A DNA stretch of 64,000 bases from Xenophilus sp. E41 (GTDB lineage: Bacteria; Pseudomonadota; Gammaproteobacteria; Burkholderiales; Burkholderiaceae_C). A program made the translations under genes and the position numbers. The notes below the pieces were generated by a model that saw nothing but the letters and a program-made list of their open reading frames with translations, was not told the origin of the DNA and did no database searches. The stretch covers positions 1 to 64,000 of the forward strand of contig NZ_QPIB01000039.1 in NCBI RefSeq assembly GCF_003671765.1. The letters are read 5' to 3'. Below are positions 1-64,000 of this stretch, piece by piece. Every line of letters begins with the position of its first letter. The stretch's first letter is position 1.

Positions 1-149
1 GCATCCGGGGTCTTCAGGAGCAGCTCGTACTCGAACAGGCGGTTCAGGCCCTCGCGACCGGACAGGCGGACCGGCTCCAGCGCGGGCCGCCCCAGGTGCA
101 TGGGAATGGCTGCGCTTCGAACGCGCAGCGCGTGTGACAGTGCCTGCAT
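1..149 (-). CDS. vgrG: Type VI secretion tip protein VgrG, N-terminal fragment
   Basis: Only the first 49 codons are present; the gene runs off the left edge. On the minus strand an ATG preceded by AGGGAGAGG opens an uninterrupted frame. Residues 26-44 read EPVRLSGREGLNRLFEYEL and are followed by LLKTPDA, the characteristic start of the gp27-like domain of VgrG proteins in Burkholderiales. VgrG forms the trimeric puncturing tip of the type VI secretion tube and carries effectors. The gene is divergent from cca across a 174-bp gap. Too little is visible to say whether it carries a C-terminal effector domain or belongs to a full T6SS locus. Confidence 0.75.
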   Translation of the reverse strand, partial: MQALSHALRVRSAAIPMHLGRPALEPVRLSGREGLNRLFEYELLLKTPD

Positions 150-323
150 AGCCTCTCCCTGAACTTCTTGGCTTGGCCTGCAGCCACGGCTCTCGGCGTG
201 CGGCCCTTGCAACCATGGTAGTTCGGCCACGCGGGTCTCAGTCGTTGCATCTGTCCAGGATGAGGGAGGCCGCGGGCTGGAAAGCGCTCAAAACGATACT
301 TTCTCCACACCTAAACTGTCTCC

Positions 324-1583
324 ATGGAGATCTACCTCGTCGGCGGCGCCGTGCGCGACCGCCTGCTCGGCCTGCCCGTGTCCGACCGGGACTGGGTGGT
401 CGTGGGCGCCACGCCCGATGACATGGTCGCGCAAGGCTTCGTGCCGGTGGGGCGCGACTTCCCGGTGTTCCTTCACCCTCTGACGCACGAGGAGCACGCG
501 CTGGCCCGCACCGAGCGCAAGAGCGGCCCCGGCTACCGCGGCTTCACCGTGCACACGGCCCCGGACGTGACGCTGGAGCAGGATCTCGCGCGGCGCGACC
601 TCACGATCAATTCCATCGCTGTCCCCGCAGGCGTGGCGGGCGCTGCAGGCGATTTCGACCCCGACACGCCGGCACTGGTCGACCCTTACCACGGCCGGCG
701 CGACCTGCGGCAGAAGGTGCTGCGCCACGTGACCGAGGCCTTTCGCGAAGACCCGGTGCGCATCCTGCGGCTGGCGCGCTTCGCGGCCCGCTTCCACGAC
801 TTCACCGTGGCGCCCGAGACGATGGCGCTGATGCGCGAGATGGTGGCCGACGGCGAGGTCGATGCCCTGGTGCCCGAGCGCGTGTGGCAGGAGCTCGCGC
901 GCGGCCTCATGGAAGCGAAGCCCTCGCGCATGTTCGAGGTGCTGCGCGCCTGCGGCGCCCTGGAGGTGCTGCTGCCGGAGGTGGACGCGCTCTGGGGCGT
1001 GCCGCAGCCGCCGCAGCACCACCCCGAGGTCGACACCGGCGTGCACCTGATGATGGTGCTGGACATGAGTGCCCGCCTGGCGGCGCCCTTGCCGGTGCGC
1101 TTCGCCTGCCTCACGCACGACCTGGGCAAGGCCACCACGCCGGCCGAGGTGCTGCCGCGCCATATTGGCCACGAGCAGCGCAGCGCGCGTCTGCTGGCGG
1201 GCGTGTGCGAGCGCTGGCGCGTGCCGACCGAGGTGCGCGAACTGGCCGAGGTGGTGGCGCGCGAGCACGGCAACATCCACCGCAGCGAGGGCTTCGAGGC
1301 CGCCGCGCTGGTGCGGCTGCTGGAACGCTGCGACGCCTTTCGCAAGCCCCAGCGCTTCGACGCGGCACTGCTGGCCTGCGAGTGCGATGCGCGGGGGCGC
1401 CTGGGCCTGGAGGACGCGCCCTACCCCCAGCGGCCGCGCCTGCTGCGCGCCCTGGAGGCGGCGCAGTCGGTGGCCACCGAAGGCATCGCGCGCGAGGCGG
1501 CGGCCCGCGGCGCCAAGGGGCCGCAGATCGGGCAGGCGATCCATGCAGCGCGGGTGGCGGCCGTGGCAGCGGCCGCACCCTGA
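324..1583 (+). CDS. cca: Multifunctional CCA protein (tRNA nucleotidyltransferase)
   Basis: Adds or repairs the 3'-terminal CCA of tRNAs, using CTP and ATP without a template. The 419-aa protein begins with the class II nucleotidyltransferase signature: GGAVRD at residues 7-12 and the metal-binding D-x-D at 21-23, followed by the RRDLTINSIA block. The C-terminal part has an HD phosphohydrolase motif (THDLGKA, His265-Asp266), as in the longer proteobacterial enzymes that also have phosphatase and 2',3'-cyclic phosphodiesterase activity. The length fits that long form. No good Shine-Dalgarno sequence precedes the ATG. The next gene, otsB, lies 86 nt downstream on the same strand and is functionally unrelated. 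Confidence 0.96.
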   Translation: MEIYLVGGAVRDRLLGLPVSDRDWVVVGATPDDMVAQGFVPVGRDFPVFLHPLTHEEHALARTERKSGPGYRGFTVHTAPDVTLEQDLARRDLTINSIAVPAGVAGAAGDFDPDTPALVDPYHGRRDLRQKVLRHVTEAFREDPVRILRLARFAARFHDFTVAPETMALMREMVADGEVDALVPERVWQELARGLMEAKPSRMFEVLRACGALEVLLPEVDALWGVPQPPQHHPEVDTGVHLMMVLDMSARLAAPLPVRFACLTHDLGKATTPAEVLPRHIGHEQRSARLLAGVCERWRVPTEVRELAEVVAREHGNIHRSEGFEAAALVRLLERCDAFRKPQRFDAALLACECDARGRLGLEDAPYPQRPRLLRALEAAQSVATEGIAREAAARGAKGPQIGQAIHAARVAAVAAAAP

Positions 1584-1669
1584 CCCCGGCGCGGGGCCGC
1601 ACAGGCCGGCGGGAACTGCCGGCTTTGGCCGACGCGCGGCCGCCGCGACGCGTGCTAAGTTCTCGAACG

Positions 1670-2410
1670 ATGCAGACGACCCCGCCACTCCCGGGCCGCG
1701 ATGCGGCCCTGTTCCTCGACTTCGACGGCACGCTCGTCGCGATCGCCGAAACCCCCGAAGCCGTCGAAGTGCCCCCCGGCCTGGTGCCGCTGCTGATCGA
1801 ACTGCACGAGCTCCTGGGCGGTGCGCTGGCCGTCGTGTCGGGCCGCCCCATCGATGTGCTCGACCGCTTCCTCGCCCCGCTGCGCCTGCCGGCCGCCGGT
1901 GAACACGGCGTGCAGCGCCGCGACGCCGAAGGCCGCATGCAGGAAGCCGCCGCGCCCGACCTCACCGGCGTGCTCGAGGCCGCCAACGCCCTGGCCTCGC
2001 GCCACGCCGGTCTGCTGGTGGAACGCAAGCACGCCGCCATCGCGCTGCACTACCGGCTGGCGCCGGCGCTCGAGCAGCTGTGCCTGGACACGATGGCCGA
2101 GGTGGTCGGCACGCAGCCGCAGTTCGAGCTGCTGCACGGCAAGTGCGTGGTCGAGATCAAGCCGGCCGGCGTGAACAAGGGCATCGCGATCGACGCCTTT
2201 CTCAAGGAAGCGCCCTTCGAGGGGCGCCACCCGGTCTTCGCCGGCGATGACACCACCGACGAGACCGGCTTTGCCGTGGTGCAGTCGCGCCCCGGCGGCA
2301 TGGGGATCAAGATCGGGCCCGGCAGCACGCGCGCGGCGCAGCGCCTGGAGGGCCCGCAGGCCGTGCACGCCTGGCTGCAGACCTTGCGCGACATGCTCGT
2401 GCATTCCTGA
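1670..2410 (+). CDS. otsB: Trehalose-6-phosphate phosphatase
   Basis: Dephosphorylates trehalose-6-phosphate to trehalose, the second step of the OtsAB pathway for this osmoprotectant. The 246-aa protein is a HAD-superfamily phosphatase: motif I LFLDFDGTL (nucleophile Asp17, general acid Asp19), VSGRP in the motif II region, and GDDTTDE near residue 193 as motif IV. Length is usual for OtsB. The ATG at 1670 was chosen because the phosphatase fold begins immediately after it; upstream in-frame codons belong to a frame overlapping cca. otsA follows 36 nt downstream, so the pair is probably one transcript. Confidence 0.95.
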   Translation: MQTTPPLPGRDAALFLDFDGTLVAIAETPEAVEVPPGLVPLLIELHELLGGALAVVSGRPIDVLDRFLAPLRLPAAGEHGVQRRDAEGRMQEAAAPDLTGVLEAANALASRHAGLLVERKHAAIALHYRLAPALEQLCLDTMAEVVGTQPQFELLHGKCVVEIKPAGVNKGIAIDAFLKEAPFEGRHPVFAGDDTTDETGFAVVQSRPGGMGIKIGPGSTRAAQRLEGPQAVHAWLQTLRDMLVHS

Positions 2411-2446
2411 TCCGCCCCGCCCGCTGCCGCACCCTGGACCTACCGC

Positions 2447-3835
2447 ATGCCCCGTCTCGTCGTCATCTCCAACCGCGTCGCCGACCCCCGCAAGCCCGCC
2501 GCCGGCGGCTTGGCGGTGGCGGTGGGCGAATCGCTGCAGCAAAGCGGCGGCCTGTGGTTCGGCTGGAGCGGCACCATCGTCGAGGACGGGCCCACGGGCG
2601 AAGGCGAACTGCACAAGCACCAGGCCGGCAAGGTGATGCTGGCCACCCTCGACCTGAGCCGCGAGGACCACGACGCCTACTACCTCGGCTACAGCAACAA
2701 CGTGCTGTGGCCGGTGTTCCACGACCGACTCGACCTGGCCAACTTCGAGGCCGGCTACATCGGCGGCTACCGGCGCGTGAACCAGCTCTTCGCGCGCAAG
2801 CTGCTGCCGCTGCTCAAGGACGACGACATCCTCTGGGTGCACGACTACCACCTGATCCCGCTGGCGGCCGAGCTGCGCGCCATGGGCTGCAGGCAGCGCA
2901 TCGGCTTCTTCCTGCACATCCCGCTGCCGCCGCAGATCATCATGGCGGCGATCCCGCAGCACGAGTGGCTGATGCGCTCGCTCTTCGCCTACGACGTGAT
3001 CGGCTTCCAGGCCAACCAGGACGTGCAGCACTTCGAGCGCTACGTGCTCAACGAGGCGCACGGCGAATCGCTGGGCGACGACATGTTCCGCGCCTGGGGC
3101 AACACGGTGCGCGCCAGCGCCTTCCCGATCGGCATCGACGTCGACGAGTTCGAGGCGCTGACCCAGGCCAAGGACGCGCGCGACATGTACACGACCATGA
3201 AGGACGAGTACAGCAAGCGCCGCCTGCTGCTGGGCATCGACCGGCTGGACTACTCCAAGGGCATCCCGCAGCGGGTGCGCGCGTTTCGCGAACTGCTCGC
3301 GCACTATCCCGAGAACCGGCGCAGCGCGACGCTGATCCAGATCGCGTCGCCCACGCGCGAGGACGTGAACGCCTACGGCGACATCCGGCGCGAGCTCGAG
3401 TCGCTGTGCGGCGCCATCAACGGCGACTACGGCGAACTTGACTGGATGCCGGTGCGCTACATCCACCGCATGGTGGCGCGCAAGCGCGTGCCGGGGCTGG
3501 CCCGCGCGGCGGCCGTCGGCCTGGTTACGCCGCTGCGCGACGGCATGAACCTGGTCGCCAAGGAGTACGTGGTGGCGCAGGACCCGGACGACCCGGGCGT
3601 GCTGGTGCTCTCGCGCTTCGCCGGCGCGGCCGAGCAGCTGAAGGAAGCGCTTCTGGTCAATCCCTACGACACGCATGGCACCGCCGAGACGGTGCAGCAG
3701 GCCCTGCAGATGCCGCTGGAGGAGCGCCGCGCACGCCACCAGCGCCTCTTGCAGCGCATCCGCGAGCAGGACGTGCACTGGTGGCGCAAGACCTTCCTGG
3801 ATGCGTTGAACAGCGCGGGCGGCGACCGCCGCTGA
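2447..3835 (+). CDS. otsA: Trehalose-6-phosphate synthase
   Basis: Glycosyltransferase family 20 enzyme joining UDP-glucose and glucose-6-phosphate to trehalose-6-phosphate in the cytoplasm. The 462-aa protein opens with the family start [10 protein letters not shown], has the HDYHLIPL acceptor-site block near residue 135, the [10 protein letters not shown] donor-site block near residue 264, and the DGMNLVAKE nucleotide-sugar loop. Full length for the family. It follows otsB directly (B before A). No glucoamylase-type gene separates them, unlike some other proteobacterial ots loci. The two genes make a complete trehalose route. Confidence 0.96.
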
Positions 3836-3868
3836 GCAGGTCTCGTACCCGCGCTACAGGCCACGACA

Positions 3869-3933
3869 TTTCAAGCCGAATCGGGCTGAACCCCGCGTCG
3901 GTCGGGCGCAAGCAGCTATTCTTTCGATAGCAG
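3869..3933 (+). repeat. Dispersed palindromic repeat, copy 1
   Basis: Copy of a roughly 65-bp repeat found at least ten times in this window. It has the family's landmarks in order: TTCAAGCCGAATCGGGCTG, a GC-rich centre around GGTCGGGCGC, and the AGCTAT...ATAGCAG end. It sits in the convergent gap after otsA and runs into the 3' end of the LysR gene, supplying that gene's last codons and TAG stop. Confidence 0.8.
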
Positions 3934-4839
3934 ATCGGGCGCCGGCGCGAGCACCTCGGCCATCACCGCGGCCACCCAGTCCATGAAGGCCTGCACGCGC
4001 CGCGCAACCTGGCGGCGGTGGGCGTAGAGCAGCGTCACCGGCAGCGGGTCGGCACGGTACGCGGGCAGCACTTCCACCAGCCGGCCGCTGTCGATCCACT
4101 CGCGCAGGCCCAGGGCGGGCGCCTGGATGATGCCCAGGCCCGCGAGGCAGGCCGACTCGTAGGCGAAGGTGTTGTTCACCGTGAGCACCGCGGCCATCGA
4201 CAGCATGCGCGGCTCGCCGTTCTCGGTGTATTCCCAGCCGGGCGCGGCGCCGCCGAGCGTCGATGAATAGCGCACCAGGCGATGCTGCGCGAGCTCGTCC
4301 AGCGTGCGCGGCGTGCCGAAGGCCGCAAGGTAGGCCGGGCTGGCCACGTTGATCTGCGGCAGCAGGCCCAGGGGCCGCGCCACCAGGCCCGACTCGCGCA
4401 AGGCGCCGGCACGGATCACGCAGTCGAAGCCCTCGTGCACCAGGTCGACGCGGCGGTCGGTGCTGCTGAGCTCGAGCTCGATCTGCGGATGGGCGGCGAA
4501 GAACTCCGGCAGCCTGGGGATCAGCACCTGGCTCGACAGCTGGCCCGGCATGTCGACGCGCAGCCGCCCGCGCAGGGCCGCCGGCTGCCGCTGGAACAGC
4601 GCCTGCAGGTCGTCGGCCTCGCCCACCAGCGCCTGCGCGCGCTCGGCAAAGAGCTGCCCGTCGGGCGTGACGCGCACGCTGCGCGTCGTGCGCTGCAAAA
4701 GGCGCGTGCCCAGTTCGGCCTCCAGCTGCTGCACGACGGCCGACACGCGCGCCCGCGTCAGGCCCAGCCGCTCGGCCGCACGGGTGAAGCTGGCGGTTTC
4801 GGCCACCAGCAGGTAGATGCGCAGGGCGTCGAGGTCCAT
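3916..4839 (-). CDS. LysR-family transcriptional regulator
   Basis: A 307-aa one-component regulator. Residues 1-60 are the winged helix-turn-helix (DLDALRIYLLVAETASFT, then RAAERLGLTRARVSAVVQQL); the rest is the periplasmic-binding-protein-like effector domain. It is transcribed away from an SDR gene across a short gap (4840-4955), the classic arrangement in which a LysR protein controls both its own gene and its divergent neighbour, so the SDR at 4956 is the likely target. The effector is unknown. The last five codons and the TAG stop come from repeat copy 1, so the natural C-terminus may have been replaced. Confidence 0.93.
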   Translation of the reverse strand: MDLDALRIYLLVAETASFTRAAERLGLTRARVSAVVQQLEAELGTRLLQRTTRSVRVTPDGQLFAERAQALVGEADDLQALFQRQPAALRGRLRVDMPGQLSSQVLIPRLPEFFAAHPQIELELSSTDRRVDLVHEGFDCVIRAGALRESGLVARPLGLLPQINVASPAYLAAFGTPRTLDELAQHRLVRYSSTLGGAAPGWEYTENGEPRMLSMAAVLTVNNTFAYESACLAGLGIIQAPALGLREWIDSGRLVEVLPAYRADPLPVTLLYAHRRQVARRVQAFMDWVAAVMAEVLAPAPDLLSKE

Positions 4840-4955
4840 GGAAGGCCTATTGTCAATTCCTGATGAACAGTGAAGCGATTTTCAGCGACTTTATTCATCG
4901 ATTGTCGGCCCATACAGTTCAGTCCATCGCCAACCCCCTGATTGAAAGGACCGAC
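4840..4955. promoter_or_regulatory. Divergent LysR/SDR intergenic control region
   Basis: A 116-bp gap that is AT-richer than its surroundings, between the start codons of the LysR regulator and the SDR gene. ATTGTC occurs twice (near 4849 and 4902). No clear T-N11-A dyad could be fixed by eye, so the operator is inferred from the divergent arrangement only. A good ribosome site (GAAAGGA, 4944-4950) ends the region on the SDR side. Confidence 0.4.
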
Positions 4956-5732
4956 ATGACCACACCCTCGAACGCTTCCACCCCCATCGCCCTCATCACC
5001 GGCGGCAGCCGCGGCCTCGGCCGCAACGCCGCCCTGCACCTCGCGCGGGCCGGCGTCGACGTCGTACTCACCTACCGCAGCAGCGCCGGCGAAGCGCAGG
5101 CCGTGGTGCAGGAGATCGAGGCGCTCGGCCGACGCGCCGTGGCGCTGCCGCTGGACGTCTCGCAATCGAAGTCCTTCGGCGACTTCGCTGCCACGCTGAA
5201 GCAGGCGCTGGCCAGCACCTGGCAGCGCGAACGCTTCGACTACCTCGTGAACAACGCCGGCATCGGCGTCAACGCCCCCTTCGCCCAGACCACCGAGGCG
5301 CAATTCGACGAGCTCGTGGCCGTGCACCTGAAGGGCCCGTTCTTCCTCACGCAAGTGCTGCTGCCGCTGCTCGCCGACGGTGGCCGCATCCTGAACGTCT
5401 CGAGCGGCCTCGCGCGCTTCGCGCTGCCGGGCTACGGCGCCTACGCGGCCATGAAGGGCGGCATCGAGGTGCTCACGCGCTACCAGGCCAAGGAACTCGG
5501 TGCGCGCGGCATCGCCGTGAACGTGATCGCGCCCGGCGCCATCGAGACCGACTTCGGCGGCGGTGCCGTGCGCGACAACAAGGACCTCAACGCCGCCATC
5601 GCATCGCAGACCGCGCTGGGCCGCGTCGGCCTGCCCGACGACATCGGCGGCGCGATCGCGGCGCTGCTGCAGCCGGGCAACGGCTGGATGACCGGCCAGC
5701 GCGTGGAAGTGTCGGGCGGCATGTTCCTCTGA
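4956..5732 (+). CDS. Short-chain dehydrogenase/reductase (SDR)
   Basis: A 258-aa classical SDR. It has the cofactor motif TGGSRGLG near residue 15, NNAG (residues about 98-101), a Ser for the catalytic site in LNVSSG, and the YGAYAAMKGG segment holding the Tyr-x3-Lys catalytic pair. It ends with the usual GQRVEVSGGMFL. The start at 4956 is preceded by GAAAGGA at 6 nt; in-frame codons further upstream lie in the divergent promoter. Substrate is unknown; such LysR-linked SDRs are usually NADPH-dependent carbonyl reductases. The Dyp peroxidase gene follows convergently. Confidence 0.93.
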   Translation: MTTPSNASTPIALITGGSRGLGRNAALHLARAGVDVVLTYRSSAGEAQAVVQEIEALGRRAVALPLDVSQSKSFGDFAATLKQALASTWQRERFDYLVNNAGIGVNAPFAQTTEAQFDELVAVHLKGPFFLTQVLLPLLADGGRILNVSSGLARFALPGYGAYAAMKGGIEVLTRYQAKELGARGIAVNVIAPGAIETDFGGGAVRDNKDLNAAIASQTALGRVGLPDDIGGAIAALLQPGNGWMTGQRVEVSGGMFL

Positions 5733-5749
5733 AGCGGCCCGCGCGCCGT

Positions 5750-7114
5750 TCAGAGCTTGCGCAGGCCGGCGATCGAGGGCGCGAAGAAGTATTCGCCGCC
5801 CTTGAGCGTGACGAAGCCGGCGAACAGCTTCTGGATGGCGCCGGCGGTCGAGTTGTAGATCGGCGGCCAGTGCTGCCCCAGCGTGCCACGCTGGCCGATG
5901 ATCGGGTCCATGCCGATGCCGGCCTCGGGGAAGTTCTCGTTGTTGGCCCACACGGTCTGCATGAAGCGGAACTGGTTCTCGATCGACGCCTGGTAACTCA
6001 TGAACAGCAGCCCCACGCCATCGTTGGGCTGGTCGATGAGGTCCTTGGTGTCCGGGTCCTGCAGGCGCGCGCCGTAGGTGATGCCGCGGCGCGCCATCTG
6101 CACGCCCTTGTCGAAGGCCAGGCCGCCGGGACTCGAGCCGCGCGGGTTGGTCTTGCGGATGTGGGCATGGAAGGGGCACTTGCCGGCGCCGGCATCGGCC
6201 GAATAGTCGAAGTCGTTGGCCACCGGCACGCCTGCCTCCATATCTTGCAGCGTGAGCGGCGTACCGTCCTCGAAGCGCCCCACCACCTGAGCCCCGGCCC
6301 GCTCTCGGTCGTCATCGACCAGGCCCAGGTCATCGGCCAGCGCCTCCTCGGCCTGCTTGAAGCCGGCGACGTCCTGCTCGAGCTTGCGAAAGACGAAGAA
6401 GCTGCCGTGGCTGGACGCTCCGCCCGCGTCGAGCGGATCGGGCACGAGGAACTGCGACAGCGGCGCCGCCGGGTCGTACACGGTGCGCGGCTCCTTCGCC
6501 AGTTCGCTCTGGAGCATCAGCGGCTGCGAGCGGCCGTCGACATAGCCGAAATGCTCGATCCCCTCGCCGTCGGCGTTCCTGTAGGCCCGGCCTTCCTGCA
6601 CGAAGCGGATCTCGAAGCCGCTGTCTTCCTTGCCCAGGTCGGCGGCGAGCTTGCCGACGATGCGTGCGAAATCGACCTCGTGGTGGTAGGCCACCAGCAG
6701 CAGCACGTCCAGGGGCCGCTTGAGCTCGTCCTGCCAGTTGGCCGTGGTGCCGTCGTCGAGCACCTGGGTGTCGGCCGCCATGCCGCCGGCGAAGGCGCCG
6801 AAGCCGAGGAAGGCGCCCTGCCGCCCGAACTTCGTCATGCCGGTCTGGCTCAGGAACGCCAGCCGCACCACACCGCCCGGCGAACGCGTGGCCTTGAACT
6901 GCAACGCCTCCTGCAGCTGAGTGTGCGCGTCGGTGACGGGGAAGGCATGCAGGAAGGCGCGCGCCCTGGGCGCATCGGTCACCTCGAGGAAGAGCAGCGC
7001 GACGTGTTCACGGCCGTGGCCCTTGAGGATGTTGGCCTGCAGGTTGCGCAGGAAGCTTTTTTCCTGCGTGCTGATGACGGTGTCGTCGAAGGGGTGCGAG
7101 AGCTGGATCGGCAT
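5750..7114 (-). CDS. DyP-type heme peroxidase
   Basis: Dye-decolorizing peroxidases use H2O2 to oxidise dyes and phenolics through a buried heme. This 454-aa protein carries the family's GxxDG motif in FGYVDGRSQP near residue 190 (distal Asp), followed by CPFHAHIRKTNPR, which holds the conserved His and Arg of the heme pocket. Length fits the longer C/D-type DyPs. No signal peptide is seen, so it is either cytoplasmic or delivered by encapsulin-type packaging; no encapsulin gene is in the window. The ATG at 7114 has a GGAGA ribosome site; an in-frame Met 28 codons upstream lacks one and would add a low-complexity extension. Confidence 0.9.
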   Translation of the reverse strand: MPIQLSHPFDDTVISTQEKSFLRNLQANILKGHGREHVALLFLEVTDAPRARAFLHAFPVTDAHTQLQEALQFKATRSPGGVVRLAFLSQTGMTKFGRQGAFLGFGAFAGGMAADTQVLDDGTTANWQDELKRPLDVLLLVAYHHEVDFARIVGKLAADLGKEDSGFEIRFVQEGRAYRNADGEGIEHFGYVDGRSQPLMLQSELAKEPRTVYDPAAPLSQFLVPDPLDAGGASSHGSFFVFRKLEQDVAGFKQAEEALADDLGLVDDDRERAGAQVVGRFEDGTPLTLQDMEAGVPVANDFDYSADAGAGKCPFHAHIRKTNPRGSSPGGLAFDKGVQMARRGITYGARLQDPDTKDLIDQPNDGVGLLFMSYQASIENQFRFMQTVWANNENFPEAGIGMDPIIGQRGTLGQHWPPIYNSTAGAIQKLFAGFVTLKGGEYFFAPSIAGLRKL

Positions 7115-7284
7115 GGCGGTCTCCGCGTGGGGTGGGGATTCCAGCGTAGGCCTGCGCGGCCACGCGGTCGTCCTCCGCACGAGGGAGCATGTGTCCACCC
7201 ACTCACAAGCCAGCGCTCGTCAGCACTGGGCAGCCGGCGACGACCGAGCGCCCGAAGCCCCGTCGGTGCGCCGGCTTCGTCGCG

Positions 7285-7812
7285 CTATTCGAAGGCCAGC
7301 GCGCCGGTGGGCTGGTGGATCACGACGCGCTCCTCGGGCGCCGGCGCCTGGTCGGTTCGGGGCTCCTCGGCGGCGCGCACCAGCAGCACCGGCACGCGGG
7401 CCGTGCGCAGGATCTGCTCGGCGCTGCTGCCCATCACCAGGCGGCCCAGGCCGCGCCGACCATGGGTGCCCAGCACGATCAACTCGGCGCCCCAGTTGCG
7501 CGCCTCGTCGTTGACGACCTGGTGCACCGGGCTGCGGAACTCGTCGCGCAGCACGGTGTCGGCCGGCACGCCGGCCTGGGCGGCCTGCGTCGCGGCGTTC
7601 GCGAGCAGACGCGAGCCCTGTTCGCGCAGCGTGTCCAGCCAGCCGCCGGGGTTGCCGGCGTAGGCGTCCATGGCCAGCGCGAAGGACAGTTCGTCGATCG
7701 CGTGCAGCACGCGGACGCGCCCACCGACGGCGGCGGCGAGCCGCAGGGCCTCGTCGAGTCCGCGGCGCGAGGTCTCGCTGCCGTCGACGGGGACAAGAAT
7801 GCGCTGGTACAT
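7285..7812 (-). CDS. Universal stress protein (UspA family)
   Basis: A 175-aa single-domain Usp protein. It begins MYQRILVPVDGSETS, the typical first strand and loop, and has the ATP-binding G-2x-G-9x-G-S pattern in GTHGRRGLGRLVMGSSAEQI near residues 118-137, so it is probably of the nucleotide-binding class. A tail of about 25 residues after the fold is acidic and poorly conserved. The start at 7812 has a CCGGAGC ribosome site. It stands alone between the DyP gene and a DUF2917-like gene on the same strand. Expected to be cytoplasmic and induced by growth arrest or stress; the sequence does not show how. Confidence 0.93.
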   Translation of the reverse strand: MYQRILVPVDGSETSRRGLDEALRLAAAVGGRVRVLHAIDELSFALAMDAYAGNPGGWLDTLREQGSRLLANAATQAAQAGVPADTVLRDEFRSPVHQVVNDEARNWGAELIVLGTHGRRGLGRLVMGSSAEQILRTARVPVLLVRAAEEPRTDQAPAPEERVVIHQPTGALAFE

Positions 7813-7891
7813 GGTGAGCTCCGGAGTGGATGGAGCCCCCAGTCTGGGCCGGTCGCGCCGCATCGACCTTGACGCAGCGCAAGCCGCGGCA

Positions 7892-8224
7892 TCAGCCGCC
7901 CACGCCGCGGCGCGCCCAGGCCCATGCCGGCCAGCGCGGACGCGCCGTGGGCAAGGGCGAGGGCAGCCGGCGCCACGCCACCGGCGCGCGGAGGGCGCTC
8001 AGCGTGATCCAACCCGCGCGCTCGACCACGTGCTGCGCGCCTTCGTCGAGCGTGCGTCCCACGGGCACGCAGACGTCGGCGATCCAGCGCGGCGCCTCGT
8101 CGATGCGCAGGCGGCCCGCCGTCACGACGAAGGCGGTGCCCGCGTCGACGGCGATGTGCAGGCTCTGGCCCGGTGCCAGCCGGGCGGTGTCGCAGGAGGA
8201 GCAGTGCGGGGTTGGGCAGTGCAT
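7892..8224 (-). CDS. DUF2917-like small protein
   Basis: A 110-aa protein of unknown function. Its middle (LAPGQSLHIAVDAGTAFVVT, then DVCVPVGRTLDEGAQHVVERAGW) has the alternating short beta-strand pattern of DUF2917/cupin-like proteins, including the region where these usually have a VWVT-type strand. Two Cys pairs near the N-terminus (C3, C8, C11) are notable. The last 25 residues are Pro/Trp/Arg-rich and may be poorly structured. It is transcribed away from the MocR-type regulator at 8440; in many betaproteobacteria DUF2917 genes lie beside such regulators, which supports a regulatory link but not a function. Confidence 0.6.
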   Translation of the reverse strand: MHCPTPHCSSCDTARLAPGQSLHIAVDAGTAFVVTAGRLRIDEAPRWIADVCVPVGRTLDEGAQHVVERAGWITLSALRAPVAWRRLPSPLPTARPRWPAWAWARRGVGG

Positions 8225-8439
8225 GGCAGCTTCTTTCGGCGGTGTGGGTCGGTGAGGTCATCGTAGGAACCAGCCCCCTCGGAAAACAGGCACACGGGCC
8301 GCCTTTCTGCATCGCAGCAGCCGGCCTGCCGAGCCATCTGTTATGGTCGTTTCGGCCCGATCTGCATCTGTTGCCGCACGCCGGCGCGGCGCACGATGGG
8401 GCACAGGCGCCGCACCGCCCCGGCGCACACGGACACCCC

Positions 8440-9981
8440 ATGGACACGCCCCCGCGCTACCGCCAGTTGGCCCAGCACTACCTCGATGCGATCCGCGCCG
8501 GATCGCTGCAGCCGGGCGACCGCATGCCCTCGTTGCGCGAGCTGATGAAGCGCCACGGCGTGAGCCTGTCCACCGCGCTGCAGCTGTGCCGCACGCTCGA
8601 GAGCGAAGGCTGGGCCGAGGCACGCGACCGCTCGGGTTACTTCGTGCGCCGCCCGCGCCGCCTGGCCACGCCGCCGATGGACGAGCCGGCCACCGACCGC
8701 GCGCCCGACCCGGCGCAGTTCGTCGGCATCCACGAGAAGGTGTCGGACTTCGTCACGCGCCGGCGCTACGGCGAGGTGCAGCTGGATTTGTCGATCGCCC
8801 GCGGCGCGCCGGCGCTGTACCCCGGCGAAGCGCTGCGCGCCGCGATGGCGCGCCTCTTGCGCCAGCGGCCCGAGATGCTGACCACCGCCGCGCCCTCGCG
8901 CAGCCGCACGCCCTTTCGCGAGGCCGTGGCCAAGCGGGCGCTGCAGGCCGGCATGACGCTGTCTCCCGACGAGGTGCTGCCCACCAACGGCTGCATCGAG
9001 GCGCTGAACCTCGCACTGCGCGCGGTCGCGCAGCCGGGCGACACGGTGGCGGTGGAATCGCCCACCTTCTACGGCCTGCTGCAGGTGCTCGAGAGCCTGG
9101 GCATGCGCGCGCTGGAGATCCCCACCAGCCCGCAGACCGGCCTGTCGGTGGAGGCGCTGGAGATGGCGATCGGCGCCTACGGCAACATCAAGGCCGTCAT
9201 CGTGGTGCCGCACCTGCAGAACCCGCTGGGCAGCGTGATGCCCGACGCGCACAAGGAGCGGCTGGTGCGGCTGTGCGAACAGCATGGCATCCCGCTCATC
9301 GAGGACGACACGTACACCGAACTGCTCGACGCCCCCGTGCCGCCGCGCGCGGTCAAGTCCTTCGACCGCGGCGGCCACGTGATCCATTGCGCCTCGCTGC
9401 ACAAGGTGCTGGCGCCGGGGCTGCGACTGGGCTGGATTGCGGCCGGCCGCTGGCATGCGCGGGTGGAGATGCTCAAGTACGCGCAGACGCGCAGCAATGA
9501 AGAACTCTCGCAGTGGGCCGCCGGCCAGTTCATGGCCACCGGCGCCTACGACCGGCACCTGCGCCAGCTGCGCGACCGGCTGCGCGTGCAGCGCGAGCGC
9601 ACGGCCGACGCCATCGCGCAGCACTTCCCGGCCGGCACGCGTCTGAACCTGCCGCCGGGCGGGCTGCAGCTGTGGGTGGAGCTGCCCGAGCGGCTGTCCT
9701 CGGTGCCGGTGTTCGACGCCGCGTTGCGGGAGCACATCCTGTTCGCGCCGGGCACGCTGTTCTCGAACTCGGCGCGCTTCGACCACTGCCTGCGCGTCAA
9801 CTGCGGCTGGCCCTGGTCGCCGGCCATCGAAGCGGGGCTGCGGCGGCTGGGCAAGATCGCGTCGGCGATCGCGGCGCGAACGCCGGCTTCGGAGCCGAAT
9901 CGGGCTGCAGCGCCCGTCCTTCTTGGGCGAAGCGCTACGAATTCAATAGCAGATCAATCAACCAGCGCCAGCGCCGCGTAA
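8440..9981 (+). CDS. MocR-type regulator (GntR DNA-binding domain plus aminotransferase-like domain)
   Basis: A 513-aa chimeric regulator. Residues 1-75 are a GntR winged helix (YRQLAQHYLDAIRAGSLQPG, then MPSLRELMKRHGVS); residues about 110-475 form a fold-type I aminotransferase-like domain that usually binds PLP as a sensor. The Lys in ASLHKVLAPGLRLGWI is the expected PLP-binding residue. Other MocR proteins control PLP, GABA or taurine metabolism; the ligand here is unknown. The last 29 residues (from about 485) are encoded by repeat copy 2, giving an Ala/Ser-rich tail not expected in the family, and the frame overlaps the convergent ROK gene by 28 bp. Confidence 0.92.
   Translation: MDTPPRYRQLAQHYLDAIRAGSLQPGDRMPSLRELMKRHGVSLSTALQLCRTLESEGWAEARDRSGYFVRRPRRLATPPMDEPATDRAPDPAQFVGIHEKVSDFVTRRRYGEVQLDLSIARGAPALYPGEALRAAMARLLRQRPEMLTTAAPSRSRTPFREAVAKRALQAGMTLSPDEVLPTNGCIEALNLALRAVAQPGDTVAVESPTFYGLLQVLESLGMRALEIPTSPQTGLSVEALEMAIGAYGNIKAVIVVPHLQNPLGSVMPDAHKERLVRLCEQHGIPLIEDDTYTELLDAPVPPRAVKSFDRGGHVIHCASLHKVLAPGLRLGWIAAGRWHARVEMLKYAQTRSNEELSQWAAGQFMATGAYDRHLRQLRDRLRVQRERTADAIAQHFPAGTRLNLPPGGLQLWVELPERLSSVPVFDAALREHILFAPGTLFSNSARFDHCLRVNCGWPWSPAIEAGLRRLGKIASAIAARTPASEPNRAAAPVLLGRSATNSIADQSTSASAA
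9891..9955 (+). repeat. Dispersed palindromic repeat, copy 2
   Basis: Contains GAATCGGGCTGCAGCGCCCG, a CTTGGGCGAAG centre and the TACGAATTCAATAGCAG end of the repeat family. It lies across the 3' end of the MocR gene, encoding its last residues, and reaches the stop codon of the convergent ROK kinase gene. Confidence 0.85.
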
Positions 9982-10886
9982 TCGCCCACCTTGTCTGCCA
10001 GGCCGGCGCCCACGATCTGCACGCCGTCGGTCAGCGCGGGCAGCTTGCCGTTGACCTGCGCCTGAAGTCGCGGCAGCAGCCAGTCGCGGTTGTGCCAGAA
10101 CACGCTGCCGCCCAGGCTGACGCGCTGGAGGTCGAGCGTGACGATGAGGTTGTAGAGCAGCCGGCCCATCACGCGGCACAGACCCTCGGCGATGTCGAGC
10201 GCGCGCTTGTCGCCGGCCTGCACGGCCGTGAAGAGCTGCGCCGCGTCCATGCCGAAGCGGCGCGCGATCGCGTTGCCCGCCACCAGGCCCTCGACGTCGC
10301 CCACGTTGCCGCAGCCGCACAGCGCATCGTGGTTGTCGTCGTCGGCCACGAAGGTGTGGCCCGCATGGCCGGCGTTGCCCTTCTTGCCGCGCAGCGAGTG
10401 GCCGTCGACGCACAGGCCCACCCCGACGCCGGTGCTCCAGGTCACGTAGGCGCAATGGTCCAGGCCCTTCAGCGCGCCCCAGCGGCGCTCGGCCTCCAGC
10501 GCGGCGACGGCGTCGTTCTCGACCCGCACCTTGCGAAAGCGCGCAGCCAGCGGCGCCTCGATCACGGCACTGGTCCAGTCGTTGGGCAGGCCGCGCGCGG
10601 GGCCCGCCAGGCCGCCGCAGATGTTGGGCGTGGCCAGCTCGACGGCGCCGCCGGCATCGAGGATGAAGGGCCCGGCCGCCGACACGCCCACGCCGTCGAT
10701 GGCGTCGGGCGAGATGCCGTGCTCGGCACACGCCGCATCGATGAGCCGCATCACCTGCCGCGCGACGGCGTCGTTGGCGCCCTCCTTCGCCGTGGGTGCA
10801 TGCTGGCGCGCCAGCAGCTCCTGGCGGCCGTCCTCGGCCAGGCTCACGGCCACCTTGGTGCCGCCGATGTCGACGCAGGCTTTCAT
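9954..10886 (-). CDS. ROK-family sugar kinase (fructokinase-like)
   Basis: A 310-aa cytoplasmic ROK kinase that should phosphorylate a hexose or amino-hexose with ATP. It opens with the phosphate-binding loop ACVDIGGTKVAVSLAEDG, has the sugar-contact region VENDAVAALEAE and STGVGVGL. The ROK zinc motif is imperfect: GHTFV supplies the His, but the Cys cluster reads CGCGNVGDVE, with Asp where the third Cys normally sits. It follows a DUF2905 gene and a hisN-like gene on the same strand with short gaps, so the three may be co-transcribed. The substrate cannot be assigned; fructose or N-acetyl-sugar kinases are the nearest types. Confidence 0.88.
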   Translation of the reverse strand: MKACVDIGGTKVAVSLAEDGRQELLARQHAPTAKEGANDAVARQVMRLIDAACAEHGISPDAIDGVGVSAAGPFILDAGGAVELATPNICGGLAGPARGLPNDWTSAVIEAPLAARFRKVRVENDAVAALEAERRWGALKGLDHCAYVTWSTGVGVGLCVDGHSLRGKKGNAGHAGHTFVADDDNHDALCGCGNVGDVEGLVAGNAIARRFGMDAAQLFTAVQAGDKRALDIAEGLCRVMGRLLYNLIVTLDLQRVSLGGSVFWHNRDWLLPRLQAQVNGKLPALTDGVQIVGAGLADKVGDYAALALVD

Positions 10887-10905
10887 CTTCGGGAAACGCT
10901 TTCGA

Positions 10906-11100
10906 TCAGATCCATCGTGCGATCGCCGCGGCGATCATGCTGAGCACCAGCGTGCTCGCGATGGGCAGTTGCCATTCGCGCCCGAAGGCGCGGAACTCGA
11001 AGTCGCCCGGCAGGCGACCGAAACCGAAGCGCCGCAGCCACGCCGTGAGCCCGCTCATGAGCACGAGCGCGAGGACGACGACGATGAGCCAGCGGAGCAT
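10906..11100 (-). CDS. DUF2905 family membrane protein
   Basis: A 64-aa protein with two predicted membrane segments (about residues 3-22 and 46-63) flanking a short polar loop GRLPGDFEFRAFGREWQLPI. The LPGD motif followed by a second hydrophobic segment with an S/T-rich start is the DUF2905 pattern. Function is unknown across the family. It is sandwiched between the hisN-like gene (35 nt upstream) and the ROK kinase (19 nt downstream) on the same strand. Confidence 0.88.
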   Translation of the reverse strand: MLRWLIVVVLALVLMSGLTAWLRRFGFGRLPGDFEFRAFGREWQLPIASTLVLSMIAAAIARWI

Positions 11101-11135
11101 GCAGCCAGTTTAGGGTGCACCCTGCCGCCGCCGTG

Positions 11136-11897
11136 TCAGCCGGCAAGCACGGCCAGCGCCTGGCGGTGCAGTTCGGGCGTGGCGGCGGCGACCACGCGGC
11201 CATCGGATTCCAGCCCCAGCGGTTGGCCCGCCCAGTCGGTGATGACGCCGCCCGCGGCCTCGATCAAGCCGGCCGGGCCCAGGTAGTCATACGGCTGCAG
11301 CCCGCACTCGACCACCAGGTCGATGCTGCCGCCGGCGAGTTGCGCGTAGCTGTAGCAGTCGCCGCCGAAGCGGCGCATGGCGCACTGGCGGCTCAGGCGG
11401 TCGAAGGCGGTCCAGTCGGCGGCGCCGAAGATGTCGGGCGAGGTGGTGAAGATGCGCGCCTCGGCCAGCCGCGTGCAGTCGCGCACGCGCACCGACTGGC
11501 CGTTGCGCATCGCCACGCCGCCCTGGCCGACCCAGCGCTCGCCCAGCACCGGCATGTCGACCATGCCGAGCACCACGCGCCCGCCCTCCAGCACGCCGAT
11601 GAGGGTGCCCCACAGCGGCGAGCCGGTGATGAAGCTGCGCGTGCCGTCGATGGGATCGAGCACCCACACGCGCGCGGCGTCGAGCCGCTCCTGGCCGTGC
11701 TCCTCGCCGTAGATGCCGTCGCCGGGCAGCTGCGCCGCGAGGATCGCGCGCATCGCCTGCTCGGCCGCGCGGTCGGCCAGCGTGACGGGGCTCTCGTCGG
11801 CCTTGGTGATGATGTCCAGCGGCTGGCGGAAGTGCGCCATCGACTGCGCGGCAGCGGCGTCGGCGAGGGCGTGGGCGGTGCGAAGGAGGTCGGTCAT
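11136..11897 (-). CDS. hisN: Inositol monophosphatase family protein, histidinol-phosphatase-like
   Basis: A 253-aa Mg-dependent phosphatase. The metal site is seen as GEEHG (near residue 65), WVLDPIDGTRSF (residues about 83-94) and the C-terminal YDYLGPAGLIEAAGG. The GDCYSYAQLAGGSIDLVVE stretch resembles HisN-type histidinol-phosphate phosphatases more than suhB-type inositol phosphatases, so histidine biosynthesis is the first guess, but no other his genes are in the window. The start MTDLLRTAHALAD has no clear ribosome site; a longer in-frame start adds only low-complexity sequence. The MidA gene ends 41 nt upstream on the same strand. Confidence 0.85.
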   Translation of the reverse strand: MTDLLRTAHALADAAAAQSMAHFRQPLDIITKADESPVTLADRAAEQAMRAILAAQLPGDGIYGEEHGQERLDAARVWVLDPIDGTRSFITGSPLWGTLIGVLEGGRVVLGMVDMPVLGERWVGQGGVAMRNGQSVRVRDCTRLAEARIFTTSPDIFGAADWTAFDRLSRQCAMRRFGGDCYSYAQLAGGSIDLVVECGLQPYDYLGPAGLIEAAGGVITDWAGQPLGLESDGRVVAAATPELHRQALAVLAG

Positions 11898-11938
11898 GGA
11901 AGAGGATCGAAGCAAGAAAAGGGCGCGGCGGGATGCGC

Positions 11939-13066
11939 TCAAAGCGTGTGGCTGCGGTCGCCTTCGCGAAAGCCCAGCGCGTCCCACGGCGCGCTGCCGG
12001 CGGCCGCGAAGCCGATCACCTTGAACAGCTCGCCCATCTCGTGTTCATGGATCAAATGGGCCGCCAGCGCCCGCTGGGCGGGCGCCGACTGCTCCATTTT
12101 CGATAGCAGGCCAGCGTTGATGAGGAAGCGCGCCTGGCTGGTGTAGCCCAGCACGTGCAGGCCGGCGTCCTGGCCCGCGAGGGCGATGCCGGTGAAGTCG
12201 ACGTGCGCGGTGATGTCCTTGTCGCCCACCGCAGCGAGCGGGTCGCTGTCGGCCTTGTGGCCCTGGTGGCACATCACGGTGCCCATGTGGCGCTGCGGGT
12301 GGTAGTACTCCGCCTCGGGAAAGCCGTAGTCGAAGAGGAAGACGGCGCCGCGCTGCAGGCGCTCGGCCAGCGTGCCGATCCAGGCCCTGGCCTGGGGATG
12401 GATCTCGGTCAGGTAGTCGTGGTCGCTCTCGATCTCGACCGGCGGGCGCAGCTCGGTGGGCCAGTCGATCCAGGCCAGCGGACCTTCGGGCGTGCGGTAG
12501 ACGCCGCGCTCGTGCCAGCGGCCGTCCTTGCGCACCAGCAGCTTCACGGGCATGGCGTCGAGCACCTCGTTGCCGACGACCACCCCCTCGAAGCGCTCGG
12601 GCAGCTGGTCCGCCCACCGCACCCGGTCGCCCCAGGCGGCCAGCGTCTCCTGCTGACGGGCGCGCAGGCTGCCCGACAGGTCGACGATGGTGTAGCGCTG
12701 CAGGTCGCCGCCCAGCGTTTCCAGCAGCTGCGCCGCAAGCGCGCCCGAGCCGGCGCCGAACTCCCACACCTCCTGCGTGCCGGTCTTGGCCATGGCCTCG
12801 CGCACCGGCTCGGCCACGGTCTGGCCGAAGAGCGGCGTGAGTTCGGGCGCCGTCACGAAGTCGCTGCCCGAGGCGGGCATGTGGCCGAACTTGCGGCTGC
12901 CATGGGCGTAGTAGCCGGCACCTGGCGCGTACAAGGCCAGCGCCATGAAGCGGTCGAAAGGCAGCCAGCCGCCGGCGCGCGCGAGGGCGGCGTCGATAAT
13001 CCGGGCCATCCGGTCCGAAGGGCTGGCCGAGGGGAAGGCGCTCGACGCGCCGGGCTCCTGGGTCAT
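11939..13066 (-). CDS. MidA/NDUFAF7-family SAM-dependent methyltransferase
   Basis: A 375-aa class I methyltransferase of the DUF185 family. Motif I is EFGAGSGALAAQLL near residue 127; the family-specific GNEVLDAMPV and FDYGFPEAEYYHP blocks are present. The mitochondrial relative NDUFAF7 dimethylates an arginine of a complex I subunit during assembly; the bacterial substrate is not established. The start at 13066 leaves 36 bp to the divergent SDR start, so both promoters must overlap. A stretch encoding LLSKMEQSAPAQRA (about 12052-12108) resembles the dispersed repeat and may be an old domesticated copy. Confidence 0.9.
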   Translation of the reverse strand: MTQEPGASSAFPSASPSDRMARIIDAALARAGGWLPFDRFMALALYAPGAGYYAHGSRKFGHMPASGSDFVTAPELTPLFGQTVAEPVREAMAKTGTQEVWEFGAGSGALAAQLLETLGGDLQRYTIVDLSGSLRARQQETLAAWGDRVRWADQLPERFEGVVVGNEVLDAMPVKLLVRKDGRWHERGVYRTPEGPLAWIDWPTELRPPVEIESDHDYLTEIHPQARAWIGTLAERLQRGAVFLFDYGFPEAEYYHPQRHMGTVMCHQGHKADSDPLAAVGDKDITAHVDFTGIALAGQDAGLHVLGYTSQARFLINAGLLSKMEQSAPAQRALAAHLIHEHEMGELFKVIGFAAAGSAPWDALGFREGDRSHTL

Positions 13067-13102
13067 GCGGCCATTATCGAGACCGGCCCTCCCCTGCCCG
13101 CC

Positions 13103-13906
13103 ATGTCCCCCCAATCCGCCACCGATTCCCAGCGTCCGTCCGTCCTCGTGACCGGTGGGGCGCGCCGCCTGGGCGCCGCGATCTGCGAAGCCTTCGCGCG
13201 CGCCGGATGGCAGGTGTGGTGCCAGTACCGTGCCTCAGCCGCCGAGGCGCAGGCGCTGGCCGAGCGGCTGCGTGCCGAGGGGCTGGCCGTGCAGGCGGTG
13301 GCGGGCGACATCACGCACGAGGCCGGCCGCCGCGCGCTGATGGCCGAGGTGACGGCCGACGCGCCCCTGGCCTGCGTGGTCAACAACGCCTCGTCCTTCG
13401 AGCCCGACACCGGCGCCGACTTCGAGGCCGACGCGGCGCTGCGGCAGATCGGCGTCAACCTGATCGCGCCGCTGGACTTCGCGCGCTTGCTGGGCGCGCA
13501 GCCCGGCCAGCACGAGTGCAGCGCGATCCACGTGCTGGACCAGAAGGTCCACAACCTCAACCCCGACTACTTCTCGTACACCGTATCCAAGCTGGCGCTG
13601 GAGCGGGCCGTGGCGCTGCAGGCGCAGTCGCTCGCGCCGCGGGTGCGGGTGTGCGGCGTGGCGCCAGGCATCCTGTACGTGAGCGGGCCGCAGGGCGAGG
13701 CCAACTTCGAGCGCGCGGCCCGCGCCAACCTGCTGCGCCGGCCGATCGACCCGGCCGACGTGGCGAAGACCTGCGTCTTCCTCGCAGAGACCCCCAGCCT
13801 CACCGGCACGACGGTGAACGTCGACAATGGCCAGCACCTCGTGCCGCTGCCGCGCGACATCATGTTCGTCGTCGACGAACTGCTCCGGACCCCACCCGCC
13901 CCATGA
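13103..13906 (+). CDS. folM: SDR, pteridine-reductase (FolM-like)
   Basis: A 267-aa SDR. The cofactor loop reads TGGARRLGAAIC (residues about 17-28), with Arg following Gly as in FolM/PTR1-type pteridine reductases; NNASSF replaces the usual NNAG, and YFSYTVSKLALE carries Tyr-x3-Lys. These enzymes reduce dihydromonapterin or dihydrofolate with NADPH. The stop codon overlaps the ATG of folB (ATGA), so a role in pterin/folate metabolism is well supported by context. Assignment to FolM itself rather than a general pteridine reductase is inferred. Confidence 0.82.
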   Translation: MSPQSATDSQRPSVLVTGGARRLGAAICEAFARAGWQVWCQYRASAAEAQALAERLRAEGLAVQAVAGDITHEAGRRALMAEVTADAPLACVVNNASSFEPDTGADFEADAALRQIGVNLIAPLDFARLLGAQPGQHECSAIHVLDQKVHNLNPDYFSYTVSKLALERAVALQAQSLAPRVRVCGVAPGILYVSGPQGEANFERAARANLLRRPIDPADVAKTCVFLAETPSLTGTTVNVDNGQHLVPLPRDIMFVVDELLRTPPAP

Positions 13907-14286
13907 CCGCCCTCGACCCCCTCCTGACGAGCTGCCGCCGCGTGTTCCTGCGCAACTACGAGGTGTGGATCAACATCGGCGTGCACGAATTCGAGAAGCG
14001 CGCCGAGCAGCGCGTGATCATCAACGTCGACCTGTACGTGCCGCTGGCCGTGTCGACGCCGCAGGCCGACGAGCTGGACGAGGTGGTGGACTACGACTTC
14101 ATCCGCCGCACCGTGGCGCAGCGCCTGTCCAAGGGCCACATCCACCTGCAGGAGACGCTGTGCGACGACCTGCTGGCGCAGATGCTGGCGCACCCCAAGG
14201 TGCAGGCCGCGCGCGTGTCGACGGCCAAGCCGGACGTGTACCCCGACTGCGATGCGGTCGGGGTCGAAGTCTTCGGGAGCAAATGA
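13903..14286 (+). CDS. folB: Dihydroneopterin aldolase
   Basis: A 127-aa enzyme of folate synthesis that cleaves dihydroneopterin to hydroxymethyl-dihydropterin and glycolaldehyde. Family landmarks are [20 protein letters not shown] (substrate and active-site Glu region), NVDLYVPL, and the C-terminal catalytic-Lys segment [20 protein letters not shown]. Length is typical. It overlaps the upstream FolM-like gene by ATGA and is followed one nucleotide later by ttcA, so the three are translated from one message. Confidence 0.95.
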
Positions 14287-14287
14287 G

Positions 14288-15223
14288 ATGAGCGCAGTCT
14301 GGACCGATGACGCCGATCTGGCGACCACGCCGAACCCGAAGATCGAGCGCGAGACGCACAAGCTCGAAAAGCGCCTGTGCCGCGAGGTCGGCCGCGCCAT
14401 CGGCGACTACAACATGATCGAGGAAGGCGACAAGGTCATGGTGTGCGTCTCGGGCGGCAAGGACAGCTACGGCCTGCTCGACATCCTCCTCAAGCTCAAG
14501 GCCCGCGCGCCGATCCACTTCGACCTGGTGGCCGTGAACCTCGACCAGAAGCAGCCCGGCTTTCCGGAGGAGGTGCTGCCCACCTACCTGAAGCAGCTGG
14601 GCGTGCCCTTCCACATCGAGGAGCAGGACACCTACAGCATCGTGAAGCGCGTGATCCCCGAGGGCAAGACGACCTGCGGCCTGTGCTCGCGCCTGCGCCG
14701 GGGCATCCTGTACCGCGTGGCCGACGAGCTGGGCGCCACCAAGGTCGCGCTGGGCCATCACCGCGACGACATGCTGCAGACCTTCTTCCTCAACATGTTC
14801 TTCGCGGCCAAGCTCAAGTCGATGCCGCCGAAGCTGGTGAGCGACGATGGCCGGCACGTCGTCATCCGGCCGCTGGCCTACGTGGCCGAGAAGGACCTGG
14901 TCCGCTGGGCGCAGCACCGCCAGTTCCCGATCATTCCGTGCACGCTGTGCGGCAGCCAGGAGAACCTGCAGCGCAAGCAGGTCGGCGAGATGCTGCGCGA
15001 GTGGGAGAAGAAATTCCCCGGCCGCATCGAGAACATGTTCAGCGCGCTGCAGAACGTGGCGCCCTCGCACCTGCTCGACGGAACGCTGCACGACTTCAAG
15101 GGTCTGAAGGCGACCGGCGTGGCCGACGAAGAAGGCGACAAGGCCTTCGACCCACCGGAGTTGCCGCCCCTGGCGCCATCGTCCGCGATGCCGGCGCTTC
15201 AGGTGGTGCGGATTTCCAGCTGA
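14288..15223 (+). CDS. ttcA: tRNA 2-thiocytidine biosynthesis protein TtcA
   Basis: Thiolates C32 of certain tRNAs using ATP and an iron-sulfur cluster. The 311-aa protein has the PP-loop SGGKDSYGL near residue 54 that activates the cytidine, and the CGLC pair with the later Cys of [10 protein letters not shown] that coordinate the [4Fe-4S] cluster. Length agrees with the family. The ATG at 14288 lies one base after the folB stop, implying coupled translation. An in-frame Met further upstream lies inside folB and was not used. Confidence 0.96.
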
Positions 15224-15284
15224 CCGGCCTGCCGCCCGCCGCGGCGAAGGGCCGGATTTCAGGCGATTGGTGCCTGGAGGCCTT

Positions 15285-15950
15285 ATGCGACGTGCGCTGC
15301 GTGCTCTTTTCTTGATGGCAATCCCGCTGGCCCTTGCGGGCTGCGCGACCTCGTGGACCGTCGACAGCCAGGTCCGCAGCTTCTCGCAGCTGGGCGCCCT
15401 GCCCGCCGGACCCACTTACCGCTTCGATCGCCTGCCCTCGCAGCAGGCTCACGGCGCGGCGCAGGACGAGGTGGAGGCGATGGCCGCGCCCGCGCTGGCG
15501 GCGGTCGGCCTGCGGCGGGACGACGTCCACGCCCGCTATGCCGTCCAGGTGACGGCCCGGGTCGCGCCCGAGCTGTCGCCCTGGGCCGACCCCTGGATGG
15601 GGCCGGGCTGGGGCCCGGGGTGGGGCGGCGGCCTGGGCTACGGCCGCGGCTGGCGCGGCGCCGCGTGGTATGGCGGCTGGGGCTGGGGTCCCGGCTTCGG
15701 CCCGCCGGCCGACCCCTGGTACGGCCGTGAGGTCAGCGTGGTGATGCGCGAGCTGCCGTCCAACCAGGTGGTCTACGAAACCCGGGCCCGCAACGACGGA
15801 CCCTACAGCGACAGCCGAGCGGTGCTGCCGGTGATGTTCCAGGCGGCGATGCAGGGTTTTCCGGCGCCGCCGGCGGGCGAGCGCCGGGTGGACATCACGC
15901 TGCCGCCCCGGGGCGCGCAGACCGCAGCGCCCGCAGCGGCGCCGCGCTGA
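15285..15950 (+). CDS. DUF4136-type lipoprotein
   Basis: A 221-aa exported lipoprotein. The signal peptide MRRALRALFLMAIPLALAGC ends in a lipobox (ALAGC), followed by a segment YRFDRLPSQQAH typical of DUF4136 proteins. Residues about 100-145 are a Gly/Trp/Pro-rich stretch (repeated GWGPG, GYGRG) that looks flexible and may lie at the cell surface. A good ribosome site, CTGGAGG, precedes the start. It follows ttcA by 61 nt on the same strand but is functionally unrelated. No function is known for the family. Confidence 0.85.
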   Translation: MRRALRALFLMAIPLALAGCATSWTVDSQVRSFSQLGALPAGPTYRFDRLPSQQAHGAAQDEVEAMAAPALAAVGLRRDDVHARYAVQVTARVAPELSPWADPWMGPGWGPGWGGGLGYGRGWRGAAWYGGWGWGPGFGPPADPWYGREVSVVMRELPSNQVVYETRARNDGPYSDSRAVLPVMFQAAMQGFPAPPAGERRVDITLPPRGAQTAAPAAAPR

Positions 15951-15999
15951 GCGCGAGCCTCATGCGGCAACGCAGCATGATTTCGGTGGCCTTCCTAGA

Positions 16000-16653
16000 A
16001 TGGGCTGGATGGAAGCCACCCGCCTGATCGCCGTGCGCCATGGCGAAACTGCCTGGAACGCCGACACGCGCATCCAGGGCCACATTGACATCCCGCTCAA
16101 CGATACGGGCCTGTGGCAGGCGGCGCGCGCGGGCGAGGCACTGGCCGAAGAGACGGTGGGCGCCATCTACGCCAGCGACCTGCAGCGGGCCTGGCAGACG
16201 GCACAGGCCATCGCCAGCGCGCAGCCGAAGCCCCTGCCGGTGGTGGCCGACCCCCGCCTGCGCGAGCGGGCCTTCGGCAGCTTCGAGGGCCGGACCTTCG
16301 CCGCCATCGAAGCCGAAACCCCCGACGATGCCCGCCGTTGGCGCCAGCGGGACCCGCACTTCGCGCCCACCGGCGGCGAGAACCTGGTCGACTTCCGACA
16401 ACGCATCACCACGGCCGCCGCAGACCTCGCGGCGCGGCATCCCGGCGAACTGGTGGTGCTGGTGGCGCACGGCGGTGTGATGGACGTCCTCTACCGCGCG
16501 GCCACCGGCCAGGACATCCAGGCGCCGCGGACCTGGGCGCTCGGCAACGCCGCCATCAACCGGCTGCTCTGGACGCCCCAGGGCTTTTCGCTCGTGGGTT
16601 GGGGCGATGTGGGGCATCTGGCGGCCGGACTGCTCGACGAAACCAGCGCCTGA
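16000..16653 (+). CDS. Histidine phosphatase family protein (phosphoglycerate-mutase-like)
   Basis: A 217-aa branch-1 histidine phosphatase. The phosphohistidine motif is VRHGETAWN (His near residue 14), the second arm ERAFGSFEGRTF, and the second catalytic His lies in VLVAHGGVMDVL near residue 157. Such proteins are cofactor-independent phosphatases such as CobC, GpmB or adenosylcobalamin-phosphatase-like enzymes; the substrate is open. A start three codons later (MEATRL) is equally plausible since neither has a clear ribosome site. It is the last conserved gene before the NRPS-PKS operon, which begins after a 410-bp gap. Confidence 0.88.
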   Translation: MGWMEATRLIAVRHGETAWNADTRIQGHIDIPLNDTGLWQAARAGEALAEETVGAIYASDLQRAWQTAQAIASAQPKPLPVVADPRLRERAFGSFEGRTFAAIEAETPDDARRWRQRDPHFAPTGGENLVDFRQRITTAAADLAARHPGELVVLVAHGGVMDVLYRAATGQDIQAPRTWALGNAAINRLLWTPQGFSLVGWGDVGHLAAGLLDETSA

Positions 16654-16841
16654 GACGCGCACGCGGGCACCCGGTTCCGGCCTCGGTGCTGCAACGCAAC
16701 ATCCAACATGGCCGGACTTGTAACGTCTGCGGCTTTTTTGTGCGTCCAAAGTCCACACTCCGTTGAGAAAACTCAGTGTTTAGTATTCATTTCTTACACG
16801 TTTGGGCGCACAATGTGTCCTGACGGGAGCGATTTGTGATC

Positions 16842-16885
16842 TTGTCAACACGAAGTGCGCAACCAGTTGCGACTTCGCGTGACAA
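16842..16885 (+). repeat. Long inverted repeat (operator or attenuator hairpin) upstream of NRPS-PKS operon
   Basis: The left arm (16842-16863) begins TTGTCA and ends GCGCAAC; the right arm (16866-16885) begins GTTGCG and ends GTGACAA, with a two-base spacer. The paired blocks are CGCAAC/GTTGCG, CGAAGT/ACTTCG and TTGTCA/TGACAA with small bulges, about 18 pairs in all. There is no T-tract, so it is not an intrinsic terminator. It could be a protein-binding dyad or an RNA hairpin in the leader. Confidence 0.7.
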
Positions 16886-16894
16886 AGTCTTCGA

Positions 16895-16908
16895 ACGGCA
16901 TATGCCGT
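16895..16908. promoter_or_regulatory. 14-bp perfect palindrome, possible operator
   Basis: ACGGCATATGCCGT reads the same on both strands and lies 10 bp after the long hairpin and 155 bp before the NRPS-PKS start codon. Perfect dyads of this size are often dimer-binding sites, but no matching regulator gene is adjacent and the family is not recognised. Confidence 0.4.
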
Positions 16909-17063
16909 CGCTGTGGGCCTCTGGCTGATGGCGCAGGTAAGCAAAAAAGCCGAAGATCGCTCAGAAATGAGTCCTTTGTTATTACTGAATTGGGCAAAGG
17001 CGGAAGAAACGACGACATCGGCGGGCTGGCCTGCCGATCGATAGACGCGAAGGGGCACAGCGG

Positions 17064-29479
<12,416 letters not shown>

Positions 29480-29481
29480 CG

Positions 29482-30201
29482 GTGACCACAGCACAGCGTC
29501 TGCCCGATCCCTGGGAAGGGTGCGCCCTGTGGCGCATCGACCTGGGCATCGCGCCCGCGCCTTCCGAGCTGGCCAGCCTCGATGCGCAGGAGCGCGCACG
29601 CGCGGCGCGCTTCGTCTTCGAGGACGACCGCCGCCGCTACCAGGCCGCACACGCCGCGATGCGTGCGCTGCTCGCCCAGGCGGCCGGAGGGGCCGAACCG
29701 TCCACGCTGCGCTTCGTGCACAACGCCTTCGGCAAGCCCTCTCTGGCCGACGCGCCGGGCTGCTATTTCAGCCTGAGCCACAGCGGCGATGCGGCCCTGC
29801 TGGCCATCGACCCCGGCGGGCCGGTCGGCGTGGACCTCGAGATCGAACGCGCGATGGACGACATCGACGCCATGGCGCAGGCCCACTTCACCGACGCCGA
29901 GCGCAGCGCGCTGCACGGCGCTCCCCGCGAAGCCCGGACCCGCACTTTCCTGCGCACCTGGACGCGCAAGGAGGCCTGCCTCAAAGCCATCGGCACCGGC
30001 CTGAGCGTCGATCCACGGCAGCTCGAGACGGCCCGCGCCGATGCGCCCGACGCCGCATGGCTCGACGACCCCACCCACGGCGCACGCGCCCTGCACCTGC
30101 GTTCGGGCCGGCTGGCGCCGGACCTGCTGTACTCGGTAGCGAGCACGCGCCTGCTGCACGCGGCACCCGAGGCACCGTGCCCGGCGGAGGCATTCGCATG
30201 A
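29482..30201 (+). CDS. 4'-phosphopantetheinyl transferase (Sfp type)
   Basis: Transfers phosphopantetheine from CoA to the carrier-domain serines, making the four carrier domains of the operon active. The 239-aa protein has the Sfp signatures: SLSHSGDAALLA, the Mg-binding GVDLEIERAMDD (Asp and Glu), and RTWTRKEACLKAIGTGLS. Length is typical of Sfp-type enzymes. The start is taken as GTG at 29482, two bases after the NRPS stop; TTG at 29476 is an alternative. Its place in the operon makes a dedicated role likely. Confidence 0.93.
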   Translation: MTTAQRLPDPWEGCALWRIDLGIAPAPSELASLDAQERARAARFVFEDDRRRYQAAHAAMRALLAQAAGGAEPSTLRFVHNAFGKPSLADAPGCYFSLSHSGDAALLAIDPGGPVGVDLEIERAMDDIDAMAQAHFTDAERSALHGAPREARTRTFLRTWTRKEACLKAIGTGLSVDPRQLETARADAPDAAWLDDPTHGARALHLRSGRLAPDLLYSVASTRLLHAAPEAPCPAEAFA

Positions 30202-31010
30202 CGCCGCTCGTCTTCGGCCCTCCCGGCCGCCAGCTGGTGGGCCTGTACCACCCGGCCGAAAGCCAGCGCGCGGCGAAGACCGCCGTGCTGATGTGCGCGC
30301 CCTACGGCCACGAAGCCATGCGCAGCCAGCGCTTCTTCCGCGTGCTGGCCGACCGGCTCGCGCGTGCGGGCCTGTCGGTGCTGCGCTTCGACTACCACGG
30401 CACCGGCGACTCGCCCGGCGAGGACACCGACGGCGACCTGGACGGCTGGCAGCGCGACATCGGCGCCGCGCACCAGGAACTGCGGCGGCTGGCCGACACG
30501 CGCACCATCCTCTGGTTCGGCGCCCGCCTGGGCGCGACCATCGCCCTGATGGCGGCGCAGCACGAGCGCGCCGACCCGACGCGCATCGTGCTGTGGGACT
30601 TGGTGGTCGATGGCCGTGCCTACCTCGAGGAACTGCGCGCCGCCCATGTGGACGCGCTCGAGCAGTCCTTCTGCATCCCCGACCGCACGCTGCGCCAGCA
30701 GCTGTCGCGCGACCCGGACGCCTTCACCGACGGCCCGCTGGGCTTCGCGATGTCGGCCCGGCTGCGCGAGCAGATCCGCGCGATCGCTCCGGTCAACGTC
30801 ACGGTGAGCGCCGGCAGCGACACCACGGTGTTCGCCGACCCCGACGACCAGGCCGTGCGCCAATGGGTGCAGGCGCAGGTGGCGCGCGAGCTGCCGGTCA
30901 CGCTGGCGCCCTTCCGCCATCCGCTGGTGTGGACCACCGACCCGCAACCCAACAACGCCATGGTGCCGGGAGAAGCGCTGCAGCGCCTGCTGGCCGAGCT
31001 GCGCGGCTGA
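30198..31010 (+). CDS. Alpha/beta hydrolase fold protein lacking the nucleophile serine
   Basis: A 270-aa protein of the alpha/beta hydrolase fold (serine aminopeptidase-like). The start overlaps the PPTase stop (ATGA). Expected landmarks are present: MCAPYGHEAMRSQR in the oxyanion region and LRFDYHGTGDSPGE after strand 4. But the nucleophile elbow reads GARLG, with Arg110 where a hydrolase has Ser. Members of this fold near exopolysaccharide, exosortase and PKS loci often have such a G-x-R-x-G elbow. It may be a non-catalytic partner of the next gene, act by another mechanism, or help hand over or release the product. No signal peptide. Confidence 0.8.
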   Translation: MTPLVFGPPGRQLVGLYHPAESQRAAKTAVLMCAPYGHEAMRSQRFFRVLADRLARAGLSVLRFDYHGTGDSPGEDTDGDLDGWQRDIGAAHQELRRLADTRTILWFGARLGATIALMAAQHERADPTRIVLWDLVVDGRAYLEELRAAHVDALEQSFCIPDRTLRQQLSRDPDAFTDGPLGFAMSARLREQIRAIAPVNVTVSAGSDTTVFADPDDQAVRQWVQAQVARELPVTLAPFRHPLVWTTDPQPNNAMVPGEALQRLLAELRG

Positions 31011-31052
31011 GACCGACGTCCGCCGCACCCCAAGCCCACGAGGATTCGACGC

Positions 31053-31976
31053 ATGAGAGAGTTCCCCATCCTGTTCGGCCCCGAGAACGCCCCGCTGATG
31101 GGGATGGTGACCACGCCCGCCAGCGGCGACACCGCGCCCGTGGCCTGCCTGATGCTCAACATGGGCGCGGGCTACCGCATCGGGCCGCGGCGCATCAACG
31201 TGAAGCTGGCGCGGCGCCTGGCGCAGCACGGCATCAGCAGCCTGCGCATGGACCTGTCCGGGCTCGGCGACAGCAGCGCGCCCAAGGGCCAGGAGCGCTT
31301 CACGCAGCAGGCGGTGCTGGACCTGCAGGCGGCCATGAAGCTGCTGGAGACGACGCTGGGCATCCAGCGCTTCATCGTCATCGGCCTGTGCTCGGGCGGC
31401 GGGCGCGGCCTGTCGCTGGCCGAGGTGGACCCGCGCGTGGTCGGGCTCTTCATGTTCGACAGCTACGCCTTCCCCGGCCGCCGTGCGCGCATCGAGCGCA
31501 ACCTGCGTCGCATGCTTGCGCTGGCGGGCAATGCCTCGGTCTACGGCAAGGTGGGGCGCTGGCTGCGGCGCAAGCTGGGCCCCAAGCAGCCCTCGGCGCA
31601 GCTCTTCGACGACGAGCCGATCGAGGAAACGCAGCGCTATTTCACGACCACCGTGAAGCGGCTGGTCGAGCGCGGCGTGGCGGTTTTCGTGATGTACACG
31701 GGCACGCTGCACGTGCGCGACCTGGGGCGCGACCAGCTCGGCCCGGTGGCGGCCGAGCCCTTCGCCCAGCAGCTCGAATACCGCTTCATCGGCGAGATCG
31801 ACCACACGCTGACCTCGCTCGAGAGCCAGCAGACCTTCCTCGACGAGGTGAGCCAGTGGGTGCGGCGCGTGGCCAGCGGCCGGCCGGCCTCGAAGCCGGC
31901 CGCGGGGGCGCAAGCCGTGCAGCGGGCACCCGTCGTCGCGACCAAGGGCGCGCTGCCCGACATGGCCGCCGGTTGA
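31053..31976 (+). CDS. Alpha/beta hydrolase fold protein with cysteine at the nucleophile elbow
   Basis: A 307-aa alpha/beta hydrolase fold protein, 42 nt after the previous hydrolase on the same strand. It has LNMGAGYRIGPRR after strand 3 and LRMDLSGLGDS after strand 4. The elbow is GLCSG, so the nucleophile position is Cys113, as in dienelactone-hydrolase-type enzymes and in the GLC-x-GA hydrolases found next to exosortase and polyketide loci. The later FIGEIDHTL carries the expected His. Residues from about 270 are low-complexity. With no thioesterase in the synthases, it is the best candidate in the operon for cleaving the final thioester, but this is inferred from position. Confidence 0.8.
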   Translation: MREFPILFGPENAPLMGMVTTPASGDTAPVACLMLNMGAGYRIGPRRINVKLARRLAQHGISSLRMDLSGLGDSSAPKGQERFTQQAVLDLQAAMKLLETTLGIQRFIVIGLCSGGGRGLSLAEVDPRVVGLFMFDSYAFPGRRARIERNLRRMLALAGNASVYGKVGRWLRRKLGPKQPSAQLFDDEPIEETQRYFTTTVKRLVERGVAVFVMYTGTLHVRDLGRDQLGPVAAEPFAQQLEYRFIGEIDHTLTSLESQQTFLDEVSQWVRRVASGRPASKPAAGAQAVQRAPVVATKGALPDMAAG

Positions 31977-32012
31977 GGGGGCGCCGGGACGGCGCGGCCG
32001 GCGGGCCAGGAG

Positions 32013-32041
32013 GGCGGGCCGCCTAGAATTGCCGGCCCGCC
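32013..32041 (+). repeat. Strong GC hairpin after the NRPS operon
   Basis: GGCGGGCC at 32013-32020 pairs with GGCCCGCC at 32034-32041 across a 13-base loop containing TAGAAT. There is no T-tract, so factor-independent termination is doubtful, but it marks the boundary between the biosynthetic operon and the next gene, and TAGAAT could be a -10 element for that gene. Confidence 0.45.
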
Positions 32042-32050
32042 AGCCTCTGG

Positions 32051-32512
32051 ATGAACCCCATGAACCGCTGCCCCACGCCCCCGATTGCTCTCAAAAATAT
32101 AGCTGCCAGCGCAATGCTGGCGGGCGCTGCAGGACTTTTCGGCTTGAACGCGCTGGCCCAGAACCCGATCCCGCAGACGCAGAACGAAGCCGCCCTGGGC
32201 GGTCGCAACTTCCCGATCAACACCCTGCGCGGGAAGATGGTGGTCACCGGCTTTCCCGAGGTGCAGCTCGACGGCATCGCCGAGCGCCTGGCGCCCGGCG
32301 CTCGCATCCGCAACACGCAGAACATGATCATCCAGCCGGCCACCATCACCGGCCAGTACCTGGCGGTGAACTACCGCCGCGATGCGGCCGGGCTGGTGAG
32401 CGACGTGTGGATCCTCACGCCGACCGAGGCCAGCGCCGAGCGCGCGCAGCTCAACAAGCCCTTCCTGAACTTCTGGCCCTTCGTCTCCGCCGCCGAGAAC
32501 GAAGCGCGCTGA
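32051..32512 (+). CDS. Small exported protein of unknown function; signal peptide encoded by a repeat
   Basis: A 153-aa protein with a Sec-type signal peptide (hydrophobic core about residues 17-32, likely cleaved after NALA at 33-36). The mature part (QNPIPQTQNEAALGG, then FPINTLRGKMVVTGFPEV) is soluble, with several short beta-rich stretches and no Cys; no family was recognised. DNA at 32086-32149 matches the reverse complement of the dispersed repeat (compare copy 4 at 32527), so residues about 12-33, the core of the signal peptide, derive from a repeat. A start at 32060 is also possible. A second copy of the same repeat follows the stop codon. Confidence 0.75.
   Translation: MNPMNRCPTPPIALKNIAASAMLAGAAGLFGLNALAQNPIPQTQNEAALGGRNFPINTLRGKMVVTGFPEVQLDGIAERLAPGARIRNTQNMIIQPATITGQYLAVNYRRDAAGLVSDVWILTPTEASAERAQLNKPFLNFWPFVSAAENEAR
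32086..32149 (-). repeat. Dispersed palindromic repeat, copy 3, inside a coding region
   Basis: Reverse-oriented copy: TATAGCT near its start, GCTGGCGGGCGCTGCAG in the centre, then ACTTTTCGGCTTGAA. The same blocks, reverse-complemented, occur in copy 4 only 380 bp away. It is wholly within the gene at 32051 and in frame. Confidence 0.8.
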
Positions 32513-32526
32513 GCCCCGCCTTTCCG

Positions 32527-32592
32527 TTTTCAAGCCAAAAGTGGCTGCAGCGCCCGCCAGCTGGGCGCGAATAGCTATTGATTCCATAGCAA
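32527..32592 (+). repeat. Dispersed palindromic repeat, copy 4
   Basis: A full-length copy between the gene at 32051 and miaB: TTTTCAAGCC, GGCTGCAGCGCCCG, a CAGCTGGGCGCG centre, then AGCTATTGATTCCATAGC. It occupies nearly the whole intergenic gap and ends 13 bp before the miaB start, so miaB's ribosome site (ACGGGAG) lies at its edge. Confidence 0.88.
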
Positions 32593-32605
32593 CGGGAGTT
32601 GCACC

Positions 32606-33943
32606 ATGACCACCTCCACCCCCCCGTCCCGCAAGGTCTTCATCAAGACCTTCGGCTGCCAGATGAACGAGTACGACTCGGACAAGATGGCCGATCTGCT
32701 CGCCGCCGCCGAGGGCTACACGCCTACGCAGGACGTGGAGGAAGCCGACCTGATCCTCTTCAACACCTGCTCGGTGCGCGAGAAGGCACAGGAGAAGGTG
32801 TTCTCCGACCTGGGCCGCGTGCAGCACCTGAAGGCCAAGGGCGTGAAGATCGGCGTCGGCGGCTGCGTCGCCAGCCAGGAGGGCGACGCCATCATCCAGC
32901 GCGCGCCCTATGTCGACGTGGTGTTCGGCCCGCAGACGCTGCACCGCCTGCCGGAGATGCTGGCGCGCCGCGAGGCCGAGAAGCGCCCGCAGGTGGACAT
33001 CTCCTTCCCCGAGATCGAGAAGTTCGACCACCTGCCTCCCGCGCGCGTCGAGGGCGCGACGGCCTACGTGTCGATCATGGAAGGCTGCTCCAAGTACTGC
33101 AGCTATTGCGTGGTGCCCTACACCCGCGGCGAGGAGGTCAACCGCCCGCTGGACGACGTGCTGGTGGAGGTCGCGGGCCTGGCCGACCAGGGCGTGCGCG
33201 AGATCACGCTGCTGGGCCAGAACGTCAACGCGTACCGCGGCCGGATGGGCGACACGGCCGAGATTGCCGACTTCGCGCTGCTCATCGAGTACATCGCCGA
33301 GATCCCGGGCATCGAACGCATCCGCTACACGACCAGCCACCCGAACGAGTTCACGCCGCGGCTGATCGAGGCCTACGCCAAGGTGCCGCAGCTGGTGAGC
33401 CACCTGCATCTGCCCGTGCAGCACGGCAGCGACCGCATCCTGATGGCGATGAAGCGCGGCTACACGGCCATGGAATACAAGAGCACGATCCGCAAGCTGC
33501 GCGCCATCCGCCCGCAGCTCGCCCTGTCGAGCGACTTCATCGTCGGCTTCCCCGGCGAGACCGACGACGACTTCGCGCGGATGATGAAGCTGATCGAGGA
33601 CGTCGGCTTCGACGCCAGCTTCAGCTTCATCTTCAGCCCGCGTCCCGGCACCCCGGCGGCGCAGTTGCACGACGACACGCCGCACGAGGTCAAGCTGCGG
33701 CGCCTGCAGCACCTGCAGAAGACCATCGACGACAACGTCAGGCGTCTGTCCGACGCGCTGGTCGGCACCACGCAGCGCATCCTGGTCGAAGGGCCGTCGA
33801 AGAAGAACGCGGCCGAGATGATGGGCCGCACCGATTGCTTCCGCGTCGTCAACTTCGAGGCGCCTGCGCAGCTCGTCGGTCAGATGGTGGACGTGAAGAT
33901 CACCCGCTCGCTGTCGCACACGTTGCGGGGTGAAGTGGCATGA
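32606..33943 (+). CDS. miaB: tRNA-2-methylthio-N6-isopentenyladenosine synthase MiaB
   Basis: Radical-SAM methylthiotransferase that adds a methylthio group at C2 of i6A37 in tRNAs reading UNN codons. The 445-aa protein has the UPF0004 N-domain ([19 protein letters not shown], with later Cys in NTCSVREKA and GGCVASQ binding the auxiliary cluster), the radical-SAM motif CSKYCSYC near residue 158, and a C-terminal TRAM domain. Full length. It is preceded by repeat copy 4 and followed by a large hairpin repeat. Confidence 0.97.
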
Positions 33944-33951
33944 CATGCGGA

Positions 33952-34068
33952 CAGCCGAACGCGAAGGACGCCAAGGTTACGCGAAGGCCGCGAAAGAACT
34001 TCCTTCCAAGCTGTTTCATGCTTTTTTCGCGCTCTTTGCGAAACCTTCGCGTCCTTCGCGTCCGGCTG
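33952..34068. repeat. Large imperfect inverted repeat after miaB
   Basis: The left arm (33952-33999) and the right arm (34021-34068) pair over about 47 positions with few mismatches; both are built of short GCGAAGGA/C units (for example CGCGAAGGACGC in both arms once complemented). The loop is 21 bases. It fills most of the gap between miaB and the glrK gene. Repeats of this type are frequent after Comamonadaceae genes and may act as transcript-stabilising or terminating structures. Confidence 0.8.
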
Positions 34069-34106
34069 CCCGATTTCGCGGCCTTCGGTCAGGAGCTTCG
34101 CCGCTG

Positions 34107-35546
34107 ATGCCCACCCGTCACCGCGCGCGCGGCTCCTTCCAGCAACTGCTGCTCTTCGCGTTCCTGCTCATCACCGCGCTGCTGCTCGGCGTGGTGCTGC
34201 GCGCGGTGTCGCAGTACGACAAGCTGATCGTGCAGAGCCGCGACGCCGCACGCAGCGCGCTGCAGCTGTCGGGCGCGGCGCAGACGCTGGCCGAGCGCAG
34301 CGCGGCCATGGAACGCTCGGGCCGGCAGTCGCTGGTGCTCAACGACGCCGTGCTGCGCCGCCGCTTCAACGATGCGGCGCGCGATGCGCAGGCGGTGGTG
34401 CAGCGGCTGGTCGACAACGGGCTGCTGCCGCAATCGGCCGAGCAATGGCGCGCGCAGCTGGGCGTGATCGAGGGCCTGATGAGCGGCTCGCAGGACACCG
34501 CCCTGTCGCGCGAGGGCTCGATGGCGATCCAGTTCCGCGAGCTGGACACGCTCAACACGCAGATCGCGCAGCAGGCGCAGTTCCTGATCGAGACGCAGAA
34601 CAACGCCCTGGCCGAGCGGCTGGAGCGCGCGCGGCGGCGGCTGATGCAGCAGGTGATCGCGGCCAGCGGGCTGGCGATCGCGATGGCGCTGGCCTTCGGC
34701 ATCTGGCTGGCGCGGCCCTTCAAGCGGCTGGAACGCGCCATCCACGGGCTGGGCGAGAACCGGCTCGAGGATCCCATCGACATCCGCGGCCCCGCCGACG
34801 TGCGACGCGTGTCGCAGGAGCTGGACTGGCTGCGCCTGCGCCTGATGGAACTCGATGCCGACAAGGCGCGCTTCCTGCGGCACGTCTCGCATGAACTCAA
34901 GACCCCGCTGGCCGCATTGCGCGAGGGCGTGTCGCTGCTGGAGGATGGCGTGACCGGCGCGCTGACGCCCGCGCAGCGCGAGGTGGCGCAGATCCTGAAC
35001 CAGAACACGCTGGCGCTGCAGGGGCAGATCGAGGCGCTGCTGCGCTTCAACGCCGCCGCCTTCGAGGCCCGCCAGCTGAGCCGCCAGCGCACGCCCCTGC
35101 TGCCGCTGATCGAGCAGCAGATCGAGGCGCAGCGCCTGCAGTGGCAGGCGCAGGGCCTGACGGTGCGCGCCGAGGGCGAGCCGCTGACGGTGGTGGTGGA
35201 CCCGGTGAAGATCGGCACCGTGCTGGCCAACCTGCTGTCGAACGCCATCCGTTTCTCCGCGCGCGGCGGCACCATCCAGTTCACCGTGTCCAGCACCGTC
35301 GACCTGGCCATCATCGAGGTGGCCGACGCCGGACCGGGCATCGCCGCCGACGACCGCGACCGCATCTTCGAACCCTTCTTCCGCGGCGAGCGCCAGCCCG
35401 AACACGCCGTGAAAGGCACTGGCATCGGCCTGTCCATCGTGCAGGAGTACATTGCTGCCCATGGCGGACGGATCGAACTGCTGCCGAGCAGCGCGTCCGA
35501 TGGCCCCGGTGCACGTTTCCGCATCGAACTGCCGCGCTCCGCCTGA
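34107..35546 (+). CDS. glrK: Sensor histidine kinase GlrK (QseE-like)
   Basis: A 479-aa membrane sensor kinase. Two membrane segments (about residues 11-31 and 183-205) enclose a periplasmic helical region; then come a HAMP linker, the phosphoacceptor block FLRHVSHELKTPLAAL (His262) and an HATPase domain (NLLSNAIRFS, DAGPGI, GTGIGLSIV). The order kinase, small lipoprotein, sigma-54 activator that follows is the glrK-qseG-glrR arrangement of enterobacteria, which supports the name. The ATG at 34107 has an AGGAG site. In enterobacteria the kinase responds to envelope-related cues; the signal here is unknown. Confidence 0.88.
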   Translation: MPTRHRARGSFQQLLLFAFLLITALLLGVVLRAVSQYDKLIVQSRDAARSALQLSGAAQTLAERSAAMERSGRQSLVLNDAVLRRRFNDAARDAQAVVQRLVDNGLLPQSAEQWRAQLGVIEGLMSGSQDTALSREGSMAIQFRELDTLNTQIAQQAQFLIETQNNALAERLERARRRLMQQVIAASGLAIAMALAFGIWLARPFKRLERAIHGLGENRLEDPIDIRGPADVRRVSQELDWLRLRLMELDADKARFLRHVSHELKTPLAALREGVSLLEDGVTGALTPAQREVAQILNQNTLALQGQIEALLRFNAAAFEARQLSRQRTPLLPLIEQQIEAQRLQWQAQGLTVRAEGEPLTVVVDPVKIGTVLANLLSNAIRFSARGGTIQFTVSSTVDLAIIEVADAGPGIAADDRDRIFEPFFRGERQPEHAVKGTGIGLSIVQEYIAAHGGRIELLPSSASDGPGARFRIELPRSA

Positions 35547-35566
35547 GCCCCCCTTTCCCCCACACC

Positions 35567-36229
35567 ATGCTGCATCCGATCGCTCGCAGATCCTCCGCCG
35601 TGGCACTGGCCGTGCCGCTGCTGCTGGTGGGCTGCGCCACCTCCGCCCCGCCCGCACCGGCGCCTGCGCCTGCGCCCGCACCCGCGGCAGCACCGGCGCC
35701 GGCCCCGGCACCCGCCGCACCCCCGCCCATCCTCCCCGTCGAGGCGGAGCCGAGGGCGCCGGCGACACAGCTGGTGCCGCCCTCGCCCGGGCCCGTCGGC
35801 GCCATGCTGGCCTACGCGGACCGTGTCCGCGGGCTGTCCTCCAACGACCTTCAGGCCGAGATCAACCGCCTGGGCGAAACCGGCGACACGCCCGCGCTGC
35901 AGATGCAGCTCGGCCTGGCGTTGTCGCAGACGCGTTCGCCGCCGGACCTCGCGCGCGCGCTGGGCCTCATGCAACGCGTCGCGGCGAACAGCACGCCCGA
36001 TGGCCTGGCCCTGCAGCCGCTGGCCCGGCTGCTCGCCTCGCGCTTCCTGGAGCAGCGCCGCGTGGAGGACGACCGCGACCGCCAGGTGCAGCAGCTGCGC
36101 GACGCGCAGCGCCGCATCGACCAGCTCAACGACCGCATCGAGGCGCTGCGTGCCATCGAGCGCAGCTTCAGCCGCCCGGCGGCACCGGCGCCGGCGCCCG
36201 CACCGGCGCCCAACGGCGCCAAGCCCTGA
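35567..36229 (+). CDS. QseG-like outer membrane lipoprotein
   Basis: A 220-aa lipoprotein: signal peptide with lipobox LLVGC (Cys near residue 23), then a Pro-Ala low-complexity linker (APAPAP type) to about residue 57. The folded part (residues 75-190) has AEINRLGETGDTPALQMQLG and a C-terminal coiled coil (RDAQRRIDQLNDRIEALRAI). In enterobacteria QseG sits between glrK and glrR and stimulates the kinase; the same position here suggests the same role, though sequence similarity was not tested. It starts 20 nt after glrK and ends 11 nt before glrR. Confidence 0.78.
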   Translation: MLHPIARRSSAVALAVPLLLVGCATSAPPAPAPAPAPAPAAAPAPAPAPAAPPPILPVEAEPRAPATQLVPPSPGPVGAMLAYADRVRGLSSNDLQAEINRLGETGDTPALQMQLGLALSQTRSPPDLARALGLMQRVAANSTPDGLALQPLARLLASRFLEQRRVEDDRDRQVQQLRDAQRRIDQLNDRIEALRAIERSFSRPAAPAPAPAPAPNGAKP

Positions 36230-36240
36230 AAGACGAACGG

Positions 36241-37647
36241 ATGGCCGATTCGCCCGCAACGCCCGGCAACGGCGCCCGCATCCTGGTCGTCGATGACGAC
36301 GCCGACCTGCTGCGCCTGCTGTCGCTGCGCCTGCAGGGCGCGGGCTACCAGGTCACGGCCGTGACCTCGGCCGAGTCGGCCCTGACGCAGCTGGAGATCG
36401 AGCACCCGCGCCTCGTGCTCAGCGACGTCAAGCTGCCCGGGCGCGACGGGCTGCAGCTCTTCGACGAGATCCGCAAGCGCCATCCGACGCTGCCCGTCAT
36501 CCTGCTCACCGCGCACGGCACGATCCCCGACGCGGTGGAGGCCACGGCGCGCGGCGTGTTCACTTACCTGACCAAGCCCTACGAGGCGCGCGAGCTGCTC
36601 GACAAGATCCAGCAGGCGCTGGCCCTGGGCGCGCCCGCGGCCACGCCGGCCGCGGCAGGCGACGAGAGCTGGCGCAGCGAGATCGTCAGCCGGTCCAGCC
36701 GCATGGCGGAGGTGCTCGCGGAGGCCCGCATGGTGGCCAAGACCGACGCCAGCGTGCTGCTGCGCGGCGACTCCGGTGCCGGCAAGGAGGTGCTCGCGCG
36801 CGCCATCCACAAGGCCAGCGACCGCGCGAGGAAGCCCTTCGTGGCCGTCAACTGCGGCGCCATTCCCGAGGCGCTGCTCGAGTCCGAGCTGTTCGGCCAC
36901 GTCAAGGGCGCCTTCACCGACGCGCACGCCAACCACAAGGGCCTGTTCCAGCAGGCCGACGGCGGCACGCTGCTGCTCGACGAGATCGGCGACATGCCCC
37001 CTGCCCTGCAGGTCAAGCTGCTGCGCGTGCTGCAAGAGCGGGCCGTGCGGCCGGTGGGGTCGACGCAGACCTTCCCGGTCGACGTGCGCATCATCTCGGC
37101 GACGCACCGCGACCTGGACCTGGCGATGGAGAGCGGCCAGTTCCGCGAGGACCTGTACTACCGGCTGAACGTCGTCACCCTCACGCTGCCGACGCTGGCC
37201 CAACGTCGCGAGGACATCCCGCTGCTGGCCAACCACTTCCTGCAGCGGCTGGCCGGCAAGTACGGCAAGCGGCTGTCGGGCTTCGCCCCCGAAGCGCTGA
37301 AGGCGCTGACCACGGCGCCGTGGCCGGGCAACGTGCGACAGCTGTTCAACGTGGTCGAGCAGGTGTGCGCGCTGTCGAGCTCGCCGCTGATTCCGCTGGC
37401 GCTGGTCCAGCGGGCCCTGCGGGTGCCGTCCGTCGAAGTGCAGACCTATGCCGAAGCCAAGCAGCGCTTCGAGCGGGAGTACCTGGTCGGCCTGTTGAAA
37501 CTCACTGACGGCAACGTCGCCGATGCCGCGCGGCTGGCGGACCGCAACCGCACGGAGTTCTACCGCCTGCTGCAGAAGCATGAACTCACTCCAGGCCACT
37601 TCAAGGCCGAGGGTGTCGCCGGGCCAAGCGATGCTGTCGCCGAGTAG
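36241..37647 (+). CDS. glrR: Sigma-54-dependent response regulator GlrR (QseF-like)
   Basis: A 468-aa NtrC-type activator: receiver domain (phosphoacceptor Asp62 in VLSDVKLPG, Lys in YLTKPYEA), AAA+ domain (Walker A GDSGAGKE near residue 178, Walker B GGTLLLDEIGDMP, Arg fingers) and a C-terminal Fis-type helix-turn-helix. The sigma-54 contact loop reads GAFTDA at residues 223-228 instead of the consensus GAFTGA. Together with the kinase and lipoprotein it forms a GlrK/GlrR set. Its predicted targets are the two TGTC-N10-GACA sites beginning at its own stop codon; the first overlaps the last codons of this gene. Confidence 0.9.
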   Translation: MADSPATPGNGARILVVDDDADLLRLLSLRLQGAGYQVTAVTSAESALTQLEIEHPRLVLSDVKLPGRDGLQLFDEIRKRHPTLPVILLTAHGTIPDAVEATARGVFTYLTKPYEARELLDKIQQALALGAPAATPAAAGDESWRSEIVSRSSRMAEVLAEARMVAKTDASVLLRGDSGAGKEVLARAIHKASDRARKPFVAVNCGAIPEALLESELFGHVKGAFTDAHANHKGLFQQADGGTLLLDEIGDMPPALQVKLLRVLQERAVRPVGSTQTFPVDVRIISATHRDLDLAMESGQFREDLYYRLNVVTLTLPTLAQRREDIPLLANHFLQRLAGKYGKRLSGFAPEALKALTTAPWPGNVRQLFNVVEQVCALSSSPLIPLALVQRALRVPSVEVQTYAEAKQRFEREYLVGLLKLTDGNVADAARLADRNRTEFYRLLQKHELTPGHFKAEGVAGPSDAVAE

Positions 37648-37652
37648 CGACA
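37635..37652. promoter_or_regulatory. GlrR-type activator site 1 (TGTC-N10-GACA)
   Basis: TGTC at 37635-37638 and GACA at 37649-37652, separated by exactly 10 bases, a perfect match to the dyad known for enterobacterial GlrR. It overlaps the glrR stop codon and lies about 160 bp upstream of the sigma-54 promoter, a normal distance for an enhancer. Confidence 0.8.
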
Positions 37653-37656
37653 GGCC

Positions 37657-37669
37657 TAAGTCCTTGATT
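37657..37669 (-). promoter_or_regulatory. IHF consensus site 1
   Basis: On the minus strand AATCAAGGACTTA matches WATCAANNNNTTR without mismatch. It lies between the two activator sites. The surrounding 16 bp recurs almost exactly at 37780-37795 (15 of 16 identical). Confidence 0.65.
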
Positions 37670-37701
37670 TCATTGGATTTCGCTGTGGCAAGTGCCGGCC
37701 T

Positions 37702-37719
37702 TGTCGGGCTTTGGCGACA
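37702..37719. promoter_or_regulatory. GlrR-type activator site 2 (TGTC-N10-GACA)
   Basis: TGTC at 37702-37705 and GACA at 37716-37719, again with exactly 10 bases between, 67 bp downstream of site 1 and 95 bp upstream of the sigma-54 promoter's -24 element. Confidence 0.8.
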
Positions 37720-37781
37720 AAAACGGGGGCTTTGAGGCCTTTCGGCCGAAAACGCCGCCAAAAACGCCTCAAAAATCGACC

Positions 37782-37794
37782 TAAGTCGTTGATT
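37782..37794 (-). promoter_or_regulatory. IHF consensus site 2
   Basis: On the minus strand AATCAACGACTTA matches WATCAANNNNTTR exactly. It lies between the activator sites and the promoter, where an IHF bend would bring the bound activator to sigma-54 polymerase. Confidence 0.7.
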
Positions 37795-37813
37795 TAAAAA
37801 TAAAAAACCGCTC

Positions 37814-37829
37814 TGGCACAGGCTTTGCA
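37814..37829 (+). promoter_or_regulatory. Sigma-54 (-24/-12) promoter
   Basis: TGGCAC, five bases, TTGCA: every consensus base is present and GG and GC are separated by the required 10 bases. Transcription should begin near 37840. Downstream are a 66-codon ORF at 37841 and opgH at 38056. Confidence 0.85.
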
Positions 37830-37840
37830 GCCTTGTGGGC

Positions 37841-38041
37841 ATGAGCACTCTCACCAGCCCCTCTTTCGCACTGCGTCCGCAGCGCGATGGCGCGCGTCAG
37901 AAACACATTCACGCCGCGCGGCCCCGCGCCGCCGGCCAGGCCCTCGGCGCGCTGAACGCGGCCGGCGCCACCGCCACGGACAGCGTGTTCAAGCGCTTCC
38001 CGTCCATCGGCGACACCCCCTCGTCCAAGCAACGTTGGTAA
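37841..38041 (+). CDS. Small protein of unknown function upstream of opgH
   Basis: A 66-aa frame with codon use like its neighbours (third positions mostly G or C). The sequence begins MSTLTSPSFALRPQRDG and ends FKRFPSIGDTPSSKQRW; it is basic, without a membrane segment or signal peptide, and is not recognised. Its ATG lies at or one base after the expected sigma-54 transcription start, so if translated from that message it would be leaderless; a GTG six bases earlier is the alternative for a longer transcript. opgH follows after 14 bases with its own ribosome site. It could also simply be part of a 216-nt opgH leader. Confidence 0.5.
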   Translation: MSTLTSPSFALRPQRDGARQKHIHAARPRAAGQALGALNAAGATATDSVFKRFPSIGDTPSSKQRW

Positions 38042-38055
38042 GAAGGACTGCGTCC

Positions 38056-40065
38056 ATGAAGCCGAACGAATTCTCTCAACTGAAGGTCCTGACCCCGGCC
38101 GACTTCTCGCACCGCAGCCCGGTGCGCGAGGAGCGTCACCCGAACTCGGTCACGGCCCCGCCCGTCAACCGCGGCTCGATGACGCCGCGCCCGTGGCGCG
38201 GCTTCTGGAACAGCATCGGCACCGCCCTGCTGCTCAAGCTCGGCGCAGGCGGCCGCCAGGCGGCGCCCGAAGTCGCCCAGTTTCCGAAGCAGCCCTGGGA
38301 GCGCGCCGCCAGGCAGCGTCGTGCGGTCTTCATGCTGCTGGCCGTGCTCAGCACGGTGATGGCCTCGACGCTCTTCGCGCAGGTGCAGCCCGACTACGAC
38401 AACCTGTGGCTCGAGTACGGCCAGATCGGCCTGTACGGCCTGCTGTCGGGCTGGGTCGTGACCGGCTTCGTCACGGCGCTGATGGGCTTCTACGTCTCCG
38501 TTCGCGGCGACAAGCATGCGCTCTCGGCCAAGCAGGTCGCGAACCACCCGATGAACCCCGAGGCACGCACGGCGATCATCATGCCGATCTGCAACGAGGA
38601 CGTCGCCACGGTGTTCGCCGGCCTGCGCGCCACCTGCGAATCCGTCGCCAACACCGGCCACGCGCAGCAGTTCGACGTGTTCGTGCTGTCGGACAGCTAC
38701 AACCCCGAGATCGCCAAGGCCGAACGTGCCGCGTGGGAAGAGCTGCGCGCCGCGCTGGCCGAGCATCCGAACCAGCCGCAGGTCGAGGTCTACTACCGCC
38801 TGCGCACCCGCCGCACGCACCGCAAGGCCGGCAACGTGGCCGACTTCTGCCGCCGCTGGGGCAAGGACTACCGCTACATGGTCGTGCTCGACGCCGACTC
38901 GGTCATGAGCGGCGACTGCCTGACGTCGATGGTCAAGCTGATGGAAGCCAACCCGAGCGCCGGCATCATCCAGACCGCCACGCAGGCCATCGGCCATGTG
39001 ACGCTGCACGCCCGCGCCCAGCAGTTCGCCAGCCGCGTGACCGGCCGCCTGTTCACCCTGGGCATGCAGTTCTGGCAGCTCGGCGAGTCGCACTACTGGG
39101 GCCACAACGCGATCATCCGCGTCGAGCCCTTCATGAAGCATTGCGCGCTGGCCCCGATCAAGGGCACCGGCGGCATGTCGGGCGGCATCATGTCGCACGA
39201 CTTCGTCGAGGCCGCGCTGATGCGCCGTGCCGGCTATCACGTGTGGCTGGTGTCCGACCTGGTCGGCAGCTACGAGCAGCAACCGCCGGACCTGCTGGCC
39301 GAACTGCAGCGTGACCGCCGCTGGTGCCAGGGCAACCTGCAGAACGCCCGTCTGATGGCCGAACCCGGCATTGCCCCGGTCCACCGCGCGATGTTCGTCA
39401 CCGGCACCATGGCCTACGTGTCGGCGCCTCTGTGGCTGGCCTTCCTGACCCTGGGCACCGCCCTGTGGCTGACCGGCTCGAGCCTGGTCGAGCACTGGAT
39501 GGTGATGCCGATGGAACTGGCCGGCCTGTGGCTGTGGACGCTGTGCCTGCTCTTCCTGCCCCGCATCCTGGGCATCACGGCCGTGCTGATGCGCGGCGAG
39601 CAGAAGCAGTACGGCGGCGTGGCCAGCCTGCTCAAGAGCGCCGTGCTCGAGAGCGCGATGGCGATCGTCCAGGCCCCCGTGCGCATGCTGGCCCACTCGC
39701 TGTTCGTGGTCGTGGCTCTGACCGGCATCAAGCTGGACTGGAAGTCGCCCCCGCGGGAAGCCGCCGCCGTGCCGTGGCGCGAAGCCGCCGCCCGCCTGCT
39801 GCCGATGAGCGGCATCGTGGCGGCCCTGGGTGTGGCCGTGGCCCTCATCGACGCCAGCGCCCTGGTGTGGCTGATGCCCGTCGCCCTGCCGCTGCTGCTG
39901 GCCATCCCGATGGCCGTCGTGACCAGCCAGATCGCCCTCGGTACCAGCATGCGCGAAGCGAACTTCCTGCTGATTCCGGAAGAGTCGCGTTCGCCGGCCG
40001 TGCTGCGCCGCGCCTGGATGCACGCCGATCGCCTGGCCCAGCCGAAGTCGCTGCTGGCCAGCTGA
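38056..40065 (+). CDS. opgH: Osmoregulated periplasmic glucan glucosyltransferase OpgH (MdoH)
   Basis: Inner-membrane glycosyltransferase family 2 enzyme that builds the beta-1,2-linked glucan backbone of osmoregulated periplasmic glucans from UDP-glucose. The 669-aa protein has two N-terminal membrane segments (about residues 90-115 and 125-150), the GT2 catalytic region (IIMPICNED, VLDADSVMSG, and QRDRRWCQGN supplying the QxxRW motif) and several membrane segments from about residue 440. Size fits the short-to-medium OpgH class. Its usual partner opgG is not adjacent. AGAAGGA precedes the start. The upstream sigma-54 promoter with GlrR and IHF sites implies envelope-stress control. Confidence 0.94.
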   Translation: MKPNEFSQLKVLTPADFSHRSPVREERHPNSVTAPPVNRGSMTPRPWRGFWNSIGTALLLKLGAGGRQAAPEVAQFPKQPWERAARQRRAVFMLLAVLSTVMASTLFAQVQPDYDNLWLEYGQIGLYGLLSGWVVTGFVTALMGFYVSVRGDKHALSAKQVANHPMNPEARTAIIMPICNEDVATVFAGLRATCESVANTGHAQQFDVFVLSDSYNPEIAKAERAAWEELRAALAEHPNQPQVEVYYRLRTRRTHRKAGNVADFCRRWGKDYRYMVVLDADSVMSGDCLTSMVKLMEANPSAGIIQTATQAIGHVTLHARAQQFASRVTGRLFTLGMQFWQLGESHYWGHNAIIRVEPFMKHCALAPIKGTGGMSGGIMSHDFVEAALMRRAGYHVWLVSDLVGSYEQQPPDLLAELQRDRRWCQGNLQNARLMAEPGIAPVHRAMFVTGTMAYVSAPLWLAFLTLGTALWLTGSSLVEHWMVMPMELAGLWLWTLCLLFLPRILGITAVLMRGEQKQYGGVASLLKSAVLESAMAIVQAPVRMLAHSLFVVVALTGIKLDWKSPPREAAAVPWREAAARLLPMSGIVAALGVAVALIDASALVWLMPVALPLLLAIPMAVVTSQIALGTSMREANFLLIPEESRSPAVLRRAWMHADRLAQPKSLLAS

Positions 40066-40071
40066 TGCTGC

Positions 40072-40125
40072 GGAATCGATAGCTGCCGACGCCCGCGTGG
40101 CGGGCGTTCCAGCCCGATTCGATAC
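40072..40125 (-). repeat. Dispersed palindromic repeat, copy 5
   Basis: Reverse-oriented copy just after opgH: GGAATCGATAGCTG, a GCCCGCGTGGCGGGC centre and CCAGCCCGATTCGAT. Somewhat shorter than the others. It is followed directly by the opgH/ruvA bidirectional terminator. Confidence 0.8.
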
Positions 40126-40131
40126 CCCAAG

Positions 40132-40157
40132 AAAAAGCCCGCATGCGCGGGCTTTTT
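40132..40157. terminator. Bidirectional intrinsic terminator between opgH and ruvA
   Basis: GCCCGC (40137-40142), loop ATGC, GCGGGC (40147-40152), with five A's before and five T's after. It serves opgH on the plus strand and ruvA on the minus strand. Confidence 0.92.
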
Positions 40158-40180
40158 CTTTGGTCGAGACGCCTGCTGCG

Positions 40181-40762
40181 CTATTTGGCCAAGGCCTTGA
40201 GCGCCAGCTTGATGCCCTCGCTCACGCCCACATCCTTGGGCAGGGTCTTGAGCGTGGCCGCGGCTTCCTTGTCGCTGTATCCGAGCGCCAGGAGCGCCTG
40301 CAGGATGTCGGCCTGCGCGTCGCTCGCCGGTTGTGCGGCGCCCGCGCCGGCACCCAGCGCGTCGCCCAGCTTCCCTTTGAGTTCGAGCAGCAGGCGCTCG
40401 GCCGTCTTCTTGCCGATGCCGGGGATCTTGACCAGGCGACCCGCCTCCTGCAGCGACACCGCCTGCGCCAGCTCGTTCACGCTCATGCCCGAGAGCACGC
40501 CCAACGCCGTGCGCGGGCCCACCCCGGCGATCTTGATGAGCTGGCGGAACGCCGCCCGCTCGTCGGCCGAGCCGAAGCCGTAGAGGATCTGCGCGTCCTC
40601 ACGCACCACGAAATGCGTGAGCAGCGACACCTTCTCGCCCACCTGCGGCAGGTTGTAGAAGGTGCTCATCGGCACGTCGACCTCGTAGCCCACGCCATGG
40701 CAGTCGATCACCACCTGGGGCGGGGTGCGTTCGGAAAGGGTGCCGGTGAGTTTGCCGATCAT
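40181..40762 (-). CDS. ruvA: Holliday junction DNA helicase subunit RuvA
   Basis: Tetrameric protein that holds the Holliday junction and loads the RuvB motor. The 193-aa protein has the N-terminal OB fold (MIGKLTGTL...[11 protein letters not shown]), two helix-hairpin-helix motifs ([16 protein letters not shown] near residue 75 and [16 protein letters not shown] near residue 110) and the C-terminal RuvB-contacting domain after an Ala/Gly linker. Full length. No ruvB or ruvC lies in the window. The protease gene ends four bases before its ATG on the same strand, so ruvA could be transcribed through from it. Confidence 0.97.
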
Positions 40763-40766
40763 GGAA

Positions 40767-42821
40767 TCAAGGGGAAGTCCAGGCGAAATAAGCGATGCCT
40801 TCGTCCTGGAACTGGGGGTACTTGGCGATCACGCTCGCCCGTTCGGTGCCGCTGATCGTATAGAAGTGCGTCTCGGTCTTCACGTTGTAGAAGCGGTACA
40901 TGGGCGACGCCCCGCCGCCCGCGGCACCGTTGACGTACCACGCCACGCCCTCGTACGAGAACTGCGCGTACTTTGCGCGTACCTGATCGCGCTCCTGGGC
41001 ACTCACGGTGAAGAAATGGGCACCGGTCTTGGTGTTGTAGAAGCGATAGACCGGCGTCGTGCCGTCGCTTTGAGACGCGTCGGCATAGAAACCGATGCCC
41101 TCGTAAGAGTACTGCGGATACTTGGCGCGCACGCTGTCGCGCTCGACCGCGCTCACCGTGTAGAAGTGGGTGCCGGTCTTCGTGTTGTAGAAGCGGTAGA
41201 TCGGCACGTGCGAGCCGGGCGTCGCGGGCGTCGCCGGCACGGTGGTCGGCGTTCCGCCGAGCCATTTGTACAGCGCGGCGTTGTACGCGACGTCAAAGCG
41301 GCCGAAGTATTCGTTGTCGTTTGGCGCGGTGCAGGACGAGTAGCCGCCGTAAAGCTGACCCACGAGGTACGGGGCTCCATTCACCTTCATGAACAGCCCG
41401 CCGCCGCTGCTGCCGCTCAAGGTCGTCCCGACGCTCCAGTTCACCTTGAGGAAGTTGCTGGGCGTCACTAGAGCGCAGTTGCTCGGTCCCGAGGCCGAGC
41501 CACAGGTGGCGGCCGGCCCGGTGGAGACCCCCTCGCTGTACTTCTGGTAGTCGCCGCCCGGATGATGGATGCTGAAGACGGATGTCGTGCCGGACAGCCC
41601 ACCCGGTGCCGAAGCGGCATAGCGAACGCCAGCCGGCGGAATCCCATTGAGCCGCAGGAAGCTGGTGTCGGTCTGGCTGCTGTTGTACAGCAGTGTCGCC
41701 CCTGCTTTCGTCTGCGTCGCGGCTGCGGCAACCGTCGGGCTGTTGCAGCTCGCGGAGCGGTAGAACCAATACGTCGCCAAGCTGCTGGCCGAAGTCTGGG
41801 TGGAGATGCAGTGGTTGGCGGTCAGCAGGTAGGGTGTGCCGGACGACTTGTCGTCGTTGAGCAAGGTACCGGTGCACAGGTAGGTGGTGGAGCCCACGAG
41901 GAAGTTCAGCTGTGCCACCGACTGCGACGTGGCACCGCCCGCCTCGCCTGTGCAATTGACGTCCACCGAGCAGGAGCCATCCGCCTTCTGGATGCTGGCG
42001 ACGTCCTTGGCGTCCAGGTAGATGTGCGACAACGCGGGAATCGCCACCTCGACCGTGTCCGTCGGGACGCCAGGCGGCACTTCGAACTCGATCGTGATCG
42101 CGTCGCCGCCCAGGTTGGGCGACCACCAGGTGTGCGCATCCTCGCCGGTGTCGCCGGCGTCGAGATTGCGCTGGATCGTGGACTGGATTTCCTGGGTGGC
42201 GACCTGGTAGGCCTCGCGGCTGCCATCCGAATGGAAACGGACCAGCCCGCCCAGCGGCAGGCTGTAGACCCGCAGACCCACGCGCACGCCGAAGGCGCCC
42301 TCGGACTGGAAGCGCAACGCCGCCACCTTGCCGCCGCGCCGCGACGGCTTCCAGTCGAGCAGGGCCGACACGCGCGCCTTGTCGGCAGTGTCGTTCAGGG
42401 CACGTCCTTGCCCGATGCGGACCGGAATCGGCGCGCTCGACGCCATCTTCTCGACCGACACCTCGCCAGCCGAAAGAACACCAAGCCGGATCTGGCGTGC
42501 CGCCGGTGCATCCTTGGGATCGCGACTCACGAACGGGCTGACATCCGCTTTCTCGGCGCCGTCGCTGATGCCGCCTTCGATGAACCGGGTCGGTTCGCTT
42601 CCTGCCCTCGGGACCGTCGCGGTGCCGCCTGACGCCGAGGCGGCCGAAGACCCCGGCTGCGTGGAGTCGACCGACGATGCGGTCGCCGCAGCTTCAGTCG
42701 AAGCCGACGACTGGGCCGCCACGGGCGCGGACACGCCGCCGCCACCCGATCCACCGCCGCAGCCCGTCAATACCAGCACGGCAGCCAGACCGACTGCCAT
42801 CCACTCCCTGCTTGTTCGCAT
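40767..42821 (-). CDS. Secreted trypsin-fold serine protease with three C-terminal DUF5648 repeats
   Basis: A 684-aa exported protein, probably a lipoprotein: signal peptide with lipobox LVLTGC and a Gly-rich then Ser/Ala/Thr-rich linker. A pro- or accessory region (about 90-290) precedes a trypsin-fold domain resembling lysyl-endopeptidase-type enzymes: His337 in LLTANHC, Asp385 in QTDTSFLRL and Ser472 in GSSGG. Residues 538-684 hold three repeats of about 49 aa, each with YRFYN-x-KT-x-(T/A)HF(Y/F)T(V/I)S, the DUF5648 unit thought to be a cell-surface or polymer-binding fold. Several Cys could form disulfides. The stop lies 4 nt before ruvA. Target is unknown. Confidence 0.88.
40770..41212 (-). 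repeat. Three tandem DUF5648-coding repeats
   Basis: Three successive units of about 147 bp encode YRFYN...EG-(I/V)-(G/A) modules at the C-terminus of the protease. The first two are most alike (YRFYNTKTG in both); the third is more diverged (YRFYNVKTE). Unequal recombination between units could change their number. Confidence 0.85.
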
Positions 42822-42983
42822 GCTTCACTCCCGGTAAGTCATCGGCTGGCGCCGATTGTGCTGCACGAAGCAACTTCTTACACCCTGTTCTCGAAGGGGT
42901 CGCGGCGTCGGCCGTGGCAGAGCACCGGTGCGCAAGGCCAGGGTTGCCTATCATGCGGATTCCAATCCTCGTCGTCCTGCCCC

Positions 42984-43922
42984 TTGCTCCTCCGCCACAC
43001 CTTCACCCCCCCCAACAACACCCGCCTGTCCCACCTGTGCGGCCCGCTGGATGCCCACCTTCGTCAGATCGAGGACGCGCTGGGCGTGAAGATCGCCCAC
43101 CGGCACGAGGCCTTCAAGGTCGACGGTCCCAAGGCCAAGGCCGAGCGGGCGATGGAGACACTGCAGGCGCTCTACGAGATCGCGCAGCGGCCCATCGACG
43201 CGGCCGTGGTCCAGCTCACGCTGGCGGGCGACAGCAGCATGGCCGAGGACGAGGACGGCGCGATGACGCTGGCCACGCGGCGCGCCAACCTGCGCGCGCG
43301 CACGCCCAACCAGAGCGTCTACCTCGACAACATCGCGAACCACGACATCACCTTCGGGATCGGCCCCGCCGGCACCGGCAAGACCTACCTGGCCGTCGCC
43401 TGCGCAGTCGACGCGCTGGAGCGCTCGGCGGTGCAGCGCATCGTGCTCACCCGGCCGGCCGTCGAAGCGGGCGAGCGCCTGGGCTTCCTGCCGGGCGACC
43501 TGACGCAGAAGGTCGACCCCTACCTGCGGCCCCTGTACGACGCGCTCTACGACCTGATGGGCTTCGAGAAGGTGGCCAAAGCCTTCGAGCGCAACGCGCT
43601 GGAGATCGCGCCGCTGGCCTTCATGCGCGGGCGCACGCTGAACAATGCCTTCGTGATCCTCGACGAGGCGCAGAACACCACGCCCGAGCAGATGAAGATG
43701 TTCTTGACGCGCATCGGCTTCGGCAGCAAATGCGTGGTGACGGGCGACGTGAGCCAGATCGACCTGCCCAAGACGCAGACGAGCGGCCTGATCGACGCCG
43801 AGCGCGTGCTCAAGCGCGTGCAGGGCCTGGCGTTCACGCATTTCAACAGCGGCGACGTGGTGCGCCACCCGCTGGTGGCGCGGATCGTGGATGCCTACGA
43901 CGCCACCCGCAAGCGCACCTGA
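42984..43922 (+). CDS. phoH: PhoH-family ATPase
   Basis: A cytoplasmic ATPase of the PhoH/YbeZ type, linked to RNA processing with YbeY. The Walker A motif is GPAGTGKT, Walker [14 protein letters not shown], with GDVSQIDLP as sensor region. The N-terminal part [16 protein letters not shown] is the usual start of betaproteobacterial homologs, so TTG at 42984 (312 aa) is chosen; no ATG in frame lies nearby and the upstream sequence to 42858 looks non-coding. ybeY follows after repeat copy 6, the normal phoH-ybeY pairing. Confidence 0.9.
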
Positions 43923-43931
43923 GGCCGCGAC

Positions 43932-43995
43932 TGCTATGCAATTGATAGCTGGCCGCGCAGGCAGTGCGGCTGCTCCCGCTCTTTTTTCTTCGAAG
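43932..43995 (-). repeat. Dispersed palindromic repeat, copy 6 (degenerate)
   Basis: GCTATGCAATTGATAGCT, then a GCGCAGGCAGTGCGGCTG centre, ending in CTTTTTTCTTCGAA. Reverse orientation, more diverged than other copies. It fills the gap between phoH and ybeY, and ybeY's GAAGG ribosome site sits at its end. Confidence 0.65.
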
Positions 43996-44000
43996 GCGCT

Positions 44001-44468
44001 GTGACCGTGGCCCTGCCCGACCTCTCCCTGTCGCTGCAGTTCGGTCGCTTCGACGGCGTCGCCCGGCACCGCGCCGCGCTGCCGCGCCACCGGGTGGCGC
44101 GCTGCATCCGCCATGCGCTGGCGCTGCCCGGCGAGCTGACCGTGCGCATCGTCGACGCCGACGAAGGCCAGCGCCTGAACCGCGAGTTCCGCGGCAAGGA
44201 CTACGCCACCAACGTGCTGACCTTCGACTATTCGCAGTCACCGATGGTCATGGCCGACCTGGTGCTGTGCGCGCCCGTCGTCGCGCGCGAAGCCAGGGAA
44301 CTGCGCGTCACGCTGACCGACCACTACGCCCACCTGCTGGTGCACGGCACGCTGCACGCGCAGGGCTGGGACCACGAGACCGGCGAAGCTGACGCCGAGG
44401 CCATGGAAGCGCGCGAAATCGAGATCCTCGCCGGCCTGGGCGTTCGCAACCCCTACCGCCAGCGCTGA
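44001..44468 (+). CDS. ybeY: Endoribonuclease YbeY (rRNA maturation factor)
   Basis: Metal-dependent RNase involved in 16S rRNA 3'-end maturation and ribosome quality control. The 155-aa protein has the zinc motif H-x3-H-x5-H in HLLVHGTLHAQGWDH near residue 113, and NREFRGKDYATNVLTF, the conserved strand before it. Start is GTG at 44001 with a GAAGG site. It follows phoH as in most proteobacteria. Confidence 0.95.
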   Translation: MTVALPDLSLSLQFGRFDGVARHRAALPRHRVARCIRHALALPGELTVRIVDADEGQRLNREFRGKDYATNVLTFDYSQSPMVMADLVLCAPVVAREARELRVTLTDHYAHLLVHGTLHAQGWDHETGEADAEAMEAREIEILAGLGVRNPYRQR

Positions 44469-44474
44469 GACGCC

Positions 44475-44874
44475 ATGGCCAACGACCCGGGCGATCGCCC
44501 CGACGACTGGCTGTCGCGCTGGCTGCCGCTGCTCGAGGCCAGCGTCGCCATGCTGCCGGCGCCCCGGTGCTCGAACTGGGCTGCGGCTGGTGGCGCGCAT
44601 CCGCCACGTCCTTGCGCCCGGCGGCCTGCTCGTGTGCCGTCTGAACTCGGTGCACGACCTGCACCACGGCGCGCAGGCCGGCACGCCGATCGACGCGGCG
44701 GACCTGCACTTCGTGCGCGTCGACGGCTGGAACAAGCGCTTCTTCGACCGGGCGCAGGTCGAAGCGTTGTTCGCCCGCGGCTGGCGCTGGCATCACCTCG
44801 AGGAACGCACGGTGATGCGCTACCGCCTGCCCAAGGTGCTGTGGGAGGCGGTGCTCGCGCGTGACGGCGATTGA
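44475..44874 (+). pseudogene. Remnant of a class I SAM-dependent methyltransferase
   Basis: Three pieces of one gene lie in three different frames. The N-terminal piece begins at 44475 (MANDPGDRPDDWLSRWLPLL). Motif I, PVLELGCG, is readable near 44564-44588 in a second frame. From about 44590 a third frame gives the downstream half (HVLAPGGLLVCRLNSVHD... to the stop at 44874). The roughly 80 residues normally lying between motif I and the post-III strand are missing, so the gene suffered a small frameshift plus an internal deletion. The last piece could still be translated as a 94-aa peptide but would lack the SAM site. It follows ybeY by 6 nt. Confidence 0.75.
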
Positions 44875-44875
44875 G

Positions 44876-44932
44876 CCGGAATCGGGCTGCAGTGCCCGGC
44901 GTGCCTGGGCAATCAGCTATGAAATCTGTAGC
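44876..44932 (+). repeat. Dispersed palindromic repeat, copy 7
   Basis: GCCGGAATCGGGCTGCAG, a CCCGGCGTGCCTGGGC centre and AGCTATGAAATCTGTAGC. It lies between the methyltransferase remnant and dtd and encodes the last residues and TAG stop of dtd on the minus strand. Confidence 0.85.
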
Positions 44933-45447
44933 GGAATGGTGACCGGCCCGTCGTTCACCAGATGCACTTTCATGTCGGCCGCGAAGATGCCCGTCGCCAC
45001 TTCGTGATGCGCGGCGCGGGCCTTCGCCACGAACAGGTCGTAGAGCCGGCGACCCTCGTCGGGCGGTGCCGCGCCGGTGAAACTGGGCCGGTTGCCGCCG
45101 CTCACGTCGGCCGCCAGCGTGAACTGGCTCACCAGCAGCAGGCCGCCGCCGACATCCTGCACGCTGCGGTTCATCTTGCCCGAACTGACAGCCCCCCGGC
45201 TCGCCACTGCGTGTGCTTCGCCACCCCCCGAGCGGGAGGCGCTGCCGCCTGGGGGCGGCCCGGCGGCGACAGCATCATCCGAGAAGATCCGCAGCTTCAG
45301 GATCTTGGCCAGCAGGCGTTCGCCAGCGGCCTCGGTGTCGCCCCGCTCAGCGCACACCAGCACCAGCAGGCCGTGGCCGATGCGGCCGACCACCTCGCCG
45401 CCGACCTCCACGCGCGCCTCGCTCACGCGCTGCAGCACCGCCTTCAT
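44917..45447 (-). CDS. dtd: D-aminoacyl-tRNA deacylase with repeat-derived insertion
   Basis: Hydrolyses D-aminoacyl-tRNAs, proofreading chirality. Family landmarks: [15 protein letters not shown] at the start, [15 protein letters not shown] (the SQFT motif) near residue 100, and [10 protein letters not shown] (the GP motif) near the end. The protein is 176 aa instead of the usual 145-155 because about 30 residues (59-88, Gly/Ser/Ala-rich) are inserted between LRIFSDD and GKMN. The DNA of the insertion (45190-45272) is a GC-rich repeat typical of Comamonadaceae genomes. The insertion lies in a surface loop by position, so activity may persist. The ATG overlaps the stop of the CDF gene. Confidence 0.9.
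45190..45272 (-). repeat. GC-rich palindromic repeat (second family) inside dtd
   Basis: Contains TGTGCTTCGCC, CACCCCCCGAGCGGGAGGCG and TGGGGGCGGCCCGGCGGCG, the blocks of a repeat common in the intergenic DNA of Acidovorax/Variovorax-type genomes. Here it is in frame and coding. No second copy of this family was noticed in the window. Confidence 0.7.
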
Positions 45448-46379
45448 GCCGCACCTTTGCCATCGGCCTCGGTGCGCGCATGGCCGTCGAGCTGCACCGC
45501 GCGCGCCTCCATGGTCAGCGGCAGCAGCTGCAGGGTGACGCGCAGGCCGGGCACGGCGTCCATCAGCGCCTGCTCCACGCCGTCGCGCAGCGCGGCCGCG
45601 CGCTGCAGCGGCCAGTCGCCCGGAACGTGCATGTGCAGGTCGGCGAAGCGGCGCTGCCCGGCCCGGCGCGTGATGATGTCGTCGAAGCGCAGCTGCGGCC
45701 CTTCGGGCACACGGGCGACGAAGCGGTCCAGTGCGGCGTGCAGGGCCTCCTGCGCCTCGGGCTCCAGCGCCTGGTCCATCAGGCCCTGGCTCGAGCGCCA
45801 CACCAGGTGCGCGCCCTCGCGCACGATGTTCAGCGCCACGCCCAGCGCCAGCACCGAGTCCAGCCACAGCCACCCCGTGGCCAGCACGGCCAGCAGACCG
45901 ACGACCACGGCGGCCGAAGTCCACACGTCGGCCATCAGGTGACGGCCATCGGCCTCCAGCGCGATCGAGCGATGCTCCTCCGCCGCGCGAAACAGCAGGA
46001 AGGCCAGGCCGGCATTGAAGGCCGAGCTCACGACCGACAGCGCCAGGCCCCAGCCCAGTTGCTCCAGCGGGTGCGGATGGATCAGGCGGTCGATGGCGGC
46101 CCAGCCGATCGCGACCGCGGCGCCGATGATCAGGATGCCCTCGAAGCCGGACGAGAAGTACTCGGCCTTGTGGTGGCCATACGGATGCTCGTCGTCGGCC
46201 GGCCGGGTGGCGATGGTCACCATGCCGAGCGCGAATACCGCGCTCGCCAGGTTGACGAAGGACTCCATCGCGTCGGAGATCAGGCCCATCGAATGCGTGA
46301 TGTAGCCGGCCCAGCCCTTGAGCACGATGGTGACGAGGGCCACGACCACCGACAGGCGCAGCAGCGCCTTCGGGCTCAT
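45444..46379 (-). CDS. Cation diffusion facilitator (CDF) transporter
   Basis: A 311-aa inner-membrane metal/proton antiporter, FieF/MMT1 type. About six membrane segments fill the first 200 residues; the fingerprint [15 protein letters not shown] lies in the second, [13 protein letters not shown] before the third, and [13 protein letters not shown] (H-x3-D metal site) in the fifth. In the second segment the usual second Asp of D-x3-D is Ser, which may change metal preference. The C-terminal cytoplasmic domain ([15 protein letters not shown]) is present. Substrate could be Zn, Fe or Mn. The stop overlaps the ATG of dtd. Confidence 0.9.
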
Positions 46380-46521
46380 GGAGGCGCGCGGGGCGGATGA
46401 AGGAACGGATGGCACGGCAGGCAGGGGGCGAGGGACGGGCGGCGGATTATCCGGCCCCGCCACGCCTCCAGGAGCGCCTCGCGTACCATTGCGCCCCTCT
46501 CGGCTCCCCTGGAGACACCGC

Positions 46522-47037
46522 ATGCCTTTTCGACTGTTGCCCGGCTTCGCCGCCTGCGCGATGTTCCTGGCCAGCGCTGCGGCCGGGGCGCAGACAGCGC
46601 CCGCCGCGGCCACCGCACCCCGCGCGGTCGCCAGGCCTGCACCTGCCGCCGACGTGCACGCCGGCTTCATCAAGTCCGTGCAGGGCGACGTCCACCTGCT
46701 CAGTGCCGGCGGCGACGCCCGTCTGGCCAGGCCGGGCGACCGCGTCTCGCCCATCGATCGCATCTCGACCGGCCCGGCCAGCGCCGCCAGCCTGGTGCTG
46801 CGCGACGGCACGGCACTCGTCCTGGGCCCCGATTCGCGGCTGGACCTCAAGCAGTTCCATTTCGACTCGACCACGCAGGACGGCGGGCTGCTCGTCTCGC
46901 TGCTGCGCGGATCGCTGCGCATGGTCAGCGGCCTGATCGGCAAAACCAACCCCGACGCGGTGCGCGTGGACACGCAGACCGCCACCATCGGCATCCGCGG
47001 CACGGACTTCATCGTCACGGCCGACGCCCAGCCGTGA
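46522..47037 (+). CDS. FecR-domain exported protein
   Basis: A 171-aa protein with a cleavable signal peptide (MPFRLLPGFAACAMFLASAAAGAQ, likely cut after AGA). The rest is a FecR-like beta domain: GFIKSVQGDVHLLSAGGD, SLVLRDGTALVLGPDSRLDL, SLLRGSLRMVSG and TATIGIRGTDF, ending the fold. This is not an anti-sigma factor: it has no cytoplasmic part. Such proteins pair with OmpA-like or CHASE2-cyclase genes; here an OmpA-like gene overlaps its stop. A CTGGAGA site precedes the start. It is divergent from the CDF gene. Confidence 0.87.
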   Translation: MPFRLLPGFAACAMFLASAAAGAQTAPAAATAPRAVARPAPAADVHAGFIKSVQGDVHLLSAGGDARLARPGDRVSPIDRISTGPASAASLVLRDGTALVLGPDSRLDLKQFHFDSTTQDGGLLVSLLRGSLRMVSGLIGKTNPDAVRVDTQTATIGIRGTDFIVTADAQP

Positions 47038-47648
47038 TGACGATTCGCCGCCGCATCGCACTCGCCACGGGCTGCGCCCTTGCCGTGGTGCTGGGCGCCT
47101 GTTCGACGCCCGCCACGCGCGTGGTCCTGCTGCCGCAGGCGGACGGCCGTCCGTCCGCCGTGGTGGTGCGGGCCAAGGGCGGCGAGCAGACGCTCGACAA
47201 GCCCTTCCAGCGCGCCACCGCAGCCCTCGGCGCCACCGGCGCGCCGCTGGTCGACGCGGCCGATCCGGCCCAGGTCCGCAAGGACAACGCCACCCTGTTC
47301 GAGCTGATGCCGCCGGGGCCGCAGCGCTACACGGTGTACTTCGACGCCGGCGGCACGGTGCTGACCGAGGCCTCGCAGCGCACCGTGCAGGAAATGCTGG
47401 CCGCCGCCGCGGCCCGGCCGGGGGCGGACATCGTGGTCACCGGCCACACCGACACGGTGGGCACGGGTGCGCAGAACGATCAGCTGTCGCACCGCCGCGC
47501 CGAGGAACTGCGACAGCTGCTCATCCAGCGCGGCTTCCCGGGCCAGCGCATCGAGGCGGCGGGCCGCGGCGAACGCGACCTGGCCGTGCCGACAGCCGAC
47601 GAGGTCGACGAGCCGCGCAACCGCCGCGTGACGATCGAGGTGCGCTGA
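47037..47648 (+). CDS. OmpA-family peptidoglycan-binding lipoprotein
   Basis: A lipoprotein of 203 aa: basic N-terminus, hydrophobic core and lipobox VLGAC. The C-terminal OmpA domain (residues about 95-203) shows YTVYFDAGG, VVTGHTDTVGTGAQNDQLS and the RAEELRQLL...NRRVTIEVR end, so it should anchor to peptidoglycan. The middle ~70 residues are unassigned. Start is ATG at 47037 or GTG at 47034; either overlaps the FecR stop, so the two proteins are translationally coupled and may work together in the envelope. Confidence 0.88.
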   Translation: MTIRRRIALATGCALAVVLGACSTPATRVVLLPQADGRPSAVVVRAKGGEQTLDKPFQRATAALGATGAPLVDAADPAQVRKDNATLFELMPPGPQRYTVYFDAGGTVLTEASQRTVQEMLAAAAARPGADIVVTGHTDTVGTGAQNDQLSHRRAEELRQLLIQRGFPGQRIEAAGRGERDLAVPTADEVDEPRNRRVTIEVR

Positions 47649-47679
47649 CGGCGCCTGTGGCACGCGCCGCACGACAGAA

Positions 47680-47703
47680 GGGGCCCGAGGGCCCCATTCT
47701 TGT
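47680..47703 (+). terminator. Intrinsic terminator after the OmpA-like gene
   Basis: GGGGCCC (47680-47686) and GGGCCCC (47689-47695) form a very stable stem followed by ATTCTTGT. The T-tract is weak, so confidence is moderate. Confidence 0.6.
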
Positions 47704-47714
47704 CACCGTAGCGG

Positions 47715-47772
47715 ATTTTCGAACCGAATCGGGCTCCGGCGCCCGTCCTGCCTGCACGAGCAGCTATCAAAA
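47715..47772 (+). repeat. Dispersed palindromic repeat, copy 8
   Basis: ATTTTCGAACCGAATCGGGC, CGGCGCCCGTCCTGCCTGC centre and AGCAGCTATCAAAAGATGAGC. Lies in the convergent gap between the OmpA-like gene and tyrS. Confidence 0.82.
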
Positions 47773-47801
47773 GATGAGCAGCTCGCGTGTTCCGGCAGGC
47801 A

Positions 47802-49034
47802 TCAGGCGAGGTGCACGCGCGCGAACTTGCGCTTGCCCACCTGGACCACGTAACTGCCGGCGCCGAGCTTGAGCCCCTTGTCGCTCACCACGGCCGAATC
47901 GATGCGCACGCCGCCGCCGTCGATCAGCCGGTTGCCCTCCGAGGTCGAGGGCGCGAGGTTGGCCTGCTTGAGCAATTGGGCGATGCCCAACGGCGCGCCC
48001 GAGAGCGTCACTTCGGGAATCTCGTCCGGCACACCGCCCTTGCTGCGATGGATGAAGTCCTGCTCGGCCGCTTCGGCCGCCTGCGCGCTGTGGAAGCGCG
48101 CCGTCAGCTCCTTGGCCAGCAGCACCTTCGCGTCCTTGGGGTTGCGCCCGCCCGCCACCTCGGCCTTCAGCGCCGCGATCTCTTCCAGCGAGCGGAAGGA
48201 CAGCAGCGTGTACCACTTCCACATCAGCTCGTCGGAGATCGACAGCGTCTTGGCGAACATCGTGTTCGGGTCCTCGCTGATGCCGATGTAGTTGTTCTTG
48301 CTCTTCGACATCTTCTCGACGCCGTCGAGCCCCTCCAGCAGCGGCATGGTCAGGATGCACTGGGGCTCCTGGCCGTATTCCTGCTGCAGGTGCCGGCCGA
48401 CCAGCAGGTTGAACTTCTGGTCGGTGCCGCCGAGTTCGAGGTCGCTCTTGAGCGCGACCGAGTCGTAGCCCTGCATCAGCGGGTAGAGGAATTCGTGGAC
48501 CGAGATCGACTGCCCGTTCTTGAAGCGCTTGTTGAAGTCGTCGCGCTCCATCATGCGGGCCACCGTGTACTTGGCGGCCAGCTGGATCATCCCGCGCGCG
48601 CCCAGCGGGTCGCTCCACTCGGAGTTGTAGCGGATCTCGGTCTTCGATTCGTCCAGCACCAGCTTGGCCTGGGCGAAATAGGTTTCGGCGTTGGACCGGA
48701 TCTGCTCGGCCGTCAGCGGCGGCCGGGTGCTGTTGCGGCCGGACGGGTCGCCGATCAGGCTGGTGAAGTCGCCGATCAGGAAGATCACCGTGTGCCCCAG
48801 ATCCTGGAGCTGGCGCATCTTGTTGAGCACCACGGTGTGGCCGAAGTGGATGTCCGGCGCCGTCGGGTCCAGTCCGAGCTTGATGCGAAGCGGCTGGCCG
48901 GTGGCTTCAGCGCGCTGCAGCTTCTTCACCCATTCGTCCTGCGGAAGCAGCTCGTCGGCGCCGCGCAGGGAGATTTCTAGCGCCCGTCCTACACCATCGG
49001 ACGGCGGCTGGCCAATAACAAACTGGGGATTCAT
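47802..49034 (-). CDS. tyrS: Tyrosyl-tRNA synthetase
   Basis: Charges tRNA-Tyr. The 410-aa protein has the class I HIGH motif as HFGH (in [13 protein letters not shown]), [13 protein letters not shown] for tyrosine/tRNA recognition, and [11 protein letters not shown]. The C-terminus is an S4 RNA-binding domain ([14 protein letters not shown]...[11 protein letters not shown]). Length and motifs fit the TyrZ-like bacterial form. It is divergent from the M23 peptidase gene; in betaproteobacteria tyrS, M23 peptidase and anmK typically cluster, as here. Confidence 0.96.
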
Positions 49035-49195
49035 TTGGATTTTTGTGGGGAAAGCAACGGCCGAAAGCTATACTCCAGCCGGTTTCTTGAGCGCTGCATT
49101 CTAAGCGCCGCTCCTTTTTCGCCCCGCCTGAAGACCTTCGTTGGCCCGCAACTTGCTGGCACAGGCGGTCGCCGAACCCGAGCTGGATTTCTGAG

Positions 49196-50554
49196 TTGTC
49201 CAAACTGATCAACGGCATCCTGGCCGCCGAGGAGCTTGTCGCTTCTCGCATCGCCACCACCGTCAAGACCTATCCGCGTCATCTGACAGCCGCCATCGCC
49301 GCGATGCTGCTATGCGCCGGCGGGGGCGCCTTCGCGGTCGCCTCGCTGGGCCCTGACGCGTCCGACCTGCCCATCCACCAGGTGCTCGAGACCGTGGCCC
49401 CGCTGCCGGTCGCGAGCCAGAGCGAGGTGCTGGATGCGCTCAGCTTCACGCTGTTCCGCAGCGAGCAGAGCCGCTCCAGCGACACGGCCGAGGCGCTGCT
49501 CAAGCGCCTGGGCGTGAGCGACCCGGCCGCCGCCGCCTTCGTGCGCGGCAACGCCGACGCCCGCGCCGCCTTCTTCAACCGCGTCGGCCGCACCATCAAC
49601 GCCGAGGTCGGGCAGGACAACAGCCTGCGCAAGCTCACGGCGCGCTGGATTCCCGATGGCGACGGCGGCTTCAAGCGCTTCGTGGTCGAGCGGCTGCCCG
49701 CCGGCTTTGTCGCCCGCACCGAGACCGACACGCTGACCCCGGCCACGCGCCTGGCCAGCGGCATCGTGCGCAGCTCGCTCTTCGCCGCCACCGACGACGC
49801 CCGCATCCCCGACGCCGTCGCCAGCCAGCTGGCCGACATCTTCCAGGGCGACGTGGACTTCCGCCAGCTGCGCAAGGGCGACCGCTTCGCCGTGGTCTAC
49901 GAGACCTTCGAGGCCGACGGTCAGACCATGCGCACGGGCCGTGTGCTCTCGGCCGAGTTCGAGAACAACGGCAAGACCTGGCAGGCCATGTGGTACCAGG
50001 AGCCCGGCCAGAAGGGCGGCTACTACCGCCCCAACGGCGACAGCCTGCGCAAGGCCTACCTGAGCTCGCCGGTCGAGTTCACCCGCGTGTCCAGCGGCTT
50101 CGCGATGCGCATGCACCCCATCCTGAACAGCTGGCGCCAGCACAACGGCGTCGACTTCGCGGCGCCCACCGGGACCCCGGTGCGCACCGTGGGCGACGGC
50201 ACGGTCGATTTCGCCGGCCAGCAGAACGGCTACGGCAACATCGTCATCGTCGGCCACCGCAACGGCCAGCAGACGGCCTATGCCCACCTCTCGCGCATCG
50301 ACGTCAAGGAAGGACAGTCCGTGAGCCAGGGCCAGTCGATCGGCGCCGTGGGCTCCACCGGCTGGGCCACCGGGCCGCACCTGCACTTCGAGTTCCGCAT
50401 CAACGGCGAGTACCACGACCCGACGACGATCGCCCAGCAGGACGGGGGGCAGCCCATCTCCGCCGCGGCGCGCCCCGCCTTCGAGAAGGTCGCCAAGGCC
50501 ACGCGCACCGAGCTGGCCGCCGCCTTCTCGGTGGTCCAAGCCAGCGCCGACTGA
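49196..50554 (+). CDS. M23-family peptidoglycan endopeptidase (LytM domain)
   Basis: A 452-aa envelope protein with one N-terminal membrane segment (about residues 29-52), a helical and OapA/LysM-like middle, and a C-terminal LytM domain. Zinc ligands are seen in HNGVDFAAPTG (H-x3-D) and GPHLHFEFR (H-x-H). It should cleave peptide cross-links in peptidoglycan. The start is TTG at 49196, giving MSKLINGILAAEELV, the family's usual N-terminus; no ATG is available. A terminator follows, then anmK, so a cell-wall theme links the two. Confidence 0.9.
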   Translation: MSKLINGILAAEELVASRIATTVKTYPRHLTAAIAAMLLCAGGGAFAVASLGPDASDLPIHQVLETVAPLPVASQSEVLDALSFTLFRSEQSRSSDTAEALLKRLGVSDPAAAAFVRGNADARAAFFNRVGRTINAEVGQDNSLRKLTARWIPDGDGGFKRFVVERLPAGFVARTETDTLTPATRLASGIVRSSLFAATDDARIPDAVASQLADIFQGDVDFRQLRKGDRFAVVYETFEADGQTMRTGRVLSAEFENNGKTWQAMWYQEPGQKGGYYRPNGDSLRKAYLSSPVEFTRVSSGFAMRMHPILNSWRQHNGVDFAAPTGTPVRTVGDGTVDFAGQQNGYGNIVIVGHRNGQQTAYAHLSRIDVKEGQSVSQGQSIGAVGSTGWATGPHLHFEFRINGEYHDPTTIAQQDGGQPISAAARPAFEKVAKATRTELAAAFSVVQASAD

Positions 50555-50582
50555 GCGCCTCGCTCGCGCCGTCACAATCCGA

Positions 50583-50610
50583 AGCGCCGCTGTTGCGGCG
50601 CTTTTTCTTT
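50583..50610 (+). terminator. Intrinsic terminator after the M23 peptidase gene
   Basis: AGCGCCGC (50583-50590), loop TGTT, GCGGCGCT (50595-50602), then TTTTCTTT. Lies between the peptidase gene and anmK. Confidence 0.92.
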
Positions 50611-50626
50611 GGGAAACCTCGCCGCC

Positions 50627-51757
50627 ATGGCCGCAGAACTCTTCATCGGGCTGATGTCCGGCACCTCGCTCGACGGCGTGGATGGTGTGCTGACCGACCT
50701 GTCCGGCGGCGGCATCGCCGTGCGGGCGCACGCGAGCGCGCCCTTTCCCGTCGCGCTGCGCGAGGAGTTGCTCGCGCTCAACCGCTCCGACGGCGCCAAC
50801 GAACTGCACCGCGCGGCACTCGCCGGCAACGGGCTCGCCCGCGTGTACGCCGAGGTCGTGCGCATGCTGCTCGCCAAGGCAGCCCAGGAAGCCGCGCAGA
50901 TCGTCGCCATCGGCGCCCACGGCCAGACCGTGCGCCACCGCCCCGGCGAGTTCGACGGCACCGGCTACACCCTGCAATTGAACAACCCGGCCCTGCTGGC
51001 CGAGCTGACCGACATCGACGTGGTGGCCGACTTCCGCACGCGCGACCTCGCGGCCGGTGGGCAGGGTGCACCGCTGGTGCCGGCCTTCCACGCGGCGCTC
51101 TTCGGGCGGGCCGACGAGACGGTGGCGGTGCTCAACCTCGGCGGCATCGCCAACCTGAGCGTGCTGCCGCCGGCTGCCCAGGCTGAAAGCCGCGCGGTGC
51201 TCGGCTTCGACTGCGGACCGGCCAATGCGCTGATGGACCACTGGTGCCAACGCCACCGCGGCGCGCCCTTCGACGCCGGCGGCGCCTGGGCCGCCAGCGG
51301 CCGCGTTCATGCCGGCTTGCTGTCCCGCCTGCTCGCGGAGCCCTACTTCGCGCGGCCCGCGCCCAAGAGCACAGGCCGCGACCTGTTCCATTCCGAGTGG
51401 CTCGCCGCGGCGCTCGCCAAGGAGGCGCCGCTTGCCGCCCAGGACGTGCAGGCCACGCTGGCCGAACTCACGGCGGAAAGTGCCGCCCGGGCCGTGCACG
51501 AGGCCGCCAGCGACGCACGCACGCTGATCGTCTGCGGCGGCGGCGCGCTCAATGCACACCTGATGGCGCGGCTCGCAGCCCTGCTGCCGGGCGTGGGGGT
51601 GCTGTCTTCCGAAGCACGCGGCCTGCCGCCGCAGCAGGTGGAAGCCACGGCCTTCGCCTGGCTGGCGCGGCGCACCGTTCGACGCGAGCCGGGAAACTTG
51701 GCGAGCGTGACCGGCGCCCGCGGCGCGCGGGTGCTGGGCGCCGTTTACCCGGCCTGA
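50627..51757 (+). CDS. anmK: Anhydro-N-acetylmuramic acid kinase
   Basis: Phosphorylates and opens 1,6-anhydroMurNAc from recycled peptidoglycan. The 376-aa protein starts with the ATPase phosphate loop LFIGLMSGTSLDGVDGVL, contains IGAHGQTVRHRP and VADFRTRDLAAGGQGAPLVP, and the nucleotide loop VCGGGALNAHLM near residue 305. Full length. ATG at 50627 gives the canonical start; a TTG 18 bases earlier lies in the terminator tail. Confidence 0.96.
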   Translation: MAAELFIGLMSGTSLDGVDGVLTDLSGGGIAVRAHASAPFPVALREELLALNRSDGANELHRAALAGNGLARVYAEVVRMLLAKAAQEAAQIVAIGAHGQTVRHRPGEFDGTGYTLQLNNPALLAELTDIDVVADFRTRDLAAGGQGAPLVPAFHAALFGRADETVAVLNLGGIANLSVLPPAAQAESRAVLGFDCGPANALMDHWCQRHRGAPFDAGGAWAASGRVHAGLLSRLLAEPYFARPAPKSTGRDLFHSEWLAAALAKEAPLAAQDVQATLAELTAESAARAVHEAASDARTLIVCGGGALNAHLMARLAALLPGVGVLSSEARGLPPQQVEATAFAWLARRTVRREPGNLASVTGARGARVLGAVYPA

Positions 51758-51822
51758 GTTTTCAAGCCCAAAGAGGCTACAGCGCCCGTGGGATGGGCGC
51801 TTATCGCTATCGAAATAATAGC
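51758..51822 (+). repeat. Dispersed palindromic repeat, copy 9
   Basis: GTTTTCAAGCCCAAAGAGGC, AGCGCCCGTGGGATGGGCGC centre and ATCGCTATCGAAATAATAGC. It fills the convergent gap between anmK and the MFS transporter and ends three bases before the transporter's stop codon. Confidence 0.85.
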
Positions 51823-51824
51823 AA

Positions 51825-53276
51825 TCAGCCGTGCCCGGACACTTCCGGGCCATCGAGCTGCGGCGCCCGGGCCTCGGCGGGCAGCTGCCAGAACACGGCC
51901 GCCGAGGCGAGCGTGATCAGCCCCACCGTCACGAAGGTCGCCTGGAAGGCTTCGAGCGCCGCGCCGGGCGTGCCGGTGCCGCCGAAGGCCGCGCTGAAGC
52001 CCGACAGCACCGCGCCGGCCACGGCCACGCCCAGGCTCATCGCCAGCATCTGCACCATCGACAGCAGGCTGTTGCCGCTGCTGGCGCTGGCGCCGTCCAG
52101 GTCCTTCAGCGTGATGGTGTTCATGGCCGTGAACTGCAGCGAGTTGAAGGCGCCGAAGGCCGCGAGCTGCAGCACGCGCAGCCAGATCGGCTCGCCCGGC
52201 GTGGCCAGGGCGAAGCTGGCCATCAGCAGGCCGATGATCGCGGTGTTGCCCACCAGCACGTTGCGATAGCCGAAGCGCAGGATCAGCGGCGTCGCGACCC
52301 GCTTCATCGCCATGCCGGCGAGTGCCGTGGGCAGCATCATCAGCCCCGCCTGCAGGGGCGAATAGCCCAGGGAGATCTGCAGCGAGATCGGGATCAGGAA
52401 AGGCATCGCCCCGCTGCCCAGCCGGCAGAACAGGTTGCCCAGCAGCCCCACCGACAGCGTGCGCACGCGGAACAGCTGGGTCGAGAACAGCGGCTGAGGG
52501 TGCCGCACCGCATGCAGCCAGTAGACCACCAGCGCCGCGAAACCGAAGACGCCCAGCACCAGAGTGCCGGCCTGGCGCAGGCCCAGGTCGGAGCCGCCCT
52601 CGATGGCCAGCGAGATGGCGACCATGCCGAAGGCCAGCAGCGCATAGCCCCAGAGGTCGAAGCGGCCGGTCTGCTCGGCCCGCGCATCGGGCATGAAGCG
52701 CTGCGTGGCGACGAGGCCGATGAGCCCCACCGGCAGGTTGATGAGGAAGATCCAGTGCCACGAGGCGTACTGCACCAGCCAGCCGCCGAGCGTCGGGCCC
52801 AGCAGCGGCCCGATGAGGCCGGGAATCGCGACGAAGCTCATCGCCTGCAGGAACTCGCCGCGCGGAAAGGTGCGCAGCACCGACAGGCGCCCCACAGGCA
52901 GCAGCAGCGCGCCGCCCAGCCCCTGCAGCACGCGCGCCGCCACCAGCTCGCCCAGACCGCGCGAGGCCGCACAGGCCAGGGAGCCGAGCGAGAACAGCGC
53001 GATCGCCAGCATGAACACGCGCCGCGTGCCGAAGCGGTCGGCGAGCCAGCCCGAGGCCGGGATCAGCATCGCCATGGTCAGCGAATAGGCCACGATCACC
53101 GACTGCATGCGCAGCGGGCTCTCGCCCAGGCTCGCCGCCATCGCCGGCAGCGCCGTGTTGATGATGGTCGCGTCCAGCGTCTGCATGAAGAAGCCGATCG
53201 CCACCAGCCACAGCAGCACGCGGCGGCTGGCGGCATCGGGCGGCGGATCGGGGATGGCGGGCGTCGGAGCGCTCAT
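51825..53276 (-). CDS. MFS multidrug exporter, DHA2 (EmrB/QacA) family
   Basis: A 483-aa inner-membrane transporter with about 14 predicted membrane segments. The DHA2 fingerprints are MQTLDATIINTALPAMA in segment 1, SGWLADRFGTRRVFM between segments 2 and 3, ARVLQGLGGALLLPVGR in segment 4 and GPLLGPTLGGWLVQYASWHW in segment 5. Resembles MdtD/YegB-type proton-driven drug exporters. No membrane-fusion (EmrA) or regulator gene is adjacent. Substrate unknown; a link to the NRPS product is not supported because of the 20-kb distance. Confidence 0.92.
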   Translation of the reverse strand: MSAPTPAIPDPPPDAASRRVLLWLVAIGFFMQTLDATIINTALPAMAASLGESPLRMQSVIVAYSLTMAMLIPASGWLADRFGTRRVFMLAIALFSLGSLACAASRGLGELVAARVLQGLGGALLLPVGRLSVLRTFPRGEFLQAMSFVAIPGLIGPLLGPTLGGWLVQYASWHWIFLINLPVGLIGLVATQRFMPDARAEQTGRFDLWGYALLAFGMVAISLAIEGGSDLGLRQAGTLVLGVFGFAALVVYWLHAVRHPQPLFSTQLFRVRTLSVGLLGNLFCRLGSGAMPFLIPISLQISLGYSPLQAGLMMLPTALAGMAMKRVATPLILRFGYRNVLVGNTAIIGLLMASFALATPGEPIWLRVLQLAAFGAFNSLQFTAMNTITLKDLDGASASSGNSLLSMVQMLAMSLGVAVAGAVLSGFSAAFGGTGTPGAALEAFQATFVTVGLITLASAAVFWQLPAEARAPQLDGPEVSGHG

Positions 53277-53332
53277 GGTGTTCTGGCTTTCTGGCGCGGG
53301 GCGCCGCGGCCGACGGCAGACGCGGCGGGAAC

Positions 53333-53355
53333 GAAAAAGCCGCCCGAAGGCGGCT
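53333..53355 (-). terminator. Intrinsic terminator after erpA
   Basis: On the minus strand AGCCGCC, loop TTCG, GGCGGCT then TTTTTCG. It ends the erpA transcript, 64 bp after its stop codon. Confidence 0.88.
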
Positions 53356-53418
53356 GGACCGGTGACAGGTGGGGCGCGGGGTGGTGGTCGGTGTGCGCCC
53401 GCCCGGTCAAGATGCGAA

Positions 53419-53790
53419 TCAGGCCGAGAAGCTCGAGCCGCAGCCGCAGGTGCTGGTGGCGTTCGGGTTCTTGATCACGAACTGGGCGCCTTGCAGGTCT
53501 TCCTTGTAGTCGATCTCGGCGCCGACCAGGTACTGGTAGCTCATCGCGTCGATCAGCAGCGACACGCCATTCTTGGTCATCGTCGTGTCGTCGTCGTTCG
53601 TGATCTCGTCGAAGGTGAAGCCGTACTGGAAGCCCGAGCAGCCGCCACCCTGCACGAATACGCGCAGCTTCAGGTCGGGATTGCCCTCTTCGGCGATCAG
53701 GTCCGCCACCTTGGCGGCCGCGCTGTCGGTGAAGACGATCGGCTCGGGCATCTGGCTGGGGGTGCTGATGGTTTCGGCAACTGCGCTCAT
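53419..53790 (-). CDS. erpA: Iron-sulfur cluster insertion protein ErpA
   Basis: A-type carrier that delivers Fe-S clusters to target apoproteins. The 123-aa protein has the three conserved Cys of the family in [11 protein letters not shown] (near residue 52) and [10 protein letters not shown] at the C-terminus. Length is typical. The start at 53790 follows a GGAG site and gives the usual short acidic N-terminus; in-frame upstream sequence overlaps the rpsI terminator. erpA lies downstream of rplM-rpsI, as in many betaproteobacteria, but the terminator between them suggests its own promoter. Confidence 0.95.
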
Positions 53791-53860
53791 GGATGGTTCT
53801 CCGTGGGGACCGCCACTCGCAAGACAGCGGGCGGCCAATGAGGGAAATGCTACCCCAGAC

Positions 53861-53892
53861 AAAGAAAAACCGCCCCGAGGGCGGTCTTTCTT
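53861..53892 (-). terminator. Intrinsic terminator of the rplM-rpsI operon
   Basis: Minus strand: ACCGCCC, loop TCG, GGGCGGT, then TTTTTCTTT. The plus side also has CTTTCTT, so it could act both ways. It lies 130-160 bp after the rpsI stop. Confidence 0.9.
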
Positions 53893-53914
53893 GATACGGC
53901 GCACAGCCGAAGTG

Positions 53915-54022
53915 TTGATATTCGCGTAGCGAGGGCCTGCAGGGCAAGGCGCGAACCGGAACCGGACTCGCGTCCGGTGAGGATTCGCAACGCGGCCATG
54001 CAGGTCCGCAGTAGCGAAGATC
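53915..54022. repeat. Large imperfect palindrome abutting the rpsI stop codon
   Basis: Arms of about 45 bp pair imperfectly (TTCGCGTAGCGAGGGCCTGC on the left; the complement of GCAGGTCCGCAGTAGCGAAG on the right) around a smaller hairpin ACCGGACTCGCGTCCGGT. The right end overlaps the rpsI TGA. It looks like a third repeat family of this genome rather than a terminator; the true terminator follows it. Confidence 0.7.
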
Positions 54023-54413
54023 AGCGCTTCGAGAACTGCTTGCGGCGACGTGCGGAGTGCAGACCGACCTTCTTCCGTTCGACTTCGCGGGCGTCACGGG
54101 TGACGAAACCGGCCTGGCTCAGCACCGGCTTGAGGTTCGCGTCGTAGTCGATCAGGGCACGGGTGATGCCGTGGCGGGTCGCGCCGGCCTGACCGGATTC
54201 GCCGCCGCCGTGGACGTTGACCTGGATGTCGAAGGTCTCGACGTTGTCGGTCAGCACCAGGGGCTGCTTGGCGATCATGATCGAGGTCTGGCGGCCGAAG
54301 AATTCTTCGATCGTCTTGCCGTTCACCGTGATCTTGCCGGTGCCCTTCTTGAGAAACACGCGGGCGACGCTGGACTTGCGACGGCCGGTGCCATTGTTCC
54401 AATCACCAATCAT
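54021..54413 (-). CDS. rpsI: 30S ribosomal protein S9
   Basis: A 130-aa protein of the small subunit head, whose C-terminal tail reaches the P-site tRNA. It has [19 protein letters not shown] at the N-terminus, [19 protein letters not shown] in the centre and the basic end RRRKQFSKR, with the invariant final KR. The gene starts 11 nt after rplM on the same strand, the universal rplM-rpsI pair. Confidence 0.98.
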
Positions 54414-54424
54414 CTCAAGGCTCC

Positions 54425-54853
54425 TTAGATTTCCAGAGCCTTGGGCTGCTGGGCGGTGTGCGGATGCTCTGCACCGCCGTACACCTTGAGTTTCTTGATC
54501 ATCGCGTAGCCGAGCGGGCCCTTGGGCAGCATGCCCTTGACAGCCTTCTCGAGTGCACGGCCGGGGTGCTTGGCCTGCATGTCGCGGAAGTTGGTGGCCG
54601 TGATGCCGCCGGGGAAGCCCGAATGACGGTAGTACACCTTGTCGAGCGACTTGGTGCCGGTGACCTTGAGCTTGGAGGCGTTGACGATGACGATGAAATC
54701 GCCGGTGTCGACGTGAGGCGTGTAAATGGCCTTGTGCTTGCCGCGCAGTCGGAGGGCCACTTCGCTGGCTACCCGTCCGAGGACCTTGTCGGTCGCGTCA
54801 ATCACAAACCACTCGTGCACGACCTCAGCGGGCTTTGCGCTGAAAGTAGACAT
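54425..54853 (-). CDS. rplM: 50S ribosomal protein L13
   Basis: A 142-aa early-assembly protein of the large subunit. Landmarks are [42 protein letters not shown] and [19 protein letters not shown]. Length is exactly typical. The ATG at 54853 follows an AGGAAAA site. A 150-nt leader with two hairpins lies between it and the promoter at 55004-55032. Confidence 0.98.
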
Positions 54854-54998
54854 GAGTTTTCCTAAAAAAGGAGGTTTGCTGAGAGCCCTTTTCCACGGTC
54901 GGTCTTCCTCTGGAGGGAAGCTCTTAGGTGGGAGGAATGCCTTCACCCGTAGAGGATCGAAGGCGTCTTTGCCGCGGGGCCCGAAATCGCTGCAAAGC
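54854..54998 (-). promoter_or_regulatory. Leader of the rplM-rpsI mRNA with two hairpins
   Basis: Read on the minus strand, the leader contains GCCTTC...GAAGGC and CTTCC...GGAAG stem-loops and a CCTCCTTTTTTAGGA stretch next to the ribosome site that could sequester it. In enterobacteria L13 represses its own operon through the leader; a similar role is possible but unproven. Confidence 0.4.
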
Positions 54999-55003
54999 CA
55001 ACG

Positions 55004-55032
55004 ATTATAGGTCGGCCGGCGCGGCGGGGCAA
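55004..55032 (-). promoter_or_regulatory. Sigma-70 promoter of rplM-rpsI
   Basis: Minus strand: -35 TTGCCC (55032-55027), 17-bp spacer, -10 TATAAT (55009-55004). The -10 is a perfect consensus and the spacing ideal; the -35 matches four of six. Confidence 0.85.
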
Positions 55033-55145
55033 TCTCCGGCGGCCGCCGGGGCTCGAGGCCGCCCAAGCCGACCGACAATCAGGGGTTCGCGGCGGCGGCG
55101 CCCGCCACGGCACCGACCGCGCTCTCACCCAGGATCCAGCCCGCC

Positions 55146-56048
55146 ATGTTCAGCTACCGCCACGCCTTCCACGCCGGCAACCACGCCGATGTGCTCAAAC
55201 ACACGGTGCTGATCGCCACCCTCGAGCACCTGCTCGAAAAGCCCGCGCCGATCACGGTGATCGACACCCACGCCGGAGCCGGCCTGTACCGGCTCGACGG
55301 CGACTATGCCGGCACCAGCGGCGAGGCGGCCGACGGCGTGCTGCGCCTGCTGGGGCCCGCGGCCGGCGACACGGGGGCGCAAGCGCTGCCGCCGGCTCTC
55401 GCCCGCTACCTGGAGGTGGTGCGCAGCTTCAACCGCGAGGGCCAGGCCCGCGTGTACCCGGGTTCGCCCTTCATCACCCATCACCTGCTGCGCGACGAGG
55501 ACAAGCTCAAGCTCTACGAGCTTCACCCGACGGACGCGCGCACGCTGGATGCCAATATCGCCCAGCTCGACGCCGGCCGGCAGATCGCCGTGCTGCGCGA
55601 GGACGGCTTCGGCAGCGCCACCAAGTTCCTGCCGCCACCCTCGCGACGCGCGCTGGTGCTGGTGGATCCGAGTTACGAATTGAAGACCGACTACGCCCGC
55701 ACGGCGGCCTTCATCGGCGAAGCGGTCAAGCGTTTCGCCACGGGTGTGTACGCCGTGTGGTACCCCATCATTCCCCGGCCCGAAGCACACGACCTGCCGC
55801 GCCGGCTCAAGACCCTGGCCAACAAGGCCGGCAAGCCCTGGCTGCATGCGACGCTCACGGTCAAGTCGAGCAAGCTCACGACCAACGCGGCCGGCGAGAC
55901 GCAGCGACCGGGCCTGCCCGCCAGCGGGATGTTCCTCATCAACCCGCCCTACACGCTGGCCGACCAGTTGCGCCCGGCGCTCGCTCGCCTGGCCGAGGTG
56001 CTCGCCCAGGACCGCCACGCCGGCTGCGCCGTGGAAACGGGCGGCTGA
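55146..56048 (+). CDS. rlmJ: 23S rRNA (adenine-2030-N6)-methyltransferase RlmJ
   Basis: Methylates A2030 of 23S rRNA. The 300-aa protein starts with the family signature MFSYRHAFHAGNHADVLKH, has motif I DTHAGAGLYRL near residue 40, the inserted helical subdomain, and the catalytic motif IV as DPSYE near residue 173, with YAVWYPII following. Full length. It is divergent from rplM and convergent with rlpA. Confidence 0.95.
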   Translation: MFSYRHAFHAGNHADVLKHTVLIATLEHLLEKPAPITVIDTHAGAGLYRLDGDYAGTSGEAADGVLRLLGPAAGDTGAQALPPALARYLEVVRSFNREGQARVYPGSPFITHHLLRDEDKLKLYELHPTDARTLDANIAQLDAGRQIAVLREDGFGSATKFLPPPSRRALVLVDPSYELKTDYARTAAFIGEAVKRFATGVYAVWYPIIPRPEAHDLPRRLKTLANKAGKPWLHATLTVKSSKLTTNAAGETQRPGLPASGMFLINPPYTLADQLRPALARLAEVLAQDRHAGCAVETGG

Positions 56049-56178
56049 CGCAGGCTGCGCAGCGGCCCCTCGCGCATTCCGTCACGCCCAGACCGTCGCG
56101 TCACACAGCGGGCGTCAGGGAGGGTGCCACGCCGCCAGCAACGCGCCGCGTCACCCCCACGGGGCAAGGGCGTTGCGC

Positions 56179-56889
56179 CTATCGGCGACGTCGCGTTGCC
56201 TGCGCCGTCTTCCTGGGTCGCGCGTCCGGCCGCGGCGCATCGGCAAGGGCCGAGCCGTTCGCGTCATCGGCTGGCGCCACCGCCACGCCGTTGCAGCGCC
56301 CGCCGGCGGCATCGATGCGCGTCAGCGCCACCTGCTTGATGCCCAGGCCGACCATCTGGAGTTGCTCCGCGGCCGCCTGGCTCAGGTCGATGATGCGGCC
56401 CGCCGCGTAGGGACCCCGATCGTTCACGCGCACCAGCACCTCGCGGCCATTGACCAGGCTGCGAACGCAAAGGCGTGTACCGAAAGGCAAGGTCTTGTGC
56501 GCCGCCGTGAAGGCGCCCATGTCGAAGCGCTCGCCGCTGGCCGTCTTGCGCTGGTGGAACTGCAGGCCGTACCACGAGGCGCCGCCGCGCTGGATCACCT
56601 CGCCCGGCGGGCCATCGCCGGGCACCCCGTCGTCCGGCGGCAGATCGCCTTCGCTTCCCACGGCCAGGTCATAACGCACCGATGCAACGCGGGAGCGCGG
56701 CGCATCGGCCGGCGCTCCGCCCTGCCTGGCCAGCGGACGAAGGGGCGACGCCGATGGCGCGCCCTCACCGGTCCTGGTCCCCGCTCCGGATTCGCCGGGC
56801 GGCGTGGTGCAGCCGGCCAGCGCAAGGGCCAGCACGGCAGAGGCCAGCCACCGACCCTGTCGATGCAGCAGGCGGTGCGGTGCCTTCAT
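56179..56889 (-). CDS. rlpA: RlpA-family septal lytic transglycosylase/lipoprotein
   Basis: A 236-aa lipoprotein (signal peptide ending ALAGC near residue 27), a Gly/Pro/Ala-rich linker, then the double-psi beta-barrel of RlpA: GGASWYGLQFHQRKTASGE, FGTRLCVRSL, VRVNDRGPYAAGRIIDLSQAAA. In other bacteria RlpA cleaves denuded glycan at the septum. The C-terminal SPOR domain of long RlpA proteins is absent; instead there is a basic tail. The ATG overlaps the metF stop, so it is the last gene of the ahcY operon. Confidence 0.9.
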   Translation of the reverse strand: MKAPHRLLHRQGRWLASAVLALALAGCTTPPGESGAGTRTGEGAPSASPLRPLARQGGAPADAPRSRVASVRYDLAVGSEGDLPPDDGVPGDGPPGEVIQRGGASWYGLQFHQRKTASGERFDMGAFTAAHKTLPFGTRLCVRSLVNGREVLVRVNDRGPYAAGRIIDLSQAAAEQLQMVGLGIKQVALTRIDAAGGRCNGVAVAPADDANGSALADAPRPDARPRKTAQATRRRR

Positions 56890-57731
56890 GCGCGCCAGCC
56901 CAGGCCCTGCAGCACACCGAGCGTCGCCGCAGCCTGGTTCATCGTGTAGAAATGGATGGCGGGGGCACCGCCCGCCTGCAGCCGCTCCACCAGCCGCGTC
57001 ACCACCTCGAGGCCGAAGGCCTTGATCGAGGCCGTGTCGTCGCCGAAGCCCTGCAATCGCAGCCGGATCCAGCGCGGGATCTCGGCCCCGCAGGCGTCGG
57101 AGAAGCGCATCAGCTGCGTCGAACTGGTGATGGGCATGATGCCCGGCACGATCGGCACGTCGATGCCCAGTCGGCGCGCATCGTCGACGAAGCGGAAATA
57201 CGCCTCGGCGCTGAAGAAGTACTGCGTGATCGCCGAATGCGCGCCCGCCTTCACCTTGGTGGCAAAGGCCTGCAGGTCGGCCTCTGCCGAGCGGGCCTGC
57301 GGGTGCACTTCGGGATAGCATGCCACCTCGATGCGGAAGTCCTCGCCGCACTCCTCGCGGATGAAGCGCACCAGGTCGCTCGCGTAGTGGAACTCGCCCC
57401 CCATGCCGTAGCCGCTGGGCAGGTCGCCGCGCAGGGCCACCAGCCGGCGCACGCCCAGGCGCTTGAGCTCGGCCAGCTGCGTGCGCACGGTTTCGCGCGT
57501 GGCGCCGATGCACGAGAAGTGGCTCGCCGCATCCACGCCTTCGGCAAGGATCTCCTGCACGGCGCCGAAGGTGCCGGCCTGCGTGGAGCCCCCCGCGCCA
57601 TAGGTGACCGAGCAGAACTCGGGTCGCCAGGCGTACAGCTGCTGGCGCACGGCACGCAGCTTGACCACGCCTTCGGGCGTCTTGGGCGGGAAGAACTCGA
57701 AACTCAGGGGCAAACGTTCGGGGGTGGCCAT
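56886..57731 (-). CDS. metF: Methylenetetrahydrofolate reductase
   Basis: FAD enzyme making 5-methyl-THF for methionine synthesis. The 281-aa protein has SFEFFPPKTPEG at the start, VTYGAGGSTQ, LRGDLP near residue 117, ITQYFFSAEAYFRFVD and PGIMPITS. Length is usual for bacterial MetF. It lies in the order ahcY-tlyA-metF-rlpA on one strand; with the SAH riboswitch upstream, methyl-cycle genes are regulated together. Confidence 0.96.
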   Translation of the reverse strand: MATPERLPLSFEFFPPKTPEGVVKLRAVRQQLYAWRPEFCSVTYGAGGSTQAGTFGAVQEILAEGVDAASHFSCIGATRETVRTQLAELKRLGVRRLVALRGDLPSGYGMGGEFHYASDLVRFIREECGEDFRIEVACYPEVHPQARSAEADLQAFATKVKAGAHSAITQYFFSAEAYFRFVDDARRLGIDVPIVPGIMPITSSTQLMRFSDACGAEIPRWIRLRLQGFGDDTASIKAFGLEVVTRLVERLQAGGAPAIHFYTMNQAAATLGVLQGLGWRA

Positions 57732-57777
57732 CGCCAGGGTCCTCTCGGTGTCTTGTTGTCGTTGTCGTCGTGTCGTC

Positions 57778-58575
57778 TCAGGCGCGCGCGGCGTGGACGA
57801 AGAACTCGCGGTTGCCGTCGCCTCCCGCGATCGGACTGTCCAGCCATTTCAACACACGCAGGCCGGCGCCTTCGCAGGCCGTGCGCAGCCGCTCCTCGAC
57901 CACGGCGTACAGCGCCGGATCGCGCACGATGCCACCCTTGCCGATCTGCGCAGGCTGCAGTTCGAACTGCGGCTTGACCAGCATCAGCAGGTCGCCCGCC
58001 GGCGCCAGCAACAGCGCCAGCGCAGGCAGCACGAGCGTCAGCGAGATGAAGGACAGGTCGCCGACGATCAGGTCGAAGAGCAGCCCCTCTTCGGAGCCGA
58101 ACCGGGTTCCGGCGCCCGTCCCGCCTGGGCAGGCAGCCATCAATTCAGGAGCATTCAGCGTGCGCGCGTTCACGCGCTCGACGGCCGTCACCCGCGCATC
58201 GGCGCGCAGCCGCTCGTGCAACTGGCCGTGGCCGACGTCGACACCCACCACGTGCGCGGCGCCGCGCTGCAGCAGGCAGTCGGTGAAGCCGCCGGTGGAC
58301 TGACCGACATCGAGGCACAGGCGCCCGCGCACGTCGAGGCCGGTGGCATCCAGCGCGCCCTCGAGCTTCAGCCCGCCGCGCGAGACATAGCGCGCCTCGG
58401 CCGCGTCGGCCAGATCGAGCTCTGCCCCGTCGGGCACCACGTCGCCGTTCTTGGCGACAGCGCGCCACGCCTCGCCCGCATGCAGGCGCCAGCGCAGGCC
58501 GCCGGCGATGAGCCGGGCCGCCTGCGAACGGGAGACCGCGAGTCCGCGGTCGACGAGCAACTGGTCTGCGCGCAT
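57778..58575 (-). CDS. tlyA: TlyA-family rRNA methyltransferase (hemolysin A family) with repeat-derived insertion
   Basis: A 265-aa protein: N-terminal S4 RNA-binding domain (MRADQLLVDRGLAVSRSQAA), then a FtsJ-type methyltransferase (VSRGGLKLEGAL, LDVGQSTGGFTDCLLQRGA as motif I, DLIVGDLSFISL, LVKPQFEL). TlyA proteins 2'-O-methylate rRNA. Compared with the mycobacterial protein, residues 142-162 are extra, between the NAR-T-L strand and DLIVGDLSF; the DNA there (58090-58151) is a copy of the dispersed repeat read in frame. It follows ahcY by 20 nt and precedes metF. Confidence 0.9.
   Translation of the reverse strand: MRADQLLVDRGLAVSRSQAARLIAGGLRWRLHAGEAWRAVAKNGDVVPDGAELDLADAAEARYVSRGGLKLEGALDATGLDVRGRLCLDVGQSTGGFTDCLLQRGAAHVVGVDVGHGQLHERLRADARVTAVERVNARTLNAPELMAACPGGTGAGTRFGSEEGLLFDLIVGDLSFISLTLVLPALALLLAPAGDLLMLVKPQFELQPAQIGKGGIVRDPALYAVVEERLRTACEGAGLRVLKWLDSPIAGGDGNREFFVHAARA
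58090..58151 (+). repeat. Dispersed palindromic repeat, copy 10, inside tlyA
   Basis: GGAGCCGAACCGGGTTCCGG, CGCCCGTCCCGCCTGGGC centre and AGCCATCAATTCAGGAGC end. Oriented against the gene and fully in frame, adding about 20 residues. Confidence 0.82.
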
Positions 58576-58595
58576 GGCGCCGCGCTGAACCCGCT

Positions 58596-60041
<1,446 letters not shown>

Positions 60042-60099
60042 GCGGACTCCAAAACGGGTTTGAAAGATGCCACTGCGTTCGGGGGAGAGATATGAAACT

Positions 60100-60180
60100 C
60101 ACCGCGGGGACAGCGGGTGAGCGTGGTTGCATGGAAATCCGAGCCTCACGCCTGACGGCGCTGCAACGCTCCTCGGAAGG
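60100..60180 (-). promoter_or_regulatory. SAH riboswitch in the ahcY leader
   Basis: Minus-strand core (60176-60139) reads CCGAGGAGCGTTGCAGC, then a GCC...GGC arm, and closes with GAGGCTCGG. This is the SAH riboswitch layout: first stem CCGAG/CTCGG, conserved GGAGCGTTGC loop. Downstream (60122-60097) CTCACC...GGTGAG forms a further hairpin before the ribosome site. Binding of SAH should raise expression of ahcY and the genes behind it. Confidence 0.88.
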
Positions 60181-60299
60181 CGGCATTTTACGCAAGTGCG
60201 CGCAAGCTGCTTCCGGCCGCGATAATTGAGGGTTCCTCCCAAGAACTTTGTCCGGGCGTGCATGCGCGCAGCCCCTGGCCTGCCACGGGCCCTTTTTCC

Positions 60300-61928
60300 A
60301 TGTCCTACGCCGCCGAAACCCGCCGCCGCCGCACCTTCGCCATCATCTCCCACCCCGACGCCGGCAAGACCACGCTGACCGAAAAGCTGCTGCTGTTCTC
60401 GGGCGCGATCCAGATCGCGGGCTCGGTCAAGGCGCGCAAGGCTTCGCGGCACGCGACCTCCGACTGGATGGAGATCGAGAAGCAGCGCGGCATTTCGGTG
60501 GCCTCGTCGGTGATGCAGATGAGCTACCGCGAGCACGTCATCAACCTGCTCGACACGCCCGGCCACAAGGACTTCTCGGAAGACACCTACCGCGTGCTCA
60601 CGGCCGTCGACTCGGCACTGATGGTCATCGACGCGGCCAACGGCGTGGAGGCGCAGACACGTCGGCTGATCGAGGTCTGCCGCCAGCGCGACACGCCCAT
60701 CATCACCTTCGTCAACAAGATGGACCGCGAGGTGCGCGAGCCGCTGGACATCCTCGACGAGGTGGAGCGCGAGCTGGGCATGCCCTGCGTGCCCATGACC
60801 TGGCCGGTGGGCCAGGGCAAGTCCTTCGGCGGCATCATCAACCTGCGCACGCAGGCGATGACGGTGTTCGAATCGGGCAGCGAGCGCCGCCCGCAGGACT
60901 TCGAGACGATCCCGCTGACCGAGCGCGACACGCTGCGCGCCCGCTTCGGCTCCGAATTCGACGCGGCCATGGAGAGCATGGAACTGGCCACCGGCGCGTC
61001 GCCGGCCTGGGACAAGGAGGCCTTCCTCGCCGGCAAGCAGACCCCCGTGTTCTTCGGCTCCGGCGTGAACAACTTCGGTGTGATGGAGGTGCTCGACGCG
61101 CTGGTCGACCTGGCGCCGCCGCCGCAGCCGCGCATCAGCACCACGCTGGTCAACCGCCAGCCGGTGACCAAGAAGATCCAGCCCGACGACAAGGACTTCG
61201 CGGGCGTGGTGTTCAAGGTGCAGGCCAACATGGACGCCAACCACCGCGACCGCATCGCCTTCGTGCGCATGGCTTCGGGCAAGTACACGCCGGGCATGAA
61301 GCTCAAGGTGCAGCGCACCGGCAAGGAGTTGCGCCCCACCAGCGTCGTGACCTTCATGAGCCAGCGCCGCGAGGCCGTGGAAGAGGCCTATGCCGGCGAC
61401 ATCGTGGGCTTCACCACGCACGGCGGCGTGCAGCTGGGCGACACCATCACCGACGGCGCGAGCCTGCAGTTCACCGGCCTGCCCTTCTTCGCGCCCGAGC
61501 TGTTCATGACGGTGATCCTCAAGAACCCGCTGCGCACCAAGCAGCTGCAGCAGGGCCTGGCGCAGCTCGGCGAGGAAGGCGCGATCCAGGTCTTCCGGCC
61601 CGAGGTCGGCGGCCCGATGCTGCTGGGCGCCGTGGGCCAGCTGCAGTTCGAAGTCGTGCAGCACCGCCTGAAGACCGAGTACGACGCCGACGTGCGGCTG
61701 GAGGGCTGCCAGTACACCGGCGCGCGCTGGATCACGGCCGACACGCCGGCCGAGCTGCGCGAGTTCACGAACGCCTACCCGCAGCGCCTGGCCAAGGACG
61801 CGGCCGACACGCTGGCCTACCTGTGCACCTCACCCTACGACGTGCGGCTGGCCCAGGAGCGCTTTCCGAAGATCCACTTCCACCCGCTGCGCGAACACGC
61901 CGGGCTGGCCTTGCAGACGGCCGGCTGA
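60300..61928 (+). CDS. prfC: Peptide chain release factor 3
   Basis: GTPase that removes RF1/RF2 from the ribosome after termination. The 542-aa protein has G1 SHPDAGKTTLTEKLL, G2 RGISVASSV, G3 DTPGHKDFSEDT and G4 NKMD, and the C-terminal domain with VGQLQFEVVQHRLKTEY. Full length. The ATG at 60300 starts the standard N-terminus SYAAETRRRRTFAIISHPDA; an in-frame ATG 42 bases upstream adds unconserved residues. It is divergent from ahcY and overlaps the next gene by one base. Confidence 0.96.
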   Translation: MSYAAETRRRRTFAIISHPDAGKTTLTEKLLLFSGAIQIAGSVKARKASRHATSDWMEIEKQRGISVASSVMQMSYREHVINLLDTPGHKDFSEDTYRVLTAVDSALMVIDAANGVEAQTRRLIEVCRQRDTPIITFVNKMDREVREPLDILDEVERELGMPCVPMTWPVGQGKSFGGIINLRTQAMTVFESGSERRPQDFETIPLTERDTLRARFGSEFDAAMESMELATGASPAWDKEAFLAGKQTPVFFGSGVNNFGVMEVLDALVDLAPPPQPRISTTLVNRQPVTKKIQPDDKDFAGVVFKVQANMDANHRDRIAFVRMASGKYTPGMKLKVQRTGKELRPTSVVTFMSQRREAVEEAYAGDIVGFTTHGGVQLGDTITDGASLQFTGLPFFAPELFMTVILKNPLRTKQLQQGLAQLGEEGAIQVFRPEVGGPMLLGAVGQLQFEVVQHRLKTEYDADVRLEGCQYTGARWITADTPAELREFTNAYPQRLAKDAADTLAYLCTSPYDVRLAQERFPKIHFHPLREHAGLALQTAG

Positions 61929-62731
61929 TGGGTGCACGCAGCATGGCGCCGCTGGCCGCGTGGCCGGCCGAGGCGCGCCGCGGCCTGGTGGGCCTCTTCA
62001 CCGACATCGACGACACCCTCACCACCGACGGCGCCGTGCCGCCCGAGGTGGTGCAGGCGCTGGGCGCGCTCAAGGCCACCGGTCTGCACGTGGTGCCGAT
62101 CACCGGCCGCCCGGTGGGCTGGAGCGAGCCCTTCGCCGCCAGCTGGCCGGTCGACGCGATCGTGCCGGAGAACGGCGCGATGGCGCTGCTGCGCGAGGCC
62201 GACGGCACGCTCGCGCGCCGCTACCAGCAGGACGCCGCCACGCGCGCCGCCAACTTCGCGCGCATGCAGGCCGTGCTGGCGCAGATCGAGCGCGACATCC
62301 CGGGCGCGCGCCGCGCCACCGATTCGGCCGGGCGCGAATGCGACATCGCCATCGACCACAGCGAGTTCACGCAGTTGAGCGACGCTCAGATCGACAAGGT
62401 GGTGCTGGCCATGCGCCACGAGGGCATGCACGCCACGGTGAGCAGCATCCACGTCAACGGCTGGTACGGCGAACACAACAAGCTCGAGGGCGCGCGCTGG
62501 ATCGTGCGCGAGCTGTGGGGCCGCCGGCTCGACGACGAGATCGACCGCTGGGCCTACGTGGGCGACTCGACCAACGACCAGCTGATGTTCCAGGCCTTCC
62601 CGCACAGCATCGGCGTGGCGAACATCGCGCGCTTCGTGCCGCACCTGTCGCAGCTGCCGCGCTATGTGACGCCGAGCGAGCGCGGGGCGGGCTTCGTCGA
62701 GGTCGCGCGCGCCATCCTCGCGGCACGCTGA
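61928..62731 (+). CDS. HAD-superfamily IIB phosphatase
   Basis: A 267-aa HAD phosphatase of the Cof/MPGP type. Motif I is LFTDIDDTLTTDG (nucleophile Asp and acid Asp near residue 26), motif II PITGRP, and motifs III/IV NKLEGARWIVREL and YVGDSTNDQLMF near residue 215. The IIB cap lies between. Closest functional types are mannosyl-3-phosphoglycerate, sucrose- or trehalose-phosphate phosphatases; the substrate is not evident. The start overlaps the prfC stop (TGATG), so the two are co-translated. Confidence 0.88.
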   Translation: MGARSMAPLAAWPAEARRGLVGLFTDIDDTLTTDGAVPPEVVQALGALKATGLHVVPITGRPVGWSEPFAASWPVDAIVPENGAMALLREADGTLARRYQQDAATRAANFARMQAVLAQIERDIPGARRATDSAGRECDIAIDHSEFTQLSDAQIDKVVLAMRHEGMHATVSSIHVNGWYGEHNKLEGARWIVRELWGRRLDDEIDRWAYVGDSTNDQLMFQAFPHSIGVANIARFVPHLSQLPRYVTPSERGAGFVEVARAILAAR

Positions 62732-63020
62732 GCGCCAGGCACCCGGCCCGCGTGGCCGGAGCGCCCGCGAGCCGGGCGCAGCGGGCGCCAAGGGCCAGCC
62801 CGTCGTAGCGGCACGGCCGACAGTGACCCGGGGTCGCCACCAAGCCGCAGACCGGGCGCCGTCGCGCGCCGGCCCTCGCCCGCGGCCGGCGGCGCCGTCC
62901 GCTCGCCGCCTACGTGCTCCAGGGCCCGCCTTTGCTCCACTGCCTGCGTTGCGAACGAACCCCCTCGGGTCGGCAACACATCGAACCGGACAGGTCGAGA
63001 CAACCAAGGAGTGCCCCACC

Positions 63021-63296
63021 ATGAAAACCATCATCGCTCTGAGCATCGCAACCCTCACCCTCGGCGCCGGCCTGGCCGGCTGCGACGTGAAGAAGACCCA
63101 GGAAGGGAGCGTGACCACGCCCAAGTTCGAGAAGACCCGCGAAGGCGACGTCACGCTGCCGAAGTACGAGGTCACGCCGCCGAAGGTCGAGGTGACGAAG
63201 GAAGAAAAGACCGTCAACGTCCCGACGGTCAAGACCGAGGAGCGCACGATCGAAGTGCCCAAGGTGACCGTCACGCCGGCCAAGGACAACAAGTAA
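63021..63296 (+). CDS. Small repetitive lipoprotein of unknown function
   Basis: A 91-aa lipoprotein with a strong signal peptide (MKTIIALSIATLTLGAGLAG then Cys, lipobox LAGC). The mature part is a regular run of short Val/Thr/Lys/Glu segments with Pro every 6-9 residues (TTPKFEKTREGDVTLPKYEV, TPPKVEVTKEEKTVNVPTVK), suggesting an extended beta-rich or fibrous shape. Highly charged. AAGGAG precedes the ATG. Not assigned to a family. It is convergent with the enolase-like gene. Confidence 0.82.
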   Translation: MKTIIALSIATLTLGAGLAGCDVKKTQEGSVTTPKFEKTREGDVTLPKYEVTPPKVEVTKEEKTVNVPTVKTEERTIEVPKVTVTPAKDNK

Positions 63297-63300
63297 GTCG

Positions 63301-64000
63301 TTACCTTCGCGCCGCGGCCGTTGGCGGCGGCGCCGGCCATTGCGCCGCGGGCATGGGCGCCACCGCGTCCAGCCACGGCGATACCGGCGAGCCGAAGCCC
63401 GGCGTCTCCAGCGAGCCGATCGCGATCCGGCCGTCGGCCACCCGCAGCCGCACGCGCCAGTCCATGCGGTGGTACAGGTCCGGATGCGCGCGCAGGAAGG
63501 CCTCGGCCTCCTGCACCGGTCGGCGGTCGAAGCCGTCGATGAAGTGGTGGGCGTTGCGCTCCACATGCCCGATGCCCAACAGCGCGACCAGCGCCAGATC
63601 CTGCTGCAGCGAGGTGCCGGGCTGCGTGGTCAGGTCCTCCGCCGACATGAAGTACGGCCGCCCCGGCGTCGTGTCGTTCCAGCGCCGGCAGCGCGCCAGG
63701 TTGATGAGCGACTTGTAGAAGCCCTTGCAGGCCTTGGTCGACACGCCGGCGTAGCCCAGCGAGCGCGCCAGCGGGAAAGCGTCGAGCGAGCCGTCGGACT
63801 CGTCGATGATGACGGGCCGGTCCAGCGCTGAATCGGTGATCGGCTGGGCCAGGGCACGCGCCCGCGCGACGGGCTGCTCGATGAACAGCGTCGCCGCGCA
63901 CAGCTTCTGCAGCCGCGGTTCGGCCGCCATGCGCTGCCAGAAGGCCGCAACGGCCTGTGCATCGGCGAACTGCTCGTTGCCGTCCAGCGTCAGCTGAAGT
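63301..64000 (-). CDS. Enolase-superfamily (mandelate racemase-like) protein, 5' end missing
   Basis: The last 232 codons of a gene that continues past the right edge. Metal-site features of the enolase superfamily appear in order: TLDGNEQF (Asp), PVIIDESDGSLDAFPLARSL (Asp/Glu) and VSTKACKGFYKSL, a Lys-containing strand typical of the family. The region after it (LARCRRWNDTTPGR) and the C-terminal 90 residues are less familiar. It may be a racemase, dehydratase or cycloisomerase; the catalytic N-terminal Lys lies outside the window. Confidence 0.8.
   Translation of the reverse strand, partial: LQLTLDGNEQFADAQAVAAFWQRMAAEPRLQKLCAATLFIEQPVARARALAQPITDSALDRPVIIDESDGSLDAFPLARSLGYAGVSTKACKGFYKSLINLARCRRWNDTTPGRPYFMSAEDLTTQPGTSLQQDLALVALLGIGHVERNAHHFIDGFDRRPVQEAEAFLRAHPDLYHRMDWRVRLRVADGRIAIGSLETPGFGSPVSPWLDAVAPMPAAQWPAPPPTAAARR

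Follow-up and report, generated by a model that had tools for sequence, protein, structure and literature searches.

A GlrR/IHF/sigma-54 promoter conserved behind glrR very likely controls the periplasmic glucan genes opgG and opgH

Which genes are served by the dense array of regulatory sites separating glrR from opgH in Xenophilus sp. E41? The array is found in a stretch of 64,000 nucleotides, hereafter the window (contig 45, bases 10038-74037 of a 5.84 Mb genome). A preliminary description, made from the letters of the window, had listed two perfect TGTC-N10-GACA dyads, two perfect IHF sites and a perfect TGGCAC-N5-TTGCA promoter, with a small ORF and opgH as first downstream genes, and had proposed that the GlrK/GlrR system controls opgH. 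Dyads and promoter are present to the base, both IHF sites are exact, and the two genes follow as reported (Table 1). The IHF sites read WATCAANNNNTTR on the complementary strand, and were scored against the IHF consensus. Relative to the start of the -24 element, the dyads are located at -179 and -112, the IHF sites at -157 and -32. Two details can be added to the earlier picture: the stop codon of glrR (37645-37647) falls inside dyad 1, and the ATG of the small ORF is found at the expected transcription start.

Table 1. Position of genes and predicted regulatory sites in the glrK-opgH region of the window.
Feature	Position	Strand	Remarks
glrK-like sensor kinase ORF	33930..35546	+	HisKA and HATPase_c domains; 34% identity to E. 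coli GlrK over 419 aligned positions
Lipoprotein gene in the qseG/yfhG position	35567..36229	+	lipobox LLLVGC; glrK before and glrR after it, an order shared with E. coli
glrR (qseF)-like sigma-54 activator gene	36241..37647	+	57% identity to E. coli GlrR over 444 positions, including the DNA-binding C-terminal end
GlrR dyad 1, TGTCGCCGAGTAGCGACA	37635..37652	+	TGTC-N10-GACA; at most one mismatch in 78/79 loci
IHF site 1	37657..37669	-	at most one mismatch in 78/79 loci
GlrR dyad 2, TGTCGGGCTTTGGCGACA	37702..37719	+	at most one mismatch in 79/79 loci
IHF site 2	37782..37794	-	at most one mismatch in 74/79 loci, two in the other five
Sigma-54 promoter, TGGCAC-N5-TTGCA	37814..37829	+	at most one mismatch to TGGCAY-N5-TTGCM in 79/79 loci, none in the window
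Predicted transcription start	37841	+	A of the small-ORF ATG; 27 bases past the start of the -24 element, as the annotated glmY 5' end
Small ORF, 66 codons and stop, predicted leaderless	37841..38041	+	pN below pS; no Pfam or NCBIfam family match
opgH (mdoH) glucosyltransferase gene	38056..40065	+	NCBIfam MdoH NF003960, 1254.3 bits, above the cut-off of 829

The kinase, lipoprotein and regulator genes retain the order of the glrK-qseG-glrR operon. The lipoprotein is likened to QseG by position and lipobox only, because no family matched it convincingly and its comparison with E. coli QseG gave nothing significant. The start of the kinase ORF is provisional, and position 33966 was used in the searches. 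The regulator features Response_reg and Sigma54_activat domains. Its best NCBIfam model is GlrR (NF011695), which scores 609.9 bits, about 197 bits above NtrC; since the equivalog cut-off is 763, the protein is denoted here as GlrR-like, and not as a formal GlrR equivalog. The genome hosts one rpoN gene. The single MdoG-domain gene detected in it lies on a contig other than that of opgH (L097, G000:C22:260408-261868), and no GlrR-type promoter was found there in a stretch of 4.5 kb. A plasmid origin of the window was considered and discarded, as one plasmid match only was found, to part of glrR. An SAH riboswitch (60112-60180, minus strand; Rfam RF01057, 52.3 bits) is the sole Rfam match in the window at gathering thresholds.

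Relatives were collected by searching with the opgH protein of the window and retaining the best 80 loci of a longer list; Comamonadaceae bacterium ALPHA2B and Xenophilus aerolatus are the best named matches among those listed. Two loci, L042 and L073, had no glrR on their piece and were dropped, so that 78 loci and the window, 79 in all, were compared. Alignment of the glrR-opgH gap, a comparison suggested in the preliminary description, revealed all five sites, at near-fixed spacing, in 79/79 pieces. Few sites carry two mismatches: dyad 1 in L078, IHF site 1 in L055, and IHF site 2 in L003, L005, L014, L020 and L030. In L004, L006 and L051 the best-scored dyad 1 is a neighbouring site with one mismatch, and the site at the usual distance has likewise one mismatch. 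Across the 79 loci IHF site 2 is located 31-32 bp, dyad 2 110-122 bp and dyad 1 175-189 bp before the -24 element. In an alignment of 40 of the 79 loci (A1), invariant columns correspond almost all to dyad, IHF and -24/-12 positions and to a CATG motif, while the spacers vary. The five-site array is a phylogenetic footprint.

Taken singly, the dyad and the sigma-54 motif are present elsewhere in the genome, as would be expected if their association were fortuitous. TGTC-N10-GACA is found at 56 places in 5.84 Mb (42 for the reversed-pattern control), and here twice within 85 bp; TGGCAY-N5-TTGCW is found at 16 places, both strands summed (2 for the control). Among these 16 strict sigma-54 sites, each inspected for 350 bp upstream, the one described here is the sole case featuring two dyads and exact IHF sites. 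Of the others, L083 has one imperfect dyad, and L087 has imperfect IHF-like sites. A sigma-54 site accompanied by two dyads never appeared in 200 first-order Markov sequences of 64 kb. A profile of the array region (R1), built from 40 sequences of close relatives, gave one full match in the genome, at 123.9 bits, the next being partial and scoring 18.3 bits. This gap in scores speaks against a chance association of the five motifs, and conservation in 79/79 loci had already refuted it; its probability is vanishingly small.

Further copies of the array were sought in the genome among the 16 strict sigma-54 sites and six other R1 matches, all partial and weak, and none was retained. Two single sites may be mentioned. 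L091 (G000:C32:529481-529496) is identical to the 16-base sigma-54 site of the window, and features neither dyads nor IHF sites in the 350 bp upstream. L100 (G000:C32:102896-102985, minus strand) is a sigma-54 site with one mismatch, has an exact IHF site 32 bp upstream and no dyads, and is perhaps a sigma-54 promoter served by a different activator.

The co-occurrence of promoter, glrR and opgH was monitored in 150 genomes of the family, representing 141 genera, with cut-offs of E 1e-140 for glrR and E 1e-100 for opgH. The former is found in 38, the latter in 45, and both in 34 genomes. In 33 of these 34, opgH is located downstream of glrR, on the same strand and no more than 3.4 kb away. The interval holds an R1 match in 32/33; the one genome without it, G396, is 65% complete and has weak sites only. 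In the 34th genome, G412, opgGH are about 51 kb away from glrR. Here opgG is preceded by the R1 match, which is 1.6 kb upstream of opgH, and the 2.1 kb analysed behind glrR revealed no GlrR-type promoter. In G384 the array is located about 1.5 kb behind glrR, directly at opgG. Overall, the promoter is upstream of opgH in 33/34 genomes having both genes, and in 0/11 genomes having opgH and no detected glrR (Fisher p 1.2e-9, to be taken only as a guide because the genomes are interrelated and R1 was trained on close relatives). Of the 48 family genomes with any R1 match, 12 have no detected glrR; their matches are weak (E 2e-6 or worse), and none is near opgH. A second, more distant glrR-like gene is found in G426 (L145/L172) and in G337 (L158/L169), with 60% and 55% identity, respectively. 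A partial R1 match lies just behind the second gene of G426.

Beyond the family the genes following the promoter vary. Of 300 genomes sampled from the order, 84 gave an R1 match at E 0.001. Besides the window, 29 of the order loci were analysed (L106-L134): glrR is just upstream in 26, opgG or opgH are downstream in 9, and other genes in the remaining 20. Of the products of these other genes, five were scanned, some as partial sequences; three have a BON domain, one a glycine zipper, and one gave no match. In L111, L118 and L127 the GlrR-type promoter behind glrR is followed, after an ordinary leader, by a gene for a BON-domain protein with a signal peptide-like start. Judged from these loci, the place of the promoter behind glrR tends to be kept and its cargo to be exchanged; several of the encoded proteins resemble envelope proteins. 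Since quite different genes often follow the promoter in the order, opgGH appear to be one of several GlrR outputs, and the proposal of opgH as the GlrR target, correct in that the promoter precedes opg genes, needs to be widened accordingly. Found before opgGH, BON-domain proteins or other genes in different families, the promoter clearly exemplifies a regulator-promoter unit that is conserved while its cargo varies.

The constant position behind glrR (26/29 order loci), whatever gene comes next, could also be taken to mean that the array serves glrR itself, or is a positional remnant, opgGH being driven by other promoters. The array, however, points away from glrR. In G412 it accompanies opgGH and is not seen behind glrR, and in G384 it is found directly at opgG; moreover, the 11 opgH genomes with no detected glrR have no array at opgH. 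An array devoted to glrR, or held there as a remnant, is thus extremely unlikely, and a promoter directed at the downstream genes is the preferred reading.

In the lineage of the window the first of these genes is the small ORF. ORFs of 66-70 codons are found at this position in 45/79 loci, and their consensus is close to MTALTSPSFALRPQRDGLRQKQFS...DCVFKRFPAIGDTPS. Besides the window, they are hosted by Variovorax, Xenophilus, Pseudacidovorax, a Comamonadaceae bacterium (L001) and a Gammaproteobacteria bacterium (L037). When the 45 sequences, window included, were compared, pN was lower than pS in 990/990 pairs (means 0.206 vs 0.398; median dN/dS 0.39). In the other two frames pN is slightly higher than pS (0.260 vs 0.236 and 0.270 vs 0.203). 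Judged from this substitution pattern, the small ORF is a real gene, encoding a lineage-restricted protein of about 67 residues which occupies the place held by opgG in relatives. From the N-terminal sequences, a decayed opgG start was considered as a possible origin of the ORF. In the window opgH starts 14 bases after the stop codon of the small ORF and is preceded by a GAAGGA motif. The small-ORF stop is within 16 bases of the presumed opgH ATG; in L009 and L029 the nearer ATG was taken, which may not be that of opgH. In many Variovorax loci no motif resembling GAAGGA was seen before opgH in the stretch inspected, which suggests that in them the translation of opgH is coupled to that of the small ORF.

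A search for the small ORF in the 150 family genomes gave 20 matches at E 0.01. Four are full-length (G000, G368, G415, G363), and all are located at this promoter; the remaining matches, 16 in number, cover only part of the ORF, score weakly (E 1e-4 to 0.01) and were regarded as fortuitous. In G363 (L148), a 92%-complete genome of 2.5 Mb, glrR and the promoter are retained and the small ORF is intact. No opgH was matched at E 1e-100 in this incomplete assembly, and none in about 1.3 kb downstream of the small ORF. The small protein may therefore act independently of opgH; alternatively, opgH may be missing from the assembly.

The same kind of array drives the sRNA gene glmY in E. coli, and in the window as many as 215 bases separate the predicted transcription start from opgH. 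The main product of the promoter might thus be a small regulatory RNA equivalent to GlmY, with incidental read-through into the small ORF and opgH. Yet the segment encodes a conserved protein, as indicated by pN below pS in all pairs and by the slight excess of pN in the shifted frames. In relatives opgG or opgH begins directly at the same position, and Rfam at gathering thresholds gave no RNA family at the locus. A promoter devoted to an sRNA is very unlikely, and one making messages for proteins is preferred.

The position at which these coding sequences begin is nearly invariant in the loci compared. Counted from the start of the -24 element, an ATG is found in 79/79 loci, at offset 27 in 72 and at offset 28 in 7. 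This fixed ATG opens opgG in 26 loci, opgH in 8 (six of which have an N-terminal extension) and the small ORF in 45. In the family an ATG at offsets 26-29 opens opgG, opgH or the small ORF in 23/34 genomes. In two more, G171 and G440, the ATG at the offset opens a short frame, and only a GTG is in the opgH frame; nine of the 34 have no opg or small-ORF start codon at offsets 26-29. Outside the family an ATG at 27-28 is found in 4/6 opg loci. In contrast, at offsets 26-29 none of 20 GlrR-type promoters found before other genes in the order sample has ATG, GTG or TTG. If G171 and G440, which are doubtful, are scored as negative, a start codon is present at the offset in 27/40 opg loci vs 0/20 others (Fisher p 1.5e-7).

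Since the fixed ATG sits where the 5' end of glmY lies, messages should begin at the AUG or within about one base of it. To judge from these positions, messages made from the array promoter are probably leaderless, both in their predicted start and in their translation. The case looks strong for the clade, and is not universal, because nine of 34 family genomes lack the start codon and two more have GTG only. Sigma-54 promoters can differ by one or two bases in the spacing between -12 and +1, and a leader of 1-2 bases is therefore possible. One may also suppose that the promoter is real and driven by GlrR, but that translation starts after a short leader or at an internal codon, the fixed ATG being part of the initially transcribed sequence. 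Promoter constraint could by itself explain the invariant CATG of A1, and nine family genomes do without a start codon at the offset. Furthermore, 12/26 opgG loci have some other in-frame ATG, GTG or TTG no further downstream than the beginning of the hydrophobic core. None of these alternative starts, however, is accompanied by a Shine-Dalgarno-like motif of the fixed list used, and the other 14/26 opgG loci have no further in-frame start before the signal-peptide core. The missing start codons at the 20 promoters preceding other genes are likewise at odds with a constraint imposed by the promoter. A short leader or an internal start is accordingly rather unlikely, and leaderless messages remain the favoured reading. 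The fixed start codon makes for a definite and cheap prediction, sigma-54 messages beginning at AUG.

Conservation, co-occurrence with glrR and near-superposition on glmY make it very likely that opgG-opgH are under GlrR/IHF/sigma-54 control. We infer that the stretch between glrR and opgH would be the upstream activating region and promoter of an osmoregulated-periplasmic-glucan operon. Phosphorylated GlrR, encoded just upstream, would bind the two dyads; IHF would bend the DNA at its two sites, and GlrR would open the RNA polymerase-sigma-54 complex bound at 37814-37829. Transcription would begin at position 37841 or within about one base of it, and the message, starting with AUG, would be translated leaderless. 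In the lineage of the window the first cistron would be that of the 66-residue protein, followed by opgH; in relatives the same start codon would be that of opgG or opgH. The weak sites of G396, and the GlrR score below the equivalog cut-off, count against this control. The earlier proposal of GlrR control over opgH holds insofar as the array is conserved (79/79) and tracks glrR and opgH (33/34 vs 0/11); in many relatives, though, the unit controlled is opgG-opgH and not opgH alone.

We cautiously favour a wider reading, in which the promoter is locked to the start codon. Glucan messages made through GlrR and sigma-54 would be leaderless, and the envelope state would thereby set not only transcription but also the way in which translation is initiated. 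A new protein of about 67 residues would, in one lineage, replace opgG as first cistron and be itself a GlrR output, as G363, which keeps promoter and small ORF with opgH undetected, may indicate. If glucan synthesis is a direct output, this would hint at an osmotic or envelope state as the signal sensed, and offer a clean system for seeking the signal of GlrK/GlrR. The preliminary description knew of no GlrR-opgH link in betaproteobacteria, and none was found in open-access full texts, nor in the titles and abstract openings of papers listed for related terms; the same texts gave no report of a leaderless opgG. Opg and glucan terms are absent from the accessible part of a comparative sigma-54 study which mentions QseF-like activators and glmY (PMC3162934). 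Promoters of this kind are known. Within the open-access literature searched, what appears to be new is the target, together with the small protein and the way in which promoter and start codon are locked.

The closest known structure is the glmY promoter of E. coli K-12. Relative to the start of its -24 element, dyads are located at -203, -170 and -107, an exact IHF-like site at -150 and one with a single mismatch at -31; the 5' end is annotated at +27. In both promoters an exact IHF site lies between paired TGTC-N10-GACA dyads, and a second IHF-like site is found at about -31; the 5' end, annotated in glmY and predicted in the window, is 27 bases after the start of this element in both. The third dyad, at -203, is found in glmY only, distances to the -24 element are 1-9 bp shorter in E. 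coli, the -12 part of glmY has one mismatch, and its second IHF site is imperfect and in the other orientation. An overlapping sigma-70 promoter is also present at glmY. The cargo differs, as the glmY array drives an sRNA gene upstream of glrK, while that of the window is located behind glrR and before protein genes. QseF (GlrR) and IHF activate glmY from sigma-54 via TGTN12ACA sites, according to the accessible part of one report (PMC6075780). As described there, rpoE P2 is an envelope-related QseF/GlrR target with similar upstream sites and a different target gene (PMC6075780).

The genes opgG and opgH are those of the opgGH (mdoGH) operon of E. coli. The region upstream of E. coli opgG, inspected for about 535 bp, features no sigma-54-like site (as many as 3 mismatches allowed, GG and GC kept), no dyad pair, and no dyad with fewer than two mismatches; one dyad-like site with two mismatches and one imperfect IHF-like site are found. 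As E. coli opgG is devoid of the array, the glucan target appears to differ between lineages. The direct GlrK/GlrR (QseE/QseF) targets named for E. coli K-12 in the accessible text are an sRNA and rpoE, and the stimulus is there called unknown (PMC6075780).

Messages with the transcript start at AUG, as predicted here, have been found in Sinorhizobium meliloti, in which 171 leaderless mRNAs were mapped (PMC3616915). In the accessible part of that study these mRNAs are tied neither to sigma-54 nor to one conserved promoter (PMC3616915). In the loci described here, the spacing between start codon and -24/-12 promoter is fixed from genus to genus.
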